From contig NC_067304.1 in NCBI RefSeq assembly GCF_020740795.1, positions 5,012,056 to 5,076,055 of the forward strand: a stretch of 64,000 nucleotides of DNA. Reading direction: 5' to 3'. Shown piece after piece: positions 1-64,000 of the stretch. The notes beneath the pieces were generated by a model. It was not told the origin of the DNA, made no database searches, and saw only the letters and a program-made list of their open reading frames with translations. The position numbers and the translations under genes were made by a program. The first letter of the stretch is position 1. The number at the start of each line of letters is the position of its first letter. Origin of the DNA: Apus apus (Eukaryota > Chordata > Aves > Apodiformes > Apodidae).

Positions 1-4299
<4,299 letters not shown>

Positions 4300-4952
4300 G
4301 GGTGCCCCGCGCCCACCGGCCCTTGAGAAAAGCAATAACTATATATATATATTTTTTAAGAAAAAAAAAAGACAAAAAGAGACAGACTGTTATACCAAGC
4401 GCATGGAATTCAGACGTTTATACCAGACTAGTTATTTTTAGCTACTCACCCGTGTTTCTGACCTTGCTGGAGCAGGTGGTAAGACCCCCTGTCAGATCCA
4501 CATGTGCAGCCAAGGGGTCTCTCCTGTAGGTGAACGCTGCCAAGAATTGGATTTTTTTTCCTTTTGTGAAACCGTTTTTGATTATTTTTTTTTTCCTTCC
4601 TTCCAAAGAAAATGGAAATTCCTGTGGTGACCTTTTTAGGGTATATGACATATAAATATTTTTTAAAAACTACTGTAGAGCTGAAACCCAGACAGTGTGT
4701 TCCCTGCGTGGCTGTTGGCTAGAGATGGGCTTCGGGCTTGGGAGTGGGTTGGTGGGATGGGGAGAAGAGGAGGAGGAAGGAGAGCTGTGTGGTAGGGCTG
4801 TTGTGGGGGGGGGGGAGTCCTCGTGGACATCGTGCTTGGCCTGGAAAACCGCTGCTTTTAAAGCACAGTAGCCAAAAAAACCCACCCCACCTCCCCAGCC
4901 TTTCCCTGTCCTGGAAGCCGTGACTCCAGCCAGCGCCGCAGGGCTGCCCTGT

Positions 4953-4998
4953 GTCTGTCTCGCTGTCTGTCTGTCTGTGCATGGGGTGTGTGTCTGTC
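4953..4998 (+). repeat. GTCT-rich simple repeat in the MAPKAPK2 3' UTR
   Basis: Repeated GTCT/TGTC units within the 3' UTR. Confidence 0.6.
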
Positions 4999-5340
4999 TG
5001 TGGAGCTGCTGGTGGCCACTGCAGTCTGGACCTGTGCCTGGGATCCAGCTCTGACCTCAGGGGGGGACTGGGGGTGAGCAGAAGGCTGGTGACTCCCACA
5101 TCTCCCCTGTGCATTGGGAAAAGATGCTTCCCCACCTCCTCTGCCTGTGCCCCCAGCTCCCTGGGATGCTGTCCTGGGGGTTCCCAGGGAAAAGCTGGTG
5201 GCACAGGCAGGGGGTGGAGATGGTGTGGGGCCATAGTGTGAGATGGGATGGCAACACGGTCCCCTCCCCAGCTGGGGGTCCTGTTGCCCCCCTGGCATGG
5301 CTCCTGCCAGGATGGCTGCTCTCAAGTCTTTAGTCCACGA

Positions 5341-5362
5341 ATTATTATTATTGTTATTATTA
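5341..5362 (+). repeat. (ATT)n microsatellite
   Basis: ATTATT units with one GTT interruption, in the MAPKAPK2 3' UTR. Confidence 0.75.
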
Positions 5363-5573
5363 TTTGTCACAATGTTTCACTGCTTTAAATGTGTTTGAAT
5401 GGGGAAAACAATTTTTTTAAGGCAATGTTTAGTTTCTAGGTGATCTGTTAGACACTGTATGGAGTTTTAATTTGTTTTAAAATCCGGTTTTTATCCCTTT
5501 TTTTTTTTTTCTAATTTTTATTTTTGTCTGTTGGCTTATACTAATCTTCCCAGTCTGCTCTTCAGTCCTTTGG

Positions 5574-5579
5574 ATTAAA
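5574..5579 (+). terminator. ATTAAA poly(A) signal of MAPKAPK2
   Basis: The variant signal follows a T-rich AT-rich block and comes before a change to ordinary intergenic composition. Confidence 0.6.
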
Positions 5580-5599
5580 GACACTTACTGCGTCACCCA

Positions 5600-8500
5600 G
5601 TCTCTCCTTGCTTGTGTGGCTGCAAAGAAACCCCCTGGTGCTCCAGACTGGATGGATGCTCTTCTGGTATCTTGAAATTGCTCTTTTTTCCCACCAAAGA
5701 AGCTGAGCTCCCCCAGGTTGTTCTCTGGGTATGTCCCTTTGGTTGGGGATAATCACTCATGATCTTGTGGCTGGATCTGTCCAGCCCTATCCAGATGCCT
5801 TCCTCACCCTCCTCCTCCTCCTGGGGCCATCGAGCAGGATCTCCTGAGGCTTTTCCTCCCCTGCTGGAAAAGGTCTGGGTGCTCCAGGTGCCTCTGGGCC
5901 TTTTGGGGATATGGAAACGTGGGGTGGGATGTGCACCCTGTAAAGCAGGTTGGCTGCAGCCAGGCTGGGGTACAGACAGTGGGGGTTTTGGACCAGCTGG
6001 AGGGGGTGCCCTGGTGCCCCCCTGTTTATGGGCGTCTCCTTTGCTCAAACCACATCTTCACCCCTGGCTCTCCCCTCACGCTGCCTCTGGCTGGGTTTGG
6101 TGGGAAGGATGGGATGCAATAGGTTTTCTTCTCCCCACTTGCAGGAGCATCCAGATGTATTTTTCAATCTACGTTTGGGTGAAACCTCGTTCCCTTGCCA
6201 AAGGGTTTGGGGTGCTGCACCAGAGCCCAGGGCTGTGCCTGGGTGCTTGTGTGGGGCCAGTCCTGGGGGCTCCCCCAGCATCTCCCTGATTCTGAGTAGC
6301 TCATCAACCATCACTTAGAACATTTCTTGGCCTGGGAAGATCTTGTGTTGTCCCAGGTAAGACCTGCTCACCCTGCCAGGGTGTCTGTGCAGCCCCAGCC
6401 CGTGGTGCAGGAGAGCTGCACGTGGGGTTGGGCTGAGCAGGACACTGGCAGGAGGGATGTGAGCAGCAGCTCAGAGAGTTTCCCTGCTCTGCATGTCCCA
6501 CAGAGCAGCTTCCAACCATGGCAGTGCAGCAGCCCTCGGCACACGTTGTGGTTTGGAGATGAGCTGACTGAGAAGCTGTTGTCTTTTCCAGAAGTTAGTA
6601 AAATGCTACCAGCCTGCAGCAGTGCTCACATAAAATGTAATACCAGAGGCTGAAAGTGGAACTGGGAGCTGCTGGGGTCCCCAGCTGAGCTGCCTCTGCC
6701 TGACACAACCCCCTCTTTGCTTTTAAAAAGGCTTTAACAAGCAACTTTTATGTGCTTGTCTCTGGCAAACGACTCGATGTTGTATCTGTTGGGAAGAAAC
6801 ATCCCAGTTGTCTTAGAAAAGCCTGGCAAGTAGCAACTCTTTGTGGTGCTTTTGACACACGGGCAAGGCTGATGTGCTGCCCTTGGGCAGGTTTGGAAGA
6901 GCTGGGGTGAGGGCAGGTTGGCCCATGTGATCAGTGGGATGTGGGGTGCAGTGGTGGCCCCAGCCCTGCAGGACCCCTCACCCTAAGCATCTTTTTACCT
7001 CTGGTGCTCTGAGCATCTCCTGTCACTTCTGATGCTTTGTTCCTGAGATTTTTATGCTGTGCCCGTGGTAGTGGACCCAGTGTTCTGCAGGGAGGACGGA
7101 CCAGAACAAGGCCTGTGGGGGGTTTTCTGGCAGAGCAGCCTGGTCCTGCTCAGACAGTGCTGTGTCTGGCTCTGTGGCTGATGGACCCTGGACCTGTGTG
7201 TCTCTGGATGTTTCCCCCCTGTCCAGAAGGTGGGGGATTGACTCAGGCTGTTTTTCAAGGTGTAAATGATGCTGAGTTGCAGATAGAGGCTGGGGCTATG
7301 ATCCAGCTGGGTGTTATCTCTGAGCACCCCTGCAGGTGTGACAGAGGTGAGATAAACTGGAGCTGTGGGGTCTGTGTGCCTGAGGGGCTGGCATGACACC
7401 TCAAAACCCAACTCCCATCTTGGGCTGGAGGGGGTGTGGTGCTGCTTTTACTTAAGAAAGTGTTTCAATGCCAGGGTGTGAGCTGCGGTGGCATTGGACG
7501 AGTGGCAGTTGAGTGGGGAGGCTCAGGACCATCCGTCCTGCTCCTGAGAGGTACCAGGGCTGCTCCAAGATGTGCTGCTGCCGCCCGGCAGGGCGGGAAG
7601 GAGCAAAGACACATCCCAGATGGGAGCTGGAGAGGGACTAGGAGAGGAGCTTCAAGCAACCTCCTCCAATCCCATTTGCAAAAGCCAGGAAGGGAGGAGT
7701 CATTTCTTTAGCTGCCGGGTTCCAGAGCAGTGAGCTCATCCCTCAGCCCCAGCAGGCCGGGTGGCTGCACCGACCTGAGCGGAAACGTGGATGGTACAAA
7801 TATGTGCAGCACCCAGAGGTGTGAAGCACAGGCAGGTTTTTCCAGGGGCTCAGCCTGCAGCCTCTGTTAGTGCTGACGGGCTTGCAGAGGTTCAACGTTT
7901 TGGAAAAAAAGAAAAAGATTTTCTAAACAAATGTCATGGTAGTGATAAAACCCTGACGTTGTCTTGTGGGGCGGAGGGCTGAGCTCTGGGTTTTCTTTGC
8001 TACCGAGAAGCTGTTCTGGAAATCACAGGGCTTACTGACACAAATCTCAACTCCAGGGGGAAGATCTGTGGCTTGAAAAAGTCTTCTCTCTGTGTTTGGG
8101 GCCAGAAGAGCATTTTGGCATTAGCACTGCAGCAGTGGAGAGCAGGTCTCTCCTGCGTGTCCCTGCTCCCAGCTCTGGGAGAGGAAGGGGCAGGCATGGT
8201 CCCCACCTCCACCTACTGCTTCTCCCTCCCCAGCAGCAATCTCTTGTTGGAGGGGCCATGCTCTGGCCCCAGCACCTCAGACTCTTTCTTTCTGTCACTG
8301 CTTTCAGAGTGTCTGTCTAGGGCGATGACAGCAGAAGGCTGTTTTCTGTGAAGCTGTTGCTACTAAAAGGAATAGTTGGGTCAGTGTGGGCGTCGGGTGA
8401 GAACAGACTTACTCACGCAGGGCAATATTGTGTTGCTTCAGGTTTGAAAGCAAAATTTTTAGACAGATTTGTTCATAAAGTCTGTAAACAAACAGGCTAG

Positions 8501-11500
8501 AGAAGAGAGGAGAGGGCAGCTGCCAGCTGGGGCAATCGTGGGGCTGTTTGCTTCCTGGTATCAGGTGAAGATGGAAAGAGAAGCATGAAGGAATCCAGCT
8601 CAGTCCGAGGGAGACGAGCCCCAGGCTGTGCATCATGCCTGGAAAAATACCTGAAGAGGAGCCAGGATAGAAAATCTTTGAATAAGGCCCTGGGATGTGG
8701 GACACGTGGGAGGTGGTGACCACGGCTCTGCTGCCCTGTCAGCTGCAGTGGGAATAGAGTTGTGGGGCAGGGGCAGCATGGGGATGCTCTGGGAGGGGCT
8801 GGGACCACTGAAGGGGATTTGGATTTGTGAGCAGCCCCCCAGAGGTGTTCATGCTCCCCTCCCAACTCCCCATACTCACAACACCATTATTCTGGGCTCT
8901 CCAGTGCTTTACTGCAGGGTTGGGTTCTAAGCCTTCTGGTATGGATGGATTCCATGTTACTTTCTGAGCCAGCCAAGTACTGCCCCTTTTGTTGTTTAAG
9001 GACAGTATCTCCAGGTCCCTCAGCCCTCTTTACCAGCTGGGGTTTTACAGCCCCTGCTGCCAGGGGGAGGCTGGAGATTTCCGTAAGACTTTTTTCTTGT
9101 CCTGCTTTTTGCAGTGGAGATGCTCTGCAACTACAAGTTACTTGGAAAGAGGAAGAAATTGTCTGGAGCTGAATTTGTGATGGTCTTAGTTTCCTCCTCA
9201 GTAGCTCCAGCTGGTAAAGGACAGCTCTGCCATCCCTGTGTGCCTGTATTGATGTCACCCAGTTCATCTTGACCTGCACTTTGCTGGAAAGCAGACATAG
9301 ATGGTTGACTTCAACTAGATGAGCCACCAAGATAAAGGAGAACAAGATAAGCATGTGAGAGTCTCTCTTCTAATTCTTTTTGAAAATGTTTCAAGCCTAA
9401 CTGGAAACCAGGAGTGGAGTCAGTAAAGTCCTACACCCACCGTCTGGAGCTTCGTGATGACTGTGCTTTAGGGTGACAATGACAACCAGAGGCTGCCCTG
9501 GCGTGCCCCAGTGCCTTGGCAGTGCAGGTCTATGTGTGTCCCCCAGCCTAGCACAAGGGACCAGCCAGCTCAGCTTCACCCGTGGTGTGCCTCAGTGTCC
9601 CTACTCTTGGCAGCAGCAGGCTCCTTGGACATCCCTCTTGCTTCTTCCCAGAAACAGGACCCCCAGCTGGACCCCCCCCAGCGTCTGCTTGTACTGTCCT
9701 CCTCCAAAGACTGTTCTGCCATCTCCCTTGGGCTTGTTTGTCCTCAGCTTTGGAGAGATGTCACTGCAAAGGGCACCCTTGTCCACCAAGTAATCCATGT
9801 ACACGTGTGCTATGACATTGTTGCTCCACACTTCGCTCATGATCAAGGGACTGTACGTGTGACCTGCTGACTCTGAAGGAATATGTGAGAGATTCACCAC
9901 ATTTTTAATTTTTAGTAGCTAGTAGGAAAATAAACCCTCTTTCCTCACCCCATCTTCTTATTTTTAGTAGCAAACTTCCTGCTAAGGAAAAAAATACATA
10001 TTTCTCACTATTGAGGAGATTGGTTTCGATCAAAAGTCTGGCTCTGCTCCAGGGAGATCACCAGTGTTTGCTGCTACCTGAGAGATGAATCACGAAGGTC
10101 TGGTTCCTCGCCTGTTGATGCAAGAAGTAGCTGCTGCTCTTGCAAGGGGATAGGCAAGGACCAGGGAAGTGCCAGCCCTGTATCTCTCCCCCCTCCAGAT
10201 ACAGCTGCAGTGGCTGTTTGCTGCACTCCATGGTGTTGGTCAACCCTGGGCAACCCCAGAAGGACAAACTGTCCTCGGGGCTGGTGTGGATGGGAGGGCA
10301 GGAAGGCACATTGTGCAATCAAGACGAGATAAGCAGTTATGCGTTGTGGCTGATTTGCTTGTGCCTCTAGGTTTCTAATGACAAGGACTATAACTGAGAG
10401 TAGATCTTTTTCTATGCAAAGACTTATCAGTACTTGAAGGTCTGCTCTAAATCTGGTGGAAGTGAACTGCAGTCCTCTGTGGCCAAGTGGGCTTTGACTT
10501 AGGTTGCTTTTCTGTCATGGGCTGGTTTGTCCCCCAGCTGATGGTCAGCTGCACCAGGTAGAAAAGCAACTTTTTTTCTGGTGAAAAATCAGTGATGGTT
10601 GTGTTTCTCTAGGAATTGGGATCTTATGCATCAGAGGGTTGTCAGGATTTCCTGCTGTGGGGCTTGGGATGAAGCTAAACTGCTTAATGCTGAAAACCAC
10701 CAGATTAGTAGAGGAGCTGTTAGACCTGTTAGCATGAGGCTCGCTTGGAGCTGGGGTGAGAGGGATGTGCTGGGGGCTTGCTGGAGCTGGCTGTAAAAGG
10801 AGAGGCTGATGGTTTAAACCCAGCTGTGAAAGTGCAGTGCCCAGGAACACAAAGTGCTTTTCACTAACAGTAAAGAGCTCTCCAGAAATTGCCCTATTAG
10901 GTCAGAACAGGCTCATGGGAATCCTGCTCTTGACCTTTGCAGCACCTTTTCCAACCAGGAAAGGCAAAGCTGCTCCTCCTTCCTGTGGGAGGAGCTTGCC
11001 ACCCTCACCAGACCCAAAAGGCTGCTGGCAATGCTGAGAGCAGGGGACCCCTTGTGTGTCACCCCCGAGGGGTGAAGCCCCCCTGTCCCCAGATGCCTCT
11101 TGCTGTGAGACGCCTTCTGGGTAAGGCTGAGCAGGGATAACACGTGTCAGGCTGAGATTTCACTTGCTGGAATACTGAGAGTGGAGCCCCACAGGGAGGG
11201 GTGGGATGTGCCAGGTTCCTGGGCTCCAAGGGATGCTCAGGGCTGGTGTCCTGCCCTCCAGCCATGCCCCAGCAGGTCCACAGGGCACTAATCCTGGGGG
11301 ATGGAGATGAGCCCTTCCCAGAACCTGGGCTTCCAAGCACAACAGTGTGGAAATGGCATCAGGGCACCATCAGGATCCTACTTCCAGCTCTAGTGATCCC
11401 AGTCCTCCCATCCTGGGATTAGTCAGGCTCTTGCCAGCTGGGTGCAGCCGAGATAGGACTGTGCAGCCTGTGCAGCAGGGCTCTGGTCCCCTCGGGTGAC

Positions 11501-14500
11501 AAGCCCTGCTTTCACCACTCCACCTGGCCTCTTTTGTGACAAAAGCCCCGATTTCAGTCACGTGCTGCTAAAATCTAGGGCAGGGAGAGGCATGAGCTGC
11601 CTGGGGCTGAGTGATACAGGCAGTTAAAATGAAATAACAAGCATTAACTGTAACCACAACTGAAATCAGGAAAGTTCTGAAAGCTTTTACAATTTAAAAA
11701 TAGATAAAACTGAGCTTGCTTGTTGTGTTTTGCCTGTTTAGTGCTTAAGGTCCCTCATACCACTAAAAGCTGAAGGGCCCAAAGAAAGTGCTCATCTTAC
11801 ATGTTGCAGGACACTCTTTTTTTCTTGTTACAAGAAAGAGGCATGTGGGGTTTTGTTCCTCACACCCAGCCTGTGAGAGGAGACATCTTTGTCTGTCCTG
11901 AGTTCAGGGATGGTGCCACTGGCTCTGCTGGGATCAGCTTCTCTGTCCTCCCTGTGTTGGCCAACAGGAGACGACTAAGAAGTTGAATTGCATTCTTCAC
12001 AGCAAGTAGGTTTGGTCCAGTACCAGGGTGCTTATGGCTGTCAGGAAAGGTTCTAAAGAGAAAAAAAGAAAAAGCAGAAGACAGGGCTCCTTTGGGCAGC
12101 AGATGCTCTCATGCTTTTGGCATGTTCCGTATTTGAAGTGAAACTTGCTCATGTTCTGGGGAGCAGCTGATGCTCAGGCACTTCGGGAGCTCTTGGTGCC
12201 TGTGTGTGTGTGTCTGTGCTTGCCCAAAACTTGCAGGAATTGACCCAAAGCGCTTGTGAAACCACTGACTTCTTCCCCGTGCAAACCCTGCATGCACCCT
12301 GTTTTCTCTGGCTGGGTAGTGCATCTTCCCACGAGCTGGGATTCTCTTCAATGGAGAGGGGAGGGGGAGGAAAAAGTGGAAGGAGTGAGCGAGTTGCCTG
12401 CACTGCAGCCCTGGGCAAAAGCCACCCTGCCAGCAGAGGGACATCGCTGCGGTGCCGCCGGGATTCACCTGCCGCAGCTCCGCCGGTTTCACCACCAAAG
12501 CCCCTGCCTGCATGGGCAGGGTTGGGCAAGCCTGGACTTTGCTGGCCATGGTGGCTTGTCCTTGTCCCCTCGTCCTGTGCACGGAGCCCTCCCGGGGCTC
12601 CCTGCCCTGCCGTGGGCTGTGGGGAACATGTGGCTTCAACCATGGACGGAGCTTCTGTCGAGTGAGCACCAACTGGCCTTCCAAAGAGGAAAAGGGAAAC
12701 CAGGCAAGGGTCCTTGGCTGTCTGAAGGCAGCAGCACTGGTAGCACTGGCTGGTGGGGGATGCTGGGGGCAGGTTTAGGACTTTGACATAGTGTTGGCTG
12801 CATTGTCACGGGCTGGATTGGCCGTGTCATCCCCCATGGGTTTGTTTCTGATGGTGATGCTCTGCAATGGCCCCTTGGGAAATGAAGGTCTGGTAATCCT
12901 TCTCCTTTGTATTTAGATCAAATCTCCAGTTAGTTTCCTCTAGTATTTAATTCATTATTTTTCACTTTTTTTTTTGCCATATGCAGCCACACCAGACAGG
13001 TATCTCTGCAGCACAAGCATTGCCCAGTGGAGACAACGTTTAGCCCTGTGAGAAGCTCAGCACTGCTGAGCCAGGCAGGGGAGTGACTCAGGCTCCCAGG
13101 CATTGGGGTTGAGATCAGGCAGCAGGCTGAGCTCTCAGGAAGAAAATACCCAGCAAGGAAACCACTTGTTTCTGTGGGATAAAAACCCAGAAAACCACCG
13201 CCACCAGCTGCTGTGACAGTCGTGTGCTGTTCCTGTAACACCAGTGACACTGGGATGGGCAGGAACTACATCAGCACTATGGGTGACAATGCAATGCACG
13301 GGGCACACAGCAGCTTTTGGGGTGCAGGAGAAGCTGAAGGTTGCAGACAGCAGAGGTGCCTGGGGAGCACTGTCCTGTTTGCTTTGCAGAGGGGATCCTG
13401 TGTTGGGGTCCCATCCTGCACCTCACCCAGGGCCAGCCCAGAGCTCCAGCTCAGCCCGTTCTGCCCCAACCAGCTTTAATAGTGTGCACAGAGCTCATGC
13501 TGTGATAGCATCAAGATATCATAGTAAAATAAGCTTTGTGGTTGTTTTTTCTCCCCCAGACACTGGTGTTTGGAGCACGTGTTGGTCGATGTTTGGACGT
13601 GGAGGGTGTCAGGTCAGAGCACAGCCCGGTGAGATGCTGGGGGATGCTGTTGTCTCAATTCTGGTTTAAGAAACATGTCATGAGTTAAATGGATGACTTG
13701 TAATGGTGCCTTGGGTGTCTCAGCTCTGCAGACTACCCTTTGGGGTTTTTTTCCCCCTTTTTTTAAAGCAGGGTGTCCTGGCAGAGGGGGGTTGTTGCAG
13801 CCAGCACTGGCCTGGCAACGGGAAAAAAGTTTCTCGAGGACATGGCCAGAAATGAATCATGGTGATTGCTCCTTGGCTGGAAATGTCATTTCTCCATGGT
13901 AGATGCCACCTTTGGCTGCCCAGATGGCTTCTGCTGGGATTTCCAGAGCACCCTTCCTAAATCTTCTTGGAGATGATACATCTGCTTTTGCTCACCAGAG
14001 CTGTGTCACGAAGTAAACAACTCCGTGTTTTGGTGACAAATGGCACAGACTTTGCATATGGCTTCCATGGTGATTTAAATGTCCCCTGGCTCTTGCTTCT
14101 CCCTCCCTTAACTGAAGTTGTTTCCTGGGTTGAGAGCCCTGCAGCACTTTTTCTCAGTCTCTTGAGCTCCTAATCCAGTTTCAGAGGAGTGGGGCTGCAT
14201 CTCCGTGCCGTGCCCAGCTCCTCTCTGTGCCCAAGTCCCCACGAGCAGGCAGCCATCCCCTCCAGATTGCTGACTTGCTCTGCCTCTGTGTTCTTCCGAA
14301 TCAAAAGACTCCTGCAGCATCAGGTAACTGGGAACCTGCCTTCTCCATAAAGCAAGAGGCATCCCATCGGCTTCCTTCCTGTGGTTACTTTAACCAGAGT
14401 GACTGAGCTTTACTGCAAACCCCCCCTCAGCAGAGCTGGCTGCCCTTTTCTCCTCTCAGGGCAGAGCTCAGGCACCGGTTTTGCTCACGAGGGTCCTCAG

Positions 14501-14756
14501 ACTCCTGCCTCCAGCTGGCAACATGGGCTCTGAGAGCTGTTTCCTGCCTCCCCTTAGAAGAAAAGTAATACAAAAGAGATGAAAATAGGTGTAGAGGGGG
14601 CAGGAGAACATGTGGACCAGATCAGCCTGGGGTGAACTTCGAGGCTCCCGAGTGCACGTTCTACTGAGAACACCAAAAATCTCCTGGACAAATTCAGTTG
14701 TTCCATTGACCAACACCAGGCTGAAGCCTGGACAGAAGCACTTAGAAATGAACGAA
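5600..14756. other. Intergenic stretch, no gene seen
   Basis: Nine kilobases between the convergent MAPKAPK2 and IL10 genes. Open frames here are under about 190 codons, occur on both strands and show no recognisable family, domain or signal-peptide pattern. I see no tRNA-like fold and no clear repeat family. Regulatory DNA of IL10 may lie here but cannot be read out by eye. Confidence 0.6.
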
Positions 14757-14853
14757 CCATAAAATCATTTGGGTTGGGAAATACCTTCAAGATCATCAAG
14801 TGCAACTGTTAACCCAGCTCCACTGGCTTCCACTGCCAAACCCACCACTATTA
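14757..14853 (-). repeat. CR1 LINE 3'-end relic
   Basis: Contains the antisense CR1 end: ACCATAAAATCATTTGGGTT, then GATCATCAAGTGCAAC and the AACCCAGC...CCACCACTA block. Only the last 100 bases of the element remain. Confidence 0.75.
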
Positions 14854-15700
14854 ACTGAAAAAAAGGTTTGTTTCTAACACAGCGAGAAAAGAAACCCCTG
14901 GTGCCAATGAAGCCCAGGAGTCTGCAGGACCTGTGAGGAAAGGGCTCAGCACAGCGACAGCCAAGGAGGCTCCAAAGTGAAGCAGAAACATGGCCAGGTG
15001 GGTACCCCCAGCAGCTGCCCAGGGTTGGTGGTGGGAGCTGCAGTTTGGGAATGGTTGCATTGGTTCAATTCTGGGTTGATTAGTGCACGGAGATCCATGT
15101 GCACAGATAAAGAATCTCCAGCCCAAGGAAACAGCAGTTCTGTTAATATATTAGTCTAGTTTTTAGCTACTGTCTGCTATCTGATGTAGGATCGAGGCCT
15201 CATTTGGACTGAGAACAAATGTGAAGTTAAACAACTCGGCTGTTAGAGGAAGGCAGCAGGGATTTACAGGCTCCCTCCTGTAAATCAAGGGAAGGGAGGC
15301 ACAGGATTGTTACAGCCCTGATGATTATTGATGACATTCAGGCACGTAACCAATTATTTAATTGCAAATGCTGCTCTGAAAAGGGTCACGGCTGAAACTT
15401 GCTGGAGTTGAAGAGGCTGAAGTGACTCAGGGAGTACCTTGGGGCCAGCTTGTCTCTCCTGTAAGAAATCACTGGCAGGTATTTTGTTTCAGAAAATTGT
15501 GTCATATATTTGCATTTCAGTGTGAGGACCTGGGGTGTTCTCACTTCCCTGGCCATTCCTGCATGCAGCACATCCTCAGTGCTCCTCCTTGCTGGGCTCT
15601 GTGCCTGCTGGGCTCTCCCCCAGCACCGTGACTGGGCACAGCTCCGTACTGGGGCTGATTTACAGCCCTGTTAACAGCTTGGGAGAACAGAACAGAGGCT
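14854..15700. other. Intergenic stretch, nothing recognised
   Basis: Short unique sequence between the CR1 relic and the likely 3' end of IL10; no coding or repeat signal seen. Confidence 0.5.
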
Positions 15701-17393
15701 TTATAATTTAGGAAGTCTTTATTAGCAAAAGTCAAAGTTTTCACACAGATAAACATGAAAAAGTTCATGAGTTGACAGAAGCTGTGGCCAAGGACTGGTG
15801 TCCCCCCACCCAGCACAGCCCCCCCGGGCTTGGAGCCATCCTCACTTCTCCTGCAACACTGAAGTCAATGCATTTGGTGGAAGAAAAAAAGAGTACAGAG
15901 TTGGCTCAACAGGAGCTTAATTTGATCTGGTAAGAAGCTGAATTTAAATTTTACAGCACTTGGCTCCGGTGCTGCCCTTGAGCTGATGCCACCCGCACGC
16001 TTCCAGCAGAAGGAGCAGCCCACAGAGCAGCATTCCTGCTTTGGGGCTGCCCTTGCTCTGGGATAAGCAGCTCCCGTGGGGCAGGCTGCCAGCAGGAATG
16101 CCCTTCTGTCACCACAGACATACAAATGGAATGAATCAAGTATAAACAGCCTCTCTTCAGTGGTAACTTACAAAGCCAGCAGCAAACTGACAGTGTTTCA
16201 TCATGCTGGTGCCCTGGATACTTCTAAATATTAGAAGAAATGCCTCTGGGTTGTGGCATTTTCCTCTGGCTCAGTGTCCTGTAGCATTCCCGGGGGCAGG
16301 AGAGTGGGTTGAGGGGGAAGGAGCCCAAAAACCAGCAGGTCTGTGGGCACTGAGGCTGCCCTGGCTGCAGCCCCTCCCCAAGGCTCCTCCTGTGCAGGGT
16401 TAGAGGCAACAACCCCCGGTGCTGTCGGTGCTGGCTGCAGCTCTAGGAATTTGAATGCAAATTACCCAACCCACCTTAAAATGGTGGTCAATTAAATATC
16501 TTCTAACTTCTACAAGAAAAAGAAAACAACAAACTACCGGTGAGTAAAACCCAATCAAAGACTGGAAAATAGTAACATTAACCTTCAGAAGTGCAGAGTG
16601 ACCAACCCAGCAGCTCTGGAAGTCTTTTTGTTAGCAACATTGAAGTCAAGTTCTATTAGAACCAAACATTTCATTCCTACTGTTGTGTTTTTCTTTAATC
16701 TGGACTAATATCTAGGCTGAAGTCTGGAGCTGGGGTGAACTGATCTATGGCTGTGGCACTATCACACCTTGCTCACAGGACTCTTTTTTCTCCTCATTGC
16801 TTCCCAACCACAGGAGAAAAAAAAGCCCTTGGTGACATTTATGGTGATTTTGCTCAGAGCAAGGCTGAGGATTTCAGTGCCTAATTCCAGGACCAGAGGC
16901 AGTTACATGGTTATGCATAAAAAACATTTGCATAAATAAATAGAGGGATAGAACCTGGGGAGAGTGCTCGTTTGCTTAAAATTAAACTTCACTGAACTCG
17001 GAGCTGGAATTGCTCCTCCTCAGTAAAACTGCACTCAGGAAGAGCTCTGCTTATTATCTGCTCTGTAGAAGAAGGCTGGTTTGAGGCTATGAACAAAAGA
17101 GCACATAAACAGTATTAAAATACAGAACAATAAATAATATTTTACAAGCTCATCACACTTCTCTTCAAAACACATTGTAAACATAAACACTGAGGTATCA
17201 GAAGTAATAAATATCAAATTCAGTTGTTAAAACCCAACACTTTCAAATACAATATTAAACCCGAAGTTATTAACCTGTAATTCTCGACTTTGACCCTAAG
17301 ATAACTTAATTTCTGGTGTGTTCTTACAGCCTAAAGTGATTTCTGAAAAAAACAGCAGGACTGGGTGTGAAAGAGACAGAGCTGGGGGCATTT
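15700..17393 (-). other. IL10: Likely IL10 3' UTR with AU-rich motifs
   Basis: About 1.7 kb of AT-rich sequence after the IL10 stop. On the minus strand it contains TATTTATTTATG (16930-16941) and other ATTTA pentamers near 17130 and 17205, the type of element bound by TTP and HuR in cytokine mRNAs. The first canonical AATAAA is at 15718-15723; an ATTAAA at 16693-16698 could give a shorter form. The extent is inferred. Confidence 0.5.
15718..15723 (-). terminator. AATAAA poly(A) signal, likely IL10
   Basis: First canonical signal downstream of the IL10 stop on the minus strand. Confidence 0.5.
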
Positions 17394-17486
17394 TCACTTC
17401 TTTCTCTTCATCAGCAAGTACTCCTCAATGTAGTTGATAAAAATGTCAAACTCTCCCATGGCTTTGTAGATCCCGTTCTCGTTCAT
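17394..17486 (-). CDS. IL10: IL10 exon 5
   Basis: 30 codons and [19 protein letters not shown], then [14 protein letters not shown], helix F. Confidence 0.97.
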
Positions 17487-20432
17487 CTGCAGGTGAAAGC
17501 CAAATCCCTTTAAGTCTGAAGGTGATGATACATGGGATGCACAATTGCTAGAAATATTCTCCTTCCACCAAGATTTTCAGCTTCTCTGCTGGAGAACCCA
17601 CCCACTGCTCCTTCAAGGATCACCCTCTGGCTTTCTCTCCCTTAGGTATTTAAATAATTAAGGAGTTTCTTGTATTGTGTTCTCTGTCCTAAGCTGAAGC
17701 CATAAAGCCCTCTGCCACCCTGGGGATGGCAGGTTCCTCGCAACCTCAGCATGACCACGTGAGCGGAGACCTTACCTTATCAAATGTCTCCTTGATGTGC
17801 TTGACTGTTTTGCTCCTCTTCTCACACGTGAAGAATCTGTGCTGCAAAGGGACAAGAGCAACGGCTCAAACCACCAGAGTTTCCTTCCCAGGGCACACAA
17901 CAGCAGCTCTGGCCTCCTCCTGCCCCTCATCACTGCCTCTCCCCACCTCCCCCTTCCCCACGTGGGGCTCTCGGGGGCAGCCACTGCAGCTGCTTGGCAC
18001 CGTGCACTGGTGGGACAAGCACGGCACCACCCGGGGCCCTTGGTCTGACTCAGCAGTGATGGGATCCAGGCGCTTTTTCAGGAGTTGTTGCAGAGCCACG
18101 TTGTTTCAGCAGCCAGGTAAGGGACCCTCTGCCCTCCCTCCCTTTATCCCTTCAGCCAGAGACTCTGTTGGGTGGGATAGGCTGCAAATAAATTGTGCTC
18201 CTGAATGGAGCATCCTTATTTCAGAGGTAAGAGAGCTGGGGGTAGGAGAAACCCCATCCTTGGCGGTGTCAGCCTGCCCACAGCCCAGCTCCTCTGCACC
18301 ATCCTGATGTCTGTGCTCCAGGGCAGACCCAGCACCTGCTCCTCACCCTCCTGCTGCCCTGGGACTGGCCCTCCCTGGATGGAGCATGGATTTCATCCCC
18401 CCCCCGTGATGCTGAGCCCCACTCACACAGCGCCTCATGCTCGCCTTCAGGCTCAGCAGAAGGTTGCCCAGGTCGCCCATGCTCTGCTGGTGGGACGTGC
18501 TGGTCTTCATGGCGCTGGGCAGCACCTCCTCCATGTAGAACCGCATCATCTCCGACACCGACTGGCAGCCAAAGCTCCCCTGAGGTGAGAGGGAGTAACG
18601 GTGTTGGGGGAGGCCACCAGCACCCACCTGCAGGGTGGGGGGGCTTAAAACCCAGAGAGGGTTGTGGGCAGAGCACTCGTGGTGTGTTGGCACCGCTGGC
18701 TGCGGCTGCCGGGGGGGAGCCACACGTCAGTCCTGGCACACACACATGTGTCACTGCCTGGCCACAGAGCTGGCTTTGTGTGACATTAGGAAATGCCCCA
18801 ACATGATCTGCTTCCTTTCTTACAAAACACTGCTTGAAGGATGAGGGGTAAGGGACTTAGATGAGAGTTATGAGTCTTACCTTAAACTCCTCCAGCAGTT
18901 CGGAGCTGAGCAACTGGATGCTGAGTTCGTCATCCTTGGATTGCTGTGGAAGGAGGCAAAACGTGAGCTGTACCTGGCACTTCCAGCTGGGTTTCCCTCT
19001 GCCCTCCCAAATTATTGTTTCCTTGTCTGCATTTATGGTCTGGCTGAGGTGAAGGCAGGGAGCACCCAGCACCCTGGGTGCATAGCACAGTGACACCAGG
19101 TGCCAGAGTCACCCGCTCCTTGGTCTATTTTCTTGCAGTGCAAACACTGCCAGGTCAAGACAGTGAGATAATGAAACCTCATACTTCAGTGACATTGATT
19201 TTCTGAGTGTGAGACTCCTCCTGCTCCCTTCAGCTGCAGAGGGTGTTGGTGCCAGGGTGCTGATGCAAACCACCCCACTCTTTCCATGGGTGTCCAGGCC
19301 ATGGCAGCCCCTGGAAGGGAGAGACCAACCCAGCCTGCCTGCCTGTGGTTAATCCTCACATTTTTGTTATCTCTGTGTCTCCAGCCCAGGGCGTAAAGGA
19401 ATCTGCAGTGGGTATTTGTTCTTGTGGTGCCTCCGTTGCACCATCAGCTCTGGGAAACCAGAGAACTGCAGCAGGGTGGGCTGACAGCACCCAAAGCATC
19501 ACCCCACAGCACCAAGGTACCAAAGCTTTCCTGAGAGGCTAAAACCGTTCCTTCCCAATGTGACCTGGGAGATTTGCAGCAAGCTTTGAATCTCAATTGG
19601 CTGTGCTCATTTGACAATGAATACAAGCCATGACATTAGCCTGAAATTTAATCTTACCTTGTTTTATTGCTGAAACTCACTGACACTAACAAAAATAGTA
19701 ACACAGATGTGACCAGCCATCTCTATCGGTACCGATGCCACGACACATGCTCTGGGTGCATCTCGTGCTGCTGTTCCCTGCAGTGTGAAGCAGGGACCTT
19801 CTACAGGCACTGCAGCATTGCTGGTCACTGCAGCTTTGCTCCAGCCATAAAACACCAAGTTCAGGCTTTTGTGGTACTTTCAAAGAAAAAGTCTGTAGGT
19901 TTCCCTTTTTAACTGGTGTTGACTTCAGCAAGGCTGGGCTTCACTGCCCTGAAGAAGGGACAGTTTCCTTCCTATTGATTCAGTGGATAATTTGGTCTGC
20001 AACATTTTGGGCGAAATCTGGCTAGAAAGGTTCACAAAGTTTAGTTATGAAATCTCTTTGAGTTCTTTGTAACAAACTAGGAAGAAAACCCTCCCCTGCT
20101 GTCTCTCAGCAAGCAATGAAACTGAGCTGCTCTTGCTCAGCCTGTAGCACGAGATGCGACCAAATCATTTCTGCGGGGAAGGAAGCTCCTCCAAATCACT
20201 GTAGTTTGCAAAAAAAACCAAAAAAAATCGAAGCAAAACAAGAAGGAGGAGAGACTAGCAGGGTTATACTTACAAAATAATCCTTAATTTCCTCAAACTT
20301 GATCCTCAGCTCTTTGAGCTTTGCAGGCAGGAGCTCGGAGAAGTGGAGGCAGGTGGGCACGGGGGAGCCGGCGCGGACGGGCGGGCTGGTGGCCAAGAGC
20401 AGCAGCAGGAGCAGGGCTGGGCTGGGTGACAT
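17394..20432 (-). CDS. IL10: Interleukin-10, complete five-exon gene
   Basis: Secreted homodimeric anti-inflammatory cytokine acting through IL10R1/IL10R2 and STAT3. Exons in reading order are 20274-20432, 18881-18943, 18427-18579, 17776-17841 and 17394-17486, all phase 0, giving 177 residues (human 178). Residues 1-21 are a leucine-rich signal peptide; mature sequence starts near [10 protein letters not shown]. All four cysteines of the family's two disulfides are present (C28, C79, C125, C131). Family blocks are clear: [48 protein letters not shown] and [15 protein letters not shown]. The start at 20432 is chosen because the signal peptide follows at once; an in-frame ATG at 20522 overlaps the TATA box and so should lie outside the transcript. 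Identity is near certain. Confidence 0.98.
17776..17841 (-). CDS. IL10: IL10 exon 4
   Basis: 22 codons, [20 protein letters not shown] plus DK, helix E. Donor GTAAGG. Confidence 0.97.
18427..18579 (-). CDS. IL10: IL10 exon 3
   Basis: 51 codons from [11 protein letters not shown] through [14 protein letters not shown] to MRRC, helices C and D. Acceptor CCTCAG, donor GTGAGT. Confidence 0.97.
18881..18943 (-). CDS. IL10: IL10 exon 2
   Basis: 21 codons, [20 protein letters not shown] plus K, between a CCACAG acceptor and a GTAAG donor. Confidence 0.97.
20274..20432 (-). CDS. IL10: IL10 exon 1
   Basis: 53 codons: signal peptide [20 protein letters not shown], then helix A ending KDYF. Donor GTAAGT. 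Confidence 0.97.
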
Positions 20433-20520
20433 CCTGTGACACGGGGCTGCTCGCCTTGCCTCACTTTCCCGGGAGGGGCAAAAAGGCAGATCTGCAGCCT
20501 TCACCTTGATGGAGCCCCTC

Positions 20521-20527
20521 ATTTATA
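20521..20527 (-). promoter_or_regulatory. TATA box of IL10
   Basis: TATAAAT on the minus strand about 90 bases before the start codon. This puts the transcription start near 20495 and leaves a 5' UTR of about 60 bases. Confidence 0.7.
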
Positions 20528-20619
20528 CTCTCAAAACACGGCTCAGTTTCCTCTCCCCGTTTCCTGACGAGCAATATTGGGGTTTTAAGTCATTCATTAA
20601 AAACCAAATGTCACTTGGG

Positions 20620-20643
20620 TTTCCCGTCAACTTGGGTTTCCTG
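20620..20643 (-). promoter_or_regulatory. Direct repeat with GGGAAACCC core upstream of IL10
   Basis: Two near-adjacent copies of GGAAACCCAAGT lie about 125 bases before the likely IL10 transcription start. One is preceded by G, making GGGAAACCC, close to an NF-kB half-site arrangement. Function is a guess from position. Confidence 0.3.
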
Positions 20644-21179
20644 TTCTTTTGACCCCCCTCCTCTCCTCACACCCCATCAAATCTTTTGTGCTTAGACTCT
20701 GCGTTTTTGTGTTGTATTTTTTTCTTTTCATTGCTTGCTTCTTGTAAATTTAAATGTGGCTAAAAAGGAAAGCTTCAGATATAATGAGAAGATGAAAAGG
20801 TGCTGTGTAAGGTTACTTCTGCATTCTCACAGTTACTCTTTATTTTTAGATGAATGCCCTTTTGTTGGGGGGGAAAAATGTATTTTTAAGCCTCCACATC
20901 AAACCTGCTCTTAGGATCCCCAGCACCATGCATAATTAGTAGCATTGATTTTAATGAACCTGGACAATATGCTGCCTCCTCCTTTGGCATTTAACACTGT
21001 CCTAAATGCACAGAATAATCTTAAAAATTGATTTTTGTTTTTATCCATTTTTTTTTTTCCCCCAGTTAATGCATATGTCTGCTGAAGTCAAGGTTAATTG
21101 TCACAAAGGCTGTGCCTGGCTGCCATGGAGTTAGTCCTGTCGTGTGCTGGGATGTGGTGGAGGAGCCATTGAAATGGAC
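20644..21179. other. IL10 upstream flank, no gene seen
   Basis: AT-rich unique sequence with no coding signal; may hold IL10 regulatory sites. Confidence 0.5.
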
Positions 21180-21352
21180 ATGGAATGACATTGGAATGGA
21201 CTGCCCAGGGAAGCGGTGGAAGCACCATCCCTGGAGGTGTTCAAGGAAAGGCTGGATGTGACATGTAGTGCCATGGTCTGGCCTGTGTGGTGGTGTTGGT
21301 CATAGGCTGGACTTGAGGATCTTTTCCAGCCTTGGTGATTCCATGATTCTAG
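21180..21352 (+). repeat. CR1 LINE 3' end
   Basis: Sense-strand CR1 end: GACTGCCCAGGGAAGCGG, CCATCCCTGGAGGTGTTCAA, TAGTGCCATGGTCTGG and the tail GTGATTCCATGATTCTA. Confidence 0.9.
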
Positions 21353-22984
21353 CCCATCCTGCTGGGATGCTCCAGGTCCCCAGGGCTTGTGCCCAGCAGC
21401 TGGATGGGAGCAGGGCTTGTTCCATGGGAGCAGCTCTTGTAACACTGGGGTGTGGTGTTCAAAGGTATAAGTGTGTAACATGAATATTCCTGTTTCTGGC
21501 TCTTTAATCCTATTTCATTTCCTAGAAATGGGCATGAGCCCTGTCCAAGCAGCCCTGGTGCTGGCTCTAAGGCCTGGGTGTGCTGTGCTGAGACTTCTTG
21601 TCCCAGAGCTGATAAAAGGACCATTTTGGAGCTGCAGATAATGGCTCTGACGTCTCCTTTCCGCTCTCCCCCTTCATCCTCTCTTTCTCTCTCTATATAT
21701 ATTTGGACACAAAACCTCCAGCTTCCTTGTGTTAAGATATCACTGACAGATTTGGGAATCTATTATCCAAGAAAGAGAAAGTGAAGGTGAATTTGGCCTT
21801 TCTTTAGTTAGAGGGTTTTCCTTGGCAGCTCTGGTGTTATTTTGGAGCAGCTTGTTTTTTCCTAGCCTGCCTCTGACACATTGCTTGGGACAAATCAGTT
21901 CTTATTTCCTTCACTGCACTGAACTTCTTTGAAGTTGAATTTGCAAACCTCTGTGAAAGAACTTGTTGCACCAAAAATTCTGGACAGATGCAACTTACTT
22001 TTTTTGTTAAAATATATTTAGATTTTTCTGAGTGCTGTTTTTAGGAGCACAAGGGAGGAATGTTTGGTGTATGTATGTGTGAGTAAGAGCAGAGGGGATG
22101 GAGCATTAGTAATTGAGGGGTCTGAGGAGGGGACAATGTAGGATTTTGTGTTGTGGTTTGTTTTCCTTTTGTTGTTGATGTTGCCTCTTCCAGAAGTCAG
22201 GAGGAAGCTTTGCCCCCCTGAATCACTGCAGGCACTTGTTCAGCTGAATCACAGCTCCTTGGTGACCCATTTTGCTTCCCCCCTCGTGGGCAGCCACGCG
22301 GTTTCTCCCCTGGGCTGCCGGCAGCAACGAGGCGAGAGGAGCAGAGCAAGGGGCAGCAGGTGGCTCTGACAAAACCCAGACTGTTAAACTCAACCCACTT
22401 CCACTGGTGGGATCCCACCTTGCTCTGCTCTCCCCCTTGGCTCCCCCCCTGGGAGATTTTTTGCTTGTTTTAGATTAACTTGTGGCTGACAAAGCTTCAC
22501 TGCCAAGACCTGCGTGGCTGCTGAAGTTGCATCAGGGCATCGGAAGTGGTACAGAAAGGTGCTCCAGAGGGTGGGATGCTGGCAGGAGCCAGAGCCCTGG
22601 AGTTGGGTCTGTGGGCAGCCTGGCCCTGGACTGAAGCCCAGAGCTGAACCTGCTCCCTTGGGTGAAGGATGCAGCCCCAGCACTTCCCTGCAAACTGGGT
22701 CCCCTGCAGTGGCGGGGTCACTCAGCAGGTTTAGGTGCTGGTACTTCTGTGGGATGCAAAGGAAAAAGAGTCTCTGGGCACATGGCAGTGGCACCGGGAG
22801 CTCTTCCTCCCTTCGTGCTTCCTGCCGAGGAGCTGAGTGCTTGTTTCCAAACTTCTCATATTCTGATCAATCTGCAGGTCTCCATGAAGTCATTTCAGTT
22901 GACACCCAGAGTGTGCAGAGCGGTTTTCAGTCTTGTGCAATTCCCTCCTCCCTGTTTTGGAACCTGCTTTGTTTTGGTGGTGTT

Positions 22985-23060
22985 GGTTTTTTTGTTTGTT
23001 TGTTTGTTTTGGTTTGGTTTTTTGCTTTTTGGTTGTTCTTTTTTTTTGGGTTTTTTCTTC
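22985..23060 (+). repeat. T/G-rich simple repeat (TTTG)n
   Basis: TTTG and T-run repeats over some 75 bases. Confidence 0.85.
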
Positions 23061-23989
23061 AGTACAAACGTAAGCCAGATGCACCCATTCCACAAAGGAA
23101 ACTGCCCTGCTCGGGGCAGCTGCTGGGCTGTGTTTACCTGTGTTTCCTTTGCCGTGTCAGAGATCTTGACGGTGCAGTTTCGCTCTGACTCACGGGTACT
23201 CACTGCTGTGGAAACGCACTGACTCGGCACTAACACCGAGTGGTTGCATGAATGAATAAAGCACCCTTTCCTAAAGAGTGTCCGGGTGACGTGGGTGTAT
23301 TTCTGAACCTTTAGGAAACAGCTTTCATGGCTGCCAAGAAGATCATTTCAGGAAGGAAAGTGTGTTGCTCAAAAGCTATTAGAACACTTTTACCCCACCT
23401 CCCACAAACTGCCAAGAGATGCTTGTTCACAAGAACCAGGCAGCAGGGTTGTGTTTCTGCAGTAAAACCTGGCACATGGAGAGGTCTGTCCTGGATGTGA
23501 TCCTGGGCTGCCTGCACTGGCTGATCCTGCCCAGGCAGAGCATGGGGACTGTAGAGGTCCCATCCTTCAGAGCAGGGTGGTGGCATCTCCTGCTTCTTAG
23601 AGAGCCTGCCTCTGTACGTAGCTTTTCTTATGTTGGCAAGCTCTTATGTGGGCCAGTTTTTACATTATTTTGTCTTTCTGGACCCTGTCATTGCTTTTGG
23701 ACAAAGGAAGGTTGTGTATTTTCTGCTATATTCTAGAAACAGCTTGGAGGGCTCCCTAGGTTTCCCTGCTGTTATAGTGGTGTACTTGGTTGTTTCCTTT
23801 TCAAAAATTCCCCTTTTTTCATCTCTTCAGATCAGGGGGACCTGCTGGCAGTGACACTCTGGGGAAAGCAGAGTCTTGGTGATGTTTCCTTCAGCTGATG
23901 TGAAGAGCAGTTTGGAGGTGCTGACATAAGCTCTCAGCAGCCCTATTGCTGGTGACTAATAGTTCCTGATGGCTGAAGCACAAAGTGGA

Positions 23990-24110
23990 TGGGTTTTTTG
24001 GTGGGGGTTTTTTTGGTGGCATTTTGTTTTGTTTGTTTGTTGTTTTGGGGGGTTTTTTCGTGTTTTTTGTTTGTTTGTTTGTTTTTTGTTTGTTTGTTTT
24101 GTTTTTTTAA
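23990..24110 (+). repeat. T/G-rich simple repeat (TTTG)n with G runs
   Basis: About 120 bases made almost only of T and G, with repeated TTTG units. Confidence 0.85.
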
Positions 24111-25436
24111 AGACTGTTTTTTTCTGGCACGGCATGATGTTGGAGTTTTCACATCTGGAAATCTGCTTTATAGCAGCCTTGCTGGATTTGGCAACGTGAC
24201 TCATAGCAACCTCAACAGGTAAATCCCAAATTACTCTGGAAATTTAACCCGTGTCATCATTTTGTCTTGTAACATTCAAGTGGCCAGAAAGAGGTTACTA
24301 ATCATGAGTAGCAGCCTTTATTGTGACCTCTAGTGTGACTTCACATGTGACATAATAAGCCTGACATAAGAAGTTCTTATGAACTTCCATTTGAGGAATG
24401 GAGAGTTCCCCCCAGCTGTAGAATCAGTGTTTTGGTGATTAACTTAACTGAGAAATAGTTGCACTTTTTTAATTGCATGCATCAAACTCCCAGTATTTGG
24501 AAATGTGCTGCAGCCTGTAAGGCAGAGAGAGAATAGCATCCCAATGTAATATTTTTTTTATTACCCTACAGAGGCCATTTTGAGCAACTCTTGTCTCAAA
24601 CAGGTTATCTCACAAGTGCTCTTTTTGAGGAGTTTCTTTTTTTCTAGTTTTGGTGTTAGTGGGTTGCGTGGATCTGGGGGAGAATGTTGCCTTTGTCATG
24701 ATTTGGCATCAGCACGCGAAGCAATAAAGCAAACGCAAACTATTTCTAGTCCTCAATAGTCATAAGACAGAAACTAGTTATCATGGTTTGAGAAATCAGA
24801 TCATGCAAACCAGCTGCTCAGAAGCCTAACGTGACCCCCAGGGTGAATTTTGGAGGCAACTTCACTCCCTTGCAACAGCAGCCCCAGGCCCTCGGCCTGA
24901 AGCCAAATGTGAGGCTGGGTCACTTGGGCAGGGGAGTTTTAGGGTGGTTTTGCTTTTTTTTTCTATTTGCTCAGTGCTGAGCAGCTCGTGCTGCAGATTG
25001 AGAAATCCTGGGCTTTCTTTTCCGCTCCCCAAGGGACCGAGAAGCACGTGCTGGGGCCGGCGGTGCCGCGTGTGGTGGCAGGAGATGGCAGCTGGTCCCC
25101 AGAGAGGCTGCAGCAGCCTCGGTGCTGCCAGGGGATTTTCCCCGTGCCTCTGCTGCAGCTTTCTGTGCCAAAACCATCCCTGTGATAAAGCCATGGCCCT
25201 GGGGACTCCTTTGTGAGCCCTCTTGGTGTGAGCTCTGAGCTGGTGTGTTACTCAAGCAGGAACCAAAGCGAGGTGGCCCTGCTGGCCCACTGCACCTTTT
25301 GAGGCCCCTCCGAGCAGCCAGGGCAAAGGGAATGGGTCTTGTCCTGAAGATGCCAGGAATAAAAAGCCCGGAGGCTGCTGCTGGCACTGCTGCCCTTTCA
25401 GATGAAAAGGCAATAAAATAGAATTGCTAGAAAACT

Positions 25437-25448
25437 GGGGGGGGGGGT
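25437..25448 (+). repeat. Poly(G) run
   Basis: An uninterrupted run of G, about a dozen bases. Confidence 0.8.
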
Positions 25449-26093
25449 TGGCATTGATTTTGTTTGCTTTAAGCTGAGGGAGCAGGCTCAGGACTGGGTG
25501 CACACCTGGCTGTGCCAGGGGCAGGAAGAAGGATTTTCTTTGACCTCACCTATGTATGCAGAGATTTTTTTGTTAAAATTGATCCATCAGACGTGCTTTT
25601 CAGAGGTTTTGGAGAGTTTTATGTATTTTATTTATAACTTTCTACCTCCTTGCCTTCAGATCCCCCTTATATTTGTGGTTGTTTGTTTTTTTATTACAGA
25701 GAGAGCAGGTGACACAGCCTGGCTCCTTCTCCTGCCGGGCACCCAACGACAGAGACTCAAAGAAAATTGACATTGAGCTCTGGCAGCAGAGGAGTTCAGC
25801 AGTTGAAAAGCTCCTCCTGAAATCACATCACTCCAGGGGTATGAGCTGCTTCCCTCCGCATGAGCTGCAGTGTCTGCTCTGCTCCTGTTCACCACTGCTC
25901 TCCCCGTGCCTCTTGGGTGATTGTCCTGGGATTTCCCTTTTTGTGGAAGTCTGAGGGAGGTTCACTTCAGTAATGGGATCAGGCACTGAAGCCCTTTTTT
26001 GGTTCTTGCTTTCCATGTAGGTTTGGAAGGGTGTAACTGGGAAGTGGAAGATGAATCTGAGTGGTGGAAAACCCCTCTCACTGAAAATGGTGT

Positions 26094-26135
26094 TTAAAAA
26101 AAAGAAGAAAGGGGGGAAAAAAAAAAAGAAGGGGA
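26094..26135 (+). repeat. A-rich (A/AAG) tract
   Basis: A runs with scattered G over about 40 bases. Confidence 0.75.
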
Positions 26136-27924
26136 AAGATGTGAACTTCCTCTGCTGGCTGTCCCTGCCTGTTGGGAAAGGAGAGATGGAGTTTATCTCC
26201 AGCTCTTCAGCAGAGTCTGGCAGCCTGGTTGCTGAAAACAAAATCAGATGTAAGAGCTGTGATCCTTGCAGTGCCTCTGATTTACATGTAGAAAGGTCAT
26301 GATTGGTATTTGTAGCTGAGTTATATGTGTGGCTAAAAGGGCTTTTGTCCTCTTGTCCCGGCGGGTTCACAATCATCCAGCACCAACAAAACCAGGTTGT
26401 GAAATTGAGACTGATTCAAGCCCCGGGGTGAACATGTCCCCAGGGCAACATGAACCAGACAAAACTGAAACCCGTGCTGGGGAGCTGGGTTACGTACAGA
26501 ACCCACCGCTGATTTACTGAAACAGAAGTTTCAGTTTTGGTGAAAGCTAAATCTACGACAGCTCTGCCTGGCCATTGGAGTGATTTGCTCCACAGATAAC
26601 CCAAAATTTGAGCTGATAGCAGCAAGCACTCGTTTCTCCTTTATTAGGCATCATTTTTTGCCTGCACCATCAGCACATTTCACCCTCCCAGGCAAGCCAG
26701 GTGCTGTGGGGAGCAGCCAGATCCATTGTTTGCTCAAATCCCATCTTCTAAAAAACATCCAGGGTCTGGTGGTTCTTAAAGACTTTGTTCTGCTGTTGCT
26801 TACCTGGAGTGCAGATGATCAGCCCTGAGATCTCTCTGCATATGCTGCTCTTCCACTACAACTGATTATTTTTCTTTTCAGATCTCCATGGCCTGAGAAC
26901 TGATGCCATTTTCTGTGACTACTCATTTGAATTTTCTAAGTCCAGAATTTCAGCTCTGGTTTTCTAAATATTAATGGGCCTTTTCTGAAGAAGAGCCCAT
27001 TGGTGGGGAACAGCACCCCAGAACTGCCAGCAGCTCTTCTGTGAGTCATGGGATTATCCACAGGCTTCAGCTAGGGATGCCCAGGCTCACTGTGAAAAGT
27101 CCATGTCCTTGGAATGAGATATTTTCTTAATTTTTGACTAATTTATATTTTTGTCTCCTGTTTGGTTCTCTGTCTCCTGTATCTTTTAGGCTGCCCAATG
27201 TGCAGATTTGCTCTGTCACCCAGTGAGCTCCCCAGTGCTGTGGAAACAAAGGAAGCACCACGATGGCTGGTAATGCAAATCGTGATTACAATGCTAATGG
27301 CAATAGAGAAAAAAGCTTAAAATTAGAAACAAGCATGGTAAACAATTCTAAATTCTTCAGAGAAGATGTGCATGGTTGCTTCTTGTGGATTTTGAAAGTG
27401 GAAGTTTGATTTGCTTAGGTCATTTTTTCACATTCACTGACCACAGCTCTCTCCCTCACAAAGACCTTTCAAGAAAGTTCCATTTCTCTGCAAGATGTTG
27501 GTCCTCCCAGCAACACCCAGCCCTGCAGGTCAGCGAGGGGCTTCTCAGCCACCTTGAAATCTTGCCTTTGCTTCAGCATTTTCTTTTCTAAATGTTGACT
27601 TTGTCATTTGCTTAGAGAAGCCAAATTGGTAATATATCAGATGCCCACATCAAAAAGCTTCTGCAACCTCCTGGAAACTGAAAAAGCCTCATTCATTAAG
27701 CCTGTGTTTAATTTCAGTGGCAGGTTTGAGTCTTTGTAATATACGTAGGTTTAAAGACTGGTGCAAATCTTGGCATGGGTTTTGGGCTTTGTCTTCTCCC
27801 CTGCACATTTCTCTTAATCTTCAGTGGCAGGGCAGTGCTTTTTGGATAACTCTAGCTCTATTTTTGGTGAAATAACCGATTTCCTTAATATGGTGTGGAA
27901 AAAAGAAAAGGAAAAAACCACAAA

Positions 27925-28067
27925 CCTCCCTGGAGGTGTTGAAGGGCAGGTTGGATGGGGCTTTGAGCAACCTGGTCTAGTGGAAGGTGTCCCTGCTCAT
28001 GCAGAGGAGTTGGAACTACATAGTATTCAAGGTGCCTTCCACCCCAAACCATTTCATGATCCTATGA
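27925..28067 (+). repeat. CR1 LINE 3' end
   Basis: Sense-strand CR1 end: CCTCCCTGGAGGTGTTGAAG, then TTGAGCAACCTGGTCTAGTG, GAAGGTGTCCCTGC and tail CATGATCCTATGA. Confidence 0.9.
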
Positions 28068-30499
28068 AACCATTGGCACTTGGCTGATTTTGAGGACAGC
28101 AGCACTTTGACTGGGCTCATGACTCTGAATATATTTTTTTCTTCCTTGGGCTTTGAGGGCAGAGGAACCTCTGGGCAGCTGCTGAAAGCCGAGTGCTGGG
28201 CAGCAGGAGCAGAACTAGCAGAAGCTGTGTTATTGAACCCGAAAGGCCTAAAATAATCATTTCCCTTTGGGGAAGATGGCATTTGTGATTACCAAAAGAT
28301 GAGCTCACATTTTAGCAAAACAGGGGAAGAAAGTATCTAACGTTCAACCCCCTCCCCTGGTGACTAAATCAATGGTTTTCTGCAGAACAGCTCTGTCGAG
28401 GTGCAAGATGCTCCACCACGCTTTTCCCCTTCCACAGAGGTGAATCTTAGAAGGAGGTGGGGGGAAAAGGCACTTTTTATTTTGCGTTTTATTTTTTAAC
28501 CCTCTTTGGGTGCAATCCTGGCTCAGCAGCAGCCCTGTCATCAGTGAGTCACGGAGATGTGTCACATCTGCTCCATGAGGGTGGTAGCTCAGGCAGTGTC
28601 ATTTTCTGTGACGTGCAGCCGAGATCCAACCATAACTGAAAACGTCCTGTGAGGACAGGGTGAGCCTGGGGCCACCCATGGCAATGGGGTGCTGGCTCTG
28701 TTCCCTTTCTGATGAGACATCCTGGGCTGGAAGAATGAGGAAACCGCAGGAGCAACCCCAGAAAGACAATCATGGGTGATGCTCTAAACCGGGGTGATTC
28801 AGACACGGTCTTGGGGTGGGGGGGACACTCTCCCAGATTTTCCCAAAGTCCCTCAGCTCTGGGAAAGGAGCTGCTCTGCCCATGAAGGGAGGTTCTAAAG
28901 ATGCTGACAGCCACTCAGGAAGAAATCCTGGAAAACAGCCTGAAGTTTTGCTCCCTCAGCCTTGGACATCTCCTTGGCTGCAGAGAAGCTGCCTGTCACG
29001 GCGCCAGGCTGTGCTCAGCCTGTCGCTCCTCGCAAGGCAGTACTGAGGGCTTGATTTTCAGAATTATTCAAGTGGTTATGGTTAGAAACGTGACTGAGAA
29101 GGAGGCCCACGACGTACCACACCTAGCAGCGGATAGATAACTCCTTGCAGGGTGATTTCTGAGTCATTTGAGGAGTTTACCGAGAAAAACAGTTTTTTAC
29201 TTTTGTCAGCAGCACCGCTGAGCTGGGGCCAGGCGAGCGGCTGGGCTGGAGAGCCCAGGGGAGCCAGCCCCTGCTTGCTGGCCATAATTGACTGCACTAA
29301 TGAAGAGGGAGAGGGGCAGCCAGGTTTGGGAGGCTGGGAGAGGGCATGTGCAGTCATGGGGCCAGTTTCCATCGCAGAGCAAAGTGTGTCCATTGGGGCA
29401 GAAGCTCATGGAAGAAGTGATGCGGGGGTGACACCCCTTGGGGCGCTGGTCTGGATCCCTTGGTTTCAAGAGGACCCTGCTGGATGAGCACTTCTTCAAA
29501 TGAGGTTTGAAATGGGCTCTGGATTGGAGGGTCAGGTGATTTTGAAGGCACTGAGAACTGCTCAGAGCTGCAGCACAGCTGCAGTCCTGGCTAGGATGAG
29601 AGCAGCGTGTTCTGACAACTGACACTGCTGAGAGTATGTAACCATTGACTGTAGTTCATAAAAAACGAGTGGAAACATTGCTTTTCTGTCTGTGGAAACA
29701 GAATTCTGTGCCTTTGGCAAAGGTTTTTGTGCACTTCAGTATTACCAGGAGAGATGTAAAGTCCTACAAGCACTCTTGTTCCAGGTGGCATAGCTGCTTT
29801 TATGTGGATCTTTTCCTGAAGGCTGTCAGGAAGAGTTCCTGTGGTTAGATTTTGTTGCTGGATCTTCATTACTGAATCTTGATTTTTCTTTTACTAAAAT
29901 GACTGGAGCCACATCTATCACTGACAGTGTCTAGTTCTGGGGATCTGTGTACTAACCATTATCAGCCTGAAATGCTGGTGTGCCTAAAACTGCTGTGAAA
30001 CGTGATGACAAAGAATGTTAAACCAAGGATGGCCTGTAAAGTACTATCAGATCTCCTTACAGCATGAAACTGCATTGAGATGCACTATTGAAACTGGTGC
30101 CTTATCACTCTGAAACACTTTACAGGAAACCTGGTGTTGGCGTGTGCCTGTGGTCAGTCCTGACAGAGCAGCTCCTGCAGAAAGGAACAGCTTGAACCGT
30201 TTCTTAAGGATTTTTTGTGTTTGTTTTAGGGGAAAACAAAACCTTTTGGGTATTTGAAGAAATGTGGAGCTGGGTGAGCAGTGGGGGCCACTGAGCAGGC
30301 TGCAGTATCTCTGGGTAAGTGGGGTGCACAGGGCTTGGCTCTCAGGTCCCAGTAACACGACATTCCCCTCCTGTTTCCTCTCAGCAGCACTTTTCCTCTG
30401 CAGACCTGGGTGGCAACTTTGCATCTATGACTGTTTCTTGCCTGTTGGCGTCTGGCTGACCTGCCTGGGGTGGCACTTCAGTTACCAAAAGGGAACAAA

Positions 30500-30535
30500 A
30501 CCAAACAAAACAACAAACAAAACAAAACAAAAAAG
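30500..30535 (+). repeat. (AAAAC)n simple repeat
   Basis: AAAC/AAAAC units over about 35 bases. Confidence 0.85.
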
Positions 30536-32626
30536 TTAAAGTAATCCCTTCTTCTTTTCTGCAATTTGCATAATTAAGTAAGAACCCGTTTCCTCTCCCC
30601 CCATTCCCTCACCAGGCCTGGGTGTGTTGCCAGGGATCGCTGCTGCTGCTGCCGCCGCTTCCTCCGCTCCAAGCAAAACTGCTGCTGCATTTGCAGGCAG
30701 TGACTGGGGACTGGGGGAGGAAGGCAGGGACTGACAGCCTTGTGCTGCTGAGGATCCCTCCAACACCTCAGCGAGGGCAGCTGCATCCTGCTGCAGATTT
30801 GGACCTGCCTTTTGGCTGCTGTACAGTGCCGAGGCACAGGGTGAGGGAGGCAGGTTTGGTGCATCTGGGGTAGTTTCAGCAATGCTGTGTGCAACACTCT
30901 GACTAGCCTGGGCATAAAATCTATTTGCCTAGTCTTCCCTGATGATGGATATATGCTTGAGCTTGGTTATCAATTTATTACTCACCCTGCAAGGCTTTAT
31001 AGAGCAGCCCTGGTGACAGGCAGTGGCACACAGCTAAACCTGCATTGCAACAGGCTGCAGCTCTCACCCAGAGCATGAGGCTGCTCCAGAGGCATTAGAG
31101 GGGTGTCTTTGTCACCTTCATGTCCTCTAAGTCCACCTGACCTTCTCTCCTAGGTACTGGTAGTCCAAGAAGGTTTTTTTCACTGCTCATTTTTGCTTCT
31201 AGGTTGGGCTTAGCTGTCTCTAGAGGGGTTACAGAGATAACCTAACCAGCCTGGGAGACGACAGCATGGAGAACCAGCCTGGGTTCTGCACCAGTACTGC
31301 CCTGTTTGTGTGCCAGCATGCCCCAGCTGGCAAGCCCTGATTCCCTGGGGACAATCTGGATCTGAAACGTTGTTATGAGGAGGTGCTTGGTCTACTCGAG
31401 GACCTTGGTTGCTGATATGCACAGCAGGGTATTCACAGGCTTTGCAGTCAAAATCTTTACTGGTGGGTAAAACCTCCCTCTCCTGCTGGACTTTTACAGG
31501 TTTGAGTGAAATTTCTGTCCTTCTGCAGGGTGATGGTGTTGGACTGTGATAATGATAATAGACAATGATCACCTCAGTCACCTGTCCTCCTGAGAGCTGA
31601 GTGACTTCTGGCACTGCGGTGGAAGCTGTCTCATCCCAAGCCCTGCCCTCTTGTACCTGAGCATCTACAGCCTCCAAATCCCAGGGATGAGCAGATGGAG
31701 ATAAATGTCCATCCACTGAGGGACAAGCCTGAGGGAAGGGGCTTCCATACCCACAATAGTGATGGAGAAACATCTCGACAATGCTCTGAGTCACACTATT
31801 TCAACAGCACACCGTGTCCTATTGCCAGAAACCCCCTTCTCACCCTGGGGGGTTTGGGCCGCTGGCATCCTGATGGGGTGATGCTGCTCAGCTTCCCAAG
31901 TCCCAACACCTCTGGAGGAGCTGGGAAAGGGAACGTGGCACGATGCCGGAACGAGCCTCCAGGCTTGGCATTTTGGGGATGTCACCCTCATGATGGTCCC
32001 TCCTTTTGGTTACGTCCTTCCTCCCGCATGCAAAGTGATGCCAAGGCAATGCCAACATTTCCCGCCTCTGTAGGCTGGGGAAAGAGCTGTGGGGAAAAGA
32101 GTTTGTCCCTTTCACTAGCTGATTAATTCGGTAAATTACAAAGGAAATACATCCTGGGAAAAGCAAGAAAAATTCCCAAAGTTAATCCAACAGTTATTTC
32201 CTCCAGTACCTGGATAAAAACGTGTTCTTCAGAGCTCTTCAGGTCAGACTTTGGTGAGACAGGTGAACCCACATCAAAGAACAAGGTAAAATACTGATTT
32301 TTATCCTTCTGCTCTATGTACTCATGCATATTTCCTTGTATTCCTATGATGTCTCTCTGTAAGGTTGTATTTTTTTCCACGAATAACCTTGATTTTCAGG
32401 GCAAACAGAACTTGCATTGGAAATATGCTGGTTCTGAGGGAAAATTCTTTCTTTCGTGATCAGACTTTGGGATCTGCTGCTTCTGAGTCAGAAGACCTTA
32501 AAAAAATAATTTTATCTGATAAAAATTTTGCAGAAGAACTTTGTCAGTTCAAATACAATATTTTCATGGTGTTTTATTTCTTCTGCTTCTTAGCTTCTTT
32601 TGGGATCTTCTGTTAAATAGTTGGTT

Positions 32627-32647
32627 TTATTTTTTTTTTTTTTTTCT
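32627..32647 (+). repeat. Poly(T) tract
   Basis: About 20 consecutive T residues shortly before the IL19-like promoter. Confidence 0.8.
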
Positions 32648-32730
32648 CTTGCTCATGGAGAATAAAAAAATATTGGGTAAGAGATACTAGTCAGTGCAGG
32701 CTTTTTAATGCATGTTACACGTACAGGTGC

Positions 32731-32738
32731 TATATAAG
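32731..32738 (+). promoter_or_regulatory. TATA box of the IL19-like gene
   Basis: TATATAAG lies 107 bases before the bottom of the start codon context at 32845. This suggests a transcription start near 32762 and a 5' UTR of about 80 bases. Confidence 0.55.
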
Positions 32739-32844
32739 ATACACACATATTTTCCTAAGTATCACAACTGTGTTATTTAAGAAAGACTTGTCTTCCTTGG
32801 ACAGGTCTCCCAAGCAGCTGGCTGTGTTCTCATCCTGCTGCAGC

Positions 32845-33003
32845 ATGAAGGGATCCCACATGTTCCTCTGCCTCCTTTCCGTGTCCTGCTGGTTGAATTG
32901 GATGCCAATGGCTGGGAACAAAATCTTCGACTTTGGGCCTTGCAGGGTTCCAATGACCATGACTGAGATCAGGTCTGGTTTCACTGCAATCAAAGCCAAT
33001 ATT
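32845..33003 (+). CDS. IL19: IL19-like exon 1
   Basis: 53 codons: signal peptide [20 protein letters not shown], then [19 protein letters not shown] and helix A. Donor GTAAGT at 33004. Confidence 0.9.
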
Positions 33004-35094
33004 GTAAGTATTGCTCTGGGATTCAGGGAGCTGAGAAGTTCTTTACCCAGCTGCTCCAAAAGCAGCTCTGGAGCCAGGGTGTCCATCACCATCTGGGTGC
33101 TGTTTAGTCTAGAGAAGACTGAGAGGGGATCTTATTGATGTATACAGATATGTGAAGGCTGGAGAGCAAGGAGGAGCCAATCTCCTTTCAGTTGTGTCCT
33201 GTGTTAGGACAAGGGGCAATGGATGCAAAGTAGAGCACAGAAAGTTCCACCTCAATGTGAGGAAAAACTTCTTTCCTGTGAGGGTTACAGAGCACTGGAA
33301 CAGGCTGCCCAGAGAGGTTGTGGAGTCTCCTCTGGAGATTTTCAAGACTTGTTTGGATCCATTTCTGAGTGACCTTCCCTAGGTGGTCCTGCTCTGGTAG
33401 GGGGGTTGGACTCGGTCATCTCCAGAGGTGTCTTCCGACCCTGACTATTCTATGACTCTATGATCTCTCTCTTCTCCCGTGCAGCAAGCCAGAGATCCCA
33501 TCAGGACCTTGAGCATCTTGTCTCACCCACACTCCCTGCACAAAATCCAGGTAAGCACCCTCCAGCTTTTCACCCAATGCTTTTGGCCAGCCCGCACCTC
33601 AGCCCCACTCACGAGGTGTGCCAGCTCAGGGTGGGAAGGGGAAGTTACTCAATACCGTATCTTCTTCTAAGTTGCTGCAAGACAAAGAAGCTGAGCATGT
33701 CAGGGAGGATACAGTGATGTCGATCAGTATGTGAGAAGAGGTGGGTGTCCTGTGCCAGTTCCACAGCCCTCAGGGCTTTTGCCCTGACAGACTTTCCAGA
33801 ACCGGTGGGCAGAGAGCAGGCTGTGGTGGAGCGTGTGGTGCTCCAGTTCCAGGAGCTTCAGCTGTGGCTTTCACCCAAATCCTGATTCATCTCACCGTGC
33901 CTCCACTGACAAAGGTGGGGGAAGCAGATGAATGTGATTCTGAAAACATACTAAAAATAAGGTCTCTCACACTAAACCCTAGACATGGGTCACTGCTTCA
34001 GGTCTCCCCCTCTAATACCCAGCTCATTGTTCAGCCATTGAGACTTGCTGAGGATCAATCTTCTGGCAAATCAGCCTAAAATACTTTCCTATATATATTA
34101 TCAGTTTATATCAAGCATCACTGAAAAAGCTTTACATGAGCCAAAATATCCCGTTGTGCTTTGCTACCGTGCTTGGTGCTAGAGGTGCTTTGTTCCAGAA
34201 GGGGGCAGAAAGGTTGGTGAGACGAGGTTTATAGTACTTTGGGAAACCTTTTAGAGATGAAATTTATTCCTTCAGTCTTCAAACAGATGCTGCATCACCT
34301 ATCACCTCTTGAACTTCTATGTGGTCAAGGTTTTCAGGCACTGCAAGACCGAGGATCCGTATGTGAACCGGAAAATCAGCAGCATCGCCAACTCCTTCCT
34401 CAGCATGAGGAGGAAACTTGAGCAGTGTGTAAGTCCTGGGTGTTGCTGGAGTGCAGTCCCATCTGTTAATGTTTAGCAGACAAGTAAACCTAAGTACTTT
34501 CTAAAGTTACAAAACCTTTTTTTTCAAAGAAAAAAAAAAAGAAAAAAGAAGGATTTTCATAGGAATAGAACAAAGCACGATGTGAAGGGTGTGCATGTCT
34601 GCTGAGAGCTTTCTGTGCTTGTTGGCTCATCAGCCCCACCTTAGTTCTCACTATATTGATCCTGTCCCTCAGTCTATCAAAGTAAACTCTGTTCTTACCT
34701 GAAGTCTGATTTAAGGACCTGCAGCCTTTAACAAAGTCTTGGTCTCTACAGCAATTTCCAGCATAGTTAGAAACTGTTCTCTTATTTCTAAAAATTAATC
34801 CCCCAAACAAATGAATTCCATCTTATTTTTCTAGCGTGAGCAAAACAAGTGTGTGTGTGGACAAGAATCCACTGAGAAATTTAACCAAATCATTGCAAAC
34901 TACGAAGGGGTGAGTTGATGACTGGGTCTAGTAATTAACATGGCTCATCAGATTCTCTTTACGTTGGGTGGTGCTCACTGGCTTTGCTTACACCTTGTTC
35001 CTTTGTATCATTTCAGCTGAATGTCACATCTGCAGCAATAAAATCCCTGGGTGAGCTGGACATCCTTCTGGATTGGATGGAGAAATCTCCTTAG
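32845..35094 (+). CDS. IL19: IL-10-family cytokine, IL19/IL20 type, complete
   Basis: Secreted helical cytokine of the IL-20 subfamily, expected to act on IL20R2-containing receptors and epithelial STAT3. Exons 32845-33003, 33485-33550, 34276-34428, 34835-34909 and 35017-35094, all phase 0, give 176 residues. Residues 1-24 look like a signal peptide. Matches to human IL-19/IL-20: GPCxVxxTMTEI, QARD...[18 protein letters not shown] (identical to IL-19) and [19 protein letters not shown]. The six cysteines of the subfamily are present (C33, C80, C81, C126, C132, C134) with the C-x5-CxC spacing of IL-19. An extra cysteine at 98 falls in a loop. The start is like IL-20 (MKxS) and the middle like IL-19; birds have one gene usually named IL19, so I use that symbol. 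A possible N-glycan site is NVT at the start of exon 5. Confidence 0.9.
33102..33464 (+). repeat. CR1 LINE 3' part in IL19-like intron 1
   Basis: About 360 bases of sense CR1: GTTTAGTCTAGAGAAGACTG, the end of ORF2 (readable as [19 protein letters not shown]) and the tail CTATTCTATGACTCTATGA. Its end lies 20 bases from the exon 2 acceptor. Confidence 0.93.
33485..33550 (+). CDS. IL19: IL19-like exon 2
   Basis: 22 codons, [20 protein letters not shown] plus IQ, aligned with the QAKD...L exon of human IL-20. The acceptor lies about 20 bases past a CR1 tail. Confidence 0.88.
34276..34428 (+). CDS. IL19: IL19-like exon 3
   Basis: 51 codons from SSNRCC through [11 protein letters not shown] to LEQC. 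Acceptor TTCAG, donor GTAAGT. Confidence 0.93.
34518..34550 (+). repeat. A-rich tract in IL19-like intron 3
   Basis: A runs with few G, about 30 bases. Confidence 0.6.
34835..34909 (+). CDS. IL19: IL19-like exon 4
   Basis: 25 codons [16 protein letters not shown]...NYEG. Acceptor TTTCTAG, donor GTGAGT. Confidence 0.92.
35017..35094 (+). CDS. IL19: IL19-like exon 5
   Basis: 25 codons and [23 protein letters not shown] then MEKSP, the C-terminal helix F. Confidence 0.93.
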   Translation: MNVTSAAIKSLGELDILLDWMEKSP

Positions 35095-35768
35095 GGAGGA
35101 GGAGGCATTAATGACCCTGGGACATTGCACACAGGGGAGAACCTGACATGGCAGGGGTGCAGTTTCCCACTAGCTGCAGCCTTGCTGAGACACACACCGA
35201 GTGTTTTGCCAGCCAGGGACACTGGCCACATCCACAGTCTTGCATTAAGAGGGAAACACCAAGTTTGATGGGATCAGCACAGTGCTCACTTAGCTGGCTT
35301 CTATCAAAGGTCGCTCTCCGAGGGTCTGTCTTGCTGGCAGACATAAGCTGTGATTGTTTCAGAAAGTATTCTTTAAATTATAAGACTTTTATGTAAGGAA
35401 TGTATATTAATGAGTGCTGAGTGACCACTGGAGTGACCCTGGGGTGGGAAACGCTGCAGAGAAGAGCTCCTACACCTGGGCTCAGCCTCATGTCACTGCT
35501 GCTGGATCTGGCTGAAATGAGGTGCATGGTGTGGGAAATGCTGCCTAGAAGATGTCCTAGCAGGTATGTCAGGCCTCAGAAATCCACGTTTCCTTTTGAC
35601 ATGATATTTTCTGCCTTATCAGTGAAAATAACCACCTTTCTATGCAAGATATGTGGTTGCTGAGTATAAAAATGTTCTTGTATGTATGGTGTAATTTACT
35701 GACACTGAGTAGTAAGTTTTGTGGAAATCTGTTGCAATTACTGTAAATAAACCCCACCCGAAACTGTA
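35095..35768 (+). other. IL19: IL19-like 3' UTR
   Basis: AT-rich sequence ending about 17 bases after AATAAA at 35746-35751. End inferred from the signal. Confidence 0.65.
35746..35751 (+). terminator. AATAAA poly(A) signal of the IL19-like gene
   Basis: First canonical signal after the stop, in the context TGTAAATAAACC. Confidence 0.7.
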
Positions 35769-37729
35769 GTGAGTCTGTTCATCAAAATTCTGAGGAACTG
35801 TATTTTTCTTGTTGGCGAAACTTTCTGAATTCACCCCAGAGCCCTTTCATAGCAGATACTGTCATTCCTGGTGATGCTGATGCCCCTGAGTTAAGAGTGC
35901 AGGGTGGATCCACATCCCCCCACAATGTGAGAGTGAAAACCAGTCTCTGAACACCATCACCCTTGAAACCAACCATTTAGAAGTGATGGGTGTCTCACAG
36001 GTACCATGATCTGCTGATAAAGAGAAACCATCAGGGATAGAGCAGTGATGCAGTGAGATATTGCAGCTCAGCACTGCCCAAGGGAAAGAAAATGGTGGGT
36101 TTGGAGAACGTTCTGGTGAAGAAGTTGGGGCTGCTTGGTGAGGTCTCTGTGGACCTTCCCATTGATCGTGGTGGGTTCTGGATCACAGTGTGGGGTTTAT
36201 TCCACATCCTCAGGCTTTTCTGTCACAATCATTATTATTTATCAGGTTTAATTGTTTTTTGTGTCTTGTGTGGAGGGTTGCCTGACTCAATCCATGCGTT
36301 TCACTCCTTTCACTTCAAACTAAGATGACTCTTTCCCACCCAGAGCCCGGCAGCAGCCCCGGGATGCTCTTCTTGAGAAACCAGGTGCCAGATGGAAGTG
36401 CTGGGTGTGGGCAAGAGCAGGGTTGGGGCAGGCAGGAGCTGGCACTGAGCAGTGCAGGCAGAGCTGCCTAGGGGTGCTCAGCCCACCCGTGGGTCTCAGC
36501 CCCAGCCCCTCCCCGGCAGCTCAGCGCGTTCCCGCCGCTCCTGCTGCGGGCGGAGCGGAGCCGAGTGGGATGAAGAGGAAGCGGATTTGCAAAGGGAAAG
36601 AAAACGGGCTTTTCTCTTCTCCAAAATTTCCAACCTTTAGCATCCTCCTGCAGCTTTATGACTGCCCACTCCTGGGGACGCTTTCCAAGCACACACCTTT
36701 CCTATTGCGGCAGAGCAATTCCTTCACTTCCAGCAACTCCGGGCAGGCACAGACCTGTCCTGGCCCCTCCGCAGCTTTTACCACAGCCAAGCCCCTTCCC
36801 GCCGTGCTGCGGGGAGAGGAGGCAGGGGAGCTGTAACCTGACATCCCAGGTCCCAGCCTTGGTGTCACTAAGGTGCCATGGATGCGAGAGCAGCCCTGGA
36901 AACACAAGTCCTATGGGAGCTGCTGCCCCACTCCCAGGGAGCCAGGCTCAATTCAGCCCTTGTTGTGGGGAGGTTCAGAATTCAGGAATAATTCCTGGTA
37001 TTAAGGGAAAACTGTTTCTCTGCTTTATTTCAGCTTCATCATCATTGCTGCTTCCTACATTGCTGTACCTGTGGGGTGCTCAGCTCTCTACACCACAGCA
37101 TCCTGCTGCTGGGGGGCAATCCAGGCATCAATAACTTGCCTTGCTCTGTTTAGTCATCTGCTCTCAAAAATAAGACCAAGAGACAACGTTTGATTACAGT
37201 CACCCTGCTTTCTGCCTGGATGAACATCAAGTCAGCCAGGGAGAGTGGGTGAGTGATGTGTGGCTCAGGTTTATTGAGCAAAGGGTGGGTCTGCAAGGCT
37301 GCCCCTCCATGGGGTGGCTCTGGGGCAGAGGAGCATGGGCTGGGATTGTCAGGAATGGGAGATGGTTGGTTCAGCTGCTGGGGAATTTGGTCTGTGCTAT
37401 GCAAATACAGTGAACCCTGGTGCCTCTTGCCTAACCAGCTACAGAGGCTGCTAGCAGGTTGTCATACTAACTAATGTCTTGCTGTGATCAATTCCTGCTG
37501 GGGAGGACGATGCATATCAGAAACATTACTCAAAACATTTCCTGTTTATCTTTCTTAATTGTGGGTTTCTTCTATTGTCCTGTGCCATTTGCAGCACCAG
37601 ATGTGCTGCTGTAATGCTGCAGTCAGAGGAAAACAGTGTCATGTCCCCCCCCAAAATACAGCCCTGCTGCCCCTCTTTGGACGCCTCCCCCTGTGCCCTC
37701 ACCCAAACTGAAAGTCCCTCCCATTCTGC
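35769..37729. other. Gap between convergent IL19-like and PIGR genes
   Basis: Two kilobases. In mammals IL20, IL24 and FCMR sit here; no V-domain or cytokine exon is visible. A CpG-rich patch lies at about 36500-36600, followed by an open frame starting MKRKRICKGKENG that I cannot place. The rest looks unique and non-coding. Confidence 0.55.
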
Positions 37730-37747
37730 TGAAGCCAGTGGTGATTC

Positions 37748-37753
37748 TTTATT
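37748..37753 (-). terminator. AATAAA poly(A) signal, likely PIGR
   Basis: First canonical signal on the minus strand after the PIGR stop, giving a 3' UTR of about 450 bases. Other AATAAA copies at 37270-37275 and 37023-37028 could serve longer forms. Confidence 0.5.
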
Positions 37754-38182
37754 GTTTGTGCATAAAAACACATCAGACCATGTCTGGTCTGCAGGTACTG
37801 CCCTCTGGGTGAGAAAGCTTGGAGGAATCATACGCCAGAGTCGCTGCTCTAGAGGGTTTTCCAGCTGCCTTTAAAAGAAAATGAGATTTTCTAAAATGTT
37901 CCTTCCATGGCAGAAGGGCACTAGCAGGGCTGGGGCAGAACCACCTGAGCTCCTGCCACGTCTCAGCCCAACCTGCTCACTCAGACCCCTGCCTGCAGCC
38001 CAGTCACCCTGTTTGGCTTCAAAATCTTCCTCCAAAATCACTGCTGGAAGCTGAATTTAAGCAGAAAAAGGTGAAGCGATAGCAAATTGTGGTAGCGATA
38101 AGCAGTGCTGCTTCCTGATGTCCTGCCCTCATCCTTGAGGCAGAGCTGGTCCCAGTTGCTGTCACCTCTTGGTCCCTCACCT

Positions 38183-38323
38183 TCAGATCTGTCCTTCCCA
38201 GCCTGGGGGGGGCACATCTGGAGCAGCACTGTCCCTGCTGTCCCCCCCAGGGGTGTCCTGCACAATGTTGCCAGAGGTGAGGAGGAAGGTGGAGTAGGCG
38301 AGGTCAACATCCTCCTTGGAGCT
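38183..38323 (-). CDS. PIGR: PIGR last coding exon
   Basis: SSKEDVDLAYSTFLLTSGN and 27 more residues to a TGA, matching human SSKEEAEMAYKDFLLQSS; the C-terminal half is longer and different. Confidence 0.93.
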   Translation of the reverse strand, partial: SSKEDVDLAYSTFLLTSGNIVQDTPGGDSRDSAAPDVPPPGWEGQI

Positions 38324-41300
38324 CTGGGGACAGAAGGGAGGACACTGTGAGGTGGCTGGGGATGGAGAGCAGCCCATGGCAGGGGAAAAGGCAGGGGTTT
38401 GTGGGCTGTGACCTTCTCAGGGTGAAAGAGGTGGTCTGGACAAGTGGGACAATCTAGTGGGTCATGCCTGTGAGCATCACTCCTTTGCTTGTTCTCGGGA
38501 AGACCCCATGTGTTTGTGGGTTTGAGAGTCCACAGCCTGCCTCTCCCCACATGCTGACACCCAGCTTACCTGTCCCACAGCTGCTGGGTTTTCCTGGTTT
38601 CCTGAAAGTTCTCTTTATTTCTCCAGTTCAGCTCTTGGCACTTAAAAGACCTACGTATCACCCCTGAACCACTGCCCACACTGGGGGAGGCTGGGAGGTG
38701 GGGTGTGCTCTGGCTATCCCCTTATTCCAGGGCTTCACAGTTGTGGTAGTGGCCCAACCACAACCTTTCTAAGGTTGCTTGGGGCTGCCTTGCTCTAGTG
38801 GTTGAACCAAGACCACTGCTGTTATTGTCTCTGCTATAACTTGGGATCAAGAGAGGGTTAAGTCCTCCTCAAGGAGGCTGATGTGCTTCAGGTGGCCAGA
38901 TCCAGGTAAGATGGAGGCACCTGCTATAAATAAGGCACCTGGTATAAATAAGGTCCTTGGGAGAGGTCAGCTTCTTGGGAGAGGCTGGAGGACTGTGGTG
39001 GGGGCTCCCAGGTCAGTGGACTCTCTCCTGCCTTCTCTTACCCTTTTTGCCTTCTTTGTCTCAGCAGTGTTTCCTGGGGTGGCCCCGGTGGTGATGAACT
39101 CTGCAGGGAGAAGGGGGGAGTTAGGGCAGGGGGCCTTTAGTGGGCTGGCAGTGGCTTTTGTAAGGTCATTCCACAAAAGCCACCTTGGCCCTCCTTGCCC
39201 TAGGGGTGGAGGGTGACCCTCAGCAACCTACCGTCCCCTCCCAGCTGGGTCTCCTGGCTCTCCTTCACGCAGGCCTTGTTGCTCGCTCCGTACTCCTTCA
39301 CGCTCTCGAAGTCTGACATGCTGATGTTTGTCCTGTAGCTCCCAACGGACACCAGGTCTGTTAAGAGGGAGGAGATAAGGCCCCACGTGCTCGCTCAGAG
39401 TTGGCGTCCAAACCATCTTAAGGTTGCTGGTGTTTCTTAAGGGACTGGGGAGGGACTCACCAGATCTCTTCAGCTGCCTGTACTTAAACACAGCGAAGGC
39501 TGTGGCCAGGACCAGGAGCACAGCACCAACCGGGCCCACAATTAAGGCAACTGTGTTGGGATCATGGCTTTCACCAGAGCTGGAATGGGAGGAAAGATGT
39601 AGCATTCAGCTGGGAGATATTTTTTTGAAAAAAAATTATTGAAGACCAAATAATGTGTGTGAACGTCCAGCAGCCTAAAATCTGTATAGGATGGTAAAGC
39701 TGAGTGACTGTGATGCAGCTCAGTTAATGAACTGGGACTCAGCATACACAGTAAAATAAAAAACAAATAAAATGTAGGACACAGGTTGTGGCCAACTGGT
39801 TACATCAGCAGCTTCACTACAATTGTGTGAAGGAAAGTTCTGTAATCTTGACAGAAGTACTTTCAATTAGTCTTTCTGTACCTGAAATCTCTATTTTGGA
39901 ACTTTCTTGAGCTAGACATTAATTTCAAGACATCTTGCCTTTTACTGCCTTCTTTTTTTGTTGTTTTGTTTTGTTACTCCTTGTCCTCTGATGTTTTGAG
40001 CTAAGTTCTTTGGGAACAAGAATTTTTTTGTTGTTGTTGGCCCACGCAGGCAGTGTCCAAAGCCAGCACCAGTGTTGGGTTAATCTAAACCTCCCAAAAA
40101 TGATACATGAGAGAATGGGGGGGAACTGACCTTCCCGAGGAAGCTGCGCTTTGCTCCCCAGCATCACTGGAGGCTCTTCCTTTGGGAATAACACCAGGCT
40201 CAGCGTGGCTGGGGGGCTCAGCGTGGCTGGGGGGCTCAGCGTGGCTGGGAGGCTCAGCGTGGCTGGGTTTGTCCACATCCAAGAGGTCCAGGCTGCGGTC
40301 GGCGCCGCTTCCTGTATGTCCCAGGGAAGAAGCATCATTAGGGCATGTGAGCAGCAGCAGCAGCACAGAGCTGGAGCTCAGGGAGAAAGTCCAGAGGAGG
40401 GCCATGAAGATGATCTGAGAGCTGGAGAAGCTCTCCTATGAGGACAAGCTGAGAGAGTTGGGGTGTTCAACCTGTTGAAGAGAAGGCTCCAGGGAGACCT
40501 TAGAGCACCTTCCAGTGCCTGAAGGGGCTCCAGGAAACCCGAGGAAGAACTTTGGACAAGGGCAGGGAGTGAGAGGACAAGGGGTGATGGATTAAAACTG
40601 GAAGAGGGGAGATTTAGCTCAGACATTAGGAAGAAATTCTTTGCTGTGAGGGTGGTGAGACCCTGGCCCAGGCTGCCCAGTTTTTATTGCAAAAAAAGAA
40701 AATCCCAAGTAGTGTCTCTGCTTAAATACTTTTGAAAAAGTCTTGTAGTTCTGGCTCTAGTGTCATCACAACAAACTTGGAATACTTGGCTTGCCTCTAC
40801 TTCTAGCTCTTTGCCCACCAAAGGCAGTGAAATGAGGCTGTTTCTCTTTGTTTTCACTTTGATCCTTGCCCACTTTGGATGGTTGCATGTGGGACATGTA
40901 GTGCTGTACCTTTTCCTCTGCTTCTAACAATGTTGCTCCCTGAGAAAAACATCTTATTCTGAAATATGACACCAAAGCTGGGACTAAGCCCCTTGCTGTT
41001 GGTGATATCCCCTCCTTCCCTGCTCCCTACTGCTCTTCTGTTCATTAGGCTAAGCAGCCTTTTGGAGCGAGGTGTCTCTGAACTCCATGCAGCCCTTTAC
41101 CTGACAGGTGCTAGATGTTGCTTGAAATTGTAATAGAAATAGTTGGTCAGGACAGGGTTAAAAAAGTAACAGTGGTGTGGAGGGAAGTGATTCTTAGCCT
41201 AGTGGGTTTTCTATGACCAGGAAAGAAAAACCAATGAGAGGATGAAAACATCTATGACCAAGTTGTGCAAAACCGGGGTGATGTTGGCCCCTAGTCTGAG

Positions 41301-44300
41301 AGGCTGCCTGGGTGAGAGCTCTTCTGTTTTGAGGTGCTGCAACCTAGTGGCTGTGGAGAAGACACTTCAGGACGGGTCACAGCCCTGCCAAGCAGGAAAG
41401 CCCCTGCCTGTGTCTTGGAGCTCACCTCCAGTCACCTGCAGCTGCACTGCCATGGTCTCCCCGTAGTGGCCGTTGTGCTTCACTCCACACCAGTACCACC
41501 CTTGGTCTGACTCTGCCACCGAGTCAAAGCTCAGGATAACGGTCCTGTTGTCAGTGTCACAGGTGACGCCGGGCCCTGGCTGCCTCTGGTCTGAAGCAGG
41601 CATGGGTGTGCAGCTGGGGCTGTCCCACTTGCACCAGTACTTCTCGTAGGAGTAGTACTTGCATGGATAATGACAAGTTAAATCGACCCGGGAACCCACT
41701 CGTGCCTCCACTTCCTTCTCTCCTGTCAGTCCAGGCTCTCCTACAGAGGCAAGAAGAACATCAAGGCTGATGTTAGTGGTTTCAGTGGTGAGAATGGTAG
41801 TCAACAGGTAGTGGTGCTGCTAGGGTTGGTGAACCAGGAGACGTGCCTTTCAGAGAAAGTGCCCCTGACATTGCTAAATTAATGGTAAGGTTGCTGCACA
41901 CACATCTCTGGGTGAAAGCTGGGTTTTTTTGCAAGGCTTAAGAAACACTTGCATGAGAAACTTTTGTGAACACTTTCCCATAAAACAAAACCCTTCTGTT
42001 TCTATTTTAAAGCTACTGGGGGGGGATGGGTATTGGCACAATGTTTTGCCTTGTGCAATAGAAGTTCAGAGTTGAACCTCACATCTCTTCCCAAAAAGCC
42101 ACTTTGACTCCTTTGGGGAGCTTAGGAGGTTGTTTGATACCTACTGAGCAGGCAGAGAATTGCTCTTACCATCTATGATCTTCAGCTGAGTTGATGATTG
42201 CTGCTCCTTCACATCATCTGTCATGCACCAGTAATAGCCTTCGTCCTTGCTCTCCAGCTGGTTCAGGATGATGGTGAATGTGTTGTTGTCTGGGCTCTCA
42301 TACATGGCCACTCTTCCTTCGTAAAAAGGTGCCACGTACCCGTCGTCACTTATGATCCATTCACACCTGTTTGGTTTCCACCTGCACCAGTACTTGGTGG
42401 AGGACCTCTTGAGAGAGTTATAATGGCATTCAAAAGTTGCTGAACTTCCTTTTACTCCAATTATTGTGGGCTTTCCTTGAGGAACACTTGTCTCTGGAAA
42501 TGGAAATGAAACGAGTAGTTGTACATGTCTAACCTGCCCACGTGGCACTCCCCAAGAGAGTGTAGATGCTACCCGATCTAACCAATCTGCTTTGGTTAAA
42601 GCAGGGCTCGGTGAAGCTCAGAGGTGCAGATGGTAGGAGACTGTCCTGGCTCTGCTAGGAATTGATCCCAAAGCATCTCTCAACCCCTTATTTTTCCTGA
42701 GTTCCCTGGACAGCTTTTGTCTCTGTGTACTGACATCTCAAGGAGTTTTTTCCCTCTGCTAAGGGAAGGGCAGGTCCTCTCCCTTCTACATCTGTCATGT
42801 TGAGATTTAAGGAATTGAGACTTGAAGAGACAGTTTGCTTGTATCAAACTGGGAAGTAGAATTTGCCTTCTGGAGTTTTGCCTAGTCAGACTTGGGAAGA
42901 GAGCCAGCCTCTGCTGGGAAAGTGAAGTCTTGATACAAGCTTTGTCAGTGGCTGTTCTGACATTACAGAAGTATCTAGATGGGAGGATAGGACAGTAGCA
43001 CTCTGCAATGGGAAGGTAAAGTTCTTGAATAAGGTGAAACTGCTCATGATGCTTCTAAAGAGGAACAGAGGTGAAGGAAAACCCCCCTGGGAATAGCTCA
43101 CTCACCCTCATAGACATGCACGTCCAGTTCCTTCGTCTCTCCGCTTACCCCGTAGGTGCCGAACCCACACAGGTACAAGCCAGAGTCTTCCCAGCCCATC
43201 TGAGTGATCACAACGGTGAACGAGCCTGGATCCTCCTGAAGGCTCAGCAGAACTCGTCCTTCGAAATCCTTATCAACTTTCTTTCCATTATCAACGATGT
43301 CATAGCAGCCTTTTTTCCCCATCTTGCACAGGTATTTCCTTTCGAGTTCAGCATCCTTCCCAAAGTTGCAGGACACGGTCAAGGTGCTGTGCAGCTTCAC
43401 ATAGTAGAGCTCAGCTCCCTCAGGCAGGTGTGGACCTGTGCATGGAGACACAGGTCAGTGCCAGGCTTTTTTGTCTTCTAGCAGAACATTTCTCTACACT
43501 TTGCTATGTCATATCACGTGCAGCTCCTGCTCAGAGCATGATCCACCCAGGTCCCTGCCCAAGAGTGGTCAGCAGCGTCTAAGCAATGTTTGTGACCTTA
43601 AGATGAGGCTATTTAATCTGATTCTTGGGGCATATTTGTGGTCTAAAAAAATCGTTCTGTAAGAGCACAGGGAAAATGAAACCTGCTGTTCGCTGAAAGC
43701 ATGGAGCATCTGGAGCTCTTAGATGCTGGGCAGACTGTCTGAGGAGCCTTATTAAAAAGTGGGGCAGGGAGGAAGTGAAAGCAAAGGAGCTCCAAGACTG
43801 TAATTACCTTCAGAAACTTCCAGATTGACTTTGTGGGAGAGGCCTCTGCCATTGATCCCCACACCACACTGGTAGGTGCCCGTGTCTGCAGCTGCGAGCT
43901 GGGTGATGTTGATCTGGAAGCTTTCTGCATCTGGGTGGTCAATGATGGAGATCCTGCCTTGGTAGCCTGGAGCAACGTAGCCAGTGGTGGAGACAATGGT
44001 CCTGCAGCCCGTGGCTGATTGCCTGCACCAATATTTCCTGTCGTGTCTGTTCACAGTGGTAGGAGGGTAGAAGCACTTCACAATAACTGACCCGTCGAGC
44101 AGACCGTAAACCTGCCGTGGTCCAAACACGGGGCTTGAGACTGCAAGAGGAATGTTGGCTGTAAATGTCAGCTGTGCTGCAGCACCCATGGGGCTGCAGA
44201 GGGGTTGGGAGGGGGCTGTGCAACAGCAGTGGGGTGTGAAAGGCCCCAGAGCAGTGATAGGGTGGTGACATTCCCTGAACCCTGCTCCCCCCTCAGCAAT

Positions 44301-44438
44301 GGCACCTCTGGTCTCAGGCCACCTGCAGAGCCTGTGCCCAGACAGGTGACACTTACTTGCTGCCTTGGGGAGGTATCTGCTGCTTGCAGGTTGAGCTGGG
44401 AAGAAGGCAAGCAGGAAGATCAACGCTAGTAAAGTCAT
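38183..44438 (-). CDS. PIGR: Polymeric immunoglobulin receptor, complete coding region
   Basis: Epithelial type I receptor that carries polymeric IgA/IgM across the cell and is cleaved to secretory component. Exons in order: 44357-44438, 43808-44140, 43106-43435, 42170-42493, 41426-41740, 40131-40311, 39461-39579, 39232-39357, 39042-39100, 38183-38323; 669 residues. Signal peptide about 1-20; V domains near 29-138, 139-248, 249-356 and 357-461; stalk to 521; membrane segment near 530-552; cytoplasmic tail to 669. Domain 1 has VNRHDRKYWCR, as in human PIGR. Domain 4 matches human domain 5 (TCHYPCK, EKYWCKW, GWYWCGVK) and keeps the two extra cysteines (SPSC, VTCD) that correspond to the pair linking IgA. 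The tail keeps SYRTN and ISMSDFE of the basolateral sorting and phosphoserine region. Four domains, with no mammalian domain 2, is the known bird form. An acceptor just before the ATG (44452) implies a non-coding first exon, as in mammals. Confidence 0.96.
39042..39100 (-). CDS. PIGR: PIGR cytoplasmic exon
   Basis: EFITTGATPGNTAETKKAKR, matching human EEFVATTES...KKAKR. Ends in phase 0 with donor GTAAGA. Confidence 0.9.
39232..39357 (-). CDS. PIGR: PIGR cytoplasmic exon with sorting signal
   Basis: DLVSVGSYRTNISMSDFE and ...SQETQLGGD, matching the human VSIRSYRTDISMSDFE block. Confidence 0.95.
39461..39579 (-). CDS. PIGR: PIGR membrane-segment exon
   Basis: SGESHDPN, then hydrophobic TVALIVGPVGAVLLVLATAF and the basic stop-transfer KYRQLKRS. 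Confidence 0.95.
40131..40311 (-). CDS. PIGR: PIGR stalk exon with hexapeptide repeat
   Basis: Starts GSGADRSLDLLDVDK, then four PSHAEP units and an acidic Ser-rich end ASSDAGEQSAASSG. This is the juxtamembrane region in which secretory component is cut. Phase 1 in, phase 2 out, which fits the next exon. Confidence 0.88.
40198..40269 (-). repeat. 18-bp tandem repeat inside PIGR coding exon
   Basis: Four copies of an 18-base unit, nearly identical, each encoding PSHAEP. On the plus strand each unit carries a run of five or six G. Confidence 0.92.
40375..40680 (+). repeat. CR1 LINE fragment in a PIGR intron
   Basis: Sense CR1 body: GGAGAAAGTCCAGAGGAGGG, CTATGAGGACAAGCTGAGAG, GGAGATTTAGCTCAGACATT and TTAGGAAGAAATTCTTTGCT; it stops at GCTGCCCAG without the CR1 tail. 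It lies antisense to PIGR, 64 bases from the stalk-exon acceptor. Confidence 0.9.
41426..41740 (-). CDS. PIGR: PIGR V domain 4 exon (mammalian domain 5 type)
   Basis: Begins GEPGLTGEKEVEARVG; has TCHYPCKYYSYEKYWCKW and GWYWCGVKHNGHYGE. Phase 1 at both ends. Confidence 0.96.
42170..42493 (-). CDS. PIGR: PIGR V domain 3 exon
   Basis: Begins ETSVPQGKPTII; has TKYWCRWKPNRC and DEGYYWCMTDD. Phase 1 at both ends. Confidence 0.95.
43106..43435 (-). CDS. PIGR: PIGR V domain 2 exon
   Basis: Begins GPHLPEGAELYYVK; Cys in TVSCNFG and DSGLYLCGFG. Phase 1 at both ends. Confidence 0.95.
43808..44140 (-). CDS. PIGR: PIGR V domain 1 exon
   Basis: Begins SSPVFGPRQVYG; has FYPPTTVNRHDRKYWCR and the second Cys in DTGTYQCGVG. 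Enters and leaves in phase 1. Confidence 0.96.
44357..44438 (-). CDS. PIGR: PIGR coding exon 1, signal peptide
   Basis: MTLLALIFLLAFFPAQPASS and following residues; donor GTAAGT leaves one base. A TTTTCCAG acceptor 14 bases before the ATG shows that an upstream non-coding exon is spliced in. Confidence 0.88.
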
Positions 44439-47400
44439 TTTTCTTGCATTCGCTGGAAAAGGCACAGAAATTGGTGAATATTCACACTTGCAAAACGGCT
44501 ACATTAACTTTTCGAGTCATCTAATAATCCTCATGCCTGGAGGATTGTGGCTACTCGAGCTAGGGACAAACAAATGAGAAAAAGGGTAATATTTTCACTT
44601 CTACTTCTCTCTTTTCCTTGGCCAGCTGCAGGTAGATACGAGATGCAGGGCTTTGCCCCTCACCCCTTCAAGCATCAGACTTCAACCCTGTCCCACCTGG
44701 ACATCCACCCCAACCTCCTGCACCAAAACTAACCCTTGGCCAGGGCTTGATGATGGCTATTGAGGAATGACAAACCAAACTACCTGTCTTTTAATGTGCC
44801 CATAGTTTTCAGGATTAATATTTCAGACCTTCCCCTCCTGTTGGACCAAATGACATCTCGGGGGGTGCTGAGGCTCTTGACTCCCTGAGCTGTTTTCCTT
44901 GGCCTGGGCTGAGCCAGGTTGGACACTGTGGGTGTCACGGAGGGAATGTGCACTTCCTGAGCATGGCTGTTGATCTACCAGCCCATTCCAACATCTTGAG
45001 GAGATGGCAGGTGCCAAGAAAGTCTTTACAAACATTTAGAGGAATTTGATTTCAGGGTGTCAAGTGACACAATTTTATGAAGGGTAATTCCCGGTAGAAG
45101 GAAAATGAGTTTATTTCCGTGTGAAGATGAAAGGTGCTCTGTTGGGCTTTCTTCCTTGTATTGCAATTTCTAATTGTTCAGTGGTCACTTGTCTATGGCT
45201 AATAATTAACTCACTGAGCCTGAAAAATGCTCTTTCATACACATCACAGAAGTAGCCAGCAAGACAAACACCCCAGATTCTGCAGAAAGCAAACAGTAGG
45301 GCACAAAAAGGGCCTTGATATTTGCCCCTTGCTCACGGCAGCTCCTCTGGTTGATGGTCACCTTCCTGGCCCCCGCCCCATGCTCTGCAGGACAAGCAGG
45401 ATCCCAGCTCAGCTTTCCCCTTCTTGGCAAAATTTGAATTTTGAATCTGTTATTCTGATTCCTTCCAGACTGGGTACTTCAGGTACTGGCAGCGTTTTGT
45501 CAGGCAGGGAAAGGTTACCAAGACCTCTTTTGGAGCAAAGGTCTAGCAGAAGACACGGGCCAAAGTGGTGGTGTCAGGGGCTTCATGTGCATGCTAGAGC
45601 AGGAATGAATTTTTGCATCTCTGAGGACACGTGTGGTTTGTGTCTGCACAAGAACCACGGTTCCTGTGTGCTCACATGGCAACTTCTGCAGCTCTTGTCC
45701 TGTTATCTCAGATGCTGCTCAAACCTTCCCCCACTCCCTGGAATGGAGAGAACTCCCATGTACAGCAAGTCTGAGCAAGCACAGCTGCTGCTTACGTAAA
45801 GATCTGCTGTACTTCCATGCTGATCCACTGAGCAGGACGGCTGGAAACCCCCTGCCCTGCTGCCTGTGCTGGGCTGCACTCCAGCAGTGACACTTCCCAG
45901 CCCCAAGAAATGGTGCAAATGAGCTTTGCTGGTCATTCTGCCACGAGCAAGCGCCGTTTGAGATGCTGGAGGAGAATTTCATCAAACTATTGGTAAAAGA
46001 GCTCTGGTTGCTCCCTGCTTTCAAAGAACAATCGCTGCTGGATTTGCTCTTTCTAGTCAGAGCATGAGGTTTAAGCCTCAGAGCTCCAGGGAAGAGAAAA
46101 GGCTGCCAAGCTCATGTGAAAGGGAGTGCAAGTAAGTGCCTGTGCAAGTGATTTGTGTTCGTGGTTCTGCAGGTGGAGGGGGAGATGGAAGGAGAGAGGA
46201 GATGGGACAGCAGAGGTTTGCAGGGGGCTGTAGAAGAGGCTTGAAACCAGAGGACAATGCCATGTGTACTGAGTCCAGAGCAGTCAGACAGCAACCTGCA
46301 GGTATGTGTGCCTGGTGTGTGCAAGGTCCCTGGGGCAGCAGGGCTCATGTTTAGACTATTACCGGCCAGGGGCTGGGGCTGAACTCCTTTTTTCTTTGGT
46401 TTTCTATCAGCTACAACTCAAGTCTTGCTTTTGTGTATTTGCTTTCATTTTGCATGGTCAAAGGGGCTTTGAAGGTTTTGGAGCCCAAAATCAGTATTAC
46501 AGCTGAATTCAGGAGATGGGCCAAGCTCTCTGTTCTTACCCCAGGCCTCTGGACAGCAATGTCCCCAAGCTCAGGGCCATGGTGCTGTCCTGTCAGGACG
46601 CTGTGCCCAGGGGTGCTGGTGCTCTCTGGCTGTTTGTGGTTGTGCTGGTGTGTGTACAGTGCAACTGGGAGGTCAAAGAGTCACCTCGTACACAACCGGA
46701 GCAGGAGAGGCTAATCATTAGCAAGGTTAATGCTAACAAATGAAATCATTTAGTTGCAATATGCTTTGAAACAGAAGATAGAGCCATTGCCAGGCAAATG
46801 GCATTAACTTTCTCCTAGCTGCCCATTTTGCCATGTTTGTGACCATGAACTTGGGAACTGCTGCTGAAACCACCACCAAGGGCAACCCAGTGCAGGAGAA
46901 AGCTGGGAAGTGTCCAAGCATTAATTAATTCCAAATATGTATCTATACCATAATGACAGATAAAACTCATGACAACTTGTAACATGTTTCCATAATTTGG
47001 ATTTTGTGGCAAAGACATTTTGATGCTGGGTGTAAAGCTCCGAGGGTCAGGCATGGACATGTCTTTAGTGTCTCTGTCCAGAGAAAGCAGTTCATGGTTC
47101 TTTCATGGGGCAGTGGGAGGTTTGTTGGGAGTGGCACGAGACTTCCCTGGATCCACCAGTGCTGAAAACACTGTGGAACTGTCTGGGTTGGGAAAACCAC
47201 CTTTGTCTCCAGCACTGTCCTGTGCCAAGACTTTGAAATAGTGTGTTGATGTTTCCAGCCAAAAGTGCTGTCAGATCAGGTGAGCTCTCCTAAATATTAT
47301 TTATGAGAAGACCTTCTTTGGGTGTCTGTGGTGTTCCTGTGAATCTCTCCATCCTCAGGAAGGATAACAACATTTATAATGATTTGGAGGGGGTCAGGAC

Positions 47401-47745
47401 CTGACCCCTGAGCTATGCAAACCCAAGCAAGCAGCTGCTCTCACTGGGTAAGAGGTACCAGGGTTCAGTTCCCAAATTCTGCTGACTCAGCCAGAGGGTT
47501 GAGCCCCGAGAAAGAGGGATGATCCCAACACAGCCTGCCAGGGAACAGCCCAGTGCAATCCATTAGCCATTAACTATTGCTCTTCATAATGACCAGTGTC
47601 AAGGACAGGCTATGGGGTCACCAAAATATGAAGGTTTAGTTGCCACATTTGTAATTCCAGCCTAGGATTCCTCCTGCTCTGTAGAACATTTACTGCTATT
47701 CAAACATATGAGAAACAATAACATGTAGAATGGAGTAAATACTTT

Positions 47746-47758
47746 CCCCCCCCCCCCT
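47746..47758 (+). repeat. Poly(C) run
   Basis: Uninterrupted C run of about a dozen bases. Confidence 0.75.
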
Positions 47759-48696
47759 TCAAATCCTTTTAAAGCAAGACCCAGGACACCAGGAGTGAGC
47801 TGTGCAGATGCAGACTGCTGTTGGCACAGGCCTTGCTGAGGAGGGACTGGGACATGTGCAGGGTGATTTCTGGAGGTGCTGAAGGCTCATGTGCCAGAAG
47901 AAGGGCACAGGAGCAGCCTTCTTGCTGCCCAGGGCTGTTGCTATCTGCATCTTTATGCTGTCCATCAAGATCACTGTATAGATGGCTTTACTGGGAGTTT
48001 TATTTGCTGTAGTGGGATGGGGAAAAGCCACCAATCCACTTCATTTTCATGGAGTTACAAGCAATCAGTTTTAAGATAAAAGATCAAGCTGACCTAAACA
48101 CACACAGAGAAGAAGCATTTCAGGTTCCAAACTGGTACCTCCTTTACAATATGGAAAGAATAAATAAGAGATGTTAATTTGTGATGTAGTGAGCAGAAAC
48201 AGCCAGGCAGATCTTACTAAAGATGCTCAGGATTTACTAAGAAATTAGCAGTTTTAGGAATTTCTGCAGTACTTGTGACCCTCCTAGTTAAGCATGCATG
48301 ACAGTGCCAGTTAAACACTGTCCTGTATGAGGAATATATTCTGAAAAAAAAGGAAAACAACCAGATAACCCGCATGGCAGTGTCTGAAATTCCTGCTGAG
48401 ATTGTGCTGCTGGCCTAACTTTGCTCCTTTTGAGTCTTAGATGTACAACACACCAACTTGTGACCGTATTTTGTGTTCCTTTAAGGTGTTAGACACCCCG
48501 AGCACCAACCTTTCACTTTTCAGTTAATAGTGTCATGGCTCACTTGTTTCTTACTTTTTTTTTTTCCTTGCCTCTTGGGTTGTAAAGTGAAACCAACTTC
48601 AACACTATCAAACTACTAGTCTAGTTCAATACTACCCATATTGCAAGGAACAGGAACTTGCTGTGATTCAAAAGCACTTGTACCTGTCCCATGGCA

Positions 48697-48717
48697 ATGG
48701 ATGGATGGATGGATGGT
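48697..48717 (+). repeat. (ATGG)n microsatellite
   Basis: Four to five ATGG units. Confidence 0.85.
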
Positions 48718-49179
48718 GCCTGTATCATTAGCAACAGCACAATTGCTATAACGAGCTGGTATTTCTCTGTACTTCAGATGAATGTATTAAAAGTCCTATG
48801 AGAACATTTCCTTTGCAGAGTAAGAATCTGGTGTGCAGAAACCCACCCCTGTGCTGTTGGTCTAAATGTGCAAGGAGTTTGCAGCTTTCTTTTGCTTTAG
48901 GGCACCATGTACACCCCATTTATTTATGCTTCGGTATCTCTTTATCTGCCCTCCAACTGTACAAACCTGGCAGCTTTTCAGAGCTTGTTTAGGACATCAT
49001 CACCCCAATTCTCTTAAATTTCAAAATCTGCATCCTGGTAATTATCTCTGTGTTGTGATTCAAAAGACTGATGGTCATAGACTGAGTTGCAACAGTTTAG
49101 ATCACTGCAGGAATATTTACTAACATTTGCTATTTCCTATGTTAAAACTTCATGCAAATACTGTATTGATAATTAACCC

Positions 49180-49203
49180 TTTGTTTTGTTTTGTTTTGTT
49201 TTC
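49180..49203 (+). repeat. (TTTTG)n simple repeat
   Basis: Four TTTTG units followed by CCCC. Confidence 0.8.
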
Positions 49204-50985
49204 CCCAGAAACAGATAAAAAAAATCTACCACAGAGAAGAAAACCTAAATATCATAAGCTTGACCCTCTGCTCTGGCCTTCTTTTAAAGAAACCCACCTC
49301 CCCCCCAGCAGGACCTGCACACCTGTTCCCTGCTGCTTCAGAACTGCTGCTTCCCATTACACAAGTGTGAAGAAGAGCCCTTCAAATTGTCTCAATATTC
49401 CTGTTCCTCTCGTTGCCCAGGTAAAAGCATAAAAGGTTTCCCATTTCAGAAAGGCAGTGAAGCAGCATTACTTACACTCCGAGTTACTTCTGCAGACTGT
49501 TTTGTGCTTCTTGCTTTTTCTTGTAGACTCGGCTGTAGCTGGGTTGCTGGTGTCTGGGTGACCCACCCCCAGGACCTCTCTGTGTCCTGCCTCCCTGCCA
49601 CAGCTGGTCACCAGGCTCTGGCAGTGCCAGGCTCTCTTAAATACTCCTGTACCTCTAGCCCTGCATTTCCACCTGTTGTGCCTTAAAGGAATAGCATCCA
49701 AAAGCTCTGGCAGGTGAGCACCGCCCCGGGGCAGCCAGTGCCCATCCCAGCCCTGCTCGATCTGAGGGTGCCCTCTGTTCTTTACCTCCTGATTACACCT
49801 TCCTGTTGCACAACAGCCACCCTAAGGGTGGGCTCCAGGACATGGTCCTGAATATCCTGGATATCTCTGCCTCCTTTAGGAAGGAGCCTGGTGGCTCCTT
49901 GAGGTAGGGTCCGTGGAAGGTCTTCTGCTGGGAGCAGGGTACCTGTGGGAAGCTTTCTGCATGGCCAGGACCCAGACAGCCAGGGCAGCTGGGGTTCCTT
50001 GTGGTGAAGATGGCTCCTCCACCTGGCACAAAGACACTGGGGAGCCTTATGGGGTGTGAGTCCAAGCACATGAGGGTTCTGTCCCCTCTCCAGCCAACCT
50101 CATCCTCTTCTGGAGCTGCAATACCACCCCTGAGTCCTGGCTGCTCTTGGCATTACTTTGTATTTTGTGATTTTTTTTCTTTTTGTGCTTGCTTGGCCAC
50201 AGCAGGCCCAGGGGTGTTTGCTTTCCTACACCTTCTGCTCTCCCCAGCACCCCTCCACTGGCTTTGTCTCCATCCTGTGGTTTCTTGGAGATGTGTTTTG
50301 GGGAGCTGGGGCTTGAGGGAGATGGAGGAAGTCCTGGCAGAAACCAGCCACGGGGACCTGCTCGTACATCTTGGGGGGGAAGGGGGCATGGGGGGAGAGG
50401 GAGGTCAATCCAAGGTGGTTGAACAGTTTCTTTAACCAAGCCACTGTCTTCTCCCTTAAGGTTTCTGATAAAACTGATCCATTGCCTCATGCAAATATAT
50501 TTACTCTTCTTAACAGAGGAGGAAGCATCTTCCTGCCAAGTCACAGGCTCCAAAGCACTTTGGCATCTCCAGAAAACAAACAACCCTGAGCTTGCTTTCT
50601 TTTTCAGGCCAAAGCCCAGTTTGCAGCACGGTGTGCAAGCTGAGCACAGGAACCAGAGCTGCTGGTTGGGTCTGGGCTATGTTTGGGCTGAAATGATTTG
50701 ATTTTGAAGGTGTGGATAGTTCTGCAGAAGAGAAAAGGTGGGAAATACTGCTGCAGAATTTGGGTGCATTTATAAACTGAAGTCAGATGTGGTTTATGTG
50801 TTGCAAAATGACCTAATGGATTAAGATGAAAAAAAAAATCAGAAAAATCCTAATTTTTTGCAGTACACTTAGCCAGGAGGGTCTGTCCTTCCCACATCCC
50901 CTCCCCAGTTTTACCTTCCCCTGGGGCTGCCTCTGCAGGACATGGAAAGGGCTGCACACAAATAGCTCGATTACGAAGGGGTTAT

Positions 50986-50991
50986 TTTATT
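50986..50991 (-). terminator. AATAAA poly(A) signal, likely FCAMR-like gene
   Basis: Minus-strand AATAAA in GAGAATAAAATAACC, about 180 bases after the stop of the candidate last exon. Confidence 0.55.
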
Positions 50992-51171
50992 CTCTTGCAC
51001 AAACCACAGAGCCAGTGGCACTTGGGCAGCCCGCAGGGAAGTGACTCGTGCAGGGACACTCAGCTTTGGGGCAGGGCAGTGAGCAGAGCAGCCAGGGACA
51101 CCAGTGCTTGGCAGTTTGTAGCTGTGCCTCAGTTTTCCATAGAGAAACTTCCAAGCAGACGTGTCCAGGAG

Positions 51172-51247
51172 CTATGAGGGAAGGGGGCTCTGCCTCAAGT
51201 CTTCATCAGTCACCTTGGAAGGTAGTTTATCTTCCCCTGTGGAGTTC
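51172..51247 (-). CDS. Candidate FCAMR-like last coding exon
   Basis: After a TTTTTTACAG acceptor it reads NSTGEDKLPSKVTDEDLRQS and PLPS, then TAG, followed by a plausible 3' UTR with AATAAA at 50986-50991. Joined straight to the membrane exon it would instead end early as TPQGKINYLPR. Confidence 0.45.
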
Positions 51248-54200
51248 CTGTAAAAAAACCCAACAAAACAAGAGAAACCCTGTGATCTGGTGTGGCCTTT
51301 CTAGAGTGTTTTCACAAGTGATTTTGTGGGTGTTTTTGTCTTTAAGCCAAACTTGGCATTTTAATTGATGTTACAGGGAGTCCTGCAGACAGAAAACTGG
51401 GAAAACCTGGGTCAGAGAGGACTTCTGGAACCAGCCTTCTGCCCAGCTTAAGAGAAGAGTTCTCCTGGGCTTCTTCTCAAACCAGCACCTAGAAACTAAA
51501 GGTACAAATAACTTCTGGTTTACATTCTCATTTGTGGAATTTTTTCACAGAATGTTGGTGGTTTATCAACCAGCGTCCACCCAGAAAAGTGGACACAGGT
51601 TGTGTTCTGTTCTACAGGGTTCAAATTGTCCCAATGGCTTGTTTCCCTCTGCAAATATCTGATGCTAAAATGTTATCACCTGCTTATATGATCAGAGCTT
51701 GGAACTAAGTGCCTTGCCATGAGAATTAGAAAAGCTGTCACCACATTTTTTAAACCACTTTTCTAAGTCTGAGGTGGTTTTTTTTGTTTTTTTGGTTTTT
51801 TTAATGGAGAAGGGTGTATTTCAGTGATAGGAATTTACACAAACTGGATACACTTTAAAATATTTGCTCGGATATTTCACAGACTCATAGAATATTTGTC
51901 TCTCTAAAGAGTATTTCTACCCCAAGACAGGCCGACTGTTTTTTTTGTTTTGTCAGAAGATGAAGTTTTACACATAAATTGATCATCCTGAATCTTCCAA
52001 GGATAGCACAGATGATCCTGCACGAGTAGGAGAAATAAGAATATGATTGCAACACTGAGAAGAATTCCTATGGTGTAATATTGCAGGAGGTTACAAGCAA
52101 TTGGACTTTACTGGAAGGAGGGAGCAGGAAGAGTGATAAAGAGTCCTTCTGAGTAAGCAAAAATTATAATCAAGCCTATAATAAATTTGTAAACTTCATA
52201 TAGAATTTAATTCAAGTCTTGAAATCTATGGCCCAATGTCTCTTGGTAGGGAGAAAAGGCAAGAGTTTGGCATAGGAACATAAATCCTGGGCTGCAGGAT
52301 CGTAGTTCCTGGAGTGCAGACCCAGTGGGTGCCCTGTGCTGCAGGTGTCTGACACACTGCCCTGCAAACCCCCTGCTCAAAATTTGGTTTTAGTCTCTTC
52401 TGCCAAGGGAGGTGACTCTTGCAGTGTCAGTTCCAGAGAACACCCACCTGTGTTTCCCAGGCTCTGTCCTGTGTTCCTGCTCCTGTTCCGGACCAGGCGT
52501 TTCCTCCGTTTGCTCTTTGTCAGGGCTCAGAGCAGCCTGGATTGGTGCTGCTTCCACGTTTCCTATGGAGCTGCTTTCCCCTCCTTAGGAACAAAAACCA
52601 GATGTGTGAGGGAGGGAACAGCTCCTCTCATGCCTGTTAAACTGTGTCACACCCCCCAGTGGATTGGGCCCATTGTTTCCCAGTTTCGTTCTTGGGGGAA
52701 AAAAAAAATATGTATTTCCACTCACCACTGTCTTCACTGAAGGGTTTTCTCCCTAAATTTATGTCTAGTGACACAATATGTTCTAGAATAAGATACATGC
52801 ATGTAATTTTGAAAATCCAGGATTTTTCAGGCAAGTCTTTGTCAGTTTTGCCTGGATTTGGCCCCAAGAAGCTGCCCAGCACGGGGGCACTCATAGTGGG
52901 CTGGTCCCTGCCCTTTATACTTCAGAGTTTCCGAGCACTCACAGGGCTGTAAATCTTCTATACACAAAAACTCAGCCTGGCTTTCAGCAGGACTTCAGAA
53001 TTTCTGTTTGCTTTCTGTTTAAGTATATTAAAAAAAAATAATAATAGAAACCAACACACAAACCAAGAACTTCTCTAGGACTTGGCTCACTTGCAAGTCC
53101 AGTTGCACTTCCAGGCTGCACTGGCTGCAGAATGGATTCATGTCTCCAGAGATGGAAATCTGCAAGGAGTCAGGCTCCAGCTCTTGGGAGTGACAAACAA
53201 AGTCATTGCCAGACAAAAGCCCCAACCCAAAAGGTGTTTGATGCTTGGCCAGCTTACCTGTCTTCTTTTGAAGGTTTATTTTGGTCAGGGCAAGAATAGT
53301 GATCGTGATGAAAATCAGTACAATGAGAACTGGTAACACAACTGGGAGGAAGCCTGAGTCACCTGATGAGCTGGAAAGATGAACCATCACAATTGAATTG
53401 GATTTGGATTCAGCTGTGGGGTGGCTGAAGTACCTGAACTGGTTTTTACACCAAACAGTTTCAGGGAGTTATAAGCTCTGACCGACTCAAAGCAGAACAG
53501 TCAGTAAAGGCAATTAGAGATGAAATGATTCAATCTGGAGTTTCACTTATGAGAAGGGATTTCTGCATCTGCCTCTGCTCTACTGTCTGAGGATGATGGT
53601 CCCAAAATAATGAGGCCCTCCAAAAGGAAAATGAGCTGTGTTCATGATGCAAACTCTCAAGCAAGGCTCATGCTCTTTCTTTAGGACTTGCTGTAGAGCC
53701 TCGTGCAGCTGGAGGGTATTTACTTGCTGTCTCCCTAGGAAAAGGATGTAAGTGCTATCAGAGCTCACCAGGCAGGCAGAGCTTTGCCAGGGGTGGTGCA
53801 AAATCTGACCCTTTCTACAAGAGCATGATTTCCAGCCTCTTCCTGGCTGCATGGTGGGGAGATGTGGGTGGGGATGGAGGGGATGGTGCTTCTGGTGCTG
53901 GGGATCACTGGGGCATGTGTGAGCTCTGAGGAGTGTGGAGGGGCAGCTCAGGAGCTCCAACTGAATTTGGGGACTTTGTGGTTTATCTTCAGTTATGACT
54001 GATGCTGCAGAATCTGCCCGGGCATCAGCTCTTGCAGGTCCCTTCACCCAGCACTGGGTGGTGGCTGTAGTTGGGGTGAAGGTGCAAGAGCTGCTCTCAG
54101 CCCTCCTGGGTAATGGGGAAGCACAGGAGGTGACTTCCCCAGGGAACACACTTGCATGGGGCTGAGCCACAGGGCTTGCTGTGGAGAAATACCATGGAAT

Positions 54201-57200
54201 AATTACTGGCCAAAAGAGCTCCCAGCCTTTTGATGAGCCTTATCCAAAGATAGCTCCTTATGCAACACAGGGCACCCAAACAGTACCCTGGCTGCCTAGA
54301 ACGTCCTGGTTAGAGCCTGCAGAGAAGTTTGTAGCAGCTATTGATTCACCAGCCTTATTGCTCAAGCCTGATGTTTCCTAATGTCCTGTCTCCAGACTGA
54401 CCAAAGGAAAACAGAGAGAGCACATCTACTGACACTGGCATCTGATCTACAGAAGCCACCAGCACCAGATGATTCAGAGACCAGTTCAAACACACATGCC
54501 ACTGATGGGCCTTACCCTCTGTCTTTCTAATTCCTAATGACTCCTGCTGGTGTTTTCAACTTACAGTCTGTGTAGAGCCCTGGGAAATGGGCAGACAGGT
54601 CACAAACCATCGAGGTAGTGCCAATGAGAAAGGTGGTTGAGAACTTACCTCTCGTGATAGATTTCTTCTCCTGGGGAGGTGAGAAAGGTGCTGGGGAGGG
54701 CAGGGGGCAGCAGGGGGCTGGTGCTCTCAGTGATGGTTCCTGTCATGGATGTCAGGACCATGGTGCTCCCCTGCCTGGGCATGCTCTTGGTGGTGGGACT
54801 GGATGACAAAGTGGGTTTCACAGGGGTGGATGTCTCTGGGTCTTGTGTAGATTGGGTTTCTAGAGAGGAAATTATTTTGAGGCTTAAATATCCATATTTT
54901 TGCTGTGAAAATGAATTAGATTCACTCATTTCATCTTGCACCTCAGTGTGAAAAAGTATGCAGCACAATGTGACCAAACTCAAACATTTCTATTTTCCTT
55001 TGAGTCTTACAGAAAGCAGCTAGAGAGTACAAATGAAAACCAATAATACTTGGCAAACATCCATGCTTTAACCCCACTATTTCTGTCTTTGCCAGTTGAC
55101 CAGTGACATTAATCTGTGTGTTTCTAAAACTGCAAGATAACCTCCAGCTTCTCTTCAGAGCAAAGCACACATCTCTGTGCTGCACTTGCAGCAGGATCAG
55201 GATGTCATGTGCTAGGGGTTTGCAGCTTAAATAATATCATTCAAACTAACTAACTTTCCTCTGAAAGCTCAGCTTACATTCCTGCCTCTGAAAACCTTTA
55301 CCATCCCCTCACTTACTTGCCAATAACCATAAGGATGAACAAATAGCTGAAGGTTCTCATGATGTTGTGATATTTATGCATAGTACAAAAGAGGCTGTTC
55401 TTTGAGTGGCCCTGAAGGGGTAGGGGAGAGAGTGATTTAGAAAAAGAAAAGGGGTTTATTACACCCCAAGCCACCCACCACCTACCCTTCTGGATGTGCA
55501 GCCTCACAGGGGATGTGTGCTCCGTGTGCCCGTTTTTGGCCCCGCACCAGTACCATCCCTCATCCTCCTCTCTCAGGTGGCTCAGCACCACCGTGTAGGT
55601 CCCAGGTTCCTGGTCACTGTTGGCTGGTTGTATTCGCCCCCTGTAGGACTCGTGCACAAACCCCTCCGTGTCCACCAGCAGCTCACAGCTCCCTGCCTTC
55701 CACCTGCACAGGTACCTCTTCTTGTAGTTCCCCTGGGGGTCAGAGTGGCACTTCACAAGCACCGAGCCTCCAACTCTGCTGCTGAGATGTTTTGGTCTCT
55801 TGGGAAGGGTGGAGGCTGCAGGTTGGAGAGGACAGTGTTGGCCTTTCATTCTCCTCACTCAGGGCTGTGAGGAACCCAGGCAGCCCCCAGCACCCTGTCC
55901 TACCTGTGGTCACCTGCAGAGCCACCACCTGTGGGCTGTCCCACCCTCTCACTCTTCCTGTCCCACACTGGTACAGCCCCGAGTCTTCTTTTTTTAAGTC
56001 ATTTATCAAGATTTTGAAAGCTCCAGAGCTCCCCTCGGGGGTGATAAAGACTCGTCCTTGGTAACTCCTTCTGACGAAGCCTCTGCTGTCGGCTATGAGA
56101 GTGCAGCTGGTTCTCCCCAGTCTGCACCAGAACCTCTCCTCGCTCCCCTGGGTGTCCCCGGCTGGGCACAGGATGGTGACAGAGCCATGGAGCTGCCCCT
56201 GGACGAGCTTGGTGGTCCCCAGCACACGGGCATCTGTAGGGAGAGAGCGTGGCAGGCACTGCCCAGCATGCAGCCCCCAGCCAGGCAGCAGAGCTCCCTT
56301 GTACTGCTGTGAACAGCCCAATTGGCCACATCTGGGTACATTTATTTGTTGTAAAGAGGGTAGAAAAGCTCTTACCTGCCCAAACTGTCAGGTTCAGCCC
56401 GACATACAGGTCTCTGTTGGTGGTGCCGATGCCGCAGCGGTAAATCCCTGTGTCATCCTTCTTCAGCCCTGTCATTGTCACCAGGAAGGTGCCATTCTGG
56501 GGGATGTCCTCAAGGGACACTCGCCCCACGTGGTGCTTGGAGGTGTAGCCTGTTGTAGAGATGATGGTGTAGCAGCCTCTGTTTCCTGTGACTCTGCACC
56601 AGTATTTTCGGTCGTGTTTGTTGGCTGGTGTGATGGGGTAGAAACATTGATGGGTGACTGAGCCTCCCACCTTCCCTGCCAAAAACCTGGATCCATACAA
56701 GGTGCTTGAAACTGGCTCTATTGGAGAAAGAAGGAAAGAAACCTGGGTCATTGGTTACTCAGATCCTGGCCTGGCAAAACCCAGCACAGCTCCTTCAGGT
56801 CCAGGGCATGATTATGAGTGATACCAGTGGGACATCTGGATCAAAAGGTCAGTGTTTGTTCTGGATGTGCTGTGTTACCTTCCCCGAGTGCCACATTATC
56901 CACTTGAGGAGCAGTGATGGCACAGAGCCACTGCCCAAGCCATGGCACAAGTGGGGAGACCCTCGATGCCCTGAAGTCCCATCAGCCCTGACAGTCCTGC
57001 CTGGAGCTAAATGTCAGGGCAGCAGTTAACAGCAAACATCTAAGGGTAACCTTTGGCACTTGCAAACTCTGCCTGATCTGGCAGCTCTCTCCCCTCTGCA
57101 GTGCTGTGGCACAGGCACCAGCAGCTCCCACAGTGCCAGGCGACAGAGAGCTGGGATTCTCCATCCTCTGCCAGCTCTCTGCAGGCTGCTGGTGGGCAGT

Positions 57201-57360
57201 GCAAGTGGAGGTATCTAGTGCCCACGTGAAGATTTAGCTTGGGATGTACCCATGTCCCCAGTCCCAGCTCTGCCTGTCCCAGGCAGTGGAAGAGGCTGGA
57301 GAGTTGATTTCTCAGCAACTCACCTTGCAGCAAAATTGCCAAGAGGAAGAGAACCACCAT
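51172..57360 (-). CDS. PIGR paralogue with three V domains, FCAMR-like
   Basis: Predicted type I receptor of the PIGR/FCAMR/FCMR family, expected to bind polymeric Ig. Secure exons in order: 57324-57360 (signal), 56376-56717, 55904-56233, 55486-55815 (V domains 1-3), 54649-54859 (Ser/Thr/Pro stalk), 53258-53370 (membrane). Two tentative tail exons, 53091-53124 and 51172-51247, would close the frame at 490 residues. Domain exons are all phase 1 and the stalk is 1-in, 2-out, as in PIGR. Domain 1 has ANKHDRKYWCR and CGIGTTNRDLYVGLNLTVWAG, close to human FCAMR (CGIG...LxLSMNLTISAG) and to its IVST and VALTDFPQ positions. Domains 2 and 3 resemble PIGR domains. It sits upstream of PIGR, where mammals have FCAMR. 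Human FCAMR has only one V domain, so I leave the symbol empty. N-glycan sites include NGTF and NLTV. Confidence 0.82.
53091..53124 (-). CDS. Candidate FCAMR-like tail exon (34 bases)
   Basis: Lies between an acceptor TTCTGCAG and a donor GTGAGC. Enters in phase 1 and leaves in phase 2, exactly what is needed to join the membrane exon to the candidate last exon; encodes ASAAWKCNWTC. Short and without a family match. Confidence 0.3.
53258..53370 (-). CDS. FCAMR-like membrane-segment exon
   Basis: SSSGDSG, then hydrophobic FLPVVLPVLIVLIFITITIL and basic KINLQKKTG. Same start and phase as the PIGR membrane exon. Confidence 0.92.
54649..54859 (-). CDS. FCAMR-like stalk exon
   Basis: Seventy residues rich in Ser, Thr and Pro (ETQSTQDPETSTPVKPTLSS, then TTKSMPRQGS), a likely O-glycosylated stalk. 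Phase 1 in, phase 2 out, as in the PIGR stalk exon. Confidence 0.85.
55486..55815 (-). CDS. FCAMR-like V domain 3 exon
   Basis: Begins ASTLPKRPKHLSSRVGG; has KKRYLCRWKAGSC and DEGWYWCGAKNG. Like the third and fourth PIGR domains of this window. Confidence 0.92.
55904..56233 (-). CDS. FCAMR-like V domain 2 exon
   Basis: Begins DARVLGTTKLVQGQLHG; has EERFWCRLGRTSC, YQGRVFITPE and DSGLYQCGTG. Phase 1 at both ends. Confidence 0.92.
56376..56717 (-). CDS. FCAMR-like V domain 1 exon
   Basis: Begins EPVSSTLYGSRFLAGKVGG; has HQCFYPITPANKHDRKYWCR and the second Cys in DTGIYRCGIG. Closest in pattern to FCAMR. Confidence 0.92.
57324..57360 (-). CDS. FCAMR-like signal-peptide exon
   Basis: MVVLFLLAILLQ plus one base; donor GTGAGT. 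Short and hydrophobic, in phase with the domain 1 exon. Confidence 0.8.
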
Positions 57361-60300
57361 GTCCAGTCTTTGGGAATGTTCTCTTGGCAAACTTCAAAAT
57401 CTTGTGTTGGATACAGGATTTTGCTGATGTCTGTGCTATTAAACAGAAGAGAGAGATTGTGGCTGGAATCTGCCAAGGTCAACCACCCAGACTGCTCGGA
57501 TGGCTGTGCAGAGCTGAGCTCTGGTGTCCCCCACAGCTCCTAGACCATCCCATGGCTGAGCCCAGAAACAATAGAAATTTTAAAAATACAAGAGGTGCTA
57601 ATAGTGCCCTGCAGCTCCCAGTGCTGCACCACAGCCTGGCTGTGGGCAGGATGGTGGCTGGAGGTGTTGCTGGTAATGAGAGGTCATTGCAGCTGGAGCC
57701 AGGGTGAGTGGGGCTGGTGAGGCACCTGCTGGGGTCAGCCCTGGCACCACAGTGACCTGGGGCTGTGCTGCCACCTCCTGAGAGCCTGCACCTACCAAGG
57801 TGTTCACCGATTGCCTCAGTGGCTGCCATACCCCACGCTGGGCAGGAGCAGCAGCAGCCAGGAGACATGGCATTTGGTCCTGTCCCACCACTTGGCCAGC
57901 AAGAGGGACCTGAGCATCAAGCCGTTTCTTTTGCTTTCAGCTCAAGAAGCAATAGGAAGTGCTGCAGGTCCCAGGAATGCCAGCATTCTGCAACATCTCC
58001 TGCATCCCCTCAATTCTCTTTCTTCCTTTTTTTGCTTTTCTTTCCTGCAGTGTGTCTGTGTACAGGTTGCTCTTATCCATCCCCCGATCAGAACAGACCC
58101 AGCGGTTGGGTGGCTCAGTCTCTGAGAGGAATGACTTCCTTGTCTGAGTTCCATAATGACTGCTGGTTATTGCAGTGCCTTATCTCAGAGATTCTTTCCC
58201 TGAGATTTGCCTAAACCCCCCTGCAGGGAAAGCCTCTGTGGGCATAAATCATGTGATTTATTTCATACCTGTTTGTGCCTCGGGATCACTCCAGAGCATC
58301 GCGGGAATATGAACAAGGAAATGGCAGGAGCTCAGGGCCACAATCAGCCTGATTCCTGCCCACCATGGTGGGCTGGATGCCCACGGGAGCTTCCCTCCCT
58401 GCACCCCTGGTGCTGCAGAGGAGTGGGAGATGGGCTCAGCCCTTGCACCAGTCCCTTGCTGTGCCTCACATATCCTGTGGTAGGGGTGACATGTCTCTCC
58501 CCCAGATCTGAGCTCCCAGCTTGCAAGCTCAGCTCCCCTCCAGCTCTTCCCCCCACTGGTGGGAAGTGTGGGCCAGGAGGGCAGAAATGTTCTCTTCCCT
58601 TTCCAGAACAGACTGTGGTGCTGCAGCTGGCACAGCATCCTCTTCAGGCTGGTTCCCCTCCAGTTTTCCCCCTGTGTCTGAGGGGTGTGTGTGTCTGGCA
58701 GGGCTGGCTGACCTAAAAAGGATGCCCTGGAAGAGCTGGAAGTCCTTATTTACACCCAGAAACCAGGAGAAATATCATCCCTGTGCTCATCTAATATTTT
58801 CTGATGTGCACCACCACAGCTAAGCCACTGCACTCCCTCTTTTCCTCATTTTTGAGACAGGGAGAAGTCCTGGCATGATGAAGGTAATGAGGCAGTCACC
58901 AGTTTTGCCAACCAGAGGACAATATTTCATCATATGTTGGCCCAGCTGATGTGATCCTGATGTTCAGGATAGCATCTGAACAAGGCTTTTCTCCTAAGTA
59001 GATGAATTTGGGGCTGGGATTAACGTGGTGAATTCTCCCCACCATCCCATCCATTAACAACAAAAGGTGTGAAGTGTCTACAAGCTCCTTGCCTCATTAG
59101 CAGGTGGGTGCTTTTAAAATATAATTATTAATAAATTACTTATACTACATTTATTGTTATATAAAAAGGTACTTTATATTGCAGATCTCTTACGTATCAT
59201 AGGTGAAATCCATCAAAGTAGCTCATAATTGCTGTGCAATAGCACTGTGCTCCAAACAATAGTATTTTAAGGGCAAATGGAGGACCCACCTACCTCAGAC
59301 TGTGATGCTTCTGTTGCTTGGAAATTTTCTCCTTCTCTGCCTCCAGTTTGGATTTAGTTAAATAGATTGATTGAATTGTCTTTGCAATATATGTCCAGAG
59401 TTTAAAAATGGATGCACTCAAAATTTTCTTAAGTCCCAACGTGCACTTGCTGAGCAAATTGGAGATGGTCAAAATGCTTACAGGGATAGTAGAGGTGCCA
59501 CCAATATACTGAGTATTGAACCCAAAAATGGTCATTTTTAGCCACCTGATGACGTGGGTGACCTCAAAGAAGGGGGAAAGAAAAAAAGTGAAGAGGTCAG
59601 GAGCAGAATTCGTAAGAATTTGAGAGGAATTCCCCTGCTCTGCAGACAACTTGCAACATTTTAACACAAAGCAACAGTTCCTAATCAATAGTAGTAAAAT
59701 GCTGTTTGCTGTGAACCACTTCCAGGCAGAACTTCACATGAAGTGAGAACTTTGTGCATGTTTCCTCAAAATCCTGTGGTTTGAATGAACCTGGATGCTT
59801 TCTGCAGCTCATGTTTGTCTTTGATCCCAAACTGTCTATGGATACAGGAGAAAAAGATGTTTTCTGCTTCAGTCTGTTATAAAATGATCCCTGTGGTGAG
59901 AACAAAGCCAGTGGCAACTGTTGTGCTGCTACAAGTGCTGCTTCACCAACAAACACCATTTGTTTTAGTCTCATCTTTCTCTCCCATGATACCTGCTTTG
60001 CATCCTCAGAATCTGCCAGGCAGGGGTTGTGTTGCCAGAGGCACCATCATCCACGGCCGGTCCCAGAGCTCTGCTCAGGCACAGCCCCAACCCACCTGTG
60101 TTGGTGGCACCTTCACCACCAGCAGCTCCTGCTCTCTGCTCACCCTGCTTTTTGCCTCTGAAGACCTGGAGATGTAACCAGGGGCTGTTTGTTCATGCAC
60201 ACACACAATCCCATTTTTGCACGAACCAGATAAACTGAACTGAGAGAAGCGTAGCTGTGGGGATAGTTGTTTCAAACCCATGTGTGCACAGTTACAGTTG

Positions 60301-61373
60301 TGTTGTTGTTTGGGACTTTGGTCTGATTTTCCTTCAAATAAATAATGATTGGTTGAAGAAAAATCTGCCTATGGCAGCTATGAGAAGCTCCTGGGCTGGT
60401 ACCAGCACCTTGCATAACTCCAGGGTTTGCAGGGGGACACTCATTGCATGAGAATTGGCCCATGGTTCTGAGAGCTCATGGGAGAGGTGATAGAATGGGT
60501 TTTGTTCTGCCCAGCAGGTCCAAAGGTTCTGCTCTTCCCCTCCTGGTGCACAGGGACACTTTGAAAACAAGTTGTATTTCTTGTAAGTACTTTGGAATTT
60601 CCTTGGATAAAGCAGTTCTGTTTTCTTTATCGTTATATGATTACTTAGATTGCATTAAACGTGCAATAAACGTAACTGTTTTGATTAGGCTTCAGCAGAA
60701 TTCATCTAAGGACAATTATTACCACATCAGTAGCAAAGCAACAGGTTTGCCCTTGTATTAGCAATAAAATGTGATACACAAAACTGATGGTAGGAAAGCC
60801 CTGAGCCTGCTCATGACCACTTTTCCATGCTGCAAGTGTGGCTGAGATGTTCGATCTGAAAGCCCTGACAAGCCTCCCCCACTCCTGGGAGACCCTGCTG
60901 ATCCATGCTGGGGGGGAGCTGATGGCTCAGGGCGCAGCTGCTCCCTTCGGTGCTCAGAGATGCTTCTGCAGATCCGTGTCCCGGGGCCCAGAGGAGCAGC
61001 AGAGTTGATGTCACTTCTGTGGGGCAGACGGGGGGGCTGCAAGGGTTTGCTGTTGGACCGGAGCTGAGCGGTCCTTGTCCTCGCCCTGCAGCAAGCCTCT
61101 CCATGGAGCAAGAGGGGAGAGGGGTCCCCAGCAGCCTCTGCTGGGGGGCTGGGTCCCCATCGCTGCCCGTCTCAGCCCCTGGGTGCGGGTGGGAGCAGGA
61201 CACAGGCGCTCAGGGATGGGCTCATCCCCCTGCATTCAGTGTCATTTGCCTTGCAGTAAATCATGACAGTGAGACGCTGCTGCATCCCTGGGCGTGCTGC
61301 GCGCAGCAACCCCCTCCCTTGCACCTCCAGGCTCCCCGGGCGAGAATTCCCCCCGTGGCACCCCGGTGGCAGC
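57361..61373. other. FCAMR-like upstream flank, no gene recognised
   Basis: Mixed sequence. It contains an AT-rich minus-strand open frame at 59290-59688 (132 codons) without a family match. In mammals C1orf116 and PFKFB2 follow; no exon of either is visible. Confidence 0.5.
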
Positions 61374-61463
61374 GAGTGTCCCCGCAGTGTCCCGGCAGTG
61401 TCCCCGCAGTGTCCCGGCAGTGTCCCCGCAGTGTCCCCGCAGTGTCCCCGCAGTGTCCCCGCC
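61374..61463 (+). repeat. 11-bp GC-rich minisatellite
   Basis: About eight tandem copies of CAGTGTCCCSG. Because 11 is not a multiple of 3, all frames stay open and it creates several false open frames. Confidence 0.92.
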
Positions 61464-61754
61464 GGAGCCCCGAGGAGCGCGCGGCGGCTGCCGGGCCCGC
61501 ACTGCCACCCCGCGTCCGTGTCGCCGCCGGGCACCGCGCTGGTGACACGGAACTGCTGCTCGGCTGAGGGACCCACGGAGAGGGGGGGCTGAGAGGACAG
61601 GCGAGGGTCCTGGGCAGCGGGGAGCAGCCGAGTGCCCTGCGGAGCCCCAGGGCTCGGTGGGTCCGGGCTGCAGCTCAAGCTTGTTCCCCAACTCCACCCA
61701 CCGCCTCTGCCCTTCACATCCACCCTTCAAAGCCGAGGAGAGAGGCTGTTCTCC

Positions 61755-61800
61755 TCAGGGCTGCAGACTTCTCCTCTTCAGGGCTGCAGATTTCTCCTCT
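61755..61800 (+). repeat. 23-bp tandem duplication
   Basis: Two copies of a 23-base unit starting TCAGGGCTGCAGA, with one mismatch. Confidence 0.9.
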
Positions 61801-64000
61801 GGAGCAGGTTGGACCCTCTGCCCTGCAGCCCTGAGCAACGTCCCAGGTTGCTCTGGAGAGCCATGAGGTGGCAAGACCTTTCGGGTGGAGGCAGATCAGA
61901 GCTGACTTGCAGGGGAGGAGGCAGCAGCCTGACCCGTGCAGCCCCGTGCCCGGCTTCCTCGTCCATCGGGGGGGCACACTCATCTCTGTCTCTGCAGAAG
62001 GTCCTCAGGTGTCCCAAGGGGACCCCAACTTTTGGAACAGGCACATCTGGGGACACCACATCCTTTAAACAAATGATAAATGCAGCGGGGGCAGCAGCAC
62101 TGGAAGCAACAAGGGAAGTTTTCTCAGCATCGTTTACAAACTGCTGGGAGCAGTGGGGAGCTGGCAGGAGGAGGGTGACCCCGGCAGGGAAACCGCGGCT
62201 GCCTTGCAGCTTCTGCTGCTAAAGCAGAGTCAGCTTCCAGACAAGTTACAGAATTTGTTCTTCTAGACTGTACTTGCTCAGGAAACTCCTCTTCCTTGCT
62301 CTGATGACCACTCACTGGCTGGTGAACCCCTGCCCCACAGCCAGCCCGGGAGCAGTGCAGCAGCACTGGGCAGCACTGGGCAGCATGCTGGGACTCTGGG
62401 CTTGTGTGTTTTACAGGGCACAGTTGTCAAGGTTGCTGTCAGAATCTCATCACAGCTTGTCTGCTCTGAGAGTTGTCATGAATAAATTGTACCAAGCCCT
62501 GCTTGCTCTGCAGCACCTGTAGGAGTTAATGATTAACCTCCAGCCAGGGCAGTGCTCTCGGAGCAAGTCAGACACTTTATCACCCTGCATAAACCCTCGT
62601 GCAAGGATTAGTGGGGACCCTTTCTGCCTCTTGCTGGACTCCAGAGTTAAAAGGCCAGGCCAGCAGCTCAGCAAGGCTGGCAGGGGCAGAGCCAGAGCAC
62701 AGGTGTTAAGAGCAGGAACAAGGAACCTTGGATCTAGTTTGGTTTTAGGACACCAGATAAATTTGCATCTCTGGCAGGTGAACCCAAACCAGGAAAACCC
62801 TGGCTGTTTGAACACAGCAGGAGTCAGCAGTAAAAGGCCTGAGTGTGTGTGGGGAAGCTCATCTCTGCTGCCTGGCTCTTCCTTCCCTGCAGGTCCTTTC
62901 TCCCCAGCAAAGCTCTGCAGACACGGGGCCGTGACAAGGTCTGGGGCTCAGCTGCCTCTGCTCTTTCAAAATTCCATTGGAAGCGAAGAACAGGGAGAAA
63001 AGGCAATGGAGAGAAACACAGAGTATATTGTGTTAAATCCTGCACTGGGCTGTCCTGGGCATGGACAGGGGCCACTCCAGGTGCTGATCTGAGCAGAACT
63101 CAGGTTGACCTGAGGACATCCCCTACACAGTCACCTCTTAACATGATGGAACAGCTCTGTACCTCAGCTAACCCTTGGCTGGGGGGAGTTAGGAGGACAC
63201 CAGTTTTCAGGGAATGTTGCTCCTGTGCTTGAGAGTCTGCCCCACTGTTTTTTCATTAATAACTGTGAACAACCGGGGTTGGTTTCTTCTGGAGGCTGTG
63301 GCCCTGTACAGCTGATGTTCTTTGATACCTCCAAAATTTAACAAACCACTTCTCCTGAATTTGATCTTTGTAATGAAAGGTGTGAGCAAGAATGTTTTTA
63401 ACTGGGATAGTAGGTCTTGACAGGCTCATGTAGACATGGAAATGATATGTCTGAGCCAGGATGGGACTGATAGTTAAGAAGGAGACAAATACTCCATGCA
63501 AAATGCAAAGCTGAGTGTTTTCTTTAGGTTTTTCCTAACACCCTGCACTGTGTAAACACAGTCTGTATAATCTGCATCAAGGCACTGAGGGCACATTTAC
63601 CAACTATTCACGTTGCTTCCAAAATATTATGGTCTTCTTCATGGTTGTTTTTTTTTGACTCGGATCTGCTGTGGTTTTGCCTTCTGGGCAAAAATCAAGC
63701 AAATTATGCCCAGAATTAAGCAGTATGAAGTCTGCTGGAAACTCAGCTAGAATTTGGATAAACCTGGAGACAGATTTTGTTTCTTTTCTTGCTTTTCTCC
63801 CATCCATCTCCCAGGCACCCCCAGGTGCCATTAATAAGTATTAACAAGCAGTAATGGGTGGGAGCACCCTTGCCCTTGTCTCTCAGGGAGCAGAGCAGCA
63901 TCCCTGCAGCTCCTGGCATCAGCTGGGGGCTGGAGGAGCCCAGCTGGGACAGCTGGTACCTCACCTGGCCACCCACCAGCTTTTTCCCCATATAAAAGAA
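61801..64000. other. Right flank, no gene recognised
   Basis: No coding exon, RNA gene or repeat family that I can support. Confidence 0.5.

Follow-up and report, generated by a model that had tools for sequence, protein, structure and literature searches.

The gene described here, on the minus strand of contig NC_067304.1 (C24) of Apus apus, is probably the FCAMR orthologue of birds: an intact gene for a membrane-anchored Fc receptor with three V domains, a member of the PIGR/FCAMR clade. It lies in a stretch of 64,000 nucleotides (C24:5012056-5076055), which we call the window and in which positions are counted unless a C24 coordinate is given. In the assembly, of 1.10 Gb, a search for the beta-keratin family matched 134 of 150 scored candidates, a number to be expected in a bird. 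We class the gene as a candidate FCAMR-position orthologue with a build of its own; it would not be a mammalian-type FCAMR, since it has three V domains against one in the mammalian definition, and it would not be a second transport PIGR. The gene as such is not new, FCAMR having already been named in chicken, and the news is mainly its build.

An intact gene for a three-domain receptor

The gene reads from 57360, the first base of the start codon, to 51172, the last base of the stop codon, and its eight exons make up 524 codons and the stop. All seven introns have GT-AG ends and the reading frame is intact, and from the sequence we infer the exon junctions given here, which are entered in phases 0, 1, 1, 1, 1, 2, 1 and 2. 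Exon 1 (57324..57360; this and all following features of the gene are on the minus strand) begins with the first Met of its open frame, encodes the short signal peptide MVVLFLLAILLQ, passes from phase 0 to 1 and ends at a GT donor. The three V domains, D1 to D3, are encoded by one exon each, all running from phase 1 to 1: exon 2 (56376..56717), whose domain is of the PIGR-D1/FCAMR type and carries two N-glycosylation sequons; exon 3 (55904..56233), whose domain scores similarly against several PIGR domains; and exon 4 (55486..55815), whose domain resembles PIGR D4 except for its last 27 or so residues, which are D5-like. These are followed by exon 5 (54649..54859, phase 1 to 2) for a Ser/Thr/Pro-rich stalk of 71 residues, exon 6 (53258..53370, phase 2 to 1) for a membrane segment with no charged residue, and two cytoplasmic exons, of which exon 7 (52448..52583, phase 1 to 2) encodes neither Tyr nor a PIGR sorting signal, and exon 8 (51172..51247) encodes the end of the tail and the stop codon. 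An AATAAA polyadenylation-type signal stands 180 nt past the stop, at 50986..50991.

The product is a type I membrane protein of 524 residues in which a short hydrophobic start precedes D1 (residues 13-127), D2 (127-237) and D3 (237-347), the stalk (54% Ser/Thr/Pro), a single membrane segment and a cytoplasmic tail of 79 residues. N-glycosylation sequons occur at residues 87 and 121, both in D1, and at 501 in the tail. Each of the three V domains has the four V-domain cysteines and each matches PDB chains of PIGR, with best whole-chain E-values of 1.8e-62 (D1), 7.7e-57 (D2) and 6.7e-61 (D3), values that sum over the several V domains of each chain. With E-values of this size, the match of D1-D3 to PIGR chains is far beyond chance. 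The eight-exon model and these matches thus uphold the preliminary description of the gene as encoding three V domains, a Ser/Thr stalk and a membrane segment, with two further PIGR-type domains beside the first.

The same description spoke of PIGR-like exon phases throughout, which is right in part. The signal exon and the V exons after it, all of phase 1, have the phases of PIGR, and the membrane exon passes from phase 2 to 1 just as in the bird PIGR; the first cytoplasmic exon, however, runs from 1 to 2 here and from 1 to 1 in bird PIGR. The phases were compared by inspection, over the signal, V, membrane and first cytoplasmic exons.

The gene lies in the FCAMR place

Along the contig the order is an IL10 family, PIGR, the FCAMR-like gene, PFKFB and a cluster of complement-regulator (Sushi) genes. 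The IL10-family exons are at C24:5029470-5030637 (about 17.4-18.6 kb of the window). PIGR occupies 39-44.5 kb of the window, on the same minus strand as the FCAMR-like gene; its four V exons lie within 43755-44498, 43101-43454, 42144-42617 and 41370-41819, its membrane exon at about 39.58-39.46 kb, and its tail exon reads DLVSVGSYRTNISMSDFE. PFKFB-type exons follow at C24:5093251-5095508 and the Sushi cluster at C24:5114246-5210589. The FCAMR-like gene thus sits between PIGR and PFKFB2/RCA, the place of FCAMR, and the earlier assignment to the FCAMR position is supported by this order, which is also that of human 1q32. Human FCMR, PIGR and FCAMR are adjacent, according to PMC6509151.

A separate FCMR was not found: one human FCMR V domain, used as the query, gave six matches in the genome, all of them in PIGR or in the FCAMR-like gene. 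A profile built from 19 V domains and run on the window recovered the seven known V exons and then a 26-residue scrap at 31213-31800 (E 0.07).

The first V domain appears to lean to FCAMR

D1 was compared with 18 other V domains in the full tree (support given as ultrafast bootstrap/SH-aLRT), in which, as in every tree that held FCAMR, the sole FCAMR row was a provisional human FCAMR sequence. A human FCMR sequence obtained in the same way proved exact over 107 residues, which is encouraging but is no check on the FCAMR row. In the full tree D1 and human FCAMR pair at 92/85, the D1 domains of bird, human and mouse PIGR form a group of their own (91/65), and FCMR branches outside D1, FCAMR and PIGR D1, which group at 91/86 (87/92 with FCMR). 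A tree constrained to join D1 to bird PIGR D1 is worse by 5.1 log units (p-AU 0.065), and on these sequences that pairing is not quite rejected.

The pair of D1 and FCAMR was recovered in all four reduced runs that held FCAMR, with bootstrap values of 86, 92, 57 and 51 and with p-AU for the bird-PIGR alternative of 0.092, 0.040, 0.18 and 0.076. The bird, human and mouse PIGR D1 domains came together as one group in none of these four, so the reduced runs do not show the PIGR side to be sound. When the FCAMR row was removed, the support for D1 was 68/0 and pairing with bird PIGR cost 0.17 log units (p-AU 0.358). Together the results suggest that D1 leans to FCAMR, with moderate support that rests on the one provisional row. 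A firm place for domain 1 within bird PIGR, which the preliminary description had named as a refutation, was not what the trees gave, and its term FCAMR-type stands in the sense of FCAMR-leaning. Both of the motifs on which it drew, ANKHDRKYWCR and CGIG...NLT, are present in domain 1, but the former is not specific to FCAMR, the neighbouring PIGR having NRHDRKYWCR at the same place.

Eleven matches to D1 were found in the whole genome, six of which are V exons of the window's two genes; the other five, two on C18 and three on C24 at 3.33-3.34 Mb, scored 48 bits or less, against 102 bits for PIGR D1. By chicken maps, these V-domain loci elsewhere in the genome would be CD300- or TREM-like. D1 had 1040 PDB matches, and the best 60 of them included no FCAMR chain. 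The D1 model (pLDDT 87.8) has a CDR1 helix at residues 30-34, matching the place of the helical turn in PIGR D1, and in a Foldseek search with this model PIGR or secretory component filled the first 17 of the 50 listed rows. In PIGR the CDR1 of D1 forms an alpha-helical turn and those of D2-D5 form 3-10 helices, as described in PMC4786434.

By identity, D1 is nearest to the D1 of the neighbouring bird PIGR (46.3%), followed by FCAMR (44.9%), mouse PIGR D1 (43.0%) and human PIGR D1 (42.1%). FCAMR orthology has this order against it, and also the presence of three V domains, the published failure to find FCAMR in birds, and the ligand-loop changes and unalignable tail described below. The order of identities favours the main alternative, which is that the gene is a tandem PIGR duplicate of the sauropsid or bird line that lost one V domain and the sorting tail, its likeness to FCAMR being parallel change. 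Each of the three V domains is indeed PIGR-like, as are most of the exon phases, and the FCAMR pairing is not starred in the full tree and hangs on one provisional row. Additionally, Akula et al. (PMC4016189) give two copies of PIGR on chicken chromosome 26 and one in zebra finch; we infer that one of the two chicken copies may be the counterpart of the FCAMR-like gene. Against duplication, the slot is the same as that of mammalian FCAMR, between PIGR and PFKFB, and the full tree sets the bird, human and mouse PIGR D1 domains apart and charges the bird-PIGR pairing the cost given above. On balance we regard a PIGR duplicate as unlikely, and FCAMR orthology remains the reading that we prefer.

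The second and third V domains

An assignment of D2 to one particular PIGR domain was dropped, as D1, D3 and D4 of PIGR score alike against it. D3 scored best against PIGR D4 in three species (63.0 bits for 7jg2, 59.6 for human and, with the whole open frame, 60.0 for bird). Assignment of D3 by tree failed, the D4 and D5 groupings being 0.3 log units apart. Along its length, the first 80 or so residues of D3 are D4-like and the last 27 or so are D5-like, and in column permutations this split was reached once in 5000 with the species pooled (human 2/5000, mouse 18/5000, bird 118/5000). Eight control domains were treated alike; FCMR gave 46/5000 and the other seven gave 518 to 2067/5000. That D3 may be a D4/D5 fusion is suggestive only, a lead and not a result, because the same trend appears, less strongly, in the FCMR control. 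The D3 model, like that of D1, is a good V fold (pLDDT 88.5), and the top two Foldseek rows with it were mouse PIGR domain 2, which is of no help for D4 versus D5.

Relics of a fourth V domain were sought in the introns. Between D3 and the stalk, the scores for bird PIGR domains 2, 3 and 4 were reached by 9, 40 and 14 of 60 shuffles, and that for domain 4 by 192 of 500 in a larger run, and no relic was found there. In the intron between the stalk and the membrane segment, a candidate match to domain 4 (3/60 and 18/500 shuffles) was rejected, its alignment crossing two stops and large gaps. A further candidate on the opposite strand of the intron between the signal peptide and D1 (domain 4, 1/60; domain 3, 0/60 and 14/500) was a short Cys/Trp-rich match and was likewise set aside. 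We put the low counts among nine such tests down to chance, although weak remnants are possible.

Ligand-site residues and the cytoplasmic tail

According to PMC4786434, the binding of dimeric IgA and polymeric IgM depends in an important way on His32 and Arg34 of PIGR D1, unliganded PIGR is closed by contacts among D1, D4 and D5 that include Arg34 with Glu392 of D4, and Cys468 and Cys502 of D5 are able to bond to IgA. Relative to human PIGR, the D1 studied here keeps His32 and Arg34 along with Asn30, Lys35, Arg99 and Leu101, and its loops differ by Pro26 to Ile, Val29 to Ala, Arg31 to Lys, Asn97 to Thr and Gly100 to Asp. D3 has an Arg at the place of Glu392, where the bird PIGR keeps Glu. The Cys468/Cys502 pair occurs in none of the three V domains; by alignment, domain 4 of bird PIGR has both cysteines. 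The closed, self-masking form of PIGR is not expected for this protein, because the D5 cysteine pair is missing and D3 has Arg at the Glu392 place.

The tail of 79 residues contains no Tyr, no LeuLeu, no acidic dileucine and no segment of the VSxGSYRT type. For the PIGR tail, a 17-residue membrane-proximal sorting segment has been described (PMC7956327), and the neighbouring PIGR keeps its sorting segment DLVSVGSYRTNISMSDFE. Aligned with the bird PIGR tail, the tail does no better than shuffled sequences, 990 of 1000 of which reach its score; similarity to the human FCAMR tail, in the provisional sequence, is nil (485 of 1000 shuffles).

These features bear on the suggestion of a second polymeric Ig receptor, which in the transport sense would be a PIGR that uses another kind of tail to take polymeric antibody across epithelium. 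Such a transporter would be suited by the His32 and Arg34 that D1 keeps in CDR1 for its ligand, and by the presence of several V domains, as in PIGR. The tail argues the other way, as it has no Tyr, LeuLeu or VSxGSYRT-type segment and is no closer to the bird PIGR tail than shuffled sequences are, and so does the lack of the D5 cysteine pair in every domain. We therefore consider a second transporter very improbable, and in the transport sense the earlier suggestion is not supported, the tail having no counterpart of the sorting segment still present in the neighbouring PIGR. Least probable of all is a decaying or unexpressed copy, to which the short signal peptide might point, but 524 stop-free codons, seven GT-AG introns of seven and an AATAAA past the stop speak against it, and so does the fact that every domain retains its four V-domain cysteines.

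Proposed function and significance

As an FCAMR orthologue, the protein would use D1 as its antibody-binding head. With His32 and Arg34 kept, this head is predicted to bind polymeric IgM and/or IgA that contain the J chain, by the same CDR1 face as in PIGR, and it would be open, carried by two spacer domains and a mucin-like stalk. On the surface of blood or immune cells, the receptor may thus capture polymeric antibody and immune complexes, holding them or taking them up. It would do so without transcytosis of the PIGR type, and it has no recognised motif for signalling by itself. Surface holding or uptake of polymeric antibody is preferred to epithelial transport because the tail lacks a transcytosis signal. 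By analogy, display on blood or red cells is plausible, because chicken FCAMR is a red-cell blood-group gene.

The published record is divided on whether birds have this gene. PMC4016189 states that FCAMR is absent from fish, amphibians, birds and reptiles, the birds having been extensively screened, that mammalian FCAMR has one Ig domain, and that the IgA/IgM receptor originated in early mammals. In contrast, poultry genetics has since named chicken FCAMR as the gene of the E blood system, within or close to the RCA region (PMC9957549 and PMC11188259, citing later chicken work). From the shared neighbourhood, the Apus apus gene is most likely the same gene as chicken FCAMR. In the literature searched, mostly by listing, we came upon no statement that the protein has three V domains, that it lacks the transport signal or that the Glu392 lock is lost.

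An intact three-domain gene in the bird FCAMR slot points to an earlier, possibly multi-domain, origin of FCAMR. We tentatively suggest, as a possibility that is less likely than not, that the amniote ancestor had a multi-domain FCAMR beside PIGR, that birds keep this older form with three domains, the last of them perhaps fused from D4 and D5, and mammals cut it to one, and that in birds, given that our genome search gave no FCMR, it is the only member of the clade that binds polymeric IgM and IgA without transporting them, on blood cells. The gene is a candidate for the capture of polymeric IgM and IgA outside epithelia in birds, and from the residues present we predict that its binding head, D1, is open and unmasked.

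Comparison with known receptors

Like FCAMR, of mammals and as named in chicken, the gene lies between PIGR and PFKFB/RCA and has an FCAMR-leaning D1, a stalk and a single membrane pass. It differs from mammalian FCAMR, which is defined by one Ig domain and a glycosylated stalk, in having three V domains and a tail that is not alignable to the provisional human tail sequence.

With PIGR it shares the V-domain family, the phase-1 V exons, the phases of the membrane exon and the CDR1 residues His32 and Arg34. Bird PIGR has four V domains, as PMC4786434 and PMC9716071 also state, and mammalian PIGR has five, so that the protein described here, with three, has one fewer than bird PIGR; furthermore, it lacks the Cys468/Cys502 pair, has Arg at the Glu392 place of D3 and carries no transport signal in its tail.

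FCMR has a V domain of the same clade, with a His and an Arg where PIGR has His32 and Arg34; unlike the present protein it has a single V domain, and D1 lies closer to PIGR and to FCAMR than to FCMR. The CD300/TREM proteins share the V fold, CD300 structures coming after PIGR in the Foldseek list, but the V domains elsewhere in the genome reach 48 bits or less where PIGR D1 reaches 102.

Discussion

The third V domain of the FCAMR-position receptor (D3, window 55486-55815) resembles PIGR domain D4 over its first ~80 residues and PIGR domain D5 at its end. D3 is possibly a fusion of the D4 and D5 exons, which, if true, would take the receptor from four V domains to three in one step.

Outside the window, ~85-141 kb beyond this gene on the same contig, the Sushi search returned matches that recur at a fixed spacing in the complement-regulator cluster (C24:5154000-5210600). 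Many equal-score matches there are separated by a constant offset of ~34.64 kb, for example 5161242/5195881 and 5163830/5198469. This ~35 kb repeat within the Sushi cluster represents either a recent tandem duplication or an assembly duplicate.

Elsewhere in the Apus apus assembly, large beta-keratin arrays lie at C26:5.67-6.07 Mb and C28:0.80-1.05 Mb, and the C26 array contains runs of evenly spaced, equal-score copies. A dense V-set cluster on C17 (5595865-5616145, both strands, at least 16 matches in 20 kb) may be an array of immunoglobulin V segments or a cluster of other receptors.

A search of the interval from the IL10-family exons to PIGR (window 18600-39000) yielded no FCMR-type V domain, nor was one detected in the rest of the genome with one human query. 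This interval, between the IL10 family and PIGR, is the position that FCMR occupies in mammals.
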